Assembly: GCA_004298675.1 (NCBI GenBank)
Contig: SCRI01000058.1
Coordinates: 77,081-141,080 of the forward strand
Origin: a bacterium
Lineage (GTDB): Bacteria > Vulcanimicrobiota > Vulcanimicrobiia > Vulcanimicrobiales > SCRA01
Length of the DNA stretch: 64,000 nucleotides
Reading direction: 5' to 3'
A model generated the notes under the pieces. That model made no database searches and had not been told where the DNA came from. It saw only the letters and a list, made by a program, of their open reading frames with translations. Of this stretch, positions 1 through 64,000 are shown one piece after another. The position numbers and the translations under genes are program-made. The stretch's first letter is position 1. Every line of letters begins with the position of its first letter.

Positions 1-525
1 CTCAACGACCCGAAGGGTTTCGGCTTAGGGCACCGTCACATCACCATCTCGACGGTAGGCGTGGTGCCGATGATCGACCGCTTCGCCGGCGAGGGGCTGC
101 AAGTCAATCTCGCGATCTCGCTGCACGCGCCCACCGACGAGCAGCGCGGCGCCATCATGCCGGTGAACAAGCGTTGGGCGATCGGCGAGCTGATGGGTGC
201 GTGCGCGCGTTACGTCGAGCAGACGGGGCGCAAGATCTTCTTCGAGTACTTGATGCTGGCCGGCGTCAACGACCGGGTGGAGGATGCGCGCGAGTTGGCG
301 CGGCTCATGGCAGGGCGTCTCTATCACGTCAACTTGATCCCCTACAACTCCACGCCCGATGCGGAGTTCCAAGGCTCCGAGGGTGCCATCGTCGATGCAT
401 TTCAACGCGTGCTCACCGCGGCCGGTGTGCCCTCGACGATCCGCCATCCCATGGGGCGCGATATCGCCGCCGCCTGCGGGCAGCTGCGTGCCCAGACGCA
501 GCCGCGCGCCGGCGCGTCCGTATAA
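1..525 (+). CDS. rlmN: 23S rRNA (adenine-C2)-methyltransferase RlmN, C-terminal part
   Basis: The frame is open from the first base and ends at a TAA at 523-525, so this is the C-terminal part of a gene that begins upstream. The visible residues include GHRHITISTVG and NLAISLHAP, which are strongly conserved in RlmN/Cfr radical-SAM methyltransferases. These enzymes methylate C2 of A2503 in 23S rRNA and of A37 in some tRNAs. A Cys in the GRDIAAACGQL tail matches the catalytic region near the family's C-terminus. The CxxxC radical-SAM cluster motif lies before the window. The next gene, a glycyl-tRNA synthetase, follows after 58 nt, so the two translation genes may be co-transcribed. Confidence 0.93.
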   Translation, partial: LNDPKGFGLGHRHITISTVGVVPMIDRFAGEGLQVNLAISLHAPTDEQRGAIMPVNKRWAIGELMGACARYVEQTGRKIFFEYLMLAGVNDRVEDARELARLMAGRLYHVNLIPYNSTPDAEFQGSEGAIVDAFQRVLTAAGVPSTIRHPMGRDIAAACGQLRAQTQPRAGASV

Positions 526-583
526 GCGGTTCGAGCGCGGCGCGACAGGGGGAAAGCCGCCAGGGGGCGCAACTTCCGGGCTT

Positions 584-1927
584 ATGGCTACGCAGACCGG
601 ACGGTATCAGCCCTCCCTGGATGAGATCAGCGCGCTTGCCAAGCGGCGCGGCTTCGTCTTTCAATCGTCGGAGATCTACGGCGGCGCGGGAGGCGTCTGG
701 GATTACGGGCCGCTCGGCACGGAGCTCAAGCGCAACGTCAAGCAGGCCTGGTGGCATGAGGTGGTGGAGAGCCGCGACGACGTGGTGCCGTTCGACGCGG
801 CGATCATCATGCATCCGCGGACGTGGATAGCCTCCGGCCACGCCGCGACCTTCCACGACAAGATGGTGGACTGCAGAGTCTGCAAGCACCGCTTCCGCGC
901 CGACCATCTGCCTTCGTTAGAGAAGTGTCCCGATTGCGGCAGCAAAGGCTCGCTCACCGAGCCGCGCGACTTCAACTTGATGCTCAAGACCTACTTGGGC
1001 CCGGCGGAGGATAGCGCGAGCCAGGTCTGGCTGCGCCCGGAGACGGCGCAAGGCATCTTCGTGAACTTCAAAAACGTCGCGCAGGCAGCGCGCCGTAAAC
1101 CGCCGTTCGGAATTGCGCAGGTTGGTAAGTCTTTTCGGAACGAGATCACGCCGGGAAACTTCACCTTCCGGACGCGCGAGTTCGAGCAGGCGGAGCTGGA
1201 GTTTTTCATCCCGCCGGACGGCACCGACGAGCAGTGGTACCACCGTTGGGTCGAGTTGCGCATGTCCTGGTACCGCCGTTATCTGCTGGACGAGCGCGTG
1301 CGCTTCCGCGAGTTGGCTCAAGAAGAGTTGGCCCACTACGCCAAAGGGCTCACCGACGTGGAGTACCGCTTCCCTTGGGGCTGGGGGGAGTTGGAGTCGA
1401 TCGCCAACCGCGGCACGTACGACCTGAACGCGCATATCAAGGAGTCCGGCAAGGACCTCTCGTTCTTCGACGAGGCCAACAAGGCCAAATACGTGCCCAT
1501 CGTCGTGGAGGCTTCCGCCGGCGTCGACCGGACGGCGCTGGCGCTCTTGATCGACGCCTACGACAAGCAGCGCTACGTGGATCAGACCGGGAAGGAGGCC
1601 GAACGCGTCGTGCTGCGCTTCCACCCCCAGATCGCCCCGTGTAAAGCAGCGGTCTTCGCGCTGGCGCGCAACAAGCCGGAGCTGGTGGAACGTGCACGCG
1701 GCCTCGAGCGCGACCTGCGCCGCGTGCTGCGCACGCAGTACGACGAGGGGAACATCGGCCAGCTCTACCGCCGCCAGGACGAGATCGGGACGCCCTGGTG
1801 TCTCACCGTCGACTATCAGACCCTCGACGACGGGACCGTGACGCTGCGCGACCGCGACAGCATGGAGCAGACGCGCATCCCGGCGGACCAGGTCAAGGCG
1901 CTGCTCCTCGAGCGCCTCGCGGGCTAG
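584..1927 (+). CDS. glyQS: glycine--tRNA ligase (single-chain, alpha2 type)
   Basis: A 447-residue class II aminoacyl-tRNA synthetase that charges tRNA-Gly. The N-terminus (KRRGFVFQSSEIYGG, then WDYGPLG) and the segments RPETAQGIF and GKSFRNEITP are diagnostic of the eukaryote-like alpha2 GlyRS, not the bacterial alpha2beta2 GlyQ/GlyS enzyme. A CxxC...CxxC pair (CRVC and CPDC) forms the usual zinc-binding insertion. The C-terminal anticodon-binding domain begins near PQIAPCKAAVF. The open frame extends further upstream, but conservation begins at the ATG at 584, which I chose; its ribosome site is weak. Confidence 0.95.
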   Translation: MATQTGRYQPSLDEISALAKRRGFVFQSSEIYGGAGGVWDYGPLGTELKRNVKQAWWHEVVESRDDVVPFDAAIIMHPRTWIASGHAATFHDKMVDCRVCKHRFRADHLPSLEKCPDCGSKGSLTEPRDFNLMLKTYLGPAEDSASQVWLRPETAQGIFVNFKNVAQAARRKPPFGIAQVGKSFRNEITPGNFTFRTREFEQAELEFFIPPDGTDEQWYHRWVELRMSWYRRYLLDERVRFRELAQEELAHYAKGLTDVEYRFPWGWGELESIANRGTYDLNAHIKESGKDLSFFDEANKAKYVPIVVEASAGVDRTALALLIDAYDKQRYVDQTGKEAERVVLRFHPQIAPCKAAVFALARNKPELVERARGLERDLRRVLRTQYDEGNIGQLYRRQDEIGTPWCLTVDYQTLDDGTVTLRDRDSMEQTRIPADQVKALLLERLAG

Positions 1928-1966
1928 CGCCGCTGGGGCTGTTGGTCTGGCCATCCACGGGAAGAA

Positions 1967-1975
1967 TGTTATAAG
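1967..1975 (+). promoter_or_regulatory. extended -10 promoter candidate for ppdK
   Basis: The 112-nt gap between glyQS and ppdK contains TGTTATAAG, an extended -10 (TGn followed by TATAAG, 5/6 of TATAAT). It lies about 65 nt before the ppdK start. No clear -35 sits at the right distance. A GAGGAG ribosome site lies at about 2023-2028. Confidence 0.4.
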
Positions 1976-2039
1976 GAAACTTTGCTTCCTGGACCGAACA
2001 GCCAGAAATCTCGTTCAAGATTAGAGGAGATCGGTAGAG

Positions 2040-4766
2040 ATGGCAAAGGTGATTGCGCCCGCGGCGGCGGTCAGCGGCAAGGTGCCGGGCGCAACGTGGA
2101 TCTATCGCTTCGAGCAGGGCTCCGCGTCGATGCGGGACCTGCTCGGCGGCAAGGGCGCGGGGCTGGCGGAGATGACGCGCGCGGGCCTGCCCGTCCCCGA
2201 TGGCTTCACGATTACCACCGAGGCCTGCCTTGCGTTCTACCGCAATGCGCGCGCCCTGCCGCCCGGCCTCGCGGAGGACGTGCGCGCGCATATGACCATC
2301 CTCGAGCGCAACACGGGTAAGAGCTTTGGCGGGCGTGAGAACCCGCTCTTGGTCTCCGTGCGCTCGGGGGCACGGGTCTCGATGCCGGGCATGATGGACA
2401 CGATCCTCAACCTGGGCTTGAACGACCAGACCGTCGAAGGGCTGGCGGCGCTTACCGGCAACGCGCGCTTCGCTTGGGATGCCTACCGCCGCTTCGTGCA
2501 GATGTTCGGGAAAGTGGTGCTGGCACTCGACGGCGAGCACTTCGAGCACGTCATCGCCGAGCGCAAGCGCGCCGAGGGTGTCAAGAGCGATCCCGAACTG
2601 AGCGCCGAGGGCTGGCGAGCGGTGGTGGCGGCGTTCAAGGACATCATCGCGCGCGAGAGCGGAGCGGCGTTTCCACAAGACGTCTACGCGCAGTTGTTTC
2701 GCGCCATCGAGGCCGTCTTCGATTCTTGGAACTCCAAGCGCGCGATCGACTACCGCCGCTTCAACAAGTTTCCCGACGATTGGGGCACAGCCGTCAACGT
2801 CGTCTCGATGGTCTTCGGCAACATGGGCGACGATAGCGGTACGGGCGTGGCCTTCACCCGCAACCCGTCCACCGGCGAGCGCGCGCTCTTCGGCGAGTAT
2901 CTGACCAACGCCCAAGGTGAGGACGTGGTCGCGGGTATTCGTACGCCCATGGCAATCGCCGAGTTGGAGCAGCGCCAACCGGGCGTCTACGGACAGTTCA
3001 TCGAGATCGCCGGGAAGCTCGAGCGCCACTACCGCGACATGCAGGATATGGAGTTCACGGTGGAGCGCGGTAAGCTCTACATGCTCCAGACGCGCAGCGG
3101 GAAGCGCGCGGCGGAGGCCGCGGTGAAGATCGCGCTGGACATGGTGGACGAGGGTTTGATCTCACGTCAGGAAGCGCTGCGCCGCGTCGGCGCCGAGAGC
3201 CTCAACCAACTCTTCCACGCGCGCATCGATCCGCGCGAACACTTCGAGGTCGCAGCCACCGGCCTCAACGCATCGCCGGGCGCCGCCACCGGCGCGATCG
3301 TGCTCGATGCCGATACCGCGGTGGCCTGGGCCGCCGCCGGGCGCGCCGTGGTTCTGGTGCGTGAGGAGACTGCGCCTGACGACGTCCACGGCATGATCTC
3401 CGCGCAGGGTGTGCTGACCGCCAAAGGCGGCGCCACCTCGCATGCCGCCGTGGTTGCGCGTGGTATGGGCAAGCCCTGCGTGGCCGGTTGCGAGGAGCTC
3501 TCCATCGACGCGCGAGCGCGTACGGTCACGATCGGCGGCAAGACGCTGCGCGAAGGCGATCCCATCACCATCGACGGCACGAGCGGGCGTGTGATCCTGC
3601 GCGGGCTGACGCTGATTCCGCCGCCCTCGGAGCTGCCGGCCTGGCTGGCGCGCTTCCTGGGCTGGGCCGACGAGGCGCGCCGCCTGGAGGTGTGGGCGAA
3701 TGCCGATACGCCGGAAGACGCTCGCCGCGCGCGCGAGTTGGGAGCGCAGGGCATCGGGTTGTGCCGCACCGAGCACATGTTCTTCGGTGAGGACCGGCTG
3801 CCGATCGTGCGCGAGATGATCCTCTCGGATACCCCGGAGGCGCGCGCGCAGGCGTTGGAACGTCTGCTACCGTTCCAACGAGACGACTTTTCCGGGATTC
3901 TCGAGGCGATGGCGGGCTGCACGGTGACGATCCGTCTGCTCGACCCGCCGCTGCACGAGTTTCTCCCGCCCTACGAAGATTTGCTGGTGGAGACCACGGA
4001 GTTACGCCTGCGGTACGGCGAGAACGATGCGCGCTTCCTGGAGAAGCAGCGCATCCTCGAGCGCGTGCGCCAGCTGCACGAGCAGAATCCGATGCTGGGC
4101 TTCCGCGTCTGCCGCTTGGGTATCGTCTACCCGGAGATCTACGCGATGCAGGTGCGGGCGATCGTGCAGGCGGCAGTGGGCTTGCGCCGCCGCGGCGTCG
4201 ACGCGCGCCCCGCCATCATGATTCCAGGCGTGGGCAATCTGCGCGAGATGGAGTTCACGGCGGAGCACGCCCGCGCCACCGTTGCGAAGACGTTCGAGGA
4301 ACTGGGCGCCGAAGCGTTCGAGATTCAAGTGGGGACGATGATCGAGTTGCCGCGCGCCTGTATGGTGGCCGATCAGTTGGCGGGCGTGGCCGAGTTCTTC
4401 TCGTTCGGTACGAACGATCTGACGCAGACGACGCTGGGCTACTCGCGCGACGACGCCGAGGCCAGCTTCATCCCGCGCTATCTGGAGCTGAAGATCCTCG
4501 CGGAGGATCCGTTCCAGGTGCTGGATCGCGAGGGGGTAGGGGCGCTGATGCGCATCGGCGCCGAGCGTGGCCGTGCCGCTCGCGCCAAGCTCAAGATCGG
4601 CATCTGCGGCGAGCACGGCGGGGAGCCGTCGAGCGTGGCATTCTGCGATACGCTCGGTTTAGACTACGTGTCGTGCTCGCCGTACCGTGTGCCGATCGCC
4701 CGTCTCGCAGCCGCGCAAGCCGCATTGGAGCGCGCCGGCAAACGCGAGGGAGCCGATCAGGACTAG
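2040..4766 (+). CDS. ppdK: pyruvate, phosphate dikinase
   Basis: A 908-residue enzyme, full length for the family. It reversibly interconverts pyruvate, ATP and phosphate with PEP, AMP and pyrophosphate. Order: the N-terminal nucleotide-binding domain (GGKGAGLAEM near residue 37), the phosphohistidine domain with KGGATSHAAVVARG and catalytic His468, then a PEP-utiliser TIM barrel ending in GICGEHGGEPSS with catalytic Cys856. The pyruvate-site segment SFGTNDLTQTT is intact. The ATG at 2040 has a GAGGAG site about 11 nt upstream. It appears monocistronic and converges on a small minus-strand gene. With the malic enzyme at 45-46.6 kb it suggests flexible C3/C4 flux, which is an inference. Confidence 0.96.
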   Translation: MAKVIAPAAAVSGKVPGATWIYRFEQGSASMRDLLGGKGAGLAEMTRAGLPVPDGFTITTEACLAFYRNARALPPGLAEDVRAHMTILERNTGKSFGGRENPLLVSVRSGARVSMPGMMDTILNLGLNDQTVEGLAALTGNARFAWDAYRRFVQMFGKVVLALDGEHFEHVIAERKRAEGVKSDPELSAEGWRAVVAAFKDIIARESGAAFPQDVYAQLFRAIEAVFDSWNSKRAIDYRRFNKFPDDWGTAVNVVSMVFGNMGDDSGTGVAFTRNPSTGERALFGEYLTNAQGEDVVAGIRTPMAIAELEQRQPGVYGQFIEIAGKLERHYRDMQDMEFTVERGKLYMLQTRSGKRAAEAAVKIALDMVDEGLISRQEALRRVGAESLNQLFHARIDPREHFEVAATGLNASPGAATGAIVLDADTAVAWAAAGRAVVLVREETAPDDVHGMISAQGVLTAKGGATSHAAVVARGMGKPCVAGCEELSIDARARTVTIGGKTLREGDPITIDGTSGRVILRGLTLIPPPSELPAWLARFLGWADEARRLEVWANADTPEDARRARELGAQGIGLCRTEHMFFGEDRLPIVREMILSDTPEARAQALERLLPFQRDDFSGILEAMAGCTVTIRLLDPPLHEFLPPYEDLLVETTELRLRYGENDARFLEKQRILERVRQLHEQNPMLGFRVCRLGIVYPEIYAMQVRAIVQAAVGLRRRGVDARPAIMIPGVGNLREMEFTAEHARATVAKTFEELGAEAFEIQVGTMIELPRACMVADQLAGVAEFFSFGTNDLTQTTLGYSRDDAEASFIPRYLELKILAEDPFQVLDREGVGALMRIGAERGRAARAKLKIGICGEHGGEPSSVAFCDTLGLDYVSCSPYRVPIARLAAAQAALERAGKREGADQD

Positions 4767-4773
4767 CGGGCCG

Positions 4774-4977
4774 TTACGGAGTCGGCGACGGACAGGGTTC
4801 GGGTGTGGCCCCCGCTTGTTGCGACTGAGAGGAGGCTGTCGCGCAGGGACTGGGCGTTGCGCCGGGCATCACTTGCGCCACCTGCAGGCGGTGGCTCTGC
4901 GCGTAGGACGTCGCCCCTACCGCACCCAGCGAGAGCGCGACGAAGGCGGCGATGGAGCTGGCTCGTAATCTGCTCAT
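4774..4977 (-). CDS. small secreted Pro/Ser/Thr-rich hypothetical protein
   Basis: A 67-residue protein. The first 26 residues form a good Sec signal peptide: basic MSRLR, a hydrophobic core AAFVALSLGAVGA, and a cleavage site near SYAQ. The mature part is only about 40 residues, low-complexity, with two Cys and a PSPTP end. I do not recognise the family. It lies tail to tail with ppdK, 7 nt apart. The signal peptide is the main reason to accept it, because several competing frames exist here. The secreted protein at 12040-12723 has a similar Pro/Ser/Thr tail. Confidence 0.5.
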   Translation of the reverse strand: MSRLRASSIAAFVALSLGAVGATSYAQSHRLQVAQVMPGATPSPCATASSQSQQAGATPEPCPSPTP

Positions 4978-5123
4978 GGTGTGGCCATTCCCTTGCTCTG
5001 GAGCGTGTTGGTGAACATTGCACGTTCATACCGCCTCAGGCCGGTTACGCCACGCCGCCGCTTTGAGACCTTAGGCTTAGCGCGGTAAGGGCTTTTGGGC
5101 CCCCTGCATAAGCGCTCGAACGC

Positions 5124-6338
5124 TCAGAATGGCAGCGGCAAGGCGCTCCAACCCGCTTGACGGCGTGCGCGCACCTCGGCGCAGAGCTGCCGGGCGCCGC
5201 GCACGCGGTCGCCGCCGCGACGCACGAAGAGCTTGCGCCAGTAGGCCTTGCCGGCAAGGCCGCGGATGAGATCGGAGGCCTCCGTGGCTTCGACGGTCGC
5301 TCCCATGAGATGCACGTAGAGCGCGGGGCCGCGGCGCATGCGCTCTTCCTGCGCATCGCCCCAGACGTCGTCGCCATAGTGGTCCCGCAACACGCGCTCG
5401 CAGGCTTCGTAGAGCGTGAGGTCGCGTTCGCCGTTGAACTCTGCGGCCAGCGCGAACGGTGCGATGCGATCGCGCAACGCCCGCGCCGCCGCGGTTTGCG
5501 AAGGCCGCAACTGCTCCATGACGCGGAAGTCGTCCCAGGCTAGGAACTCGCCGATCGCGTCGAGCTCGTGCGGATCGCTCCACAGTTCGCGCAGCGCATC
5601 GCCCAGTACGCGCTCGAACGCGCGAGTGGTGTGGTGGAAGTAAACCGTGGCGAACATCATGTAGCGGGCGAGCACGAATTGCTCGAGTGCCACCAAACCG
5701 CGTCCGTCGATGCCTAAGCGCGGCTGACCGCCGATACGCAGCACGCGCAGCGAGGCCACCAGTTGCGCCGCGTCGTAACGCCCGCCGCTCACGCCCGTGA
5801 AGTAGGCGTCGCGCTGGAGATAGTCCATGCGGTCGCAGTCGAGGTTCGGTCCGCTCACGAGCTCCTTGAGCACTGGGAAGGAAGACGGCGGACCGCTGAC
5901 GATCAGCGCCAGCACCTCGCGCGGGTCCACGCCCGCGCGTGCCATCCCTTCGCGCAGCCGTGGAAGTTCGAGCATCTCCTCCGTGCGTGTCTCGTGCCGC
6001 CGCCCCAGCACGGCCTCGGAGGCGTGAGAGAACGGCCCGTGCCCCAGGTCGTGCAGCAGCAGCGCCACCCGCAGGAGGCGCCGCTGCGCCTCGTAGTCCT
6101 GTTCGGATGCAAAGTAGTCCGGCGAGTGCTCGCGCAAGGCTTCGATGGCGCGCGTCCCCATCGCCAGCGCCCCCAGCGCGTGCGTGAAGCGCGAATGTTC
6201 CGCCGAGGGAAAGGCTAGATAGGCAAGGCCGAGCTGGCGCAAGCGCCGCAGGCGCTGAAACGGCGCGCTATCCATGAGCGCCGTCTCCGCCTCGCTTAAC
6301 TCGATGAACCCATGGATGGGGTCAAAGATCCGCTTCAC
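5124..6338 (-). CDS. HD-domain phosphohydrolase (dGTPase-like, COG1078 type)
   Basis: A 404-residue HD-superfamily hydrolase. The N-terminal RIFDPIHGFIELS, the metal ligands in HSRFTHALG and LLHDLGHGPFSH, and the later DCDRMDYLQRDAYF are all present and typical of the SamHD1/dGTPase-related family (YwfO/YdhJ-like). These proteins hydrolyse dNTPs or nucleotide phosphates, but the substrate here is not knowable. I chose the GTG at 6338 because the conserved domain starts there and GGAG lies just upstream. The open frame runs to 6611 in low-complexity Arg-rich sequence that looks non-coding. The gene is divergent from dnaG. Confidence 0.88.
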   Translation of the reverse strand: MKRIFDPIHGFIELSEAETALMDSAPFQRLRRLRQLGLAYLAFPSAEHSRFTHALGALAMGTRAIEALREHSPDYFASEQDYEAQRRLLRVALLLHDLGHGPFSHASEAVLGRRHETRTEEMLELPRLREGMARAGVDPREVLALIVSGPPSSFPVLKELVSGPNLDCDRMDYLQRDAYFTGVSGGRYDAAQLVASLRVLRIGGQPRLGIDGRGLVALEQFVLARYMMFATVYFHHTTRAFERVLGDALRELWSDPHELDAIGEFLAWDDFRVMEQLRPSQTAAARALRDRIAPFALAAEFNGERDLTLYEACERVLRDHYGDDVWGDAQEERMRRGPALYVHLMGATVEATEASDLIRGLAGKAYWRKLFVRRGGDRVRGARQLCAEVRARRQAGWSALPLPF

Positions 6339-6362
6339 GCCTTGCTCCTCGCCTTGCTCCTC
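6339..6362. repeat. 12-bp perfect tandem duplication carrying two ribosome sites
   Basis: GCCTTGCTCCTC occurs twice head to tail (6339-6350 and 6351-6362). Read on the minus strand, each copy contains GAGGAG, and the nearer one serves as Shine-Dalgarno for the GTG at 6338. It looks like a replication-slippage duplication that doubled the ribosome-binding site. Confidence 0.8.
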
Positions 6363-6583
6363 GGCGGGCACGTACCGCACGCGGGGACGCCCGTCGCGGC
6401 ACATCCGTGTGCCGCTCCTGCTGCCCTCGCGCTTCGCTCCACCATCCTGGTTTCGCTCGCGCCTCGGAGCCCCCGCTTTGCGGTACGTGCCCGCCTCCTC
6501 GCGGCTGTGAGCAGCGGGGCCGCGCAGGAGGCGCGGCGACGGGCGCCCCCGGCAGGGGCGTGTACCGCCCCGGTGCGAAAATA

Positions 6584-6597
6584 CGAACATGCGTTCG
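6584..6597. promoter_or_regulatory. LexA (SOS) box candidate upstream of dnaG-rpoD
   Basis: CGAACATGCGTTCG matches every position of the Gram-positive LexA/DinR consensus CGAACRNRYGTTCG. It sits 86 bp before the dnaG start and overlaps or abuts a possible -10 at 6600-6605. By position it could control dnaG-rpoD, the HD hydrolase, or both. That it is a functional LexA site is inference. Confidence 0.55.
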
Positions 6598-6682
6598 CGT
6601 ACGATGTCCACCGCGCGCCCACAGGAAACGCAAGATACTCACAGGGTCGTCCACAGCGGCGCCTGCGAACGTAAGCAGTTCC

Positions 6683-8461
6683 GTGGCGATCGCTGATTCG
6701 GTCCTCTCCGAGATTCAAGCGCGCCTCCCGCTGGTGGAGGTCGTGGGCTCGTACGTGCAGTTGCGCAAGCGGGGGAAGGATTACGTCGGCCTCTGCCCCT
6801 TCCATAGCGAGCGCACGCCTAGCTTCAGCGTGGCCCCGGAGAAGGGTTTCTTCAAGTGCTTCGGCTGCGGCCAGGGCGGCGGACTCTTCAAGTTCATCGA
6901 GCTAATCGAGAACGTGAGCTTCCCCGACGCGATACGCTTGCTGGCCAAGCGCGCCGGCGTGGAGGTCGAGGAGGAGACCCCGGCGATGGCGCGCCGGCGC
7001 TCCGAGCGCGAAGCGATCTACGAGGCCAATGCCGCCGCCGTCGCTTACTTCCAGGAGCAGTTGCGCAAGGGGGCCGACGATGGGGCGGGGCGGCGCTACT
7101 GCGCGAAGCGCGGGCTCTCCGATGCCACGCTGGAGGCGTTCAAGATCGGCTACGCCCCCGACCGTTGGGATGGGCTGACCGGTTATCTGCGCGATCTCGA
7201 CATCGATCTCAGCATCGCGGCGCGCGCGGGCTTGGTGAAGCCGGGGCAGCGCGGCTATTACGACTTCTATCGCGGGCGTCTGATGATTCCCACCTATGCC
7301 GCCACCGGCGAAACGATCGCCTTCGGTGGACGCGCCCTGGGGGATCAGGAGCCCAAATATCTCAACACCGCGGGGACACCGGTCTACACCAAGGGGCGCC
7401 ACCTCTTCGCGCTCAACCTCGCGCGCCGTGCCATCGCTAAAGCGGGGTTCGCGATCCTCGTCGAGGGCTATCTCGACTGCATTGCCCTGCACGAAGCCGG
7501 ATTCACTCATGCCGTGGCTTCGCTCGGCACGTCCTTCACCGCGGAACAGGCGGGCGAGCTGCACCGCTACGCACAACGCGCCTACCTGTGCTTCGACGGC
7601 GACGGCGCGGGAGCCGGCGCCACGGTCAAGAGTGTTGACGTCTTGCGCGAGACCGGCGTCCAGGCACAGATCGTGCTGCTGCCCGCGGGGGAGGACCCCG
7701 ACTCGTTCGTGCGCGGGCAAGGTGCCCCAGCCTTCGCGGCGCTGCTGGAGGCAGCGGTGCCTTGGGAGAGCTACAAGATCGAGCGCGCGTACCAGCGCAT
7801 CCGCGCAGGCTCGGCGAGCCGGGCCGAGGTGCTGCGGGCTGTGACGCGCGAGATCGCGGAAATCGACGAGTTGGAGCGTGACTACTGGCTCGTGCAGCTC
7901 TGCGGGCGGCTGGGTGTGGATCCGCAAGAAGTTCGAGCCAGCCGCTTCCTCGCACAGGCCTGGCAGCGGAGCGAACGCTCTGTCTCCGCGTTCACGCGCT
8001 ACGCGCCCCCGCTGCCCGCGAAGAACCCGCGCGAACGCGAATTTCTCGCCGCCCTCCTGGCGCAGCCGGCGCTCCTTGAAACCGCAGCGGGCGCGGTGCG
8101 GTTGGAGGCAATCGAGGACCCGGTTTACCGCCGCCTCTACGGCGCGCTGCTCGAACAGCGCGGCAAACTCGAGGCCGGCGGAGAGCCCTTTACCCTGTTT
8201 GCCGGTGACGACGAGACTTCCGGAGCGCTAGCGGACGTGCTCTCGTCCACGGCCGCAACGGTGGGCCAGGCGCTGGCGTTCGAGGCGCTGGAGGAGCAGA
8301 TTCACCGCTTCGCCCAGGACCTAGCCGCACGTGCCGATCGCACCCGCCTGAGCGAGCTGGAACGCGAGATCGAGCGGCGCTACGTCCAGGGTGAGGAGGT
8401 GCCCGCCGGCTTGCGCGAGCAGAGTCAGGCAATTCGCCGCCGTTTGCAGGGGAAACGGTAG
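6683..8461 (+). CDS. dnaG: DNA primase
   Basis: A 592-residue primase that makes RNA primers at the replication fork. The N-terminal CHC2 zinc finger has Cys38, His41, Cys59 and Cys62 (CPFH and CFGC). The catalytic Toprim core follows with LVEGYLDCIALHEAGF and the acidic FDGDGAGAGA. The C-terminal third is the more variable DnaB-binding region. The start is the GTG at 6683, where conservation begins (IQARLPLVEVVGSYVQL); the frame stays open upstream but is not primase-like. rpoD follows after 156 nt, the classic macromolecular-synthesis order, here without rpsU. Confidence 0.95.
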   Translation: MAIADSVLSEIQARLPLVEVVGSYVQLRKRGKDYVGLCPFHSERTPSFSVAPEKGFFKCFGCGQGGGLFKFIELIENVSFPDAIRLLAKRAGVEVEEETPAMARRRSEREAIYEANAAAVAYFQEQLRKGADDGAGRRYCAKRGLSDATLEAFKIGYAPDRWDGLTGYLRDLDIDLSIAARAGLVKPGQRGYYDFYRGRLMIPTYAATGETIAFGGRALGDQEPKYLNTAGTPVYTKGRHLFALNLARRAIAKAGFAILVEGYLDCIALHEAGFTHAVASLGTSFTAEQAGELHRYAQRAYLCFDGDGAGAGATVKSVDVLRETGVQAQIVLLPAGEDPDSFVRGQGAPAFAALLEAAVPWESYKIERAYQRIRAGSASRAEVLRAVTREIAEIDELERDYWLVQLCGRLGVDPQEVRASRFLAQAWQRSERSVSAFTRYAPPLPAKNPREREFLAALLAQPALLETAAGAVRLEAIEDPVYRRLYGALLEQRGKLEAGGEPFTLFAGDDETSGALADVLSSTAATVGQALAFEALEEQIHRFAQDLAARADRTRLSELEREIERRYVQGEEVPAGLREQSQAIRRRLQGKR

Positions 8462-8617
8462 GGTCCCAACGTATTGAGGTTGGCTCTTCGCATCCGTCGT
8501 CACGGACGGACGCAGGGAGAGCAGTCCCGAAGAGTGTCGGCAACGCTCGCACCGCCGCAGGTGTCTCATGGTGAGATACGGCGGCCGTCCGGTCATTCAT
8601 CGAGGAAGGAGGGAGTC

Positions 8618-9808
<1,191 letters not shown>

Positions 9809-9809
9809 G

Positions 9810-10229
9810 GTGAGGGCCGGCACGAAGTGGTGGAGCGCCGTCGCGGTCTTCGCGGCGGCGTTTCTCTTGCTCTCGCTCCAGGAGGGCGTCTACGAGTTCT
9901 CCGTCAGTCTGATGCCGGGGCGCTGGCATGTCTTCCCGCGCAAGGTCATGGCGACGATCGCCTTCGCGCTCATCGCCTATTGCGTGGAGCGCGCCGCCGA
10001 GAGCTCCGGCCGGCGGCGCGATTGGCTGCTGCCCGTGCTCGCCGGTACCGTCTTCTCCGGCATCGTGGAAGTCGCGCAGCACTACTACGAGTACTTCATC
10101 GGCACGCCGCTCGAGCCGCTGCGCTCCAGTGTGATCGACGTCGCCACCGGCACGATCGGTGGTGCGATCGCCGTGTGGGCGTTGGCGCGCGGTTGGGCGG
10201 GCGCGAGGCGCGTTAGCCGGCGGCGCTGA
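9810..10229 (+). CDS. VanZ-like small membrane protein
   Basis: A 139-residue protein with about four hydrophobic segments: residues 8-25, 44-60, 74-90 and 113-130. The order GIVEVAQ, then a short loop, LRSSVIDVATGTIGG and a final membrane helix resembles the VanZ-like family signature (E-x-x-Q followed by Asp and Gly-rich turns). That assignment is tentative and no function follows from it. The GTG start lies one base after the rpoD stop, so translation is probably coupled. Its last 17 bases overlap the end of the convergent rmlA gene. Confidence 0.65.
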   Translation: MRAGTKWWSAVAVFAAAFLLLSLQEGVYEFSVSLMPGRWHVFPRKVMATIAFALIAYCVERAAESSGRRRDWLLPVLAGTVFSGIVEVAQHYYEYFIGTPLEPLRSSVIDVATGTIGGAIAVWALARGWAGARRVSRRR

Positions 10230-10962
10230 CCGCCGCCTCCGACCAACCCGCGCGCTCGGCCACGAGCCGATTGGCGAGGTGCAGGCTCTCGAAGGTGCCG
10301 GCGTCGGTCCACCAGTCTTGCAGCACGTCCGAGTAGAGATCGCCGGCGTCGATGTAGGCATTGTTGACGTCGGTGATCTCTAGTTCGCCGCGGTGGCTCG
10401 GCTTGAGCGTGCGGCAATAGTCGAAGACGCGCGCATCGTACATGTAGATGCCGGTGACGGCGTAGGAGCTCTTGGGCTGTTTGGGTTTCTCCTCGATGCG
10501 CACGATGCGCTGACCGTCGAGTTCGGGCACGCCGAAACGCTGGGGATCGCTGACTTCCTTGAGCAGCAGGCGCGCGCCGGAGGCCTGACGTTGGAAGGCC
10601 TGCACGTACGGCGAGAGGTCGTCGGCGAAGACGTTGTCGCCGAGGATGACGATGATGCGTCCGCCGTCGGCGAAGTGCTCGGCGAGCTTGAGCGCGTCCG
10701 CGATGCCGCCCTCACCCTCTTGATAGGTGTAATGAAGATCCCTGAGGCCGAAGTCGCGGCCGTTACCCAGCAGGCGCAGAAAATCGCCGGCGCTGTTGCC
10801 GCCGGTGACGATCATGATGTCTTCGATGCCCGCGTTCACCAGCGTCTGCAGGGGATAGTAGATCATCGGCCGATCGTAGATCGGCAGCAGATGTTTGTTG
10901 GTGATCTTCGTCAGCGGCCGCAGCCGGCTGCCCAGACCGCCCGCCAGAATCACACCCTTCAT
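10213..10962 (-). CDS. rmlA: glucose-1-phosphate thymidylyltransferase
   Basis: A 249-residue nucleotidyltransferase that makes dTDP-glucose from glucose-1-phosphate and dTTP, the first step towards dTDP-L-rhamnose and related sugars. The N-terminal MKGVILAGGLGSRLRPLT is the nucleotide-binding loop, followed by KHLLPIYDRPMIYYPL and the metal-site segment ILGDNVFADD. It is the short form, lacking the C-terminal allosteric extension of ~290-residue RmlA. The ATG at 10962 starts the conserved loop and has GGTGGAG upstream. It is 13 nt after rmlB on the same strand; rmlC and rmlD are not in the window. Confidence 0.93.
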   Translation of the reverse strand: MKGVILAGGLGSRLRPLTKITNKHLLPIYDRPMIYYPLQTLVNAGIEDIMIVTGGNSAGDFLRLLGNGRDFGLRDLHYTYQEGEGGIADALKLAEHFADGGRIIVILGDNVFADDLSPYVQAFQRQASGARLLLKEVSDPQRFGVPELDGQRIVRIEEKPKQPKSSYAVTGIYMYDARVFDYCRTLKPSHRGELEITDVNNAYIDAGDLYSDVLQDWWTDAGTFESLHLANRLVAERAGWSEAAVSAAG

Positions 10963-10975
10963 ACTCCACCTTGCT

Positions 10976-11992
10976 TCATTTTGCACCGCGCAGGCTTGCA
11001 TATTGCGCGCGGTAGTAGTCGGCGAAGGCTCCGGAGCGGATCGGGCGCCACCAGCTCTCGTGCTCCTGGTACCAGGTCACCGTTTGCGCCAGCCCCTCCT
11101 CGAAGTCCACGCGCGGACTCCAGCCCAAGGTGCGCAACTTGGCGGAGTCGAGCGCGTAGCGGCGGTCGTGGCCCGGCCGGTCCTCGACGTGGCGAACGTA
11201 GCGTTGCGGGTCCTTGCCGAGTTGGGTCAGGAGGCGCTGCGTGATCTCGATATTGGTGCGGGCGTTGCCTCCGCCCACGTTGTAGGCATGACCCGGCGTG
11301 CCGTGCAGCAACACGTGCTCGATGCCGCGGCAGTGGTCGTCGACGTGCAGCCAATCGCGCACCTGGAGGCCGTCGCCGTACACGGGCACCTGCTGATCCT
11401 CCAGCAGATTGGTCACGAAGAGCGGGATGAGCTTCTCGGGGTACTGGTACGGGCCGTAGGTGTTCGAGCCGCGCGAGATCAGGACGGGGGTGCCGTAGGT
11501 CACGTGGTACGCCAGGACCTGGAGGTCGGCACCCGCTTTGCTTGCCGCATACGGGCTGCGCGGTGCCAGCGGGTAGCCCTCGTGTGACGAGCCATCGGCC
11601 ACGTGGCCGTAGACTTCGTCGGTCGAGACTTGGAGAAAGCGCGTCACGCCATGACGGCGCACCGCCTCCAGCAGCACGTGCGTCCCCAGGATGTCCGTGC
11701 GCAGGAACGCTTCGGGATCGGTGATGCTGCGGTCGACGTGCGTCTCGGCAGCGAAGTTGACCACGGCGTCAACGCCTGGGCCGATGGCCGTCTCGACCGC
11801 CGCTTCGTCGCAGACGTCGCCGCGCCGGAAGCGGTAGCGGGGGTCGTCCTCAATGCTGCTCAGGTTGGCCGGATTTCCGGCGTAGGTGAGTTTGTCGAAG
11901 TTGACGATCGACCAGTCCGGGTGCGTGCGCAGCATGAGGCGCACGAAATTGGAGCCGATGAATCCACAGCCACCGGTGACGAGGAGTTTCAC
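10976..11992 (-). CDS. rmlB: dTDP-glucose 4,6-dehydratase
   Basis: A 338-residue extended SDR that converts dTDP-glucose to dTDP-4-keto-6-deoxyglucose. It has the NAD-binding Rossmann start VTGGCGFIGSNFVR, the family segment DKLTYAGNPANL, and the catalytic YxxxK in SPYAASKAGAD. The sugar-binding SRGSNTYGPYQYPEKLIP is intact. It is the first gene of a two-gene unit with rmlA and supplies a precursor for deoxysugar cell-surface glycans. Confidence 0.95.
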   Translation of the reverse strand: MKLLVTGGCGFIGSNFVRLMLRTHPDWSIVNFDKLTYAGNPANLSSIEDDPRYRFRRGDVCDEAAVETAIGPGVDAVVNFAAETHVDRSITDPEAFLRTDILGTHVLLEAVRRHGVTRFLQVSTDEVYGHVADGSSHEGYPLAPRSPYAASKAGADLQVLAYHVTYGTPVLISRGSNTYGPYQYPEKLIPLFVTNLLEDQQVPVYGDGLQVRDWLHVDDHCRGIEHVLLHGTPGHAYNVGGGNARTNIEITQRLLTQLGKDPQRYVRHVEDRPGHDRRYALDSAKLRTLGWSPRVDFEEGLAQTVTWYQEHESWWRPIRSGAFADYYRAQYASLRGAK

Positions 11993-12039
11993 GGCGTGGC
12001 GCTTCTCTAGAGGCGCCGGCTCATCCCTTGCGCGCGGCG

Positions 12040-12723
12040 TTAGCTCTGAGGCGTTGGGCTTGGTGCCGGCGACGGACTAGGCTTAGGCGTAGCTTTGATG
12101 AGCGGTTGGGGGGTGAAGAGCGGGATCGGCGTCACCGCGGTATATGGAACCGACGTGTCGAGCCGCACGGGTGCAAGCAGCGCGACTTGCGGAGCGCCCG
12201 CCACGAGGCGCACCGTCCCCATCGTCAGGGCGTGAACGGTCGAGCCCGGCTTGAGATCGAGATCGCTGCCTTTGCGGAATTGGCGGTAGAGAAAGTGATA
12301 GGGCACCAGGATATCCTTGACCTCGTCGGTGACTGCGGAGGTGCTCTCCTTGCCACGCGTGACGTGGATGCTCCAGGTGCTGCTGAGTGGGCGTAATGGC
12401 AACTCGGCGCCCCCCGCGAGCGGGAGCGCCGAGAAGCGCACGCCTAGATAGCCATCGTGGTCGGGGGCGGTGGCGTGGCTCGCGAAGGTTACGGTGCCCG
12501 TGAGCGGCGTGCCGGCGGGCGCGATCTTGGTGTCACCAAGCATCAACGCCGAGACGAGATGGGCACGGAAGGTCTCGCCGACCTTTGCCGAGGCCGTATT
12601 GACCTCATCGTCGAGCGCCAGCACCAGCGAGCTATTGACGGGCAGGACCTCTTTCGGCGTCGCCCACGCCGCACCGGAAGAGGCAAGCACGCAGATCAGC
12701 AGTGCGACGGTGGCCCGTCTCAT
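12040..12723 (-). CDS. secreted hypothetical protein with Pro/Ser/Thr tail
   Basis: A 227-residue protein. Residues 1-22 are a Sec signal peptide (MRRATVALLICVLASSGAAWA). Residues ~25-195 look like a beta-rich periplasmic or surface domain, with segments such as LPVNSSLVLALDDEVNTAS and PAGTPLTGTVTF. That pattern recalls proteins that modulate envelope stability or bind conjugation-type components, but I cannot name the family. The last ~30 residues are a KPSPSPAPSPTP-type low-complexity tail. It lies 47 nt downstream in coordinate from rmlB and 26 nt beyond the KGG protein on the same strand. Confidence 0.7.
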   Translation of the reverse strand: MRRATVALLICVLASSGAAWATPKEVLPVNSSLVLALDDEVNTASAKVGETFRAHLVSALMLGDTKIAPAGTPLTGTVTFASHATAPDHDGYLGVRFSALPLAGGAELPLRPLSSTWSIHVTRGKESTSAVTDEVKDILVPYHFLYRQFRKGSDLDLKPGSTVHALTMGTVRLVAGAPQVALLAPVRLDTSVPYTAVTPIPLFTPQPLIKATPKPSPSPAPSPTPQS

Positions 12724-12749
12724 TATCCGCGTTGCTTTCGGGTGGCTAC

Positions 12750-13058
12750 CTAGCTCGCCTTGGCCGCGGCCTTCTTGCCTTCTTCGATCAATTTCTTGAC
12801 CTTCTGGCCGCCCTTCTGTCCGATCGTCTCGTAGAAGCTTGGGCCGTAGCGGTCGCGGGTGGCTTCGCCGCCCTTCTTGCCGCCCTTCTTGCCGATGCGC
12901 TCGTAGAACTCGTGACCGTGAGCCGCCTTCGTGGCCTGCCCGCCCTTGCGCCCGATCGACTCGTAGAATTCGGGTCCATACTTGCGCTTGACGGTCTCTC
13001 CGCCTTTTTGGCCTGCTTCACGTACGGTCATACCACCGCCGTTTTTCTTGGTCGTCAT
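12750..13058 (-). CDS. KGG-repeat general stress protein (GsiB/Con-10 type)
   Basis: A 102-residue very hydrophilic protein built from four to five ~20-residue repeats of the pattern GxKGGxxxKxxYGPEFYExIG. This is the KGG / stress-induced bacterial acidophilic repeat seen in Bacillus GsiB and fungal Con-10. Such hydrophilins are induced by desiccation, heat or general stress and are thought to protect macromolecules. The C-terminus is Lys/Ala-rich. A GGAGG lies about 15 nt before the ATG, further than usual. It is preceded on its strand by 250 bp without a gene, so it probably has its own promoter. Confidence 0.9.
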   Translation of the reverse strand: MTTKKNGGGMTVREAGQKGGETVKRKYGPEFYESIGRKGGQATKAAHGHEFYERIGKKGGKKGGEATRDRYGPSFYETIGQKGGQKVKKLIEEGKKAAAKAS

Positions 13059-13308
13059 GATGTACCGGGTTATCCTCCATACTCGTCCGCGCGGGACGAC
13101 GCATCTCCCGGGGAACGCGCTCGCGACGCATTCCTACTACAATGTAACGCACGGTGGGCTCCCTAAGTTTCGTGGGGAGAGGCGGCGTGCGCGTTCGTGG
13201 GTCGATGGCCCTCTGCGTGCTCCTTCTAGGGGCGGCCTCGCCCCCTACCATCCCCTTACCCGCCTACGGGGGCCTCAAAGACGTCCGGCGACCGAAATTT
13301 CGAACTGG

Positions 13309-14208
13309 CTAGCGGCTGAAAAGGGAGCCCAGGACGAAGAGGACGTTCTCCTTGCGCTCGCCTAGGCGGCGGTAGAAGTAGCCGGACCAATGGGTCCCAA
13401 ACGGGACGTAGACCCGTACCCGGTAGCCCTCGGCTACGAGTTGACGCTGGGTCTGCGGCCGGATGCCGTAGAGGAGCTGGAACTCGAAGCGGTCCTTGGC
13501 GATGCCGCACTCGGTGGTCATGCGCTTGATGGCTTCGATGAGCGAGAGGTCGTGGGTGGCCACGGCGGGGTAATTGCCGCGCGTCAAGAGCGCGCGCGCC
13601 AATTTCAGATAATTGCGCCGGATCTCGGCCATGTCTTTATAGGCGATCGAGGGAGGCTCTTTGTAGGCGCCCTTGACGATGCGTACGCGCGCGCCCCGGG
13701 CGATGGCGTCCTCGACGTCGCCCGCGCTGCGATGCAGGTACGCCTGCAGCACGACACCAACGTTGTCCTGCTGCGCGTGGACGCGCTCGAAGACGCGCAG
13801 TGTGGCGTCGACGACGCCGCTGCCCTCCATGTCGATGCGTACGAACGGGTCGCGGTTGCAGGCGGCGCGTTGCGCGACCGCCAGCAGGTGCTCGGCGGCG
13901 AGGTTCTCGTCGATCGAGAGGCCCAAGGCCGTGAGCTTCACCGAGACGTTGGCGTCCACGCCGGCACGATCGATGGTCTCGACCGTTCTCAATGTCTGCG
14001 CCGCCGACGCTTTTGCCTCCGCGCTCTCGAAGACGTCTTCCCCCAGAAAATCGAGCGTCGCGCTGAGTCCGTCGGCGTTGAGGCGTTTGACCGCCTCGAT
14101 CGCCGCGTCAACGGTCTCGCCGGCGACGAAGCGTTTGGCCAAGAAAAAGAACCGCTCTTGAAAGCTCGGGCTTGCAATCGCCCGTTCGAGTAGCGCCATG
14201 GGCCTCAC
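13309..14208 (-). CDS. proline dehydrogenase (monofunctional)
   Basis: A 299-residue FAD-dependent PRODH of the stand-alone Bacillus/Deinococcus type. It oxidises proline to pyrroline-5-carboxylate. Recognisable segments are NVSVKLTALG, FVRIDMEGSG, VVLQAYLHRSAGD, RIVKGAYKEPPS and FEFQLLYGIRP, ending in YVPFGTHWSGYFYRRLGERKENV, the C-terminal helix with substrate-binding arginines. The GTG at 14208 and the ATG at 14199 are both possible starts; GTGAGG lies just before the ATG. It is the last gene of a unit with the histidine kinase and the receiver-GGDEF gene, 6 nt after the latter. P5C dehydrogenase is not in the window. Confidence 0.93.
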   Translation of the reverse strand: MRPMALLERAIASPSFQERFFFLAKRFVAGETVDAAIEAVKRLNADGLSATLDFLGEDVFESAEAKASAAQTLRTVETIDRAGVDANVSVKLTALGLSIDENLAAEHLLAVAQRAACNRDPFVRIDMEGSGVVDATLRVFERVHAQQDNVGVVLQAYLHRSAGDVEDAIARGARVRIVKGAYKEPPSIAYKDMAEIRRNYLKLARALLTRGNYPAVATHDLSLIEAIKRMTTECGIAKDRFEFQLLYGIRPQTQRQLVAEGYRVRVYVPFGTHWSGYFYRRLGERKENVLFVLGSLFSR

Positions 14209-14214
14209 GTTACC

Positions 14215-15111
14215 TTACGCCGACTCCTCGCTCCTCCAGGTGCCGCGCCCGGCCTCTTTCGCGCGGTAGAGCGCACGATCGGCGTGCTCGCGCAGCAGCG
14301 TGCTGTCAGCCTTGCCCACGCGCCGGTGCGTAGCGATGCCCACCGAGATCGAGGGGATGGTACCCTTGGCGACTTCATTGAAAAGGCGTTGCGCAAAACG
14401 CTCGGCAGCAGTCCGATCGCAGCCTAGCAGGACCAGAGCGAACTCGTCTCCACCGATGCGGGCGACGGTATCGGTGCCCCGGACCGCCGTCAGCAGCACG
14501 CGCGAGAGACGCTGCAGCGCGCGATCACCTTCGGCATGGCCGAGCGAATCGTTGAGATCTTTGAAGCGATCGAGATCGATGTACAGGAGGCTGAGTGGAC
14601 GGAGCGTGCGCGCGGAGAAGGCCACCGCCGCCTCCAGCGCGTCCTCGAAGGCGCGCCGGTTGGCGGCGCCGGTGAGCGCATCGGTGTAGGCGGCCTGCGC
14701 CAACTCCACGTGTTCCTCGCGCAGCTCCGACTCCAACGCTTTGGCGCGCAGCGCCGCCGCCACGCGCGCGCGCAGCTCGGCCGGATAGAACGGCTTGGCA
14801 ATGTAGTCGGCGGCGCCGAGATCGAGCCCCAGCACGCGTTCGCTGACGGCGCCCCGTGCCGTTACCAGTACCACGGGCACGTGGCGGGTCGTGGGTTCGG
14901 CGCGCAGCGCCGCCAGCAACTCGGTTCCGGACATACCCGGCAGCATGACGTCGGTGACGATGACGTCGGGCGGATTGCGGCGCATCGCACCGAGCGCTTC
15001 CTCGGCGCTGCGGTAGGCGTGTACGCGGCTGGGTAGGGCCTCGAGCGTGAGCCGCTCCAACTGGAGCATCTCATCCTCGTCGTCGATGATGACGATCGTC
15101 GGCGCGTTCAT
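14215..15111 (-). CDS. response regulator with GGDEF domain (diguanylate cyclase, PleD-like)
   Basis: A 298-residue two-domain protein. Residues 1-120 are a receiver with phospho-acceptor Asp54 (IVTDVMLPG) and the conserved Lys106 (IAKPF). Residues ~135-295 are a GGDEF domain with an intact active site (RIGGDEF, residues 218-224) and an RxxD inhibitory site (211-214) exactly five residues before GGDEF. It is therefore probably an active, product-inhibited cyclic-di-GMP synthase. It overlaps the upstream kinase gene by 4 nt, so that kinase is the likely phosphodonor. Confidence 0.94.
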   Translation of the reverse strand: MNAPTIVIIDDEDEMLQLERLTLEALPSRVHAYRSAEEALGAMRRNPPDVIVTDVMLPGMSGTELLAALRAEPTTRHVPVVLVTARGAVSERVLGLDLGAADYIAKPFYPAELRARVAAALRAKALESELREEHVELAQAAYTDALTGAANRRAFEDALEAAVAFSARTLRPLSLLYIDLDRFKDLNDSLGHAEGDRALQRLSRVLLTAVRGTDTVARIGGDEFALVLLGCDRTAAERFAQRLFNEVAKGTIPSISVGIATHRRVGKADSTLLREHADRALYRAKEAGRGTWRSEESA

Positions 15112-17033
15112 GCGCTGCGCTCGGCGCGGATGCCCAGCTCGGCCCGGCGCAGCGAGATGGCGAAGGTCGCGCCGAAGCCCGGCACCGAGCGCACCGTGAG
15201 CGTCCCACCCATGCGCTCGATGAGTTCCCGCGAGATGTAGAGGCCCAAGCCGACTCCCCGACGTTTCTTCGACGTAGCGTTGGCTTGATAGAACTTCTCG
15301 AAGATGTGCACCTGCTCGGCGGGGGCGATTCCCGGACCGTCGTCGCTGACGGCGATCTCGACGCGTTCGCCGGCGGCCCGGGCGCGTACCAGCACGCGCC
15401 CGCCCGGGGTGTACTTGTAGGCGTTGGTCACGAGGTTTACCAGTACTTGCTCCAGGCGATCGCGGTCGGCCAACACGCCCAGCGTGGGGGGAACCTCCAG
15501 CACCAGGTGGTGCGTGGGCGACTCCGATTCGAGCAGGCCTAGCCCGCGCACGGCCGCCCCCAGCGGAATCGGCTCGACCAGCAGCGCCAGGCGTCCGCTC
15601 TCCAGCAGCGCCGACTGCATCAAGTCGTCGATCATGCGGGTGAGGCGATTGGCGGCGCGATCGATCAAGCGCAGGATCTCGCGCACCGCCGGGTCGAGAT
15701 CGGTGCGCTCCTGGAGCAGCACGGCGAAGCCTTTGACGGCGGTGAGCGGCGTACGCAGATCGTGCGAGACGGCGGCGATGAACTCCGATTTCAGCGCTTC
15801 AACGGCCTCCTGCTCGGTGAGGTCGCGCAAGAGCGTTAGCGATCGCTTCCCCTCACCCACCGGGCGGACGTGCACCTCCACTGGATGCCGCGCTCGGCCC
15901 ACGAGCGCGCGCCCCTCATGCAGACCCTCTAAGCCCAACGCCTCCGTCAAGCCGGCGCCGGTGAGCGCGCCGGCCACCTCGCCGGCGAGCGCGCCCGCAG
16001 CCTCGTTGGCGACGACGATGTTGCCGTGCTCGTCGGAGAGCACGATGCCGATCGGCACGTCCGCGAAGATCTGCTCCAGCAGCCTGCGCTCCTCGCCCAG
16101 GCTGCATAGGAGCGCAGAGGCTCCGATCGAGAGGTCTGCGGTGTCGGCGAGCAGCGCAAGCGAGGTCAGGTCGTCGTCCGAGAGCATCGGCAAACGCACT
16201 TCAAGCGTGGCCGAGGCGGCGCGCAGTGGATAGCGGATGACCGTGGCTGCCCCCTCCACCCGCGGCCATTCCAGAGCTGCGCCCTCGAGCGCGGCGGCGG
16301 GGCTCGCGGCGCTGATGTGAGCGCAGCCGGCGAGGCCGAAATACGAATCCACCGCCTGCTCCGCAAGCCGCTGAACCACTGCCGTCTCGCGCATCCCAAA
16401 GGTGCCCAAGGTCAGCTCGTGAGCCAACGTCAGTGCGCGATCGCGCGAGCGAATCGTTGCGCTGACGGCCGTGAGCGCCGTCACCAGCTCGCGTAACCCG
16501 ATGACGGCGGCTGCAGCGATGCCCGCGAGCACCGGCCAGACGATCGACAACGCGAGCGGGTTGCCGCGAGCCGGGTCCAGGCTAATCAGCAGTGCTGCGG
16601 CCAGCAGGGTCAGCAGCAGCGCGGCCCGTTTGAGGGCAGCGCGTGCACCGCTGCCCGTTAGCCCGAGTGCGGTCCCGAGAGTCCGTTGACCCCAGCGCAT
16701 GACGAGGGGTGTGACGGCCAGAGCCGCGAGCAGGGCGCCGCTGCCCGGCGCGGCTGGGAAGACGGTCGCACCCGCTGCAGCCAGCGCCGCGGCGTAGCCG
16801 GCTCGTGCGAGGTTGCGCCAAGCCGGGGGTGCGTTCAACAGATTGGCGGCAACGAAAGCCAGCGCTAGGATAGCCACGAGCGCCCCCACGACCACGAGCA
16901 GAAGGCGCGCCGGTCCGGCCGGGGCCGCTAGGGACTCCGGACCGATCCAGAGCATCACGCTACCCGCCGCGAGGCCGACGGCGGCCGCGGCGTAGTCGTC
17001 GATGCGGACTGTGGGCCCGATCACTACGCGCAC
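15108..17033 (-). CDS. membrane-bound sensor histidine kinase
   Basis: About 641 residues. The N-terminus has roughly six hydrophobic helices and no large extracytoplasmic domain. A GAF-like segment and a PAS-like domain (ADVPIGIVLSDEHGNIVVANEAAG) follow. The kinase core has an H-box (VSHDLRTPLTAVKGF), N-box (NLVTNAYKYTPGG) and G-boxes (DDGPGIAP, GVGLGLYISRELI), all intact. The frame can be extended to 17135, but that would put the start inside the AT-rich Lrp operator; conserved sequence begins near the GTG at 17033, which I prefer. It overlaps the receiver-GGDEF gene by 4 nt. Confidence 0.9.
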   Translation of the reverse strand: MRVVIGPTVRIDDYAAAAVGLAAGSVMLWIGPESLAAPAGPARLLLVVVGALVAILALAFVAANLLNAPPAWRNLARAGYAAALAAAGATVFPAAPGSGALLAALAVTPLVMRWGQRTLGTALGLTGSGARAALKRAALLLTLLAAALLISLDPARGNPLALSIVWPVLAGIAAAAVIGLRELVTALTAVSATIRSRDRALTLAHELTLGTFGMRETAVVQRLAEQAVDSYFGLAGCAHISAASPAAALEGAALEWPRVEGAATVIRYPLRAASATLEVRLPMLSDDDLTSLALLADTADLSIGASALLCSLGEERRLLEQIFADVPIGIVLSDEHGNIVVANEAAGALAGEVAGALTGAGLTEALGLEGLHEGRALVGRARHPVEVHVRPVGEGKRSLTLLRDLTEQEAVEALKSEFIAAVSHDLRTPLTAVKGFAVLLQERTDLDPAVREILRLIDRAANRLTRMIDDLMQSALLESGRLALLVEPIPLGAAVRGLGLLESESPTHHLVLEVPPTLGVLADRDRLEQVLVNLVTNAYKYTPGGRVLVRARAAGERVEIAVSDDGPGIAPAEQVHIFEKFYQANATSKKRRGVGLGLYISRELIERMGGTLTVRSVPGFGATFAISLRRAELGIRAERSA

Positions 17034-17096
17034 GCCCCGGTTATCGGACGTACCTGATGCCTGCTTGAGGATTCGCCTGTCCGGCGTCGATCTATT

Positions 17097-17158
17097 CGGA
17101 AATTTCGCTATTATCCAAACGAACCGACGCCACAATAGGATAATATCCGAAAATATCG
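17097..17158. promoter_or_regulatory. divergent promoter/operator with inverted repeat (probable Lrp/AsnC site)
   Basis: This is an AT-rich island in very GC-rich DNA. TATTATCC (17109-17116) and GGATAATA (17138-17145) are exact inverted repeats. Their outer flanks, CGGAAATTTCG on the left and CCGAAAATATCG on the right, continue the symmetry imperfectly. TAATAT (17141-17146) could be a -10 for lrp, and the other arm a -10 for the histidine kinase. The lrp gene starts 14 bp away, as expected for an autoregulated Lrp/AsnC protein. Binding is inferred. Confidence 0.6.
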
Positions 17159-17171
17159 AAGCGGCGCGGCC

Positions 17172-17675
17172 ATGGGCGACTTAGACCGGACCGACCTGGC
17201 TCTGCTGGAGGCGCTCCAGCGCAATGCGCGCTCCACCTACGCCGAGCTGGGCGACGCGATCGGCTTGCGTCCGCCGGCCGTGCACGACCGCATCCGCAAA
17301 CTCGAGGAGCGCGGCGTTTTGGTTCAATACGGCGCGCGGCTCGACCTCGAAAAAGTGGGATTGGCCGTAAACGCCTTCATCGGCGTGATCACCACCCCCG
17401 ATTGCGACTACGACGCCTTCGTCGCGCTCATCTCCGCGCTGCCCGAGGTGCTTGAGGTGCATAGTGTGGCGGGCGAAGACTCCTACCTGCTCAAGGTCGC
17501 GACGCGCAACACGCGCCATCTCGACTCGCTGCTCTCGCGGCTCAAGAGCGTCCCGGGCGCGGCGCGGACCAAGACTACCGTCATCCTTTCCACGGCCTAC
17601 GAGCGTCCCGCAGTTCCGCTGCAGAGTCTCTCGGAGCCCGAGGAGCAGCCGTATTGGAAGAAGGCCACGGCGTGA
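17172..17675 (+). CDS. Lrp/AsnC family transcriptional regulator
   Basis: A 167-residue regulator. Residues ~3-60 are the winged helix-turn-helix (LDRTDLALLEALQRNARSTYAELGDAIGLRPPAVHDRIRKL, shown as two adjoining helices). Residues ~70-145 are the RAM ligand-binding domain with VLEVHSVAGEDSYLLKV. It heads the lysine-degradation cluster, and its stop overlaps the kdd start (GTGA). It most likely senses lysine or a pathway intermediate and controls both itself and the cluster. Confidence 0.93.
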   Translation: MGDLDRTDLALLEALQRNARSTYAELGDAIGLRPPAVHDRIRKLEERGVLVQYGARLDLEKVGLAVNAFIGVITTPDCDYDAFVALISALPEVLEVHSVAGEDSYLLKVATRNTRHLDSLLSRLKSVPGAARTKTTVILSTAYERPAVPLQSLSEPEEQPYWKKATA

Positions 17676-18721
17676 AGCTCTGCCCTTACGGCTCGCACCG
17701 GGTGCTCGAGCCGCTGGGCGCTCTTCCGCAGAATGCCTGGCGCGTCGACAACACTCCGCACGCCCTGGCCAACGAGATCCTGGTGGACGTCGAGGCGCTC
17801 GCTATCGATTCCGCGTCCTTCCGGCAAATGTGCGAAGCGTGCGGCGGCGATCCCGCCGCCATCGCCGAGACGATCCTCCGGACGGTGCGCGAACGCGGCA
17901 AGCAGCACAATCCCGTGACGGGGAGCGGCGGTATGCTGGTCGGGTGCGTCGCTGAGATCGGCGCGCAACTGCGCAAGGACGACGGCTTGCGCGTGGGCGA
18001 TCGGATTGCGACGCTGGTCTCGCTCTCGCTGACGCCGCTCTTCATCGAGCGCATCCTTGCCGTGGAGTGTGCCGCCGAGCGCGTTCGCATCCAAGGCCAG
18101 GCCGTGCTGTTCGAGAGCGGCCTCTACGCCCGCCTCCCCGAGCGTCTACCGCTGGAGGTGGCGCTGGCCGTCCTCGACGTGGCGGGGGCGCCCGCGCAGA
18201 CGTGGCGCATCTGTCGTGCCGGAGACCGTGTTCTCGTGCTTGGTGCCGGCGGTAAGAGCGGCATGCTCTGCGCCGCTCGCGCCAGAGAGGCAGTGGGAAT
18301 GCAGGGTAGCGTCTTCGGTGTCGAGCGCGCGGCCAGTGAGTCGACGGAGCTGTTGCTGCGCGAGGGCTATCTCGACGCGTTGATTGAAGCCGACGCACGC
18401 GACGCGCTCGCCGTTGCCCGCGCTTTCGCGGAGATAGCCGGCGCTCCAGCCGACGTCGTCATCAACTGCGTCAACACCGCGGGCACCGAGCTTGCGGCGA
18501 TCCTGCCGTGCCGGGAACGCGGAACGGTCTACTTCTTCAACATGGCCACCTCATTCGCGGCGGCGGCGTTGGGTGCCGAGGGTGTCGGCAAAGACGTCGA
18601 TCTGCTGATCGGCAACGGTTACGCAGTTGGGCACGCACAGACCGCGCTCGAGACCGTGCTTGAGCGTCCGGCCTTGCTTGCCTATTTTCAGCGGCGCTTC
18701 GCCGCGGCTCAGCCAGTTTAG
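17672..18721 (+). CDS. kdd: L-erythro-3,5-diaminohexanoate dehydrogenase
   Basis: A 349-residue NAD(P)-dependent dehydrogenase of the lysine fermentation route. It deaminates 3,5-diaminohexanoate to 3-keto-5-aminohexanoate, the substrate of Kce. The N-terminus (CPYGSHRVLEPLGALPQNAWRVDN) matches the Kdd signature, and the middle has a Rossmann segment, VLVLGAGGKSGMLCAARA. I chose the GTG at 17672 because the conserved region starts there and it overlaps the lrp stop (GTGA), with GGAAGAAGG upstream. kamA follows after 9 nt. The neighbours make the assignment firm. Confidence 0.92.
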   Translation: MKLCPYGSHRVLEPLGALPQNAWRVDNTPHALANEILVDVEALAIDSASFRQMCEACGGDPAAIAETILRTVRERGKQHNPVTGSGGMLVGCVAEIGAQLRKDDGLRVGDRIATLVSLSLTPLFIERILAVECAAERVRIQGQAVLFESGLYARLPERLPLEVALAVLDVAGAPAQTWRICRAGDRVLVLGAGGKSGMLCAARAREAVGMQGSVFGVERAASESTELLLREGYLDALIEADARDALAVARAFAEIAGAPADVVINCVNTAGTELAAILPCRERGTVYFFNMATSFAAAALGAEGVGKDVDLLIGNGYAVGHAQTALETVLERPALLAYFQRRFAAAQPV

Positions 18722-18730
18722 AGGAAGATC

Positions 18731-20116
18731 ATGGCAGCCATCCAGTTCACGCGCGAGCGCGCCACTACCGTCAGCAAGGGGATCAAGCCACCCGCGCCGC
18801 CCGCTGCGTTCGAGCACACTCAACTGCGCCAAGGCGAATTCTGGCGCGTCATACCGAAGTATCGTGACGTCAACGAGGCGACCTTCCTCGATCACGTCTG
18901 GCAATACCGCAACTCGGTCAAGACCACCGAGGAGTTGGTGGAGACGGTGCAAGAGCTGGCGCCGCCGGAGTTCGTACAGGATCTACGCGACGGCTTCCAC
19001 CGCGCCCCCATGAACGTGCGCGTTCCACCCTACACGCTTTCGCTGATCGACTGGAACGATCCATACGACGACCCCATTCGCACGCAGTTCATTCCGCTCG
19101 CGTCACGCATGCTGCCGGACCATCCCAAGCTCTCGCTGGATTCCCTGCACGAGCGCGAGGACGCCCCGGTCGTAGGTCTCACGCATCGCTACGAGGACAA
19201 GGCGCTCTTTCTGCCGACTAACGTCTGCCCGGTGTATTGCCGCTTCTGCACGCGCTCGTACGCCATCGGCGGCGATACCGAGACCGTGGAGAAGGCCGAG
19301 CTCGCCACCGATCCCAAGCGCTGGCAGGCTGCGTTCGACTACGTCGCTTCGCGTCCGGAGCTCGAGGACATCGTGATCTCCGGAGGAGACGCGTACCAAG
19401 TTCCCGCCAAGAGCATCGAGCGCATCGGCAACGCGTTGCTGGACATCCCGCACATCCGGCGTCTGCGCTTCGCGACCAAGGGGCTCGCCGTGATCCCCAG
19501 CAAAGTGCTCACCGATCACGCCTGGGTCGACGCTTTGACGCGTGTGGTTGAGCGCGGACGCACGCTGGGCAAGGACGTCTGCGTCCACACCCATATCAAC
19601 AGCCCGAACGAGATCACCTGGATCACAGAGCAGGCGATGCGCGTGCTATTCGAGCGCGGCATCTACGTGCGCAATCAGTCGGTGTTGATCCGCGGCGTGA
19701 ACGATACGCCCGAGACGATGCGGCTGCTGGTCAGGCGGCTCGGCTACGTCAACATTCACCCGTACTACGTCTATATGCACGACATGGTCATGGGAGTGGA
19801 GGATCTGCGCACCACGGTCGACACCGCACTGGTCATCGAGAAGTTCGTACGCGGCGCGACGGCGGGCTTCAACACGCCCACGTTCGTCTGTGACGCCCCC
19901 GGCGGCGGCGGCAAGCGCGACGTGCACAGCTTCGAGCACTACGACCGGGAGAACGGAATCGCCGTCTACACCGCCCCCAGCGTCAAGCCCGGGCAATGGT
20001 TCCTCTACTTCGATCCCATCGACCGGCTCGTACCGGAGGCGCAGGCGCGTTGGAAGGATGCCAACGAGCGGGAGCGGATGGTTGCGGCGGCGCTCAAGGC
20101 CGCGGGCGCCTCATAG
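18731..20116 (+). CDS. kamA: lysine 2,3-aminomutase
   Basis: A 461-residue radical-SAM/PLP enzyme that converts L-lysine to L-beta-lysine, the first step of lysine fermentation. The radical-SAM cluster motif CPVYCRFC gives Cys166, Cys170 and Cys173. The PLP-binding Lys395 is in DAPGGGGK. An N-terminal helical region (FWRVIPKYRDVNEATFLDHVWQ) is typical of KamA, not of the short glutamate or EF-P enzymes (EpmB). A GAGGAAG site precedes the ATG. Together with kdd, kamB/kamC and kce it supports catabolism, not beta-lysine osmolyte synthesis. Confidence 0.95.
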   Translation: MAAIQFTRERATTVSKGIKPPAPPAAFEHTQLRQGEFWRVIPKYRDVNEATFLDHVWQYRNSVKTTEELVETVQELAPPEFVQDLRDGFHRAPMNVRVPPYTLSLIDWNDPYDDPIRTQFIPLASRMLPDHPKLSLDSLHEREDAPVVGLTHRYEDKALFLPTNVCPVYCRFCTRSYAIGGDTETVEKAELATDPKRWQAAFDYVASRPELEDIVISGGDAYQVPAKSIERIGNALLDIPHIRRLRFATKGLAVIPSKVLTDHAWVDALTRVVERGRTLGKDVCVHTHINSPNEITWITEQAMRVLFERGIYVRNQSVLIRGVNDTPETMRLLVRRLGYVNIHPYYVYMHDMVMGVEDLRTTVDTALVIEKFVRGATAGFNTPTFVCDAPGGGGKRDVHSFEHYDRENGIAVYTAPSVKPGQWFLYFDPIDRLVPEAQARWKDANERERMVAAALKAAGAS

Positions 20117-20201
20117 GCCCGAGATCTTTACATGAGTTTTACAATTCGCTCGGAGGCCGCCCTGGGGGTGAAGCGGCCTTTGCTCCGAATGTACCCTGTC
20201 C

Positions 20202-20567
20202 ATGCCTCGCATCGTGATTGCGGACGACGATCCGGACATCTTGACGCTGATTCGGGCGACGCTCAAGGCTTTCAAGGCGGACGTCATCGCGTGTACCGAT
20301 GCGGAGGAGGCGTTGATCGAGATCGACCATGCGCCGCCGGATCTCATCATCTCCGACTTCATGCTTCCCGGCATCTCCGGCATCGAGTTCGTGAAAAAAG
20401 TACGCGAGCATCGGAGCACCGCCGCGACGCCCATTCTCATGGTTACCGGCCATACGAACTATGCCATGGAGGGGCGCGCTATCGCGGCGGGCGCCAATCG
20501 CTTCCTCTACAAACCGTTTTCTCCGTCGCAACTGCGCGTGGCGGTGCGCCAGCTTCTCACGGCCTGA
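20202..20567 (+). CDS. single-domain response regulator (CheY-like)
   Basis: A 121-residue stand-alone receiver. It has the acidic pocket DDD (residues 8-10), phospho-acceptor Asp52 in LIISDFMLPG, Thr82 and Lys104 (LYKPF), so it should be phosphorylatable. There is no output domain. It lies between kamA and kamB, an unusual place. No kinase is adjacent; the nearest in the window is at 15.1-17.0 kb. Confidence 0.93.
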   Translation: MPRIVIADDDPDILTLIRATLKAFKADVIACTDAEEALIEIDHAPPDLIISDFMLPGISGIEFVKKVREHRSTAATPILMVTGHTNYAMEGRAIAAGANRFLYKPFSPSQLRVAVRQLLTA

Positions 20568-20690
20568 GCCATGCCGGGATGGAGACTCCCCCAGCCTCCA
20601 CCCCATGCATGGGGCGAGTACGTCACCACTCAGACCTGAGCCGGCAATCGGCCCGCTGCAGCCTGAGCCTTCCACGGTGTCGCCCTCGAC

Positions 20691-20706
20691 GTTATTCTAG
20701 GATAAC
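20691..20706. promoter_or_regulatory. GTTATTCT/AGGATAAC palindrome before kamB (second Lrp-type site candidate)
   Basis: GTTATTCTAGGATAAC is a 16-bp palindrome with one mismatched pair, 18 bp before the kamB start. Its GGATAA half matches the half-site of the inverted repeat upstream of lrp (17138-17143). This suggests the same regulator controls both the lrp-kdd-kamA and kamB-kamC-kce parts. It could also simply be a promoter element. Confidence 0.45.
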
Positions 20707-20724
20707 CCAGTTAAGCGAGCATCC

Positions 20725-21645
20725 GTGAAAGTACCTAACTTTCCCGGACGCCGTGACGTGGCAGCGGATCTACTCGTGCGCGCTCGTGGCAGCGCGTCGT
20801 GCTCCATTGCAGTCGTTGGTCCGGGCAAAGATGTTGGGAAGACCGTCACGGCGCTTGCGCTGGTGCGTGCGGCGCGGCGCGCGGGATACGCGACCGCGAT
20901 GACGTCGATGGGACGCGACGGCGAGCATCAGGATGTGGCGACCACGCTTGCGAAGCCGCGCATCGTGCTGCCGGCCGGCACGTTGATCGCAACGGCCACC
21001 GCACTGTTGCCGCGCTCTCCCGCGGTCGAGATCGTGGAGCTCTGCGAGCATCTCACGGCGCTGGGGCCAGTGGCGATCGCGCGAGTACGCACCGAATGCG
21101 CCGTCGAGTTGGCGGGTCCGAGCACGGGCGCGGCCATGCGCGACGTCATCGAGCGTTTGAAGCATGACGCGCAGGTCGTGGTGATGGATGGTGCCGTCGA
21201 TCGTATGGCGGCGACCGCAGGCGGCGACGATGCGCTCGTGGTCGCGACGGGGGCGGCGCTGGCGCCGACGCTCGCCGGTGTGCTGGAGCAGACGCGCGCG
21301 CTGGTGGCTCGCCTGACGATTCCGCAGGGGGTGCCGGCGGGGGCCATCGTCGTCGGGGGCGCGCTGACGTCCGCGCGGGCTTGCGAGCTGCTCGCGCGCG
21401 ACGATCTCGAGCGCGGCGTCGTCGTGCGGGATCCGCACTCGCTCCAGCTTCCAGCCGCGTTGCTGACGGCCATACAGCGGCGCGGGCCGGTGAGCTGCCG
21501 GCGCCCTCTGAACGTCGTAGCGGCAACGGTATCGGCGCAGGGGCCCAGGCACGCTCTCGATCCCGTGGCCCTCGCTCGCGCCGTGGCGGACAGCACCGGG
21601 CTGCCGGTATACGACATCTATCGCAATGCGGTGGTGGGCGGGTGA
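20725..21645 (+). CDS. kamB: KamB-like P-loop component of lysine 5,6-aminomutase reactivase
   Basis: A 306-residue protein with an N-terminal P-loop variant (VGPGKDVGKT, residues 31-40) and a SIMIBI-type fold (VVMDGAVDRMAAT as a Walker B-like strand). By position and partner it matches KamB of the Fusobacterium/Clostridium lysine cluster, which with KamC is thought to remove damaged cobalamin from lysine 5,6-aminomutase. It starts at GTG 20725, and its stop overlaps the kamC start (GTGA). The identification rests on context plus P-loop architecture. Confidence 0.75.
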   Translation: MKVPNFPGRRDVAADLLVRARGSASCSIAVVGPGKDVGKTVTALALVRAARRAGYATAMTSMGRDGEHQDVATTLAKPRIVLPAGTLIATATALLPRSPAVEIVELCEHLTALGPVAIARVRTECAVELAGPSTGAAMRDVIERLKHDAQVVVMDGAVDRMAATAGGDDALVVATGAALAPTLAGVLEQTRALVARLTIPQGVPAGAIVVGGALTSARACELLARDDLERGVVVRDPHSLQLPAALLTAIQRRGPVSCRRPLNVVAATVSAQGPRHALDPVALARAVADSTGLPVYDIYRNAVVGG

Positions 21646-23297
21646 GGAGCCGTTCGGCGCTTACCGACGCGCAAACCGCGGAGGCGCTCGGCGCCGCCTG
21701 GCTCGAGCGCGTGCTGGAGCCCGTCTCGCGGGCTGGGCGCTTGGCTAAAGACGGGCTCCGCCCGTTTGCTCCCGGTCAGGAGAGCGAGGCGCGCGCGGCC
21801 GCCGCCGAGGTGTTGCAGACCGCGCAGCGCTGCGGAGAGGGGCAGGCGCGCACGCTGCGAGAGATCCTGCGGCGGCTACCCGAGCCCGGCGCGACGCTTG
21901 CGCTGGTGGCGGCGGGCGGCACCATTGACGACGCGGAGCTCACTGGGCTGCTGCTCTTCCTGGAGGGGCTACGCACGCTGCGCGAGCGTGGACGGGGGCT
22001 GCTGCCGGAGCGGCTGCTGCCCGAGTCCCTCGAAGATCTGTACGCTCACTTGGCGCGCGGGCGCACGCGCGGCGGCGGATTCTACCTCGATGACGCCTTC
22101 GATCCCGCCCTGGCGCACGTCCGCAGCGCTGCCGAACGGGCGCGCCAAGACTACGCGTGCGAGCGCGCCCGCCTGCGCGCGGCCGCCGAGGCGGTGCTGG
22201 GCGATGCGGCGCGTGAGGACGGGGAGTTCGCGATCATGCGCGACACGTTCGCCGGACCGGCGCCGGCCTGCGTGCACGTGCTGCGTGAAGCCCCCCTCTA
22301 CCGCATCTTCGAACTCAGCGATGACGCGGCGGCCCTGGCGGCTCTCGCAGTGTTAGAGGCGGCACGCGAGCAGGTCGCCACAGCCGAGGAGCGCGTGCGC
22401 GAGGCGCTGGCGCTGGAGTTGTGCGGGCGGGCCGGGGCCTTGTTGGCTCAGGCACGCCGCGCCGGCGAGATCGATCTCCACCTCGGCGCCGCGATCTTCG
22501 CCCAGGAGCACCACGCCGTCGCCGCCGAGATCGTCGCGGACCGGGAGCTGACCATCGTGGAGGGGCGTCTCCTGCCACTAGAACAGCGACTGGCCGAGCA
22601 GGGGCGGCGTTACGTGCCGATCTCCTTCGAGTTGCGCGGTCAAGCCGTGATCACCGGTCCCAATATGGGCGGGAAATCGGCTGCGCTACGAACGGCGGGC
22701 TTTATCCAGCTCTGCGCGCAGTGGGGGCTGCCCGTGCCGGCTCGTTCGGCACGCTTGGGGCTGGTCTCGTCGATCCGTTGGCTGGGCGGTGCCGCAGGGG
22801 ACGAGCGCGACGGTTTGCTCTCGTCGTTTGGCAACGAGATCGTCGCTCTGGCCGGCGCGCTGGACGAAACGGCACCCGCCGCGCGCCTGCTGCTGATCGA
22901 CGAGTTCGCCCGCAGCACCAGCCCGCGCGAAGGGAGGGCGCTGGTCGTGGCGTTGCTGCAAGCGCTGCGGGAACGCGGCGAGCTCGCGCTGGCCACCACG
23001 CACTTCGCGAACGTGGCCGAGGCCACGGGCGTCCCTCACTACGCCGTGGCCGGCGTTCGACGTGTTCTCGCCCAACCCGGCCTGGCCAAGCCGGCCTTGG
23101 CGGAGGCGCTGCGGATGATTGGGGAGGCCATGGACTACCGCTTGGTGCCCGCCTCGCTCGCCGGCGCGGCGGGCGAGGATGCCATCGCGCTTGCGCGCCT
23201 GCTCGGGCTCGATGGGCGCTTGATCGCGCACGCCGAACGAGAGCTGCGCGCCGCGCGTTCTCCTGAAGAGGAGAGGAGGGACGCATGGATCCGCTGA
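21642..23297 (+). CDS. kamC: KamC-like MutS-related ATPase, lysine 5,6-aminomutase reactivase
   Basis: A 551-residue MutS-family ATPase without the mismatch-recognition and connector domains. The lever/clamp-like helices are at residues ~60-300, and the ATPase has Walker A GPNMGGKS (339-346), Walker B LLLIDEFARSTSPREG and ATTHF. MutS-like proteins of this kind sit in lysine fermentation operons as KamC, not in DNA repair. The start is the GTG at 21642, coupled to kamB. Its 3' end overlaps kce by 13 nt. kamD/kamE, its expected client genes, are not adjacent. Confidence 0.83.
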   Translation: MRSRSALTDAQTAEALGAAWLERVLEPVSRAGRLAKDGLRPFAPGQESEARAAAAEVLQTAQRCGEGQARTLREILRRLPEPGATLALVAAGGTIDDAELTGLLLFLEGLRTLRERGRGLLPERLLPESLEDLYAHLARGRTRGGGFYLDDAFDPALAHVRSAAERARQDYACERARLRAAAEAVLGDAAREDGEFAIMRDTFAGPAPACVHVLREAPLYRIFELSDDAAALAALAVLEAAREQVATAEERVREALALELCGRAGALLAQARRAGEIDLHLGAAIFAQEHHAVAAEIVADRELTIVEGRLLPLEQRLAEQGRRYVPISFELRGQAVITGPNMGGKSAALRTAGFIQLCAQWGLPVPARSARLGLVSSIRWLGGAAGDERDGLLSSFGNEIVALAGALDETAPAARLLLIDEFARSTSPREGRALVVALLQALRERGELALATTHFANVAEATGVPHYAVAGVRRVLAQPGLAKPALAEALRMIGEAMDYRLVPASLAGAAGEDAIALARLLGLDGRLIAHAERELRAARSPEEERRDAWIR

Positions 23298-24109
23298 TCG
23301 TCACCGTCGCCCCCACCGGCGCCGAGGTCGCCCCCGCGCAGACGCCCTATCTGCCCTATACCGCACAGATGCTCGGGGAGACCGCGGCCGCTTGCCGCGC
23401 GGCGGGCGCCGCGATGATCCACGTACACGGGCGGTGCGATGACGGACGCCCCACGCAGGACGTGGAGACCTATCGTGCCTTCGCCGCTGCGGTGCGCACG
23501 CACAGTGATCTCGTCCTGCAGTTCTCCACCGGCGGTGCCGTCGGCATGACGCCGCAAGAACGCGCCGTCAACCTCGAGTTACGGCCCGAGATGGCGACGC
23601 TCACGTGTGGAACGGTGAACTTCGGGGACGACGTTTTCGAGAATCCCTTCCCCGTGATGCGCGGCATCCTCGCACGCATGCGCGAGTTCGGCGTCACGCC
23701 GGAGCTGGAGATCTTCGACCTCGGCCATCTGGACAACGCCCGGCGGCTCGAGCGCGCGGGGTTGTTGACGTTTCCGTGCCACGTCGATATCGTGCTGGGC
23801 GTTCCCGGCGGCGCCGAAGGCAGCGTGGAGAACTTGGTCGACATCGTGCGTCGCCTCCCCTCCGGCTCTTCGTGGTCGGTGGCGGGCATCGGGCGGGCGC
23901 AGCTGCCGTTAGCTGCAACGGCGATCGCGATGGGCGGCCACGTGCGGGTGGGCTTGGAGGACAACCTCTACTATGCCAAGGGGCAGCTGGCGCGCAACGA
24001 GGAGCTGGTGGCACGCGTGGTACGCATCGCCGCGGAGCTGCAGCGCCCGGTGGCGACGCCGGATGAGGCGCGCGAACTGCTTGGGCTGCGTCGAACAACC
24101 GTGCGATGA
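23285..24109 (+). CDS. kce: 3-keto-5-aminohexanoate cleavage enzyme (BKACE family)
   Basis: A 274-residue BKACE-family TIM-barrel enzyme. It cleaves 3-keto-5-aminohexanoate with acetyl-CoA to give acetoacetate and 3-aminobutyryl-CoA. The zinc-binding HxH is at residues 46-48 (AAMIHVHGR). STGGAVGMTPQER and the late GGHVRVGLEDNLYY are family signatures. The ATG at 23285 has a strong GGAGAGGAGGG site inside the end of kamC. The downstream ammonia-lyase and CoA-transferase genes of the pathway are not in the window. Confidence 0.92.
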   Translation: MDPLIVTVAPTGAEVAPAQTPYLPYTAQMLGETAAACRAAGAAMIHVHGRCDDGRPTQDVETYRAFAAAVRTHSDLVLQFSTGGAVGMTPQERAVNLELRPEMATLTCGTVNFGDDVFENPFPVMRGILARMREFGVTPELEIFDLGHLDNARRLERAGLLTFPCHVDIVLGVPGGAEGSVENLVDIVRRLPSGSSWSVAGIGRAQLPLAATAIAMGGHVRVGLEDNLYYAKGQLARNEELVARVVRIAAELQRPVATPDEARELLGLRRTTVR

Positions 24110-24224
24110 GGCGTGCGCGCAGTGCCGGCGTCAAGGGGAAAATCATGACACCGCCGTAACTTGGGTGCGATTTCGAGGGTTCAGGCAGTCGCGGCATTCA
24201 TCCGCGGCTGCTCTCGGTGCGTTC

Positions 24225-24241
24225 GGAGGGCTTCTACGCTG
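24225..24241 (+). promoter_or_regulatory. ribosome site and CTG start of the permease gene
   Basis: GGAGGG (24225-24230) lies 8 nt before CTG (24239-24241). The protein read from this CTG begins [M]FNYVLRRSGQAVPLLLL, which aligns with the usual DppB/OppB N-terminus. The in-frame TTG (24161) and GTG (24251) are badly placed relative to any Shine-Dalgarno. Confidence 0.5.
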
Positions 24242-25210
24242 TTCAACTACGTGCTGCGACGGTCGGGACAAGCGGTCCCGCTGCTGTTGCTGATCTCGGT
24301 CATCATCTTTCTCATTCTGCACGAGGCACCCGGCGGACCGCTGACGCCCTACCTTCAGAATCCTCATATCACTCCGGCCGACATCGCGCGTCTGAAGCAT
24401 AACTTTGGACTAGACCGTCCGCTCTACGTACAGTATCTGGCGTGGCTCGGGCACGTGGTGCGCGGTGACTTCGGCTATTCGACCTCGAACTCGATGACGG
24501 TCGTGGGCGCCATCCTGGGCCGCTTGCCGGCCACGGTCATCCTGATGGGATGCGCCTTCGTCTTCTCGCTGCTGATCGGCATCCCGGCGGGGCTGCTGGC
24601 GGCGATCAAGCCCTACACGATCTGGGACTATCTGGTGACGACATTCGCCTTCTTCGGGCAGTCGATGCCGGTCTTCTGGTTCGCGCTCATGCTGCAGTTG
24701 GTGTTCTCGGTCCACGGCATCACGGGCTTCGGCTACCGTCTGCAGTTGCCGTCGGCCTCGATGTGCTATACGGATGCCTGTCCCATCGACGACCGCGTGG
24801 TCCATCTGATCTTACCGACGGTCGTGCTCTCCCTGGCCTACATCGCCACGTGGAGCCGCTTCACGCGCAGCTCCATGCTCGAAGTCATCAGGACCGACTA
24901 TATGCGTACCGCGGCCGCCAAAGGGTTGGCGCCGGCCGTGGTCGTGCTCAAGCACGGGTTGAAGAATGCCGTGATCCCGGTCGTGACGATCATCGCGATC
25001 TCGCTGCCGGGTCTGGTGGGCGGCGCGATCATCACCGAGACGATCTTCGCCTGGCCCGGGATGGGGCGGTTGTTCTTCAACGCGCTCGGTCAGTTCGATT
25101 TTCCCCTTCTGATGGGCTACTTGATGCTCGTCTCGTTCCTGGTCGTGTTGTTCAACTTGCTCGCCGACGTGGCGTACGCGTGGCTCGATCCTCGCGTCAA
25201 ATACGATTGA
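24239..25210 (+). CDS. ABC transporter permease, DppB/OppB type
   Basis: About 323 residues and six membrane helices. It is a peptide/nickel-type inner-membrane permease with the N-terminal YVLRRSGQAVPLLLLISVIIFLILHEAPGGP, split by a periplasmic loop (PDITPADIARLKHNFGLDRPL-like region). The EAA coupling loop is MRTAAAKGLAPAVVVLKHGLKNA. I chose the CTG start on the ribosome site and family alignment. It lies 129 nt after kce and 20 nt before the partner permease. No binding protein or ATPase is next to it, so the substrate is open; a peptide or lysine link with the kam cluster is possible by position only. Confidence 0.9.
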   Translation: MFNYVLRRSGQAVPLLLLISVIIFLILHEAPGGPLTPYLQNPHITPADIARLKHNFGLDRPLYVQYLAWLGHVVRGDFGYSTSNSMTVVGAILGRLPATVILMGCAFVFSLLIGIPAGLLAAIKPYTIWDYLVTTFAFFGQSMPVFWFALMLQLVFSVHGITGFGYRLQLPSASMCYTDACPIDDRVVHLILPTVVLSLAYIATWSRFTRSSMLEVIRTDYMRTAAAKGLAPAVVVLKHGLKNAVIPVVTIIAISLPGLVGGAIITETIFAWPGMGRLFFNALGQFDFPLLMGYLMLVSFLVVLFNLLADVAYAWLDPRVKYD

Positions 25211-25230
25211 GCACCGAGGAGAGACGCGCA

Positions 25231-26163
25231 ATGGCCGCTACCGTACCGCTACAGCAGACCCCAGAGCCGGATGCCCAGCTCCAAGCCGAGTTCGAGCGCG
25301 AACGCCACGCTACGTGGAAGCGCTTCAAGCGCCACAAATTGGCGATCGCCGGCTCGGCCGTCTTGATCTGCATCGTGCTCGTCGCGATCTTCGCGCCGTT
25401 CCTCTCGCCCTGGAATCCGAACTTCATCGATCAGGCGCACTGGAACGGGTATCCGCTGGCGCCGGGCACCTACGGCCACTTCCTTGGCTCCGACGAGAAC
25501 GGCCGCGATCTGTTCGCCCGCCTCATGTTCGGCGCGCGCATCTCGCTGACGGTCGGGATCTTCGCCGTGCTCATCGAGGTGGTCGTGGGGACGTTCCTCG
25601 GCGCGCTCGCGGGCTACTACGGCAAGTGGGTGGACTACGTCATCATGCGAGCCACCGACGTCTTCCTCTCGATCCCGCTGCTGCCGCTGCTGCTGGTGCT
25701 GACGGCCATCGTCGCGGCCTCCTCGAACAAGGCGGCGCTCTCCTTCGGCGTCATCGTCATCATCATCGGGGGCTTGGGCTGGATGCCGGTCACGCGTCTG
25801 GTGCGCGCCTCCTACCTCTCCTTGCGCGAGAAGGAGTTCGCCGAGGCCGCACGCGCTATCGGGGGCTCCGACGGCCGCATCATGTTCCGCCACCTGCTTC
25901 CCAATGCCGTGGCTCCGATCATCGTTCAGGCCACGCTCGACGTGGCCAACGTCATCATCCTCGAGTCAGCGCTCTCCTTTCTAGGCTTCGGCATCCAGCC
26001 GCCGACGGCGTCATGGGGCAACATGCTGGCCAACGCCGAGTACAACATGGCCATCGCGCCGTGGGCGGCCATCTTTCCCGGCTTGGCGATCCTCGTCACC
26101 GTGCTTTCCATCAACTATATGGGCGACGGGCTACGCGACGCGCTCGATCCGAACATGCGCTAA
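25231..26163 (+). CDS. ABC transporter permease, DppC/OppC type
   Basis: A 310-residue partner permease. An N-terminal cytoplasmic segment leads into RFKRHKLAIAGSAVLICIVLVAIFAPF. The HFLGSDENGRDLFARLMFGARISL and EAA loop (FAEAARAIGGSDGRIMFRHLLPNA) are diagnostic of DppC. The last segment (LSFLGFGIQPPTASWG, GDGLRDALDPNMR) is the canonical C-terminus. The ATG at 25231 has GAGGAGAG upstream. It forms a heterodimer with the preceding permease; the two ATPases (DppD/F-like) and a substrate-binding protein must be encoded elsewhere. Confidence 0.95.
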   Translation: MAATVPLQQTPEPDAQLQAEFERERHATWKRFKRHKLAIAGSAVLICIVLVAIFAPFLSPWNPNFIDQAHWNGYPLAPGTYGHFLGSDENGRDLFARLMFGARISLTVGIFAVLIEVVVGTFLGALAGYYGKWVDYVIMRATDVFLSIPLLPLLLVLTAIVAASSNKAALSFGVIVIIIGGLGWMPVTRLVRASYLSLREKEFAEAARAIGGSDGRIMFRHLLPNAVAPIIVQATLDVANVIILESALSFLGFGIQPPTASWGNMLANAEYNMAIAPWAAIFPGLAILVTVLSINYMGDGLRDALDPNMR

Positions 26164-26197
26164 CGTCCCGAGCTCGCGGATCAGGCTGCGAGGGGGA

Positions 26198-26226
26198 TTG
26201 ACGAGGGGGGCGGCATCGTCTAAACT
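26198..26226 (+). promoter_or_regulatory. sigma-70 promoter for tRNA-Leu
   Basis: TTGACG (26198-26203) and TAAACT (26221-26226) are separated by 17 bp. The -35 is 5/6 and the -10 is 4/6 to consensus. The expected transcription start is ~26233, about 36 nt before the mature tRNA. Confidence 0.65.
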
Positions 26227-26268
26227 CCTTTGGGTCCCGGCCTCCCAGAGGCCCGGGGTTCGGCGCCT

Positions 26269-26355
26269 GCGGAAGTGGCGGAATTGGTAGACGCACCAGC
26301 TTGAGGGGCTGGCGGTAGCAATATCGTGCTGGTTCGAGTCCAGTCTTCCGCACCA
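26269..26355 (+). tRNA. tRNA-Leu (anticodon GAG)
   Basis: An 87-nt class II tRNA including an encoded CCA. The acceptor arms are GCGGAAG (26269-26275) and CTTCCGC (26345-26351), discriminator A, then CCA. The anticodon stem CCAGC/GCTGG holds the loop TTGAGGG, giving anticodon GAG (reads CUC and CUU). The long variable arm pairs CGGTA with TATCG, and the T-arm carries GGTTCGAGTCC. Confidence 0.97.
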
Positions 26356-26362
26356 GAGATCG

Positions 26363-26398
26363 CGAGCGAGGGCATCCAACGGTGCCCTCGCTCGTTTG
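26363..26398 (+). terminator. Rho-independent terminator after tRNA-Leu
   Basis: A perfect 12-bp inverted repeat (CGAGCGAGGGCA / TGCCCTCGCTCG) with an 8-nt loop is followed by a short TTTG. It lies 8 nt after the tRNA 3' end. Confidence 0.8.
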
Positions 26399-26498
26399 CG
26401 TTGTTAATCTCGTCTTGATGATGCTCCCGTAGACTGGCAGTGGAAGACACGGGACGTCAAGGCGTCCGACGCACGATCTTGGAGGTATCATTCCGCAC

Positions 26499-27560
26499 AT
26501 GCAGTTCAGCGTTTTCGCTCGCAGAAAGGCGCTTTCGATCGCTGCCGCGCTGGTGGCGACGGCTTTCGGCGCCTCGGTCGCGTTACCGGCACTCGCCGCG
26601 ACGCAGTTGACGGGCGCCGGCTCCTCGTTCGATTATCCGCTCTTCTCGAAGGCCTTCTACGAGTACGGCCAGCATCACAATGACGTCACGGTCAACTACC
26701 AGTCGATTGGGAGCGGCGGCGGCATCCAGCAGTTCACCGCCAAGACGGTCGACTTCGGTGCCAGCGACGTTCCGCTTAATACCGAAGAGTACAAGCGCGC
26801 CGAAGCGGCGGGTGGGAAGGTCTTGCAGATCCCGATCGCGCTGGGCGGCGTTGCGGTGGTCTATAATCTCCCCGGCGTCACGCAGGGATTGCGGCTCTCC
26901 GGTCCGGTGATCGCCGACATCTACTTGGGCAAGATCGCGAAGTGGGATGACGCCGCGATCGCCAAGCTCAATCCGAAGGTGAAGCTTCCGAGTGAGCCGA
27001 TCGTCGTGGTGCATCGCTCCGACGGTTCAGGCACCTCGTACATCTTCACCGATTATCTGTCGAGCGTCTCGCCGGAGTGGAAGAGCAAGGTCGGCGTAGG
27101 CAAGAGCGTGCAGTGGCCGGCGCAGAACAGTGTCGGCGGCAAGGGTAACGAGGGTATTGCGGGCCAGGTGCGGGAAACCGCCGGCGCAATCGGATACGTC
27201 GAGCTGGCGTACGCACTGCAGAACAGCATGACGTATGCGCAGCTTGAAAACTCCGCGCGTGCGTTCGTCTCTCCGACCGTGAACAGCGTGCGCGCCGCCG
27301 CCGCCTCCAAGCCGAACGTCAGCCCGGCCGACTTCTCGATCGTGAACCGTCCGGGAGCTGCATCTTACCCGATCGCCGGGTATTCGTGGGTCATGGTCTT
27401 CGCCAAGCCCTCCGATGCCGCGCGGGGTAAGCAGATCAAGGAGGTGCTCGAGTGGACCGTGACCGCGGGGCAGAGCATCGCGGCATCGCTCGATTACGTT
27501 CCGTTGCCGGCCAACGTGCAGCAGGAGGCGAAGCGGGTCCTCGGCCAAATGCAACTCTAG
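26499..27560 (+). CDS. pstS: phosphate ABC transporter substrate-binding protein
   Basis: A 353-residue PstS. Residues 1-34 are a Sec signal peptide (RRKALSIAAALVATAFGASVALPALAA split around a hydrophobic core) without a lipobox, so it is probably periplasmic. The mature protein starts TQLTGAGSSFDYPLFSKAF; the phosphate-binding residues lie in GAGSSF, GSGGGIQQF, DFGASD and HRSDGSGTSYIF. GGAGGT precedes the ATG. It is the first gene of pstSCAB; phoU is absent. Confidence 0.96.
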   Translation: MQFSVFARRKALSIAAALVATAFGASVALPALAATQLTGAGSSFDYPLFSKAFYEYGQHHNDVTVNYQSIGSGGGIQQFTAKTVDFGASDVPLNTEEYKRAEAAGGKVLQIPIALGGVAVVYNLPGVTQGLRLSGPVIADIYLGKIAKWDDAAIAKLNPKVKLPSEPIVVVHRSDGSGTSYIFTDYLSSVSPEWKSKVGVGKSVQWPAQNSVGGKGNEGIAGQVRETAGAIGYVELAYALQNSMTYAQLENSARAFVSPTVNSVRAAAASKPNVSPADFSIVNRPGAASYPIAGYSWVMVFAKPSDAARGKQIKEVLEWTVTAGQSIAASLDYVPLPANVQQEAKRVLGQMQL

Positions 27561-27596
27561 CCGGGCGCTCGTTCAGATTGACGATCCTTCACGCCG

Positions 27597-27625
27597 GGGG
27601 GTGCGCGTCCACGTGGCGCGCCCCC
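27597..27625 (+). terminator. pstS-pstC intercistronic stem-loop (attenuator)
   Basis: GGGGGTGCGC (27597-27606) can pair with GCGCGCCCCC (27616-27625), 10 pairs with one G-T, across a 9-nt loop. It lies in the 99-nt gap between pstS and pstC. Such a hairpin commonly keeps binding-protein mRNA in excess over the permease genes by attenuation or 3'-end protection. Confidence 0.5.
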
Positions 27626-27659
27626 TCGGCGATGGCCTTTTCGGGAGAACACTGCTGAC

Positions 27660-28598
27660 GTGGGAGAACCCGCCTTCCGGCCGCGATACCGCGTCGGCGA
27701 TCGCCTCTTTGCGTGGGCGCTCAATCTCTCCACGTGGTTCTATGTCGCTCTGATCGTCGGCCTCTTCACCGTGCTGCTTGCCGGTTCGTGGCTGGCGATC
27801 AAATCGTTTGGGCTGCATTTCCTGGTGGCGTCGTCCTGGGATCCGGTGACGGGGCACTTCGGCGCGCTACCGTTCATCTTCGGAACGATCGTCAGCTCGG
27901 TGATCGCCATTGCCATCGCGGCGGTGGTAGGGATCGCGGCGGCCGCCTACTTGGCGGAGTTCGCACCGCCGCTCATAGCCCGCCCGCTGGCGTTCTTGAT
28001 CGAGCTCCTAGCAGCGGTCCCCAGTGTCGTCTACGGCCTCTGGGGACTTTTCGTTTTGGCCCCCGTCATGCGCTCGGCCATCGGCCCGGCCATCCAGTCC
28101 AAACTCGGCTGGCTGCCGCTTTTTAGCGGCCCGATCTACGGCGTTGGCATGCTCACGGCTAGCCTCATTCTCGCGCTGATGATCGTGCCGACCGTGGCGG
28201 CGATCTCGCGCGATTTCATCGAGGGAGTGGCCGTAGACCAGCGCGAGGCGATGCTGGCCTTGGGTGCCACGACCTGGGAGACGGTGCGGCGAGCGGTGCT
28301 GCCGGCGGCACGTCCGGGCATCTTCGGCGCCTGCGTGCTGGCGTTAGGCCGCGCGCTCGGTGAGACGATCGCCACGACGATGGTGATCGGCAACCGTCCT
28401 GCGATCTCGGCCTCGCTCTTCGCCCCGGGCTATACGCTAGCGAGCGTCATCGCCAACGAGTTCACGGAGGCGACGACGCAGGTCTACATCAGCACGCTCA
28501 TCGGCTTGGGCTTGCTCCTCTTCGTGATCAGCATCGTCGTGAACGCGGCGGCGCGCATCCTGATGCACACCGTGCTGCGCAACGTCGAGGAACGCTGA
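27660..28598 (+). CDS. pstC: phosphate ABC transporter permease PstC
   Basis: A 312-residue inner-membrane permease with about six helices. The PstC features are an N-terminal helix WFYVALIVGLFTVLLAGSWLAI, LPFIFGTIVSSVIAIAIAA, IELLAAVPSVVYGLWG and the coupling loop VDQREAMLALGATTWETVRRAVLPAARPGI. It starts with GTG at 27660. Its stop codon overlaps the ATG of pstA by one base, so translation is coupled. Confidence 0.95.
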   Translation: MGEPAFRPRYRVGDRLFAWALNLSTWFYVALIVGLFTVLLAGSWLAIKSFGLHFLVASSWDPVTGHFGALPFIFGTIVSSVIAIAIAAVVGIAAAAYLAEFAPPLIARPLAFLIELLAAVPSVVYGLWGLFVLAPVMRSAIGPAIQSKLGWLPLFSGPIYGVGMLTASLILALMIVPTVAAISRDFIEGVAVDQREAMLALGATTWETVRRAVLPAARPGIFGACVLALGRALGETIATTMVIGNRPAISASLFAPGYTLASVIANEFTEATTQVYISTLIGLGLLLFVISIVVNAAARILMHTVLRNVEER

Positions 28599-29458
28599 TG
28601 GCCGACGTGATCGCCGTCCGCCGCACCATGCAGATGCGCCGCGTGCGCAGCGGGGTGAGCGTTTTTCTTACCGCGTTGTGCGCCGGAAGTGCCGCAGCCG
28701 CGCTGCTCTTGATCCTGGGCTACGTCGTGCACGCGGGTATCGCTTCGATCGGCCTGCCGTTTCTCACCCAGGTCCCGCATCCCGTTGGGATTCCTGGCGG
28801 CGGCGTCGCCAACGCCATCGTCGGAACCGGTATCACCGTCGCCATCTCGGTCGTGATGGCAACCCCGCTCGGGGTGCTCACGGGCGTCTACCTCGCGATC
28901 TACGGACGCGGCGCGGCGGCTTCGTCCATACGCTTCCTCTCGGACGTACTGGCTGGTGTGCCCAGCATCGCCATCGGCCTCTTCGCCTACGTGGTACTGG
29001 TGGCGCCGTTCAAACATTTCTCGGCGATTTCGGGTGCCTTCGCCTTTGCCGTGCTGATGCTGCCGGTGATCATTCGAACCACGGAAGAGGCGATCCGCAG
29101 CGTGCCGATCGCGATCCGCGAGGGGGCGCTCGCGCTCGGGCTGCCGATCTACGCGACCACCTTGCGCGTGGTGATCCCCGCCGCGCGCGCCGCTATCATC
29201 ACGGGCTTGCTGCTGTCGATTGCGCGCGTCACCGGTGAGACCGCGCCGCTGCTCTTCACGGCGTTCGGCAGCCAGTTCTGGGAGTTCAATCCCGCCAATC
29301 CGATGGCTCAGCTACCATTGCAGATCTTCAACTATGCCATCTCGCCGTATCCTGAATGGCACCAGCAGGCGTGGGGCGGCGCGCTGATTCTCATCGTGGT
29401 GGTACTGTTCCTCAACATCCTGGCGCGCGCGGCATTGCGAAGCCGAGCGAGCCGTTAG
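28598..29458 (+). CDS. pstA: phosphate ABC transporter permease PstA
   Basis: A 286-residue second permease. It has [44 protein letters not shown], the coupling loop [29 protein letters not shown] and the PstA-type end [24 protein letters not shown]. It overlaps pstC by 1 nt and is 14 nt before pstB. PstC and PstA form the membrane channel. Confidence 0.95.
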
Positions 29459-29472
29459 AGCGAAGGTTAGAG

Positions 29473-30312
29473 ATGCCGATATCGGCCGACGTATTCACCG
29501 CCACGGCGCGTGGCAAACGCAGCGGCGAGGGGCCCAGCAAGGTGCAGCTTTCGGTGCGTTCGTTAAGCGCGCACTACGGCAAACGCCTGGCGATCCGTAA
29601 CGTGTCGCTCGACTTCAAGCCGCGTACCGTCACCGCACTCATCGGACCTTCGGGCTGCGGCAAAACCACGTTGCTGCGCTGCCTCAACCGCATTCACGAA
29701 GTGACGCGTGGCGCTTCGGTCAGCGGCGTGGTGGAGCTCGAGGGACAGGATATCTATGCGCCCGGCGTCGATCCGGTGGCCGTGCGCCGGCGCGTCGGCA
29801 TGGTCTTCCAGCGTCCCAATCCGTTCCCCACGATGTCGATTCTCGATAACGTCGTGGCCGGGCTGAGGCTGGTGGGTGAGTGCCGCTCGCGCGGCGAGAA
29901 GCTGGAGGTGGCGGAGCGCACGCTGCGTCTGGCGGCCCTCTGGGACGAAGTGAAGGACAAGCTCGACCGCTCAGGCCTCTCGCTGTCGGGGGGGCAGCAG
30001 CAGCGGTTATGCATCGCGCGCGCGCTGGCTACCGAACCGGAGGTCCTGCTGATGGACGAGCCGGCCTCGGCTCTCGACCCCATCTCGACCGCCAAGATCG
30101 AAGACTTGATGTCGACCCTGGCCGAGCGCTATACGATCATCGTCGTCACGCACAACATGCAGCAGGCGGCGCGCGTCTCGCAGGAGACCGCCTTCATGCT
30201 CGCCGGCGAGGATGGGGTGGGCGAGCTGGTCGAGTTCGGGCCCACCACCGAGCTCTTCACGCGCCCCAAAGACCGCCGCACTGAGGACTATATTACCGGG
30301 CGGTTTGGTTAG
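29473..30312 (+). CDS. pstB: phosphate ABC transporter ATP-binding protein
   Basis: A 279-residue ATPase. Walker A is GPSGCGKTT, the Q-loop segment is VFQRPNPFP (the FQ-x-PNPFP form is typical of PstB), the signature is LSGGQQQR, Walker B is [12 protein letters not shown] and the switch is VVTHNMQQA. The ATG at 29473 follows AAGGTTAGAG. The frame is open further upstream inside pstA, but that is not conserved. It is the last gene of the operon, closed by a strong hairpin. Confidence 0.96.
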
Positions 30313-30321
30313 CGTGAGTGG

Positions 30322-30361
30322 GGAGAGTAAAAGGGGGCCTTTCGGCCCCCTTTTACTCTCC
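30322..30361. terminator. strong, possibly bidirectional terminator after pstB
   Basis: A perfect 18-bp stem with a TTTC loop (30340-30343). The arms contain an A4 run on the left and a T4 run on the right, so a U-tract forms in both directions. It lies 9 nt after pstB and between convergent genes. Confidence 0.88.
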
Positions 30362-30550
30362 GTAGTTGTCGTCGAGCGGCTGCTCGTACAGCGGCCGCAT
30401 CTCTTCCTCTCGTCCCATGCTTCCCTTTCCGCGAACTCTGCCAACGGATCGCCTGGGACTATCGTAACGGAATCGCCTCGGTTGAGAATATGGACTAATG
30501 TGACGGCTGCGGCACACCCGGCTCTGTCATCCGGCTAACGAAGTGCCTCG

Positions 30551-32116
30551 TCATTTCGCCACCTGGCCCACGTGCTCGCGCAGGAGGTGCTTCTGTACCT
30601 TGCCGCTAGCGGTCATCGGCAGCGCGTCGAGGAAGACGACGCGATCGGGGACCTTGTAATCGGCCAAGCGTGCGCGCACGTGGGCGCGCAGCTCCTCCGA
30701 GGCGGCCTCCGCATCCGCCACCGCTGCAGCGGGCACGATAGCGGCGACACTGCGCTCGCCGAGCACCCGGTCCTCCACGCCGACGACGGCCGCTTGGCGC
30801 ACCAGCGGGTGCGCGTAGAGCAGGCTCTCCACCTCGGCGGGATAGATCTTGTAGCCGCCGCGTACGATCATCTCTTTCTTGCGGCCGACGATGCGCACGT
30901 AGCCGCCCGCGTCGATGGTGGCAAGGTCCCCCGTCTTGAACCAGCCTTCGGCGTCGAGAACCTCCTCCGTCTGCGCGGGCTTGTTCCAGTAGCCCTTCAT
31001 GATGCCGTAGCCGCGGCACTCCAGCTCGCCGACCTCGCCCGGGCCGGCCAGCGCGCCGTCCACGTCGCGGCGAATGCGGACCTCTGCGCCGGGCAGAGGA
31101 CGCCCCACGGTCTGCGAGCGCGTGACGTCGTCGTCGTCGAACGACGTGGCCGTGAGCGTGGGCGAGGTCTCCGTGAGACCGTAGGCGATGAGCACATTGC
31201 AGCCCAGCTCGGTACGGATGCGCCGCACGACGTCGACAGGGCAGGGGGCTCCGGCGATGTAGCCGGTGCGTAACGGCGAGAGATCCAGCTCGTGCAGCTT
31301 GGGGCTGGCCAGCTCCAGCACGAACATCGTCGGCACGCCGTGGTGTACGGTAACGCGCTCGCGCGCGCAGAGTTCGAGCGCGGCGTCGGCCTTGAACGTC
31401 TCCATCAGGACGACGCGCGCCCCCAGCTGGGCGGCCGTGAGGATGCTCGGGCAGATGCCGAAGATGTGGTAGAGCGGTACCGCCACCAAAAAGACGTCTT
31501 GTGGCGTGCAGGCCAACGATTCGGCCGTCTTGCGGGCGGTTACCACGAGGTTGCGGTGCGTGAGCATCGCACCCTTGGGCAGGCCCGTGGTTCCCGAGGT
31601 GTAGACGATCGCGAAGACGTCGTCCGGCGTGGCCGCAGCCGGCGTGAACGCGCCGCCGTTGCCGGTGGTCATGCCAGTCCAGTCCGCCGCTTCGGCGCTT
31701 TCCGTGGTATCGGCCGCGAGCACGCGCAGGCGTAAGGCGGGAAGCTCGGAGCGCAAGGCTTGGACGATAGCGCCGTAGTCGGCGTCGCCAGCCGCCTCCA
31801 TGTGGAAGAGCGCGGCTGCCCCGGAGTCGGCGAGGATCGCACGCAGATCGTCGCGCCGCAGCCGCGGGTTGATCGGGACGAGCGCGTAGCCGCCCAAGGC
31901 GCAGGCCCAGTAGACAATGCAGAAAGACGGGCGGTTCGGGAGGATGCAGGCGACGCGCTCGCCCGGCGCCAGCCCCTGGTTACGCAGGTGCGCGGCCAGT
32001 GCCGTGGCTCGCTCGTGGAGTTGGCGCCAGGTGACGCGCTCCGCTCCAGACACGAGCGCCGTGGCCTCCGGCAGCGCCGCGCGGTTGTGCTCTAGGATCT
32101 GCGCTAGCGTCTCCAT
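30551..32116 (-). CDS. AMP-forming acyl-CoA synthetase (long-chain fatty acid--CoA ligase type)
   Basis: A 521-residue ANL-superfamily enzyme that adenylates a carboxylic acid and transfers it to CoA. A3 motif: VYTSGTTGLPKGAMLTH; A5: IAYGLTETSPT; A8: WFKTGDLATIDAGGYVRIVGRKKEMI; the A10 lysine is in TASGKVQKHLLR. The acid cannot be read from sequence; medium/long-chain or aryl acids are possible. The ATG at 32116 has AAGGGGGA upstream. It is divergent from the SDR gene by 65 bp. Confidence 0.92.
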   Translation of the reverse strand: METLAQILEHNRAALPEATALVSGAERVTWRQLHERATALAAHLRNQGLAPGERVACILPNRPSFCIVYWACALGGYALVPINPRLRRDDLRAILADSGAAALFHMEAAGDADYGAIVQALRSELPALRLRVLAADTTESAEAADWTGMTTGNGGAFTPAAATPDDVFAIVYTSGTTGLPKGAMLTHRNLVVTARKTAESLACTPQDVFLVAVPLYHIFGICPSILTAAQLGARVVLMETFKADAALELCARERVTVHHGVPTMFVLELASPKLHELDLSPLRTGYIAGAPCPVDVVRRIRTELGCNVLIAYGLTETSPTLTATSFDDDDVTRSQTVGRPLPGAEVRIRRDVDGALAGPGEVGELECRGYGIMKGYWNKPAQTEEVLDAEGWFKTGDLATIDAGGYVRIVGRKKEMIVRGGYKIYPAEVESLLYAHPLVRQAAVVGVEDRVLGERSVAAIVPAAAVADAEAASEELRAHVRARLADYKVPDRVVFLDALPMTASGKVQKHLLREHVGQVAK

Positions 32117-32181
32117 GTGCGTTCCCCCTTCGCGCAACGTTCGCAGGGACGGTGTGGCGCGCCCTGCGAACCTCAGCGGCC

Positions 32182-32940
32182 ATGAGCCTCCCTCGCATCG
32201 CATTGGTGACTGGGGCCGCCTCCGGCCTCGCGCGCGGCGTGTGCATCGACCTCGCGGCGCACGGCTATCGCGTAGCGATCAACTATCGTTCGAGCGTGGA
32301 AGCCGCGCGCGAGACGCTAGCGCGGGCGCAGGCCGCTCGCGCCGACGATCATGCGCTCTTCCAAGCCGACGTCTCCCAGCCCGATCAGGCCGAGAGCCTA
32401 GTGCGCGCCGTCGAAGCGCGCTACGGTCGCGTCGACGTCTTGGTGAATGCGGCGGGCGACATTGTCGTCAAGCCGTTCGAGAGCACCGTGCTCGAGAACT
32501 ATCGCGCCATGATCGACGGCAACCTCACGAGCGCCTTTGCCTGCACGCGCGCGGCGCTCCCCGGCATGATCGCGCGGCGCTTTGGGCGCATCATTTTCTT
32601 CGGCATGAACGGTAGCAGTGTCACGTTGGCAGCCAGGCACATGTCGGTCTACGCCGCGGCCAAGGCGGGCGTCGTTGCGCTCGCAAAATGTATCGCCATC
32701 GAAGCCGCGCCGTTCAACGTCACCTGCAACGTGGTCGAGCCGGGCGACATCCGCGAAGGCAAGAACCTCGACATCGCGGCCGCGGCCCAGTTGGCCAAAC
32801 CCAAGAATCCAACGCTTCACGCCGGCTCGTGGCAGGACATCGCGTATGCCATACGCTGTCTGGTGGGCGACGAGTCCGGCTACCTCACGGCCCAGGTGCT
32901 GGCCGTGAGCGGCGGCCTGCAGGAACCCTACGAAGCGTGA
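32182..32940 (+). CDS. short-chain dehydrogenase/reductase (FabG-like)
   Basis: A 252-residue classical SDR. It has the cofactor motif VTGAASGLARG (residues 9-19), DVLVNAAG, catalytic Ser145/146, Tyr157 and Lys161 (SVYAAAKAG), and a C-terminal VLAVSGGLQEPYEA. The spacing is that of 3-oxoacyl-ACP reductase-like enzymes, but no substrate is implied. Its stop overlaps the start of the GT39-like gene (GTGA), so the two are translated together. Confidence 0.93.
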   Translation: MSLPRIALVTGAASGLARGVCIDLAAHGYRVAINYRSSVEAARETLARAQAARADDHALFQADVSQPDQAESLVRAVEARYGRVDVLVNAAGDIVVKPFESTVLENYRAMIDGNLTSAFACTRAALPGMIARRFGRIIFFGMNGSSVTLAARHMSVYAAAKAGVVALAKCIAIEAAPFNVTCNVVEPGDIREGKNLDIAAAAQLAKPKNPTLHAGSWQDIAYAIRCLVGDESGYLTAQVLAVSGGLQEPYEA

Positions 32941-34430
32941 GCAGCCGCGCGGCGGCGGCACGCTGGGAGGTGGCGGCTTGGGGCGCTGTCGCGCTCATCT
33001 TCGCGGCCCGCGTGGTAGGCGCGTTCACCATCCCCTTGACGGGCGACGAGGCCTACTACTGGGAGTGGAGCCTGCGCCCCGCCGGCGCCTACTACGATCA
33101 TCCGGCGGGCGTCGCGATGGTCATCGCGCTCTTCGATCACGGTCTGCGCAGCGCGGCGCTCGTGCGCGTGGGCTTCTTGGCGTGCGGACTCGGTGCCACG
33201 CTGGCTCTGGCCGATTTCTCGGCGCAGATCGCGCACGACCGGCGCGCCGGCGCCGCCGCGGCGCTGCTGCTCAATCTGGCACCGCTGCTCACCGTCGGTG
33301 TGGGCGTCGCCTCACCTGATGCACCGTATTTGCTTTTTTGGTGCGCCTCACTCGCGCTCGGTAAGCGCGCCTTCGAGCGCGGCGGCTGGTGGTGGATGCT
33401 CTTCGGATTCGCGCTGGCGGGCGCGGTGGAGAGCAGGCTCTTGGGCTTTGCGTTCGCCGCCGGCGCCGGCGTGGCCGCACTGATGCAGCGGCGCGCGGAG
33501 GGCGCGCTCGCGCGCTGGTGGTGGGCGGCACCCGTGGCCTTCGCGGTGGGGCTGCTCCCGCTGCTGCTGTGGAACGGAACGCACCACTGGCAGACGTTTG
33601 CGTTCGCGCTCGTGGGCCGCCACGTCGACGAAGGCCTCTCGCTTGCGCGGGTACTCGGCTTTCTTGCGCTGGCGGTGCTCGTCTTGGGTCCAGGCTGCGC
33701 GTTCGCCGCGGCGTGGGCCGCCGCGAAGGTACTGCGCGTGCGTACGGCTTGGAGCCGTCTGGCGGCCTGGAGCGCCTTGCCGATGGTAGTGCTGCTGGCT
33801 GCCCTAGCGCTGCGCGAGCGCGTGGAGATCTACTGGCTCTACGGCCCCTTCGCGACGCTGATCGGCGTGGCCGGTGCCCTGGCGGTGAAGGAGCACTGGG
33901 GACGCGTGCGCTGGAGTTGGACGATCGTGTCCTCCGCACTGCTCTTGACGCCGCTGCTGACGGTGCTGGTCGCGCCTTCGCTGACCGTTGCGGCGGCGCT
34001 GCACAGCGTCGGCCGCGATCTGCGCCACAATGGCCCCTTCGAGATCTTCAGCTATCCCATGCTCGCGCGTGACGTTGCACAGCGCGCCCATAGCAGCGGA
34101 CTCGTGGTAACGGACGGTTACGGCCTCTCCAGCTTGTTGGACTTCTATGGGGGCGTCCCGCCCGTCGTCATCGGTTACGATCGCCAGGGGCGTCAGGCGC
34201 GCACGTGGTTCGACCGCGACGCCGCGCCACGTGAGATCCTCTTCGTGGATAAGGAGGCGCTCGCCACGCGCAGCGACTTCGTCCGGCAGTTTGCACGCGC
34301 CTGCGGCAGGACGCTCGATGCTGGTACGCTCGTTTACGACTATCGGGGCGCCCCCGCACGTACGTACTATCTCACGCGCTGCCTCGACCCGCGCCCCGGC
34401 GCATTGCGCATGCTGCTCTGGGAGGGCTGA
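32937..34430 (+). CDS. GT39/ArnT-like membrane glycosyltransferase
   Basis: A 497-residue GT-C fold membrane protein with about eleven hydrophobic helices. The first periplasmic loop has the catalytic acidic pair (Asp37-Glu38 in TGDEAYYWEWS) and YYDHPAGVAMVIALF, both typical of ArnT/PMT-family lipid-linked sugar transferases. A C-terminal soluble region (SYPMLARDVAQRAHSSGLVV) follows. It probably moves a sugar from a polyprenyl-phosphate to a glycan or protein outside the membrane. The start is the GTG at 32937, overlapping the SDR stop. Confidence 0.9.
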   Translation: MSSRAAAARWEVAAWGAVALIFAARVVGAFTIPLTGDEAYYWEWSLRPAGAYYDHPAGVAMVIALFDHGLRSAALVRVGFLACGLGATLALADFSAQIAHDRRAGAAAALLLNLAPLLTVGVGVASPDAPYLLFWCASLALGKRAFERGGWWWMLFGFALAGAVESRLLGFAFAAGAGVAALMQRRAEGALARWWWAAPVAFAVGLLPLLLWNGTHHWQTFAFALVGRHVDEGLSLARVLGFLALAVLVLGPGCAFAAAWAAAKVLRVRTAWSRLAAWSALPMVVLLAALALRERVEIYWLYGPFATLIGVAGALAVKEHWGRVRWSWTIVSSALLLTPLLTVLVAPSLTVAAALHSVGRDLRHNGPFEIFSYPMLARDVAQRAHSSGLVVTDGYGLSSLLDFYGGVPPVVIGYDRQGRQARTWFDRDAAPREILFVDKEALATRSDFVRQFARACGRTLDAGTLVYDYRGAPARTYYLTRCLDPRPGALRMLLWEG

Positions 34431-34478
34431 TCGCGCCATACCCGAGGGAGCGGTGGCGCCGGCTGCGAACGTCAGCGC

Positions 34479-34868
34479 ATGTCACGCTACCTGCACACGT
34501 CGATCTTCGTCAACGACATGGCGGCGACGATCGAGTTCTACACGCAGCGGCTCGGCCTGACGCTGCTGAGCGGTCCCATCCATTATCCCGGGAATGCCGA
34601 TATGGCATTCGTCGGTGCCGATTGGAACGCGTACATCGAGTTGGTCTACGATCTCGAAGAGCATCCGCCGTACGCGCTAGGCAACCGCTACGAGCACTTG
34701 GCACTCGAGGTCGACGGCGATCTGCGCGCGCTCTGCGAACGTTTGCGCGAAGCAGGCGTGAAGATCCTCAGCGCGCCCAAGAAGTCGCCGGGCGGAACGC
34801 GCTGGATCGCGTTCGTCGAAGATCCCAACGGTATTCCGGTCGAGTTGCTCGAGCCCAAGCCGCGCTGA
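34479..34868 (+). CDS. VOC-family protein, glyoxalase I-like
   Basis: A 129-residue two-module VOC protein. Candidate metal ligands sit at His6, Glu54, His73 and about Glu123, spaced almost as in glyoxalase I (His5, Glu56, His74, Glu122). This makes a lactoylglutathione-lyase-type or related bacillithiol/thiol enzyme plausible. DMAATIEFYTQRLGL and FVEDPNGIPVELLEP are VOC signatures. Its 3' 181 bp are antisense to the open 3' end of the chemoreceptor gene. Confidence 0.88.
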   Translation: MSRYLHTSIFVNDMAATIEFYTQRLGLTLLSGPIHYPGNADMAFVGADWNAYIELVYDLEEHPPYALGNRYEHLALEVDGDLRALCERLREAGVKILSAPKKSPGGTRWIAFVEDPNGIPVELLEPKPR

Positions 34869-37057
34869 TCGTCACCACCGGTGAAGGCGGCCACCCGCGC
34901 CTCCAGCGCGCCGCTCTCGCGGCTGAGGCGCTCCGTCCAGGAGACGGCCGACGCCGCCGCTTCCTGGGCATCGTGCGCGGCGTTGCGGATGCGTTGGGCG
35001 TGACGCTCGATCGCGGAAAAGACTGCGAGCTGCTCGTGCGTGGCATGGGCCACTTCCTCGGCGACGCCGGTGGCCGTCGTAACGCTCGCGCGCACGTCAC
35101 GACTGAGCGCCACTGTCTCCCGCAGGGCGGAGCTGGCGTCGCGTGCCATGGCGTGGATGCCGGTGGTGGCGCGCTCGATCTCGGCCGTGCGCCGGGCCTG
35201 CTCGGCGGCGATACGCCCGATCTCTCCGGCCCCCGCGAACCCGCGCGCCACGTCCTCCACCAAGCGCTCGATCGCGCCGCCGGCGGCAACCGCGCGCTCG
35301 ACGGCCTCCTTGGCCGCGCCCTCTGCCCCCTGGGTCTGACCGGCGATCGATTCCGTCTCGCGATGCGAGCGCTCCACCTGACGGCCGATCTCGTCGGCGG
35401 CTGTCTGCGACTGCGCGGTGAGGCGCTGCAACTCTTCGGCGATCACGAAGAAGCCGCGGCCGTGAACGCCGGCTCGCGCGGCTTCGATCGCCGCGTTGAG
35501 CGCCAGCAGTTTGGAGCGATCGGCCAAGTCTCGCATCTGCTCCACTTGCGTGTTGATGATGCGCCCCTCGGTTACGGAGAGTCCTCGCAGACGCTCCACG
35601 GCGTCCAACAGCAAGCCGCCCATGTTCCGCATCTCGTTGACCAGCGTGTCCGTGGCGGTGCGGGCGTCCGCCGCCAGCGCCTCCACGCTGCCGGCGCGCG
35701 ATCCCACGGCCAGCGCGTGCTGCGCCACGCGCTCCGCGTCGGCGGCCAAGGCGCGCCCGGCCGCGTCGGCGCTTTCCACGGCCGCGGTCAGCGTGGCCAG
35801 CGTGGCTTCGTTTCCGTCGACCCGTTCCACCAGTTCGTCAAGCCTGCGTAAGCCCGAGCGCGAGGCGTCCTCCAAGTCGACGGCGCGCACGCTGATCTGG
35901 CGCGTCGTCACGGCCAGCTCCGCCAGTCCGGTGGCGATGCCTTCGGCGGCGTCGGCCTGCGCCTCGGTGTGCGTGCGTACGGTGCGGCCGGCTTCGAGAT
36001 TGAAGCGCACGTTGTCCGCAATGGCGCGTGAGGCTGAGCCGATGCCCGCGATCAGCGAGCGCAGCGCCGCAGCCAAGACGTTGAAGCCGGTGGCGAGATC
36101 GTTCAACTCTTCTTCGTGCAAGTCCGCGGCCTCGACCGAACCTTCCAGATGTCCCAGTGCCAGCTCGCGGGCTGCCGCGGCTACGCGGCGCACGGGAGAG
36201 GCCATGCGCCGCGCCACCAGCCACGCGGCGGCGCAGGCCAGAATGAAGACCACGAGCGCGATCGAGAGCATCTCGATGGCCAAAGCGCGGACTGGAGCAT
36301 AGGCGGCGCGTGCGTCCGTTGCGGCGACCACGCTCAATCCCACGTCAAGCGGGCCAGGCTGCTGAGCCGCGCGCGCAGTCACCAGCGGCGTCCGCGCCGT
36401 AAACTCCGGGCCGCCGGCGTTGATCTGAGAGAGCAGCGGAGCGCCGTCGCGCACCAGAAAGAGGGCGCTGCGGGGATCGAGGGCGACGTCGTGGATCAAG
36501 CGTCCCAGCTCTTCCGTCTGCAGGCGTCCCACCAGTACTCCGGCGGGCCGGCCGCCGTCGTCCACGATCGGCGCGTAGACCACCAGGGTCGGGCGGGCCT
36601 GATCGGGGAAGCGCTGAAAGCCCGCCAGGCCCGCCTGCGTCGCGTGCTCCGCCGCGCGCAGCCAGGGGGCGGTGGGGTCGACCTGCAGCGACCCGGTGCC
36701 CACCAGCAGCCGGCCGGAGGCATCGAAGATCGTGAGATCGATGTAGCGCGTGTCGCCGAAGGCGAAGTCATAGTTGTAGAGCACCTGCGCGCGTTGCCGC
36801 TGGTTGAGCCCGGACTTCTTCAACTGCAGGAAGACCATCGAGCTGAGTTCGTCGACGCGGGCACGCAGGTAGTCTTCGACGGTGACGAGCGTCTGGACGC
36901 TGGTTGCGCCGGTGCGTCCGGCGATTTGTCGACGCAACGCGTCGCGCGCGGTGACGTATCCGGCAATCGTGGTGATCGCGAGGGCGGTCAGCAGCACCGC
37001 GGCTACCGCGACGATGAGCGATCGGGCGAGGGTGGGGCGGCGAAGTCGTGCGAGCAT
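34688..37057 (-). CDS. methyl-accepting chemotaxis protein
   Basis: A 789-residue chemoreceptor. TM1 is at residues ~13-35, followed by a ~230-residue periplasmic sensor (Cache-like, with DYLRARVDELSSM and VYAPIVDDGGRPAGVLVGRL). TM2 (MLSIALVVFILACAAAWLVARR) and a HAMP domain follow. The signalling hairpin [33 protein letters not shown] is mostly canonical. The recognisable domain ends near residue 725; the last ~60 residues are Arg/Ser-rich and run antisense through the VOC gene. No Che kinase or adaptor is in the window. Confidence 0.92.
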   Translation of the reverse strand: MLARLRRPTLARSLIVAVAAVLLTALAITTIAGYVTARDALRRQIAGRTGATSVQTLVTVEDYLRARVDELSSMVFLQLKKSGLNQRQRAQVLYNYDFAFGDTRYIDLTIFDASGRLLVGTGSLQVDPTAPWLRAAEHATQAGLAGFQRFPDQARPTLVVYAPIVDDGGRPAGVLVGRLQTEELGRLIHDVALDPRSALFLVRDGAPLLSQINAGGPEFTARTPLVTARAAQQPGPLDVGLSVVAATDARAAYAPVRALAIEMLSIALVVFILACAAAWLVARRMASPVRRVAAAARELALGHLEGSVEAADLHEEELNDLATGFNVLAAALRSLIAGIGSASRAIADNVRFNLEAGRTVRTHTEAQADAAEGIATGLAELAVTTRQISVRAVDLEDASRSGLRRLDELVERVDGNEATLATLTAAVESADAAGRALAADAERVAQHALAVGSRAGSVEALAADARTATDTLVNEMRNMGGLLLDAVERLRGLSVTEGRIINTQVEQMRDLADRSKLLALNAAIEAARAGVHGRGFFVIAEELQRLTAQSQTAADEIGRQVERSHRETESIAGQTQGAEGAAKEAVERAVAAGGAIERLVEDVARGFAGAGEIGRIAAEQARRTAEIERATTGIHAMARDASSALRETVALSRDVRASVTTATGVAEEVAHATHEQLAVFSAIERHAQRIRNAAHDAQEAAASAVSWTERLSRESGALEARVAAFTGGDDQRGLGSSNSTGIPLGSSTNAIQRVPPGDFLGALRIFTPASRKRSQSARRSPSTSSAKCS

Positions 37058-37155
37058 TACCGCTCTACCCTAGGGTGGCGACCTTAATGCAGGCTTATGA
37101 AGAGGTGATGATGCGGCAGGCGTGATGACTCGCGCCGCGAATCGACGCAGGCGGT

Positions 37156-39711
<2,556 letters not shown>

Positions 39712-39787
39712 GACGCGGCGCCTCCGCAGACGGAGGCGGCTGCGGCGCTACGCCCCCTTTGCGATCCTCTGTCTGATCGCGGCGATC

Positions 39788-41269
39788 GTGCTGGCGGTGC
39801 CGGTTGGCTTCGTGCTACGTCACGCCGGCGGACCCCATGCCGTCAAAGTCGTGCCGGTGGCGCCGGCGGTAGCGCTCGCGCCGTACGTGCGCCTGGAGCC
39901 CCACGGTCCGCGCTGGTCGCCCGCGGCGCTGGCGCGCGCGCATGCCGCCATCGCGGCACTGGCCAATGCGGACGGCATGCCGGCCAAGAGCGGTATCGTG
40001 GTCATGTCGCCGCGCGGACAGGTGTTGTACGAACGTAACGCTGCGAAGCTCCTGGTCCCGGCGTCGACGATGAAGCTCTTGGTGGGCAGCGCGGCCTTCT
40101 TTGGATTGGGAGGCGCCTACCGTCTGCACACGCGCCTGCTTGCGGCCGCTCCGCCGGACGCCGCGGGCGTCGTCCATGGCGATGTGGTGTTAGCCGGCTC
40201 AGGTGATCCGCTGCTTTCCAGTGCCGATCTCGAAGCCGCCGTCTCGACCTTGAAGAAGGCGGGCGTGCGCCGGGTGGACGGCGCGCTCGTCGTCGACGCC
40301 ACCGCGTTCTCCGGTCCCGAGCAGAATCGCACCTGGCTGCCGAGTGACCTCGAGTACGACTACGCGGCGGGGGCTAGCGCGGTTGCGCTGGACCAAGGCG
40401 TGGTACAGATCGACGTCACCCCCACCTCTCCCGGCGCGCCCGCGAGGATTGCGCTGGAGCCGGCCAATGACGCCGTGCATACCACGGGCACGGCGCTGAC
40501 GACCGCTGGGACGATGTCGCTCTCCATCGAGCGGGCCGCGGACGGCCGCGGTTTGGTGTTTTCAGGCGGTATCCCAGCCGGGCCCAGGCAGCGCTTCTGG
40601 CGCACGGTCGTCGGCGAGCCGGCGTTCGTGGGCGACGCGTTTGCGCGGATGCTGCGCGCCGGCGGCATCCAGGTCGGGGGCGTGCGGGTTGCGGCGCACC
40701 CGGCGCAAGCGCAGGCGGTGCTGTGGGACCACCCCTCGCAGAGCATCGAGGCACTGGTGCGCGGGATGTTCTTCGATTCGAATAATCACACCGCCGAGCA
40801 GTTGCTGCGGGTGATCGGGCGAGACGTGCCGGCGGGAGCGAACCTGGAGCCGGGAAGCCTGCTGGCCGGTGCCGCGCGCGAGCGGCGCCTGTTCGCAGAC
40901 GCCGGCGTGGAGCTGGGGGCGACCCACGTTGCCGACGGCAGCGGCCTCTCGCCGCAGGATCGCATCACGGCCAGCGCGCTGGCGCGCGTCTTGGCGCTCG
41001 ATCTCTCCTCGCGCGGCGGTCCACAATTTCTCGAAGAGCTGCCGCGCGCCGGCATCGAGGGGACGGTACACGTGCGCTCGCTCGACGAGGCATCCGGCCT
41101 GGTGCGCGCCAAAGACGGGTACGAAGATGGGGCAAGCAGCCTCGCCGGATACGTGCAGACACGCCACCACGGCGTGGTAGCCTTCGCTTTCATTGCCGAC
41201 GATTGGGACTCGCTCGACCGCGTCTGGCAGCTGGAGGATGAAATCTTGGACCGCGTGAGCATGTTATGA
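39788..41269 (+). CDS. dacB: D-alanyl-D-alanine carboxypeptidase/endopeptidase (PBP4, S13 family)
   Basis: About 493 residues from the first standard start codon. The S13 peptidase motifs are SxxK at Ser93-Lys96 (PASTMK), SxN in FDSNNHTAEQLL, and a third motif that reads KDG instead of KTG (RAKDGYEDGASSLAGYV). It trims or cleaves peptidoglycan peptides in the periplasm. The frame is open upstream to about 39710 and encodes an Arg-rich stretch plus a full membrane helix (RRYAPFAILCLIAAIVLAVPV). The true N-terminus is therefore probably upstream but lacks ATG/GTG/TTG. Its stop overlaps manA (ATGA). Confidence 0.88.
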   Translation: MLAVPVGFVLRHAGGPHAVKVVPVAPAVALAPYVRLEPHGPRWSPAALARAHAAIAALANADGMPAKSGIVVMSPRGQVLYERNAAKLLVPASTMKLLVGSAAFFGLGGAYRLHTRLLAAAPPDAAGVVHGDVVLAGSGDPLLSSADLEAAVSTLKKAGVRRVDGALVVDATAFSGPEQNRTWLPSDLEYDYAAGASAVALDQGVVQIDVTPTSPGAPARIALEPANDAVHTTGTALTTAGTMSLSIERAADGRGLVFSGGIPAGPRQRFWRTVVGEPAFVGDAFARMLRAGGIQVGGVRVAAHPAQAQAVLWDHPSQSIEALVRGMFFDSNNHTAEQLLRVIGRDVPAGANLEPGSLLAGAARERRLFADAGVELGATHVADGSGLSPQDRITASALARVLALDLSSRGGPQFLEELPRAGIEGTVHVRSLDEASGLVRAKDGYEDGASSLAGYVQTRHHGVVAFAFIADDWDSLDRVWQLEDEILDRVSML

Positions 41270-42339
41270 CGCAACTGGAGCCGCTCTATCCGCTGCTGCT
41301 GACGCCACGGCTCGCACCCGCCATTTGGGGCGGGCACGCGCTGGTGGAGCAGTTCGGCAAAGCCGGCTCCGTGCGCGAGGCGCTGGGCGAGTCATGGGAG
41401 TGCTGGGACGAAAACGCCGTTGCCAACGGTCCGCTGGCGGGGCGCACGCTGGCACAATTGCGTGAGGACTACGGTGCGGCGCTCGTCGGCGCGCTGGACC
41501 CCAAGCGCGTCTTTCCGATCCTCACCAAGATCATCGACGCACGCGACAATCTCTCGGTGCAGGTGCATCCCGACGATGCCTACGCGCGACGCGTCGAGCA
41601 TCAAGAAAACGGCAAGACGGAGTGTTGGTACATCCTGGAGGCCGCTGAAGGGGCGGCGCTCTATCTGGGCTGGGAGCGCGCCACCGATCGCGCGGAGTAC
41701 GAGCGGCGCGTCGCCGACGGTACCCTGGGGGCGTTACTGCGCCGCGTGCGCGTGCAGGCGGGTGAGGCCTATTACCTGCCCGCGGGAACGCTGCACGCGA
41801 TCGGCGCCGGCATCGTGCTCTTCGAGGCCCAGCAAGCCAGCGATCTCACCTATCGCATCTTCGATTGGAACCGCGTGGGGGTCGACGGACGCCCGCGTGC
41901 CTTGCATGTGGAGAAAGCCGCGGACGTGCTGGACTTTGGGGCCGCGCGCTTCGCGCGCATGGTCCCGTTGCCTTACGAGCTCGACGGATTGCAGCGTACC
42001 GCGTTGATCGCCGATCCGCGCTTCTGGGTCGAGCGTGTCGATGCCGGCGCGCAAGAGGGAGAGATCGATCTGGAGGGGATGCCGCTGATCGTGATGGCGC
42101 TCGGTGAGCCGGTGCGGATCGCCTCTGAAGCCGGCGTGGTTAGCCTGGCGCCGTTCCAGAGCGCACTGCTGCCTGCGGTGCTCGGTAGCGTGCGCATGTG
42201 CGCCGCCTCCTCGCTGCGGGCCGCCTTGCTCGCGGCGGCTCCCCCGGCGGAGCGCGAGGCGCTGCGGCGCAGATTCGCGGCCGCGGGCGTCTCCGCCGAG
42301 CGCAGCGGTGCGTTCCTGGAGCAGTTCGCGCTTGAGTGA
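41266..42339 (+). CDS. manA: mannose-6-phosphate isomerase, class I
   Basis: A 357-residue cupin-type zinc isomerase that interconverts fructose-6-phosphate and mannose-6-phosphate. It shows PAIWGG, the metal segment LSVQVHPDDAYA, GKTECWYIL and the second metal site LPAGTLHAIGAG, all in family order. It overlaps dacB by 4 nt. It probably supplies mannose precursors for glycans such as those handled by the GT39-like protein, which is an inference. Confidence 0.94.
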   Translation: MTQLEPLYPLLLTPRLAPAIWGGHALVEQFGKAGSVREALGESWECWDENAVANGPLAGRTLAQLREDYGAALVGALDPKRVFPILTKIIDARDNLSVQVHPDDAYARRVEHQENGKTECWYILEAAEGAALYLGWERATDRAEYERRVADGTLGALLRRVRVQAGEAYYLPAGTLHAIGAGIVLFEAQQASDLTYRIFDWNRVGVDGRPRALHVEKAADVLDFGAARFARMVPLPYELDGLQRTALIADPRFWVERVDAGAQEGEIDLEGMPLIVMALGEPVRIASEAGVVSLAPFQSALLPAVLGSVRMCAASSLRAALLAAAPPAEREALRRRFAAAGVSAERSGAFLEQFALE

Positions 42340-42343
42340 CGCA

Positions 42344-43747
42344 ATGCTCGAAGACCTGCCGCGCCCGCTGATCGAGCGCCTGTTGGCCGTAGCGCTCGAA
42401 CGCGGCGGCGAGCATGCGGAGCTCTTTCACGAGCAGCGGCTCACGCACGCGTTGCGGCTGCAAGAGGGTCGCATCCACGAGGCCGGCGTCAACGTGACAC
42501 GCGGCGTGGGGATTCGCGTGCGCGTCGGCGACCAGCAGGGTTACGGCTACAGTGACGACCTCTCGGAGGCGTCGCTCGAGCGGGCGGCGCGCGTGGCAGG
42601 CAAGATCGCGCGCTCGGGCTCGGGCGTGCGTGCCGTCTCCGTGAACGAGCGGCCGGTAGCGAGCGTCTACGTCAACGGCGCCTGGGGCGATACCGTCGCG
42701 ATGGCACGCCGCGTCGAGTTGCTGACGCGCGCCGACGCCGCGGCGCGCCGCGCCGATCCGCGCATACGCGCGGTCAACGGCAGCTTAGTGGATGAAGTGC
42801 AGAACGTGCTGATCGCCACCAGCGACGGACTGCTCGTGCGCGATCGCCGTCCGTTGGTCTCCTTGACGGTGCAGGTGGTGACCGAACGCAACGGCGAGCG
42901 CACGCACGGCTACTACGGCGACGGTGGCCGGCGCGGCTTCGAGTTCTACGATCGCGTCACGCCGGAGTCGATCGCGAGCGAGGCAGCGCGTATCGCGCTC
43001 GTCAACCTCGAAGCGGTCGAGGCGCCGGCGGGTGAGATGCCCGTGGTGGTGGGCCCGGGCGGCGGCGGCGTGCTGCTGCATGAAGCGGTCGGCCACGGGT
43101 TGGAGGCCGATTTCAATCGTCAGGGCGTCTCGCTCTACAGCGGGCGTGTCGGCGAGCGTGTGGCGAGCGATCTGGTGACGATCTACGACGACGGCAACTT
43201 GACCGGCGAGCGCGGCAGCATCGCGATGGATGACGAGGGCACGCCCGGCCAGCACAAGGTGCTGGTCGAGCGCGGCATTCTGCGCGGCTACATGCAGGAT
43301 GCGCTCAATGCCGAGCTGATGCACACGCACTCCACCGGCAGCGGGCGCCGTCAGTCTTTCCGCCATCTGCCGCAGCCGCGCATGACCAATACCTATATGC
43401 CCGCAGGGGAGCTCCAGCCCGACGAGGTGATCCGCGGCGTGCAGCGCGGCTTCTACGCCAAGTCGTTCTCGGGCGGCCAAGTCGAAATCTCGAAGGGTGA
43501 CTTCGTCTTCATGGTAGGCGAGGGTTATCTCATCGAAGACGGGCGCCTTACCGCCCCCGTCAAAGGGGCTACGCTGATCGGTAATGGTCCGCAGATCATG
43601 ACGCGCGTGCGCGCCGTCGGCTCGGACCTGAAGCTGGCGAGCGGCTCGTATACCTGCGGCAAGGGCGGGCAGCTCGTGCCGGTCGGCGTGGGTCTGCCCA
43701 CGCTCTTGATCGCGTCGATGACGGTGGGAGGGTCCCGTGTCCGCTGA
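42344..43747 (+). CDS. tldD: TldD metalloprotease subunit
   Basis: A 467-residue peptidase U62 subunit. The HExxxH zinc site is at residues 246-251 (LLHEAVGHGLEAD). Further signatures are RGSIAMDDEGTPGQ, SFRHLPQPRMTNTYMPAG and the closing GKGGQLVPVGVGLPTLLI. TldD pairs with TldE to cut unstructured peptides, for example in microcin B17 and PQQ-type maturation and CcdA antitoxin turnover in E. coli. The ATG at 42344 is preferred; an in-frame TTG is at 42332. It overlaps tldE by 11 nt. Confidence 0.94.
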   Translation: MLEDLPRPLIERLLAVALERGGEHAELFHEQRLTHALRLQEGRIHEAGVNVTRGVGIRVRVGDQQGYGYSDDLSEASLERAARVAGKIARSGSGVRAVSVNERPVASVYVNGAWGDTVAMARRVELLTRADAAARRADPRIRAVNGSLVDEVQNVLIATSDGLLVRDRRPLVSLTVQVVTERNGERTHGYYGDGGRRGFEFYDRVTPESIASEAARIALVNLEAVEAPAGEMPVVVGPGGGGVLLHEAVGHGLEADFNRQGVSLYSGRVGERVASDLVTIYDDGNLTGERGSIAMDDEGTPGQHKVLVERGILRGYMQDALNAELMHTHSTGSGRRQSFRHLPQPRMTNTYMPAGELQPDEVIRGVQRGFYAKSFSGGQVEISKGDFVFMVGEGYLIEDGRLTAPVKGATLIGNGPQIMTRVRAVGSDLKLASGSYTCGKGGQLVPVGVGLPTLLIASMTVGGSRVR

Positions 43748-45065
43748 GCCGCTGGAGTTGGCGCGTTACGCGGTTGCGCTGGCCGCGAGCGCCGGCGCAC
43801 GCGAGGCGGAGGCGACCGTCGTCGTCTCCGATACGTTCGGTATCGAAGCGCGCGCACAGCAGATCGTGACGTTGCAGCAGAGCGTCGGCCGCTCGCTCGT
43901 GCTGCGTGCCTTCGTCGATGGCCGCAAGGCCACGCTGGCAACGACCGAACTCTCCCGCGCGGGGCTGGCGGAGCTGGTGGCGCGCTGCGTCGAGGCGGCG
44001 CACAGCGTGGAGCCGGATCCGTTGGGCGGGCTGCCGCAACCGCAGCCCGTGCAAAACGGCGATCTGCAGATCTTCGACGGCGACGTGCGCGCGCGCAGCG
44101 AGGAGGAGAAAATCGCGGCCGCGCTGACGATGGAGCGAGAGCTGCGCGCATACGATGCGCGCATCGACAACTCCAACGGATCGCGCGTGGCGGACGCGGT
44201 GAACGAAGTGGCTCTGGTGAACTCGTTGGGGTTTGAGGGCAGCTACCGCTCGAGTTCCGTCAGCTTTTCCGCCAGCCCCGTAGCAAACGACGGCTCGGAG
44301 AAGCGTACCGCTCACTTCGGTGCCAGCCGTCACGGCTACGGCGCCATGCCGGCTGCAAGCGAGATCGCGCGCGTCGCGGCGCGGCGCGCGGTCGAGATGT
44401 GCGGTGCGCGCAAACCGCGCACGACGACGTTGCCGGTGATCTTCGAGCGCGACGTCGCGGCGGTACTGTTGGGGGATCTCTTCGCTGCCTGTAGCGGCGC
44501 CAACGTCGCCATCGAGAACTCGTTCCTCGCCGGACGGATCGGCGAGCGCATCGGAAGCGAGCAGGTCACCATCGTCGACGACGGGCTCCTGCCGGGTGGC
44601 ATGGGCTCCTCACCTTTCGACGCCGAGGGCGTGCCGACGCGTAGGACGACCGTCTTCGAGCGTGGTGTGCTGCGTAGTTTTCTCTTCGACACCTACCATG
44701 CGCGCAAGCTGGGCGCGCAGAGCACGGGCAACGCCGCCGGGGGCACGGTCGGTCCGAATAACTTCTACCTGCTGCCGGGCACGGGCAGCTTGGAGGAGCT
44801 CGTGGCACGCACGCCGCGCGGCATCGTGGTTTACGACATCATCGGTTTCGCGACCGAACACGTGACCGGAACGTGGTCGCGCGGAGCCGCGGGCTTCATG
44901 GTCGAGGATGGGAGGATCGCCTACCCCGTCGACGGTTTCACGATTGCCGGAAACCTGCGCGACATGCTGGCGGCAATCGACGACGTTGCCGCGGATATCA
45001 TCTACGAATCTGCCATCGTCAGCCCGAGCTTTCGCGTGGCGGAGATGACGGTCAGCGGCACGTAA
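43737..45065 (+). CDS. tldE: TldE/PmbA protease partner subunit
   Basis: A 442-residue TldE homologue without the HExxxH motif, as expected because the metal is in TldD. Conserved parts include IDNSNGSRVADAVNEVALVNSLGF, SSPFDAEGVPTRRTTVFERGVL, and GTWSRGAAGFMVEDGRIAYPVDGFTIAGNL. It forms a heterodimer with TldD. It starts with GTG at 43737, inside the end of tldD. Confidence 0.93.
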   Translation: MSAEPLELARYAVALAASAGAREAEATVVVSDTFGIEARAQQIVTLQQSVGRSLVLRAFVDGRKATLATTELSRAGLAELVARCVEAAHSVEPDPLGGLPQPQPVQNGDLQIFDGDVRARSEEEKIAAALTMERELRAYDARIDNSNGSRVADAVNEVALVNSLGFEGSYRSSSVSFSASPVANDGSEKRTAHFGASRHGYGAMPAASEIARVAARRAVEMCGARKPRTTTLPVIFERDVAAVLLGDLFAACSGANVAIENSFLAGRIGERIGSEQVTIVDDGLLPGGMGSSPFDAEGVPTRRTTVFERGVLRSFLFDTYHARKLGAQSTGNAAGGTVGPNNFYLLPGTGSLEELVARTPRGIVVYDIIGFATEHVTGTWSRGAAGFMVEDGRIAYPVDGFTIAGNLRDMLAAIDDVAADIIYESAIVSPSFRVAEMTVSGT

Positions 45066-45088
45066 CAGATTTCTTTCGCGTGGCCGCC

Positions 45089-46597
45089 ATGCCAACGGTT
45101 TCTCCTCCCCGTTCCAGGGAGGAGGAGTCCGGCTTACGAAAACCAGTTGCCATCGTGGGACAGCAACCAGGGATCGGTTTCTCCATCATCATGCGCGTCG
45201 AGATGCCCAACGAACCGGGCGTCTTCGGTGTGGTCGCGTCGCTGATCGGCGAGGCGGGCGGCGTCGTCGGCGCGGTGGACGTGCGTTCGGTCACGCGTCA
45301 GAGTACCGTGCGCGACTTCACGGTGCAGGTCGCCTCCCAGCAGGTGGTCGACGCCGTGCGCGCAGCGGTCTCGCGGCACGCGGGCGTGACCGTCGTGAGC
45401 GTCTCGGACTCGACGTTCCTCGCGCACTTGGGCGGTAAGATCCAAGTGGAACCGAAGATCCCGGTGAAGACGCGCCAGGACCTCTCGATCGTCTACACGC
45501 CGGGCGTCGCGCGCGTTTCGTTGGCCATTGCCGAGGACGAGCAGAAGGCATTCCAGCTGACCATCAAGCGCAATACCGTGGCCGTCGTCACCGATGGCAC
45601 GGCGGTGTTGGGTCTGGGCGATATCGGGCCGCTGGGCGCGTTGCCGGTGATGGAGGGCAAGGCGATGCTCTTCAAGCAGTTCGCCGGCATCGACGCCTTT
45701 CCGATCTGCCTGGATACCAAAAACGTCGACGAGATCGTCGAGACCGTGGTGCGCATCGCACCGGTTTTCGGCGGCGTCAATCTGGAAGACATCAGCGCGC
45801 CCCGCTGCTTCGAGGTTGAACGCCGGCTCATCGAGCGGCTCGACATACCCGTGATGCACGACGATCAGCACGGTACCGCCGTGACGATCCTGGCGGCGCT
45901 GATCAATGCGGCCAAGGTCGTTGGGAAAGCCTTGGGCGATCTGCGCGTGGTCGTGGTGGGCAGCGGTGCCGCCGGTACCGCCGCCATCAAGATGGTGCTG
46001 GCGGCAGGCGCGGCTGACGTCATCGCGGTCGATAAGGCCGGCGCGCTCTGCCGCGGTGCCGACTACGAGAACCCGCATTGGACGTGGCTGGCCGAGCATA
46101 CCAACAAAGAGAATCGCAAGGGGACGCTGCACGACGCGTTGCGCGGCGCCGACGTCTTCATCGGCGTCTCCACGCCGGGCATCCTCAAGGTTGAGGACAT
46201 CAAGGTGATGGCCAAGGATCCCATCGTCTTCGCCATGGCCAATCCCACTCCGGAGATCATGCCCGACGTCGCGGCCCCCCACGTTGCGGTGATGGGTACC
46301 GGACGCTCCGACTTCCCCAACCAGATCAACAACCTGCTGGCGTTCCCCGGTATCTTCCGCGGAGCGCTGGACTGTCGTGCCGCACGCATCAACGAAGAGA
46401 TGAAGCTGGCTGCCGCCCACGCCATCGCCGACGTGGTGGGAGACGAGCGTTCCGCGGACTACGTCATTCCCAGCGTCTTCGACCCCCGCGTGGCGGACGC
46501 GGTCACCAAAGCCGTGGTGGCCGCCGCCGTTGAGTCCGGTGTGGCGCGCCGTGCCTTGGCGGTCGCCGAGCAGGAGGAGCAGACCGCGCTCGTCTGA
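45089..46597 (+). CDS. NAD(P)-dependent malic enzyme with N-terminal ACT domain
   Basis: About 502 residues. Residues ~35-105 are an ACT domain (IIMRVEMPNEPGVFGVVASLIGEAGG), likely binding an amino acid or other effector. The remainder is a prokaryotic short malic enzyme: SIVYTPGVARVSL, TDGTAVLGLGDIGPLGALPVMEGKAMLFK, EDISAPRCFEVE and the cofactor loop VVVGSGAAGTAA. It oxidatively decarboxylates malate to pyruvate. The start is uncertain: the ATG at 45089 lacks a ribosome site, and a GGGAGGAGGAG at ~45117 is followed by no standard start at the right distance; GTG 45155 is another option. Confidence 0.92.
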   Translation: MPTVSPPRSREEESGLRKPVAIVGQQPGIGFSIIMRVEMPNEPGVFGVVASLIGEAGGVVGAVDVRSVTRQSTVRDFTVQVASQQVVDAVRAAVSRHAGVTVVSVSDSTFLAHLGGKIQVEPKIPVKTRQDLSIVYTPGVARVSLAIAEDEQKAFQLTIKRNTVAVVTDGTAVLGLGDIGPLGALPVMEGKAMLFKQFAGIDAFPICLDTKNVDEIVETVVRIAPVFGGVNLEDISAPRCFEVERRLIERLDIPVMHDDQHGTAVTILAALINAAKVVGKALGDLRVVVVGSGAAGTAAIKMVLAAGAADVIAVDKAGALCRGADYENPHWTWLAEHTNKENRKGTLHDALRGADVFIGVSTPGILKVEDIKVMAKDPIVFAMANPTPEIMPDVAAPHVAVMGTGRSDFPNQINNLLAFPGIFRGALDCRAARINEEMKLAAAHAIADVVGDERSADYVIPSVFDPRVADAVTKAVVAAAVESGVARRALAVAEQEEQTALV

Positions 46598-46707
46598 GGC
46601 GAGGCCTCCGCCGAACGCAAGCGATCTGTATCACACACAAGGGATAGGCTGGCTGCTTTACGGAATCTTGAGGAAATCCGTCGCGCCGACCGATAATCAG
46701 GAGTGTC

Positions 46708-47409
46708 ATGGCAGCCCGTGTGTTGATCATCGAGGACGATCCAGATGTCGGCTCACTAGAGGAGACCCTCCTGCGCCAGGCCGAGTATGACACGCGCTGG
46801 GTCCTCACGGGGGAGGCTGGGCTGACGACCGCCTCGGCTTTCCGCCCCGACGTCGTGGTCCTGGATGTGGGGCTTCCCGACCGCAGCGGCTTAGAGGTCT
46901 GTGCCAAATTGGCGGAGAGTCTCGATGCCTTCATCCTCATGGTGAGCGGCCACACCCGCGAGGAGGACAAGCTCAAGGGCCTGGGACTGGGGGCGGACGA
47001 CTACATCACCAAGCCCTTCTCGGGCGGTGAGTTCGTCGCGCGCGTGGGCGCCTTTCTCCGGCGCCGCGAGCGCTACCGGGCCCACTCCACGGTGATGTCG
47101 CTGGCTTGCGGCGACGCCCTTCTCGATCGCAATCGCCAGGCGCTCGGGCGCAACGGCGCCATCTCCGTGCTGACGGCGCTCGAGTTCAAGCTGCTCTGGT
47201 TCCTCGCGGAGAGCGAGGGGCGTCTGTTGACGCGCGCGCAGATCCTGGAGCACGTCTGGGACGACGTCTCGGGCGTGCCGACGCGCGTGGTGGACGTGCA
47301 CGTGGCGGCGCTGCGTAAGAAGATCGCCGAGGTCGGAGCGGCGCTGCAGATCAACAGCGTGCGGGGCATCGGCTACCGGCTCGACGCCGTCGTAGCCGTC
47401 GAGCCCTAA
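46708..47409 (+). CDS. OmpR/PhoB-family response regulator
   Basis: A 233-residue regulator. The receiver has acidic residues at 10-12, phospho-acceptor Asp53 (VVVLDVGLPD) and ITKPFSGGE. The C-terminal OmpR winged helix runs from LTALEFKLLWFLAE through VVDVHVAALRKKI to the closing NSVRGIGYRLD. No kinase is adjacent. It lies 56 nt before the MocR gene and could control that operon. Confidence 0.94.
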   Translation: MAARVLIIEDDPDVGSLEETLLRQAEYDTRWVLTGEAGLTTASAFRPDVVVLDVGLPDRSGLEVCAKLAESLDAFILMVSGHTREEDKLKGLGLGADDYITKPFSGGEFVARVGAFLRRRERYRAHSTVMSLACGDALLDRNRQALGRNGAISVLTALEFKLLWFLAESEGRLLTRAQILEHVWDDVSGVPTRVVDVHVAALRKKIAEVGAALQINSVRGIGYRLDAVVAVEP

Positions 47410-47465
47410 ACGGTACCGTTACGCTCGACCTCACCCTCGATGCTCGCGATCCGCGCCCGCTCTAC

Positions 47466-48881
47466 GTGCAGATTGCGGATGGCGTCGTCGAGGCGATAGA
47501 ATCGGGACTGCTCGTGCCCGGCGAGCGCCTGCCGCCGATGCGCCCGTTGGCGGCGCGCTTGAGTTGCGGTCTGGTCACGGTGTCACAAGCCTACGAGCTG
47601 CTGGCGGCACAGGGGCGCATCACGACGCGCGTGGGCCGCGGCTCCTTTGTAGCGGAGCCTGCCAAGGCGGAGGCCGGAGAGTCGCCGTTCATGACACGCT
47701 GGGAGCCGGATCTAGGCCGGCTCGCCATGCGCGGGGAGCGCATGGAGGGTGTGCTGGAGGAGCTTTCGCGCGCGAGCATCCCGGGCGCGATCTCGCTGGC
47801 TACCGGCCACCCCGCCCCCGAGACGTTTCCCCTCTCCGACTTTGGCCGCGCGCTGGCGCGCACGCTAGCGGAAGATCCGCCCGAAGCGATGCAGTACCGG
47901 GCCGCACGCGGCGACGATGACCTCTGCGAGATGCTGGCGGCGGGGCTGCGGACGCGCGGCTGCCGCGTGGCCGCCGACGAGATCATCGTCTGCAGCGGCG
48001 CGCAGCAAGCCGCCGATCTCGTGGCAACCGTGCTGCTGGCGCGCGGGCGCGAAGTCGTAGCCAGTGAGTCTCCAGCCTATGCCGGCACCCTGGGGGTCTT
48101 CGACGCGCGCGCGGTCAGTTACGTTGCCGTCGCCTCCGATCGCGACGGCATCCGCGTCGACGATCTCGACCGCGTGCTCGCGGAGTATCGGCCGCGCCTG
48201 CTCTACGTCAACCCGGTGGCGCAGAATCCCACCGGCGCGATGCTGCTCGAGCGGCGCGCGCGCAGGATCGTCGAGTTGGCCAGGCGTTACGACGTGGTGG
48301 TCTTGGAAGACCAGACGGGGCATGCGCAGGTGTACGAGGGGCGCGCTCCCTCGCCGCTGCTGGCTTACGATACCGACGGGCGCGTGATCGTCATGGAGTC
48401 ACTCTCCAAGACGGTCTTCCCCGCTCTACGCATCGGGTACCTCGCCGCCAAAGGACCCTTGCTCGAGCCGCTGGTGCACGCCAAGATGCGCGCGGATTCC
48501 TTTACTTCCACCCTCACGCAGCGCGCCTTGTGGCGCTTCATGGCCGGCCCGGCGTGGGCGCGCCACCTACGCCACTCGCGTCATCTGTACCGCGCCCGCC
48601 GCGATGCGCTGGTAGAGGCTCTGACCGTGGAGCTGCCGTGGGCGCGGATTGCGCCGCCGGCCGCCGGCCTCACGCTCTGGCTGCCCCTGCCGGCGCGCAT
48701 CTCGACGCGTGCCGCCTTTGAAGCCGCCGCCCGCGAGGGGGTGCTGGTCATGCCTGCGGAGCCGTACTATCCCACGCGGCAGGGCCCCGCGGCGCTGCGT
48801 CTCTCGTTCGGCGACGTGCCGGAGGAGTCACTACGCGAGGGCGCCGCTCGTCTCGGGCGCGCCCTCGGCCGCTTGATGTGA
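47466..48881 (+). CDS. MocR-type GntR/aminotransferase regulator
   Basis: About 471 residues. Residues ~1-65 are a GntR winged helix-turn-helix (LLVPGERLPPMRPLAARLSCGLVTV). Residues ~100-470 are a fold-type I aminotransferase domain with the PLP lysine in MESLSKTVFPALRIGYLA. Such proteins sense amino-acid or vitamin ligands, or sometimes act as aminotransferases. The conserved first strand (LDARDPRPLY) lies upstream of the GTG at 47466, in an open frame without ATG/GTG/TTG, so the real start is probably upstream. It overlaps the next gene's longest reading (GTGA at 48878). Confidence 0.9.
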   Translation: MQIADGVVEAIESGLLVPGERLPPMRPLAARLSCGLVTVSQAYELLAAQGRITTRVGRGSFVAEPAKAEAGESPFMTRWEPDLGRLAMRGERMEGVLEELSRASIPGAISLATGHPAPETFPLSDFGRALARTLAEDPPEAMQYRAARGDDDLCEMLAAGLRTRGCRVAADEIIVCSGAQQAADLVATVLLARGREVVASESPAYAGTLGVFDARAVSYVAVASDRDGIRVDDLDRVLAEYRPRLLYVNPVAQNPTGAMLLERRARRIVELARRYDVVVLEDQTGHAQVYEGRAPSPLLAYDTDGRVIVMESLSKTVFPALRIGYLAAKGPLLEPLVHAKMRADSFTSTLTQRALWRFMAGPAWARHLRHSRHLYRARRDALVEALTVELPWARIAPPAAGLTLWLPLPARISTRAAFEAAAREGVLVMPAEPYYPTRQGPAALRLSFGDVPEESLREGAARLGRALGRLM

Positions 48882-48952
48882 CCGTGCGAACGCCGGCAAG
48901 CGCGGCGTGTGGGGACAAGAGGGGCGCCGCCCTGCCTTGCGAAGAGCGGTTC

Positions 48953-51172
48953 GTGCGCTTCTCGATCCCCCGCGGCGGCATCCTAGCCGTCGCCGCTCTC
49001 ATGTTGCTGGCCGCCGCCCCCCACAAGCCGCGCGTGGCATTCTCCGCCCCCGCGGCGTACCAGCCGGCGGGCCCGCTGGAAGAACCGTTCGCGGCCGTGC
49101 TCCCCAGCGGCCGGGTCCTGCATCCAGCCGGCAGGAGTATCGCGCTGGGCCAGCACCCGTTGGCGCTGGCGTTGGCGCAGCAGGGTACCCTGGCAATCGT
49201 GGCCGGCCGCGCCGCCGCCGGTGCCGCCGGCTTGGCCGTGGTGGACCTCGCGACGCTGCAGACGGTGGTTCAACATGGCGTGGCGCTGCCTGCGGCGGTG
49301 CGGGCGCTGGCGGTGCTGCCGGATCGCGGCGCGGGCGAGCACGAGCTGGTGTTTGCGGCTGTCATCGGACGCGCCGAAGTAGACGTCTTCGACCTTGCTG
49401 CCGACGGTACGCTGCAAGCCGATGCAACGCCCACGATCGCGCTTCCCAATCTGCCACGCGGTGTGGTCTCGCTGGTGACCGCGCCTGCCGGCACGCAGCT
49501 CTACGCCGTGGGTGCGGACGGCGTTCAGACGATCGATGTGGCTACGCGCGCGGCGGTTGGGGCAACGGCTGCAGTGGGCATCGATCCGGTCGGGGCGACC
49601 CGCGCGGGGACGCTGTTAGCGGTTGTGAACGAGGGCGTGCCGGAAGGGCAGCGCGCCTACGATCTCAATGCCTCGTCGATCTCGTTGGTCCAGACCGCGA
49701 CGGGCACGCCCGCGAACGCCGGCCAGATTCCGCTGGACGGCGCACTCGACCCGCTGGTGAAAGTGGGCGGCATTCAGCCTAGCGCGGTGGCGTCGGAGGC
49801 CGACGGCACGCTCTTCGTGGCACTGGCCAACGCCGATCGCGTCGACGTCTTGAGGCGCGCAGGGCGCCCTGCACGCTATCGCCGGGTCGCCGTCATCGAC
49901 CTCAGCCTCTATCGTCATGCCCCCTTTGGAACGGCGCCCGATGCGCTTGCGATCGCGCCGGGCGGGCGGCGGCTCTATGCCGCGTTGGCGGGCATCGACG
50001 CCGTGGCTGTGGTGGACATCGCCGACCCGCGCCATCCCCGGCGTTTGGGCCTGCTCCCGAGCGGCTGGTTTCCGAGTGCTCTGGGGTTCTCGCGTCCCCA
50101 GGGTGAATTGATCGTAGCCAATGCCCTTGGTGACGGGCGTACCGGAACGCTGCAGGCCGTCAATCTCTCGACAGAGGCACTCTCGCCCGCGACGCTGGCG
50201 GCGCTACGCGACGTGCGCGTGGAACGTCCGATCAGCGAGCGCGATCCGGTGGTGCCGCAGGCTCCGGCGCTCGGTAAGAGCCGCTACATCGCTCACGTCG
50301 TCTCCATCGAAATCGATCCATCGACCTTCGATGCGACGCTGGGCGACCTCAGCGAAGCAGCGGGCGATCCCTCATTCGTCGAGCACGGCGCGGCCCAAAC
50401 CCCCAATCTCCATGCGTTGGCGCAGCGCTACGCCGTGGCTGCGAACTTCTATGCCGCCGCTGAGCCGGCGGAGTTGGATGAAGCCGTGGGCCTGGGCGGC
50501 AGGATCACGGTGGCCACGGCCCGGCGCGCGCTCACGCAGGGAACCGCCGGTACGCTCTCGCGCGGCGATGCGCCCCGCTTCGGATATCTCTACAACAATT
50601 TGGCGCGCCATCGCCTGACCTTCCGCGACTACGGCCATGCCGCGTGGCCGGGGCTCCCGGAGGCCGGAGAGGCTGCCGCATACGCCGGCGCGCAGGACGA
50701 TGCGGCACGTGCCGCCGCATTTCTCGCCGACTACCGTGCGCTTGCGCAAAGCGGCCGCGCGCCTGCTTTCGCGGCGGTGGTGCTGAGCGATGCCGGGGCT
50801 TCGGCTCAGGACCGGGCGGTTGGCGCGATCGTAGCAGGACTCTCGCAGGCGCCGCTCTGGAGCTCGACGCTCGTGGTGGTGGCGCCGCGCGGAGCGGCCG
50901 GTCAAGATCACGTGGATCCGCGGCGCAGCTTTGCGCTGCTGATCGGCCCCAACGTCAAGCCTCACTTCGTGGGGCGCCTCCATCTCTCGTCCGCCTCACT
51001 GCTCAAGACCGAAGAGGAGATCCTGGGGCTTCCGGCGCTGTCGCTGGGGGATTTGCTCGCTAGCGACTGTGCCGACTTCTTCACGCCGGCCGCCGCCGAC
51101 GCCACGCCGTTCGTCGCCGTGACCGGCTCGCCGCGCGAAGGGGCCCAGGGCTTGCCGAGAACGTCGCCGTAA
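48953..51172 (+). CDS. secreted YVTN beta-propeller protein with degenerate phosphoesterase domain
   Basis: About 739 residues. Residues 1-30 form a signal peptide (MRFSIPRGGILAVAALMLLAAAP). Residues ~50-400 are YncE/YVTN-like propeller blades. Residues ~405-710 align with the alkaline-phosphatase/phosphoesterase fold (TPNLHALAQRYAVAANFY, then SSASLLKTEEEILGLPALS). The usual acidic and histidine metal ligands after DNFY and in the EDDxQ segment seem replaced (ANFYAAAEPA; APRGAAGQDHVD). The GTG at 48953 gives a sensible signal peptide; a GTG at 48878 would overlap the mocR stop but adds an odd 25-residue leader. Confidence 0.8.
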   Translation: MRFSIPRGGILAVAALMLLAAAPHKPRVAFSAPAAYQPAGPLEEPFAAVLPSGRVLHPAGRSIALGQHPLALALAQQGTLAIVAGRAAAGAAGLAVVDLATLQTVVQHGVALPAAVRALAVLPDRGAGEHELVFAAVIGRAEVDVFDLAADGTLQADATPTIALPNLPRGVVSLVTAPAGTQLYAVGADGVQTIDVATRAAVGATAAVGIDPVGATRAGTLLAVVNEGVPEGQRAYDLNASSISLVQTATGTPANAGQIPLDGALDPLVKVGGIQPSAVASEADGTLFVALANADRVDVLRRAGRPARYRRVAVIDLSLYRHAPFGTAPDALAIAPGGRRLYAALAGIDAVAVVDIADPRHPRRLGLLPSGWFPSALGFSRPQGELIVANALGDGRTGTLQAVNLSTEALSPATLAALRDVRVERPISERDPVVPQAPALGKSRYIAHVVSIEIDPSTFDATLGDLSEAAGDPSFVEHGAAQTPNLHALAQRYAVAANFYAAAEPAELDEAVGLGGRITVATARRALTQGTAGTLSRGDAPRFGYLYNNLARHRLTFRDYGHAAWPGLPEAGEAAAYAGAQDDAARAAAFLADYRALAQSGRAPAFAAVVLSDAGASAQDRAVGAIVAGLSQAPLWSSTLVVVAPRGAAGQDHVDPRRSFALLIGPNVKPHFVGRLHLSSASLLKTEEEILGLPALSLGDLLASDCADFFTPAAADATPFVAVTGSPREGAQGLPRTSP

Positions 51173-51184
51173 AGAGAGACTCTT

Positions 51185-52030
51185 GTGTCTGAGGCAGTGA
51201 TGGAACGTCCAACGACGGATTTTGTGACGCACGAAGCGGGGCGTCTGCAATGCGTGCTCGTGATCCCTCCCGACGCCGGCTTCGAGCGGGTCCGGCCCAT
51301 CAAGGGCGAGGGTCCGCCCATCTCGGCGCGCGCCGCCATCGAGCATCAGGTCTTCGTCCGGACGCTCGAGAGCAATCGCGTCGAGGTCGTAGAGCTGCGC
51401 GCCGCCGCGCACCTGGGTATGGCGACGCTGGTGCGCTCGACGGCCATCATGCTGGCCGGAGGCGCGGTCATCGGGCGTCTGACCGATCCCGAGCGGCGCG
51501 GCGAAGAGGAGGCCGTGCGCGCGCTGCTCGAGCAGCGCGGCATTCCAGTCCTCGGCGCAGTCGAAGGCCCCGGTGCCCTCGACGCGCGGGACGTCGTCCT
51601 GATGGGCGACCGCATCGTCGCGGCCAAGACGCGCGCGACCAACGCCGCGGGGCTCGAGCAGTTGGAGCGCATCGCGCACGAGTCCGGCCTCACGTTGCGC
51701 GAGGTGACGCTGGCGCGAGGGGTCAGCCATCTGGGCGACGTCTTCTCCGTGCTCGACACGCAGCTGGCGGTGGCGGTGCCGGCGTTGGTGCGCGGCGACG
51801 GGCTGGAGGGCGTGGAGATCGTGGCGCTGCCGCGCGAGTCGGCGGGGGCGGCGGATTGTCTGACGCTCGCGCCGCGGCTCGTCGTCATGGATCTGCGCAA
51901 CGCCGCTGCATGCGCCGTGCTCAAGCGCAGGAAGATTGCCGTCGAGGCCATCGATCTCTACGATTTCGGCCGCGCCGGAGCAGGTCCGTCGGCGCTGGCG
52001 TTGCCGTTGAGACGGGCGCCGCTGCGCTGA
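51185..52030 (+). CDS. DDAH/amidinotransferase-superfamily protein, catalytic residues apparently lost
   Basis: A 281-residue protein. The overall pattern (AIMLAGGAVIGRLTDPERRGEEEAVRALL, GPGALDARDVVLMGDRIVAAKTRATNAAG, LGDVFSVLD) resembles dimethylarginine dimethylaminohydrolases and arginine deiminases. The superfamily's Asp/Glu near the start of its first repeat reads RST here. The catalytic-His position before LGD reads TLARGVSH, and the C-terminal nucleophile Cys region reads GAGPSALAL. It may be non-enzymatic or bind a guanidino or amino compound. The last base of its stop codon (TGA, 52028-52030) is the first base of the ABC ATPase start codon (ATG at 52030). Confidence 0.65.
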   Translation: MSEAVMERPTTDFVTHEAGRLQCVLVIPPDAGFERVRPIKGEGPPISARAAIEHQVFVRTLESNRVEVVELRAAAHLGMATLVRSTAIMLAGGAVIGRLTDPERRGEEEAVRALLEQRGIPVLGAVEGPGALDARDVVLMGDRIVAAKTRATNAAGLEQLERIAHESGLTLREVTLARGVSHLGDVFSVLDTQLAVAVPALVRGDGLEGVEIVALPRESAGAADCLTLAPRLVVMDLRNAAACAVLKRRKIAVEAIDLYDFGRAGAGPSALALPLRRAPLR

Positions 52031-52974
52031 TGGCATCCGCGCCGTCTGCGGCGCCGGCAATCGCGGTCCACCAACTCGTCAAGCGCTACGGGGATGCGAG
52101 GGCGGTTGACGGCATCTCGTTCAGCGTCGAGCGCGGTGATTTCTTCGGCTTCCTCGGTCCCAACGGAGCGGGCAAGACGACGACGATCAACGCGATCGTG
52201 GGGTTGGCGCGCATCGATGGCGGGCGTATCGAAATCTTTGGACACGACGTCTCGACGGCGTGGCGGCAGGCTCGCCGCCTGATCGGGTTGGCGCCGCAGG
52301 AGTACAACTTCGACCGCTACCTGCGCGTGCGCGAGATCCTGATGTATCAAGCAGGCTACTATGGTTTGCGCCCACGTGACGTAGCCGCGCGCATCGACGC
52401 GCTGCTGGAGCGCTTCGCTCTGGGCGTGAAGGCCGATGCCTTCGTCTCCCAGCTCTCCGGCGGCATGAAGCGGCGTTTGACCCTGGCGCGCGCGTTGGTG
52501 CACGATCCGCAGATCGTGATCTTGGACGAGCCGACGGCGGGCGTGGACGTGGAGCTGCGGCTGGAGCTCTGGGAGACATTGCGCGCCCTGCGCCGCGAGG
52601 GCAAGACGATCATCCTCACCACCCACTACCTCGAAGAGGCCGAGGCGCTGTGCGAGCGCGTCGGTATCATCGAGAACGGGCGGATGGTAGCCTTGGAGGA
52701 GACCGCGCACCTGCTGCGCAGCCACGCCCGCGACGAGCTGACGATCACGTTGGCTCACCCCGTACAGGAGCCTCCGCCGGTCCTGGCGCATTTCGGGGCG
52801 CGCGTCGATCCCCAGGACGGCGCGCGCCTGCGCTTCGAGCGGCTGGGCCCGCTCGAGCTCAGCGAGGTGCTGGCGCTGCTCGGGCGCGCGGGCATCGACG
52901 TGGAGGCGGTCAACACCGAGCGCGCCACGCTGCAAGACGTTTTCCTCGAGTTGACGGGCAGAGGGGCGCGATGA
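52030..52974 (+). CDS. ABC-2 type exporter ATP-binding protein
   Basis: A 314-residue ATPase with an NBD at residues 10-235: Walker A GPNGAGKTT, Q-loop LAPQEYNFD, signature LSGGMKRRL, Walker B VILDEPTAGVD and the switch LTTHYLEEAEAL. A ~75-residue C-terminal domain follows, as in drug/polysaccharide/antibiotic exporters (DrrA/NodI-like). It starts at ATG 52030, one base inside the preceding gene, and overlaps the permease by 4 nt. The substrate is unknown. Confidence 0.93.
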   Translation: MASAPSAAPAIAVHQLVKRYGDARAVDGISFSVERGDFFGFLGPNGAGKTTTINAIVGLARIDGGRIEIFGHDVSTAWRQARRLIGLAPQEYNFDRYLRVREILMYQAGYYGLRPRDVAARIDALLERFALGVKADAFVSQLSGGMKRRLTLARALVHDPQIVILDEPTAGVDVELRLELWETLRALRREGKTIILTTHYLEEAEALCERVGIIENGRMVALEETAHLLRSHARDELTITLAHPVQEPPPVLAHFGARVDPQDGARLRFERLGPLELSEVLALLGRAGIDVEAVNTERATLQDVFLELTGRGAR

Positions 52975-53732
52975 ATCTCATCGGTCTCTGGACGCTGGTC
53001 AAGCGTGAGATGAAGCGCAGCTTCCAGATCATCAATCAGGTGATCTGGCCGCCCATCATCTCCACGCTGCTCTACGTCTTCGTCTTCGGCTTGGCGCTGG
53101 GCAGCCGCATCAAAGGCATCCAGGGCGTCAGCTACGCGCAGTTTCTGCTGCCGGGCCTGGTGATGATGCAGGTTATCGACGGCGCCTACGGCGAGTCGTC
53201 CAGCTCCATCTTTCAAGCGCGTTTCACCTATGCGATACAGGAGATGCTGATCGCGCCGATGAGTGCGGGCGAGATCGTTTTCGGCTATGTCTTCGGCAGT
53301 GTGCTGCGCACGTTCCTCATCGCCAACGTGATCATGGTGTTGGGGCTCGTGCTGCTGCACACGGTGCCGGCGTCCTGGGGACTCTACGTGTTGGTGCTGC
53401 TGCTGGTAGCCGTGCTCTTCGCCGCGCTTGGGATCATTTTCGGCCTGATGGCGGAGAAGTACGACAACATTGCCGTGCTCACGACCTTCGCGATCACGCC
53501 GCTGGTCTTCGTGGGCGGCGTGTTTACCTCGATCCACCTCTTGCCGCCGGTGGTGGCGCACCTCTCGCTGCTCAATCCGATCTTCTACACGATTGATGCC
53601 TTCCGTTATAGTTATACCGGTCAGTCGGACGTGGGCTTGGCCGTCTCGCTGCCGGTGGTGGCGGCGCTGACGGCGGCGGCCTACGCGATTGCCTACGCCA
53701 TGGTGCGAGCGGGGTACAAGTTGCGGGCATGA
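52971..53732 (+). CDS. ABC-2 type exporter permease
   Basis: A 253-residue membrane protein with six helices. NLIGLWTLVKREMKRSFQIINQVIWPPIIS is the N-terminal membrane entry, and YAQFLLPGLVMMQVIDGAYGESSSS is the ABC-2 signature loop. The late LNPIFYTIDAFRYSYTGQSD is typical of NodJ/DrrB-type exporters. It overlaps the ATPase gene by 4 nt (ATGA) and the oxygenase gene by 4 nt (ATGA), so all three are translationally coupled. Confidence 0.93.
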   Translation: MNLIGLWTLVKREMKRSFQIINQVIWPPIISTLLYVFVFGLALGSRIKGIQGVSYAQFLLPGLVMMQVIDGAYGESSSSIFQARFTYAIQEMLIAPMSAGEIVFGYVFGSVLRTFLIANVIMVLGLVLLHTVPASWGLYVLVLLLVAVLFAALGIIFGLMAEKYDNIAVLTTFAITPLVFVGGVFTSIHLLPPVVAHLSLLNPIFYTIDAFRYSYTGQSDVGLAVSLPVVAALTAAAYAIAYAMVRAGYKLRA

Positions 53733-54481
53733 ACGAGCTGAGCACGGGTACGGACGCGCTCTTCGAGCGTGAGCTCGCAGCCCATCTGCGCGCGCTGACG
53801 TCCAGCAAGATGGAAGAGCTGCGCGCCCAGTTCCGCGCCGAGTCGTGGGTGCTCTTGGGTCGTCTGCTCCCTGAGGCCTGGGAGCAGCGAGTGCGGCGGG
53901 AGGCCTGGGACGTACTCGAGCGGCGCGGGGTGCAGCGCGACATCAGCGTGCCCGAGACGGGCCACTCGCCGCGCCGGCTGCGCAACGTGCGCCAGCGCGA
54001 GATTGCCGCGGAGACCGAGATCCTTCCGCGCCTCTACTACGCCGGCGCCCTGCGTACACTGGTTGCGGAGATTGCGGGCAGTCCCGCGGAGCTCTGCCCC
54101 TTCGCGCCGGAGCGTTTCGTCCTGGCCTCGATGTCGCGCGTGGGTGATACGCACGGCTGGCATTGGGACGACTATGCGTATGCGTTGGTGTATCTCATCG
54201 ATGCCCCGCCGGTGGGCGCGGGGGCGGAGGTGGAGTATCTGCCGGGCGTTGCGTGGGAAAAACAGCAGCCTTGCGTGCAGGAGCACCTCGCCGCGGGGCG
54301 CGTGCGCAAGCGGCGCGTCGAGTCGGGTGAAGCCTATCTGCTGAGGGGCGACACGACGCTGCACCGCGTCGCGCCGCTGGAGCGCGACGCAACGCGCGTG
54401 GTCTGCGCCATGGCCTACGCCCATCCCGACGATCTCACGCGCGCGATCACGCACGAAACCACCGAAGCCTTCTATCGCTAG
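53729..54481 (+). CDS. Fe(II)/2-oxoglutarate oxygenase, HalD/BesD-like
   Basis: A 250-residue double-stranded beta-helix oxygenase. The iron triad is His145, Asp147 (GWHWDDYAY) and distal His212 (TTLHRVAPL); Arg223 probably binds 2-oxoglutarate. The 67-residue distance between first and last His equals that of the lysine halogenase BesD (His137-His204). Here the middle residue is Asp, not the Gly that makes BesD a halogenase, so a hydroxylase is expected if homologous. GAGAEVEYLPG and the LLRGDTTLHRV block fit free-amino-acid oxygenases. It is coupled to the exporter permease by a 4-nt overlap. Confidence 0.82.
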   Translation: MNELSTGTDALFERELAAHLRALTSSKMEELRAQFRAESWVLLGRLLPEAWEQRVRREAWDVLERRGVQRDISVPETGHSPRRLRNVRQREIAAETEILPRLYYAGALRTLVAEIAGSPAELCPFAPERFVLASMSRVGDTHGWHWDDYAYALVYLIDAPPVGAGAEVEYLPGVAWEKQQPCVQEHLAAGRVRKRRVESGEAYLLRGDTTLHRVAPLERDATRVVCAMAYAHPDDLTRAITHETTEAFYR

Positions 54482-54490
54482 AGCTTCGTG

Positions 54491-55321
54491 CTAGACCCCG
54501 GAGAAGAAGGGGTTGTGGCGGCGCTCCTGCGCGATCGTCGTCGGGGGCCCGTGCCCGGGCAGCACCACGCTCTGCTCGTCTAGCGCGAAGAGGCGCATGC
54601 GTACGCTCTTCAAGATGTCGTCGTAGGTGGAGGCGTCGCCGGCGGCCGCGCCCACGCTGCCGGCGAAGAGCGTGTCACCGGTGAAGACGAGATTGCGGAA
54701 GAGATAACAGACGCTGCCGTCGGTGTGCCCGGGCGTGTGCAGCACGCGGATCTCCGCTTCGCCGAAGGGCACGTGCTCGTCGTCCTGCAGCTTCATGGCG
54801 CGGTGCTCGAGCGCTCCGATAGCGAAGGCGTCGTGGCGGTGGATGAGTATCTGCGCGTCGGGGAAGGCACGCGCGACGTCCGCGGTCGCGTCGCAGTGAT
54901 CGGCGTGCTTGTGCGTGATCAGGACGTAGCGCAGGTGAAAGGGGCCGTCGGCAACGGCGCGCAGCAGACGCTCGGGCAAGCCGGCGGGGTCCACCAGAGC
55001 GGCGATACGCGTCTGCTCCAGGAAGAGCAGGTAGCCGTTGCTTGGGTGCGGTGCGTTGATGTGGTGGCGCACGTCGCTGGGTAGCCCGGTGGCAGGGTAC
55101 CAACGCTGGAAGACGGCGTCGGCGAAGCGGCCGGGGTCCAAGCTCAGCGCGCGCGCGATGCGCCGCGCCTGCTCCTCCGTGGGCTGCTCCCGGCCGCCGG
55201 CGACGGCTAGCACCAGCGCGGGCTCCAGCTCCGTCTCGCGCGCCAGGGCCGCGGCATCTTTCCCGGTACCCCGCTGCGCCTTGCGCATGATGTCGGTATA
55301 GTCGTCTTCGAGCGCAAGCAT
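54491..55321 (-). CDS. MBL-fold metallo-hydrolase with N-terminal HTH-like domain
   Basis: A 276-residue protein. Residues ~12-70 look like a Cro/CI-type helix-turn-helix (KDAAALARETELEPALVLAVAGG, ARALSLDPGRF). Residues ~85-270 are a metallo-beta-lactamase fold with the dinuclear zinc motif HKHADH (137-142), VLHTPGHTDGSV and FTGDTLFAGSVG, as in hydroxyacylglutathione hydrolases/persulfide dioxygenases. The ATG at 55321 starts the conserved part; the frame is open further. It is divergent from trxB, 61 bp apart. Confidence 0.85.
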   Translation of the reverse strand: MLALEDDYTDIMRKAQRGTGKDAAALARETELEPALVLAVAGGREQPTEEQARRIARALSLDPGRFADAVFQRWYPATGLPSDVRHHINAPHPSNGYLLFLEQTRIAALVDPAGLPERLLRAVADGPFHLRYVLITHKHADHCDATADVARAFPDAQILIHRHDAFAIGALEHRAMKLQDDEHVPFGEAEIRVLHTPGHTDGSVCYLFRNLVFTGDTLFAGSVGAAAGDASTYDDILKSVRMRLFALDEQSVVLPGHGPPTTIAQERRHNPFFSGV

Positions 55322-55382
55322 GGGGGGCGCTTCGCCCTGGGCGGCAACCGGGACCTGGCTAACCCGGGTTGAAGAGGGCGCC

Positions 55383-56318
55383 ATGGAGAAGGTCATCATC
55401 ATCGGCTCCGGCCCCGCCGGGCTGACCGCCGCGCTCTACACGGCGCGCGCCAATCTCTCGCCGCTGGTGCTTGCCGGCGGTCTCTACGGTGGGCAGCTCA
55501 TGCTGACCACGGAGGTCGAGAACTATCCCGGCTTCCCCGAAGGCATCATGGGTCCCGATCTCATGGAACGCTTTCGCGCGCAAGCCGAGCACTTCGGCGC
55601 GCGTATCCGCAACGAAGATTGCACCCGGGTCGACTTTAGCGGCGGGCGCCGCCGCGTGTGGGTGGGAGAGGAGGAACTGGAAGCCGAGTCGGTGATCGTG
55701 GCTACCGGCGCTTCCGCCCGCTGGCTGAACCTGCCCAACGAGGCGCGCCTGCGCGGACGCGGCGTCTCCACCTGCGCGACGTGCGACGGCGCCTTCTTCC
55801 GCGATAAGGAGATCTTGGTGGTGGGCGGCGGCGACTCCGCGATGGAGGAGGCGCTCTTTCTCACGCGCTTCGGCAAGCGCGTCCGCGTGATCCATCGGCG
55901 CGGCGAGCTGCGTGCCAGCAAGATCATGGGCCAGCGCTGCCTCACGCACGCGCAGATCGAGTTCGTCTTGAACAGCGTCGTCGAGGACGTGACCGGCGAT
56001 CCCGTGATGACCGGAGCGCTGGTGAGGAATCTCGTGACTGGAGAGGTGACCAAGCTCGACGCGGACGCGCTCTTCATCGCCATCGGCCACGATCCGAATA
56101 CGGCGGCCTTCAACGGCCAGCTCGAGTTGGACGACGCGGGATACATTCGCTCGGAAAACGGCGTCACGACGAGCGCGGTGGGCGTCTTTGTCGCCGGCGA
56201 CGTCTTCGATCAACGTTATCGCCAAGCCGTGACGGCGGCCGGTAGCGGCTGCCGTGCCGCCCTCGAAGCGGAGAAGTATCTCGAGCACTGCGCGGCAGTG
56301 CAAAGCGTCGAGGTGTAG
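55383..56318 (+). CDS. trxB: thioredoxin-disulfide reductase
   Basis: A 311-residue low-Mr TrxR. It has an FAD-binding IIGSGPAGLTAA, a redox CATC at Cys131-Cys134, an NADPH-binding VVGGGDSAMEEA and a C-terminal FVAGDVFDQRYRQAVTAAGSGCRAALEAE, all intact. It transfers electrons from NADPH to thioredoxin. GAAGAGGGCGCC precedes the ATG at 55383. Confidence 0.95.
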   Translation: MEKVIIIGSGPAGLTAALYTARANLSPLVLAGGLYGGQLMLTTEVENYPGFPEGIMGPDLMERFRAQAEHFGARIRNEDCTRVDFSGGRRRVWVGEEELEAESVIVATGASARWLNLPNEARLRGRGVSTCATCDGAFFRDKEILVVGGGDSAMEEALFLTRFGKRVRVIHRRGELRASKIMGQRCLTHAQIEFVLNSVVEDVTGDPVMTGALVRNLVTGEVTKLDADALFIAIGHDPNTAAFNGQLELDDAGYIRSENGVTTSAVGVFVAGDVFDQRYRQAVTAAGSGCRAALEAEKYLEHCAAVQSVEV

Positions 56319-56327
56319 ACGGCGCCG

Positions 56328-57239
56328 ATGACCGCGGAGCGGGTGCTGGTGACCGGAGCCTCCGGCTTCATCGGCTCCGCGGTCGTGAGGGAGCTGCTGG
56401 GACGCGGCCGTGACGTGCGCGCGCTCTGCCACGAGCATACGCCTCTATACGCTCGTGGCGTGGAGGTGGTACGGGGAGACGTGACCGATCCCGCGGCACT
56501 GGCCGCGGTGGCCGACGGCTGCAGCGCGATCGTTTACGCGGTGCAGTTTCCGTCGTCGCCTATCGAACAGCCGCACCGTGGATGGACGTTCGAGCGCGTC
56601 GACCTGGGCGGCGTGCGCAATCTGCTGCCACATGCGCAACGCGCGGGCGTGGCACGCGTGGTGTACGTCAGCGGCTTGGGGCTCTCGGAGCGTGCGCCGC
56701 TCCCGAGCCATCGCGCCAAAGCGTTGGCGGAGCGCGCAATCCGGGAGAGCGGCGTGCACTTTACCTTCATCAAGCCGTCGCTGGTGGCCGGGGAGGGCAG
56801 CCGCCCCGTACGGACGCTGGCGCAGCTGATCCGCAGGGCGCCCGTCATACCACTGATCGGCGACGGCTCCAGCAAGGTCCAGCCGGTCTACGTCGGCGAC
56901 GTCGCGCGCTTGATCGCCGATGCGCTGGAGAGTCCCGCCGCCGCCGATCGCGCTATCGAGATCGGCGGCCCCGAGGTGCTGACGATGAAGGGGCTGATGC
57001 TCAGGATAGCCGCCCTGATGGGCGTGCGCAAGCTGGTTCTGCCTGGCCCGTTGCCGTTACTCATGCTTGCGGCGGCGCTGGCGCAACGGCTGCCCAATCC
57101 GCCGCTGTCGCCTGACGCAGTGCGCTTCCTGACGACCGATGCGGAGGCCGACAACACGGTGCTCTTCGAGGCCTTTCCCTCGTTCCGCTTGATGCCGGTA
57201 GACGAGGCGCTGCGCCGCAGCATCGCGCGAGCGGCGTAG
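56328..57239 (+). CDS. NAD(P)-binding atypical SDR (NDUFA9/NmrA-like epimerase)
   Basis: A 303-residue Rossmann protein with VTGASGFIGSAVVREL at the start, DPAALAAVADGCSAIVYAVQF, and VVYVSGLGLSERAPLPSH, which lacks a canonical YxxxK. A hydrophobic segment near residue 240 (LPGPLPLLMLAAALAQRL) is seen in complex-I-assembly-like atypical SDRs. The function is unknown; cofactor binding seems likely. It lies 9 nt after trxB and ends convergent to the next gene. Confidence 0.85.
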   Translation: MTAERVLVTGASGFIGSAVVRELLGRGRDVRALCHEHTPLYARGVEVVRGDVTDPAALAAVADGCSAIVYAVQFPSSPIEQPHRGWTFERVDLGGVRNLLPHAQRAGVARVVYVSGLGLSERAPLPSHRAKALAERAIRESGVHFTFIKPSLVAGEGSRPVRTLAQLIRRAPVIPLIGDGSSKVQPVYVGDVARLIADALESPAAADRAIEIGGPEVLTMKGLMLRIAALMGVRKLVLPGPLPLLMLAAALAQRLPNPPLSPDAVRFLTTDAEADNTVLFEAFPSFRLMPVDEALRRSIARAA

Positions 57240-57246
57240 TCGAGCA

Positions 57247-58560
57247 CTACGCGCGCGTGGAGACGTCCGCTCCCACCAACGCCTCGATTTCGTCGATCTC
57301 GCGCGGGATTGAGGCCGTCAGGTTCTCGCAGCCGTCGCGCGTGACAATGATGTCGTCCTCGATGCGCACGCCGATGCCTTTCCAGCGCTCGGGCACGTCG
57401 AGATCGGCGTGGATGTAGATGCCGGGCTCCACGGTCAGTGCCATACCGGGCTCGAGCGTGCGCCACTCTCCGCCGATCTTGTAGGCGCCGACGTCATGCA
57501 CGTCGAGCCCCAGCCAATGTCCCGTGTTATGCATGAAGAAGTCGAAGAACTTCTCCTGCTCGATCAGCGTGTCGACGTTACCAGCGAGCAGACCCACGTC
57601 AACTAGCCCCTCGGTTACCACGCGCACAGCAGCCTCGTGGTAGGTGCGGAAGGAGTTGCCGGGCTTGACGGCTTCGATACCCGCGCGCTGCGCGCGCAGC
57701 ACGATATCGTAGATGGCTCGCTGCTCCGCGCTGTACTTGCCGTTCACCGGCCACGTGCGCGTGACGTCGGTGGCGTACACGTCCAACTCGCAGGCGGAGT
57801 CGACCAGCAGCAGCGTTCCATCGGCCAAGTCGTCGCGGTTGGTGTTGTAGTGCAGGATCGTGGCGTTGTGGCCCGCGCCGCAGATGGAAGGGTAGGCCAC
57901 CGCCTGGGCGCCGCGCACAGCGTACTCGTACTCCATCCGCGCCTCAACCGCGTACTCGCCGATCCCCGGCCGCGTGTTACGCATGCCAGCCAGGAAGCCT
58001 TCGCGCGTGATTGCGGCGGCGCGCCGCAGAATCTCGATCTCTTCGGGCTCCTTGATGAGCCGCATCTCGGCTAACGGAATGCGCGGATCGTGGAACTCGA
58101 TGGGTGCCACCACGCCCTTGCGCGCCTGCCGGCGCAGCGCTCTCACCGCATCGAGCACCGTGCGGTCCAGCGTCTCGTTCTCGCCCAGCGTGTACCACAG
58201 GCGCTCGTGGCCCGCCAGCAGATCCGGGAGGCGCGTGCTTAGTTCGCCGATCGGATAAGCCTCGTCGGCGCCGTAGCGCTCCTTTGCGCCATCGACGCCC
58301 ACGCGCCGGCCGTTCCAGATCTCCAGCGCGCGGTCCAACGGCAAGACGAAGAGCACCGTGCGCGGCTCCGGCACACTGGTGAGCACCAGCACGGCCTCCG
58401 GCTCGGGCCAAGCCGTCAGATAGTGCAGATCGCTGGATTGCCGGTAGTCGTACTGGGTGTCGTTGCTACGGATTTGGTGAGGGGCCGCGGGGATCACGGC
58501 GACGCCGCCGTTCATTTGGGCCCGTAGTGCCTCCCGGCGCTGCGCGAAGGTGCTCGTCAT
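57247..58560 (-). CDS. pepP: Xaa-Pro aminopeptidase (M24B)
   Basis: A 437-residue metallo-aminopeptidase. It has an N-terminal creatinase-like domain ([29 protein letters not shown]) and a pita-bread domain with the metal ligands in [18 protein letters not shown] (two Asp), [15 protein letters not shown] (His), VEPGIYI (Glu) and [10 protein letters not shown] (Glu). It removes N-terminal residues preceding proline. It overlaps the start-proximal end of the upstream chemoreceptor gene by 4 nt, so the two are co-transcribed. Confidence 0.95.
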
Positions 58561-60656
58561 GGCAAGGTTCTTTGCCCGTTGGAGGTAGGCAATCCTCGAA
58601 CGTCGGCATCCTCCGGCGGCACCAGGGCCGCGGCCTCGACGGCGCTTCCGTCCGCGAGCGCGAGCTCCGCTGCCTCGGCCTCGTCGGCACGTTCCGCTGT
58701 GTCGCCGGTCTGGAAGGTGGCGGCCAGGTCGCGCAGGGCGCCGGCGCGCTCTTCCAGCTCGCGGCTGGTGGTGACCAGCGAACGGGCTTGGTCGAGCACG
58801 CTGCGAGCCTGCATCGCCCCGCTCTCGCTGGCCTCCGCTACATGATCGATGGATTGCTTCTGCTCGCGTGCGGCGATGGCCACCTGCTCCATGCGCATCG
58901 AGATGTCGCCAACGGTTTGCGACAGCTCGTGTGCCGAACTGGCTTGGCGCTGCGCCGCGTCGGAGGAAGCGCGCGTCATCTCCATCATATGGCGCGCCAC
59001 CTGCGAGATCTCGGTGCCGGCTGCGGCTTGCCCCTCCGAGCGCGTGCGCACGGTGGTCAACGTCTGCGCGACTGAGGAGATCGAGGTCACGATGCGCTCG
59101 ATCGCCGCAGCCGCGTGCTGGGCGAGCGCATCACCGCGCTCGGCAGCCTCACCGCTACGCTCGCTCACGGCGGCAACGCGCGTCGCGTTGCGCTGCATCT
59201 CCTGAACCAGCGTCGCGATCTCCCGCGACGAACGCGAGGACTGCTCGGCGAGTTTGCGCACCTCGTCGGCGACGACGGCGAAGCCGCGACCGTGCTCGCC
59301 GGCGCGTGCCGCTTCGATGGCGGCGTTGAGCGCGAGCAAATTGGTTTGGTCGGCAATCTCGTCGATCAGCGCAACCACCTCGCCAATGCGCTGCGAGGCG
59401 GCCTGCAGCGCATCCATCTCCTTGCGCACCTCGCGCAGCGTGGCCGCCACCTCGCCCATCGACTGCGCCAACTGCCCCACCGATCCGCCTCCCTCCGTTG
59501 CGGATGCGGCGGCGGCCGCCGACTGCTCGTTGGCCGCGCGCGCGTCGCCGGCCATCTCCATGGCGCTGCGGTCGAGCTGCGCTGCCGTACTCGCCGCCTC
59601 TTCGGCCGTGGTCGCCAGCGACGCCACGTTGGCGTTGAGCTCGCCGACGGAGCGCGCTAACTCGGAGACCGTGGCCGCCATCTGCCCGAGCGAACTCGCT
59701 ACCGACTCCGCGTTCTGCGACACCACGTCCGCGCTCGCGCCGATCTCCACGGCCGCTGCCGAAGACTCCTCGACCAGCGCCGCCTGCGCGCCCACCGCCT
59801 CCTGCAACTCGTGGCCGCTGCGGCTGGAGCTTGCCGAAGCGCCGGAGAGCGCAAAGGCCGCCTCCTTGATCGAGCGCACCGTGGAGGCAAGGCGCTCGAC
59901 CACGTCGTTGGAGGCCGCCTGGAGGCGCGCCAAGGCATGGTTGCCCTCGACGGGCAGACGCACGGTGAGATCCCCCGCTCCCACGGCCTCGAGCTCTGAG
60001 ACGATGCCGGCTAGCGTCTGGCGCGAGGAGCGTACCAGCCAGACACCGCCGCCGATGGTGAAGAGCAGCAGCAACGCGAGCACGACGACGGTTACCGCGG
60101 CGGCGACGTTAAAGGCGGCGCGCACGGCGTTCATACGCTGCTCGCTCGAGGCTTGGGCGCTCGAACGCGCGCGCGTGCCCATCGACTCGAGATTTTGATA
60201 GGTGAGCGTGGTCGCGCCGAGCGCCAACTGGCGCGCCGGTGCCGCCTTACCGTTCTGCGCGAGATCGGCTACTTTGTTGACTTGGGCGAAGAAGGCGGAG
60301 AGCGACGCCGCATACTGGGCGTAGGCATCCTGCATGCTCTTATCGGTATCGCCGTCGATCCACATCTTCGCGCGCGAGGTAGCCTGGTTCTCGCTGGTGC
60401 TTACGCCCTGCAGCGCCATCGACGCGTCCGAGCCGCTCGATCCGACGCCCACCAGCATGTTCTGGTAGACGTTGTCCAGTGCCAACAGCGAGTCGTCGAG
60501 GTATCCGAGATGGACGACCGAGCGGGTGTGCATCGTCTCGATCTCGCCGCGGTCGACGAACATGCGCCAGAGCGATACGGCGCCGACCAGTACCGCCGCG
60601 CACAGCAGAATCGTAAAGATGAGGGCGATGGTCTTCTCGAGGCCGAGACGCTGCAT
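58557..60656 (-). CDS. methyl-accepting chemotaxis protein
   Basis: A 699-residue chemoreceptor. TM1 is at residues ~9-31, followed by a four-helix-bundle-like periplasmic sensor (residues 32-190). TM2 is a strong hydrophobic helix ([19 protein letters not shown]), followed by HAMP. The signalling tip [39 protein letters not shown] is canonical. GGAAGGAA precedes the ATG at 60656. The gene lies 14 nt after the M28-like gene and overlaps pepP by 4 nt, giving a peptidase-receptor-peptidase unit. Confidence 0.93.
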
Positions 60657-60670
60657 AACGGGATTCCTTC

Positions 60671-62581
60671 CTACGGGAGTGGGGAGATGGACGAAGTTGG
60701 GCGTTCGAGGGCGTTGGAGGCGTCGTGCAACGCGGCCGCGGTGATCTCGAGCCCCCACTCGACGCGCCCTTCATTACCCGCTGCAAGCGGCGCGGCGATC
60801 GACGGCAGAATCTGGTTCCCGCCGCCGTAGATGACGTTGATGGGTTCAGCGGCGCCGTGCGCGATCAACGCGGCCGCTGCGTCGAGCTGATTCGCGTCGG
60901 GCAGCGAGCCCGCGGCGGTGCGCGCGTCCGCACGCGCCGCGCTGCGTTCGAAGTCGCGGACGGCTGCGCGCAGCGGCTGCAGATCGAGCGGCAGATCGTT
61001 GCGCTTGACGCTGAGCGAGAGCGCGCGCAAACCGATCTCCAGTACCGGATCGTAGGCGCTCCAGCGTTGCGGCAGCGAGCCGGCGTCGGCCAGCCGCAGC
61101 GCGAGCATGCCGATGATCTGCGCTAGCTCGCGGTGACGCGCGTAGCCCGGATCGCCGAATGACGCCATCCAGGCAGCGTCGTCCAGCGCCGAGCCGTCGA
61201 CGCCGAACGGTCCCGCGAAGCGCGGGCTGGCGGTGGCCACGCCCGCTTGGAAGGCGAACACCGCGGCATCCCCCGAGCGCGGGGGTTGACCGGTCGCGCC
61301 GTGCCAGCGCGCCGATAGCGTGCTGCCGCCGCCGTCGGGGATGGCTGCGGTGATCTCGCGCAAGAGCCCCGCCAGCGGTGCCGACGCCCCCGCCTCGAAG
61401 CGCGCGCCGGTGATGCAGGTGTCACACGCGATGTAGGCTGCGATGCGTGCGGGCAATTGGTGCTGCAGCGCCAGCGCCACGGCGCCGCCTGCGCCGGTCT
61501 CCGCACCGTCGAGCCCGGCGATGACGATCGAACGTTTGGGACGCCAACCGCTGCCGTAAAGGTAGCCCAGAGCCCGCGCCGCCTCTACGAGCGTCGCCAC
61601 GCCGCCGGCGTCGTCGGCAGCGCCGTAGGCCCAGGCGTCACGGTGGGCGCCGAGCACCACGGCTGTGCCGGGCTCCGTTCCGGAAATGGTCGCAAGGACG
61701 TTGACTAGTGCCGCGGTGCGGCGCCTGAGCACGACGTCCAGATGCACGCTGCCGCCGCGTCCGAGCGCATACGGAGCCGGGAGCCCGCCCCGCCAACTTG
61801 CGGGCGCCGGCTGCCCTGCGATGCTCTGCAGCAGCCGTTGGGCCACGGCGGGCGTTACCGGGAGCACGGGGATTCGTAGCGGCGAGCGCGCGGCGACGTC
61901 GAGTCTGCGGGTTGAGCCTTCCGGCCGCCAGGGGCCTGCCGGCACGGTTGCTCCGCGTCCAGCGCCGTCGTCCGCGGGATCGGGATAGAGGATCGCGCCC
62001 ACGGCGCCCGCCGCTTGCGCGTTGCGAACCGCTTGGGCCGCGGAGTCCGCGCCATCGCGCAACAAGACGATCGCGCCGCGGGCGGCCACGTCCGCGCCTG
62101 CGAGGATCGCGAAATCGGAGACGCTGCCGTAGTTTGCGTAGACCAGCGGGGCGCGCACGTCGCCGTCGGGGCTGCCGTAGGCGAAGGGGATACCGGCGTC
62201 CGCGCCCGCCGTGGCCTCGCGCAACTCAAAGCGCACCGGATGCGGTGCCAGCAGCTCCAGCGTCAAGCGTTTGGGCGACTCGACCGTTGCGGGAAAGGCC
62301 GCCAGCTCCGTTTGCCAGCCAAATGAGCGCAGACGCTCGGCCAGCCAGCGCGCACTCTGCGCGTCACCCCAACTCCCGTCGAAGCGGGAGTGAGCCGTGA
62401 GTGCCGCTATCGACTGCGCGGCCCCCTGTGCCGTGGGCAGGGTGAGGAACGTCTGCTCCAGACTCAACTCGCGCGAGCTGCCCGCCTGGTCGAATCCGTA
62501 GAGCGGAAACTCGGCCGCCCAAACGGGAACGGCTGCGGCGATGCAAAGCATCCAGGCCGCGATGCCGAAGAAGGGTCGCAT
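60671..62581 (-). CDS. M28 / glutamate carboxypeptidase II-like protein, probably inactive
   Basis: A 636-residue secreted protein with a signal peptide at 1-23 ([12 protein letters not shown]). PA-like (residues ~120-250), M28 (~285-480) and dimerisation domains are in GCPII order. Against human GCPII, the zinc ligands His377, Asp387, Glu425 and Asp453 correspond to His313, Asp323, Glu361 and Asp387. The catalytic base Glu424 is Ala360, and the zinc ligand His553 falls at about Gly463. [25 protein letters not shown] fixes the alignment downstream. It may act as a binding protein, like the transferrin receptor, which shares this fold. GGAGAG precedes the ATG at 62581. Confidence 0.83.
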
Positions 62582-62582
62582 G
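62579..62582. other. CATG shared by two divergent start codons
   Basis: The minus-strand gene starts with the ATG reading 62581-62579, and the plus-strand methyltransferase with the ATG at 62580-62582; they share a CATG palindrome. Each has a Shine-Dalgarno inside the other gene: GGAGAG on the minus strand and GAAGAAGGG on the plus strand. Confidence 0.75.
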
Positions 62583-63374
62583 GCTCTCCAATCCGTGGAT
62601 GGTGACGTTCCTCCAGATGTTTTCGACCGACGGCTCGCCGACTTGGAGGCCCTCGTCCCGGTGTGGTCCGCAAATTTCGCGGCCCCGCTGCTGGCGGCGG
62701 TCGCCCGCGACCTCGACGCGGGGCTCGTACCGGGGGCCGCGCACGTGCTCGACGTTGGGACCGGGGCGGGGTACCCGGCGCTGGAGCTGGCGGCGCGCCA
62801 TCCCGGGCTGAAGGTCGAGGCCATCGACCCCTGGCAGGCCGCTGTGGCACGCGCCCGTGCGCGCGGGGTCGCCGCATTTCACGGTGACTTGCTGACGTGG
62901 GAGGGCGGCCCTTACGACGCTATCGTCGCCAACGTCTGTCTGAACGTGATTCCCGACCGCGCCGGTGCCGCGCTAGCGTTGGCGCGCCTACTGCGCCCCG
63001 GCGGGCGCCTCTACGCCACGGTAGCGCTGCGCGGGATCCTGCGCGAGCTGGATCGCGCCGCGGCGCGCATCTGCGGAGCGCGGCAGGTCTTGGAGCAGGT
63101 GCAGGAGCAGCGTCTAACCGTCATGACGTTGCGCGAGGCCTTTGCTGGAGCCGCCTTCTCGCAGTTGGTAGTCGAAGTAGGGCATTTCCCGTTGTGCTTC
63201 GAGAGCGGCACGGCGATGGCGGGCAGCGTGCCGATCCGCTTGGGCTTCGCAGATCTCTACCGCCAACTGTTGGGCGAGGATGGTTGGCAGCGCTTGATCG
63301 CCGTGCTCGACCGCGAGCACGGCATCGCCTTCGACGTTCCCTTCGCGCTGCTGACGGCGACGCGCGCGTCGTAA
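62580..63374 (+). CDS. class I SAM-dependent methyltransferase
   Basis: About 264 residues. The SAM-binding motif I is HVLDVGTGAGYPALELAA, followed by a motif II acidic loop (VEAIDPWQAAVARA) and YDAIVANVCLNVIPD. It has LLRPGGRLYATVALRG as motif post-III. The substrate is unknown; a tetrapyrrole/ubiquinone-like or RNA methyltransferase cannot be told apart. The ATG at 62580 has GAAGAAGGG upstream; the frame is open to 62541. The Fsr-like gene follows after 15 nt. Confidence 0.85.
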   Translation: MALQSVDGDVPPDVFDRRLADLEALVPVWSANFAAPLLAAVARDLDAGLVPGAAHVLDVGTGAGYPALELAARHPGLKVEAIDPWQAAVARARARGVAAFHGDLLTWEGGPYDAIVANVCLNVIPDRAGAALALARLLRPGGRLYATVALRGILRELDRAAARICGARQVLEQVQEQRLTVMTLREAFAGAAFSQLVVEVGHFPLCFESGTAMAGSVPIRLGFADLYRQLLGEDGWQRLIAVLDREHGIAFDVPFALLTATRAS

Positions 63375-63389
63375 CGATATACTGAGAGC

Positions 63390-64000
63390 ATGGCCCACGC
63401 AGCGGTAGGGGCTCCGGCGCAGCAGGGAACCTGGAGTCTGCGCTCCATCGGCGTCGTCGCATTCGGTCATGGCGCGAGCGATTTCTACAGCGGCATGGTG
63501 CCGCTCTTGATCTTCTATCTCGTCGTCAAGCAGCAGCAGCTCTCGCCCTTTCTTCAAGGCGCCGCTGGCTTCGCGTGGTATCTGACTTCGTCGATCGTCC
63601 AGCCGCTCTTCGGCTGGTACTCCGACGCGCATGGCCGCTGGTGGTTTCTCCCCACGGGCGTGTTGTTGACGGTGGCCGCCGTTGGCGCGATCGGTTTCAC
63701 GCACAACTACCCGTCGCTCATGGCGCTGATTGCCATCGGCGGCTTCGGCTCGGCCATCATGCACCCCGAAGCCGGCAAGTATGCGGCGCAGGTGGGCTCA
63801 CGCCGGCACGGCAGCGCCATCTCGATCTTCCAGATCGGTGGTCAGCTCGGGTTCGGCATGGGCCCCGCGCTCATCGCCTTTCTCCTGGCGCGCTACGGCG
63901 GAGCGGCGACGCTGCTCGCGGCGCTGCCCGGCTTGATCGCGGTGGCGGCGCTCTTCTGGGCGATGCCGCGCGTGCATGCGCGGGCCAACGAACGCGTCCG
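63390..64000 (+). CDS. MFS transporter, fosmidomycin-resistance (Fsr) family, N-terminal part
   Basis: The frame runs off the end of the window; about 203 residues and five to six helices are visible. AFGHGASDFYSGMVPLLIFYLV, SSIVQPLFGWYSDAHGRWW, GGFGSAIMHPEAGKYAA and SIFQIGGQLGFGMGPAL match the Fsr/MFS-2 subfamily. These are proton-driven exporters of small molecules, for example fosmidomycin. The ATG at 63390 follows a GAGAG-type site. It is probably co-transcribed with the methyltransferase. Confidence 0.88.
   Translation, partial: MAHAAVGAPAQQGTWSLRSIGVVAFGHGASDFYSGMVPLLIFYLVVKQQQLSPFLQGAAGFAWYLTSSIVQPLFGWYSDAHGRWWFLPTGVLLTVAAVGAIGFTHNYPSLMALIAIGGFGSAIMHPEAGKYAAQVGSRRHGSAISIFQIGGQLGFGMGPALIAFLLARYGGAATLLAALPGLIAVAALFWAMPRVHARANERV

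Follow-up and report, generated by a model that had tools for sequence, protein, structure and literature searches.

The window analysed here, a stretch of 64,000 nucleotides, carries what we read as a genus-specific version of an order-wide operon, in which an ABC-2 exporter is translationally coupled to a catalytically dead relative of dimethylargininase (DDAH) and to which a hydroxylase of the HalD/BesD family has been added behind the permease gene. We give this reading a probability of about 0.38. On the sequences compared, the DDAH-like protein and the exporter belong together and the oxygenase is a lineage-specific addition. The run lies on contig 43 of a 3.03-Mb MAG of the Vulcanimicrobiota (Eremiobacterota, WPS-2), soil and groundwater bacteria that have been the subject of few studies.

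The six genes of the run are all on the + strand and in the order given by the initial annotation, and their families were confirmed by re-reading and by Pfam and NCBIfam matches. Upstream lies an OmpR/PhoB-type response regulator (46708-47409, + strand; Pfam Response_reg and Trans_reg_C), a neighbour kept in most relatives. The run itself comprises a MocR-type regulator (47466-48881), with a GntR HTH (PF00392) and a PLP aminotransferase-like domain (PF00155, class I/II aminotransferase); a beta-propeller protein of YVTN-type similarity with a degenerate phosphoesterase-type domain (48953-51172); the DDAH-like protein (51185-52030), with ADI/DDAH similarity and putatively of the pentein superfamily; a DrrA/NodI-like ABC-2 exporter ATPase (52030-52974; Pfam ABC_tran, 109 bits); a permease of the PRK15066/YadH type (52971-53732; Pfam ABC2_membrane, NCBIfam NF011648); and the HalD/BesD-family Fe(II)/2OG oxygenase (53729-54481). 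It is bounded by a convergent gene for a hydrolase of the metallo-beta-lactamase fold (MBL; 54491-55402, - strand), a neighbour conserved in the order. Tight packing had been proposed for six genes from the DDAH-like gene onward. Only four genes lie from that point on, and among these the packing is as described, with overlaps of 1 nt (DDAH-like/ATPase), 4 nt (ATPase/permease) and 4 nt (permease/oxygenase), the last of which suggests that the oxygenase may be co-translated with the permease. The gap from the propeller gene to the DDAH-like gene is 12 nt. The 4-nt overlap between the MocR and propeller genes hinges on a GTG (48878) that is absent from the sister species; the propeller homologues there begin at the position corresponding to GTG 48953, and from that start the gap would be about 70 nt. 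The MocR frame from GTG 47466 seems to lack the conserved N-terminus TLDxRDPRPLYVQIA, and its true start is probably further upstream; no in-frame ATG, GTG or TTG was found just upstream (47380-47466). PdxR is the nearest MocR family, and the score of 297.4 bits remains below the NCBIfam equivalog cut-off of 320. Separate promoters within the run had been named as evidence against a coupled unit. The sole promoter-like match on the coding strand downstream of the MocR gene is at 53584-53612, and it was discarded as an internal promoter because its -10 element is not conserved in the sister species.

The oxygenase was assigned to a family acting on amino acids, as had been proposed: it scores 252.2 bits against PF23169 HalD (cut-off 26), aligns with HalD, HalB and BesD from the PDB and with a hydroxylase homologue, and its AlphaFold model (pLDDT 95.5) superposes on BesD, HalB and HalD with TM-scores of 0.83-0.91. 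In the halogenases, a Gly in place of the carboxylate (H-x-G) frees the halide site (PMC13244439). All three copies of the genus have the carboxylate-bearing hydroxylase form of the triad, H145-W-D147...H212, so that a BesD-type halogenase was rejected on the presence of Asp147 rather than Gly; the L-lysine 4-chlorinase equivalog of NCBIfam was rejected on score (153.6 of 450 bits). BesD residues R77, E123, H137 and D143 contact lysine in simulations (PMC13244439). Their equivalents are all kept in the oxygenase and invariant in a 37-row alignment, in which R82, E128, H142, H145, D148 and H212 do not vary and D147 does. The protein thus combines the H-x-D...H triad of HalD-family hydroxylases with their Arg/Glu/His/Asp substrate contacts. 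BesD N222 is a succinate contact (PMC13244439); since the oxygenase has Ala at the positions of both N222 and T224, details of cofactor and substrate binding may differ from BesD.

The linkage of this oxygenase to the exporter is confined to the genus of the window. The gene was found in the operon, with the same tight junction, in three of the four genomes of the genus and at none of the 47 sister-family loci examined, several of which end at contig edges; a conserved oxygenase-exporter synteny was rejected on this count. HalD-like genes of the sister family, where present, lie away from the operon. The HalD-like hydroxylase gene of G020 (L057, 9342-11453) adjoins a class-III aminotransferase gene on the opposite strand. 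In other bacteria, no DDAH-like or propeller gene was found within 4 kb of HalD relatives at 78 loci; relatives elsewhere adjoin NRPS (judged by eye), ATP-grasp, LysE-exporter or haem-oxygenase-like genes. Among them, alphaproteobacterial HxD hydroxylase genes (L134, L143, L145, L153, L169) directly precede a LysE-type exporter gene, and at several of these loci an AraC regulator flanks the hydroxylase gene on the opposite side; this is an independent pairing of an oxygenase with an exporter. It is quite possible, if short of even odds, that the oxygenase is a passenger, a hydroxylase whose acquired gene came to lie behind an operon that is expressed, and which works independently of the exporter. 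Besides the distribution within the genus and the sister family, the phylogeny is consistent with such an origin: the tree, built from 84 relatives, unites the HxG forms in one group and places the genus copies on an isolated long HxD branch (1.63 changes per column) that lacks near relatives. Another family within the order also carries, in an unrelated position, a decayed remnant of this oxygenase subtype (G070 contig 10; L075, 8353-8569), matching at 63% over 35 residues, with an in-frame stop and the shared signature CAMxYAxPxDLTRAxTHETT; it lies just upstream of ORFs that by eye resemble a type III CRISPR-Cas set. Against a passenger, the oxygenase is under constraint (dN/dS 0.15-0.18) at the same junction in three species, and it is absent jointly with the transporter in the fourth genome of the genus (G003, 82% complete). 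There the ATPase, permease and oxygenase genes are missing together at this place, the propeller and DDAH-like genes persist, and the DDAH-like gene is followed by the convergent MBL gene within about 25 nt; no permease or oxygenase orthologue was found in that 82% complete genome.

The exporter ATPase falls below the NCBIfam drrA cut-off (258 against 312 bits); the permease passes PRK15066 (NF011648; 234.3 bits, cut-off 225). One literature search on YadGH turned up no publication that names its cargo. The propeller protein has a signal-peptide-like N-terminus, as judged by eye, and may therefore be secreted. Its relatives match PF04185 Phosphoesterase and a Lactonase propeller. It is under purifying constraint (dN/dS 0.15-0.23), and its C-terminal phosphoesterase-type motifs are degraded in the genus of the window, where the EENKTYD-type motif is lost. 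The propeller is the looser member of the cluster: its spacing to the DDAH-like gene is looser across the order than that from the DDAH-like gene to the permease gene, and 1-3 kb separates the two genes in loci L078, L079 and L080 (genus g38, relatives of V. alpinum). Together with an ABC transporter, such a protein could form a periplasmic or envelope system like PedA1A2BC, serving metal- or PQQ-linked metabolism and not amino compounds. PedA2 is a YVTN propeller whose gene adjoins those of an ATPase and a permease (PMC6839425), and the propeller and ATPase show weak matches to PQQ_ABC families. We consider this quite unlikely, however, because the permease reaches 25.3 of the 241 bits required for the PedC family and matches YadH instead, and no PedA1-like periplasmic binding protein was identified in 46708-54481.

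Across the order, the DDAH-like gene and the exporter genes are conserved as neighbours. An order-wide profile detected the DDAH-like gene in 101 of 103 genomes, with E-values mostly around 1e-100 inside the order and 3e-46 or weaker outside. In the sister family the usual gene order is malic enzyme, response regulator, MocR (not always present), propeller, DDAH-like protein, calcineurin-type phosphoesterase, ABC ATPase, ABC permease, convergent MBL hydrolase and TrxB. The five core genes from propeller to permease are present in this order at 41 of 47 loci (propeller 46, phosphoesterase 44, ATPase 45 and permease 44, each of 47). Median gaps from the DDAH-like gene through the phosphoesterase and ATPase to the permease are 7, -4 and -4 nt across the order. 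The phosphoesterase (PF12850/PF00149), whose gene in most relatives separates those of the DDAH-like protein and the ATPase, is missing from the run in the genus of the window and from the equivalent place in G062 and G020; the genome of the window has distant paralogues only. Part of the synteny may be passive, the whole contig lying in a conserved block. We consider it very unlikely that slow rearrangement of this block is all that has preserved the gene order and that the proteins have unrelated roles. In favor of such an account, the flanking genes for malic enzyme, PmbA, the MBL hydrolase and TrxB are conserved too, and a second stretch of 20 kb from V. alpinum is collinear with the same contig; yet adjacency was kept for only two of 14 gene pairs in other stretches, a small sample drawn from 0.8 Mb with a crude gene caller, and overlapping start and stop codons are seen again in dozens of genomes.

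The DDAH-like protein is similar to DDAH over about 230 residues (phmmer, 5e-15), and it misses the NCBIfam dimethylargininase cut-offs by a wide distance (68.6 of 340 and 59.4 of 450 bits). In an alignment to the Pseudomonas enzyme, Cys249 is replaced by Ala270, Glu65 by Arg84, Asp66 by Ser85 and Glu114 by Asp133. The nucleophilic Cys is missing from all 51 in-order DDAH-like copies compared, and the catalytic His is retained, as His182, in the genus of the window only, being replaced by Arg, Ser, Ala, Cys or Pro in 47 of 47 copies outside it; an active DDAH was ruled out on this residue table. Eight DDAH homologues outside the operon retain both His and Cys. Homologues with intact catalytic residues (L060, L071-L074) are found in other parts of the class, and G059 and G093 have such homologues as second copies; none of these is linked to the operon. 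Glu42 and Arg238 are invariant and Arg49 is present in 50 of 51 copies, and these residues are largely peculiar to the operon form. Given a dN/dS of 0.13-0.19 between genus members, which indicates purifying selection on a protein that lacks the nucleophile, we regard it as a maintained pseudoenzyme. The AlphaFold model, built from a three-row alignment, was poor (pLDDT 44), so the putative assignment to the pentein fold, a five-bladed alpha/beta propeller, rests on a sequence match to DDAH structures; a literature search on pentein pseudoenzymes gave nothing directly useful. A remaining catalytic activity of another kind, relying on some other nucleophile, is highly improbable. In its favor, neither Asp136 nor Asn153 varies, 48 of 51 copies have Asp133, and the genus retains His182; against it, the position of the nucleophile shows no constraint (Met, Ser, Leu, Ala, Gln, Arg, Val or Asp) and that of the His varies outside the genus. 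Of the two proteins that the initial annotation had described as enzymes without catalytic residues, the DDAH-like protein thus bears out the description, and the propeller does so within the genus but not in several relatives, which keep the phosphoesterase-type motifs.

Combined, these results firmly show an order-wide DDAH-like/exporter operon to which the genus has added a hydroxylase. The six-part pathway for modification and export of a small amino compound that was originally proposed is supported only in part: the linkage of the exporter and the DDAH-like protein holds in relatives; that of the oxygenase fails there, an outcome that the initial annotation had named as refuting, and so does that of the MocR regulator, present at 27 of 47 sister-family loci, and the order-wide phosphoesterase is absent here. 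We propose that the DDAH-like protein would act as a non-catalytic accessory of the exporter, either binding a ligand or gating transport; gene order is what suggests a contact with the transporter. The hydroxylase would be cytosolic and have a free cationic amino acid, similar to lysine or ornithine, as its substrate; the product or a derivative of it would be one cargo of the ABC-2 pump. No other biosynthetic enzyme is present in the run. Because most of the order keeps the exporter without such an oxygenase, the oxygenase cannot define the main cargo. Our confidence in this mechanism, in which the pump has an accessory binder and carries a hydroxylated amino acid, is moderate to low. A bolder version, in which a dead DDAH became a subunit dedicated to ligand sensing or gating in an ABC-2 exporter and one genus secretes a hydroxylated cationic amino acid by means of an added HalD-family hydroxylase, is doubtful.

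That a pseudoenzyme is found in 101 of 103 genomes, and beside a pump at almost all of the loci examined, suggests a core role, one that the automatic annotation 'dimethylargininase' would mask. A strain of the order, Vulcanimicrobium alpinum WC8-2, is in culture, so the link between the DDAH-like protein and the pump can be tested. If it is an active hydroxylase, the oxygenase would extend a family that has uses in biocatalysis by a divergent HxD member.

Several known systems share parts of this arrangement. With dimethylargininase, the DDAH-like protein shares the similarity over about 230 residues and several structural Asp, Asn and Arg positions; unlike it, the operon form has no nucleophilic Cys, has lost Glu65 and, in the genus, Asp66, and is bound to the operon. 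The oxygenase shares with the HalD/BesD halogenases and their hydroxylase homologue (PDB 7jsd, 9oet) the fold, the 2OG-binding arginine and the lysine-contact residues, with H-x-D as in the hydroxylase; in contrast to the halogenases, it lacks H-x-G, has Ala at BesD N222 and T224 and sits behind an ABC-2 exporter. YadGH/DrrAB-type exporters have the same ATPase and permease architecture, and the permease exceeds the PRK15066 cut-off, whereas the exporter described here is coupled to a pseudo-DDAH and a putatively secreted propeller. In PedA1A2BC of Pseudomonas putida a propeller gene likewise adjoins ABC ATPase and permease genes, but the permease here is of another family, and the genes examined include neither a PedA1-like binding protein nor a PQQ dehydrogenase.
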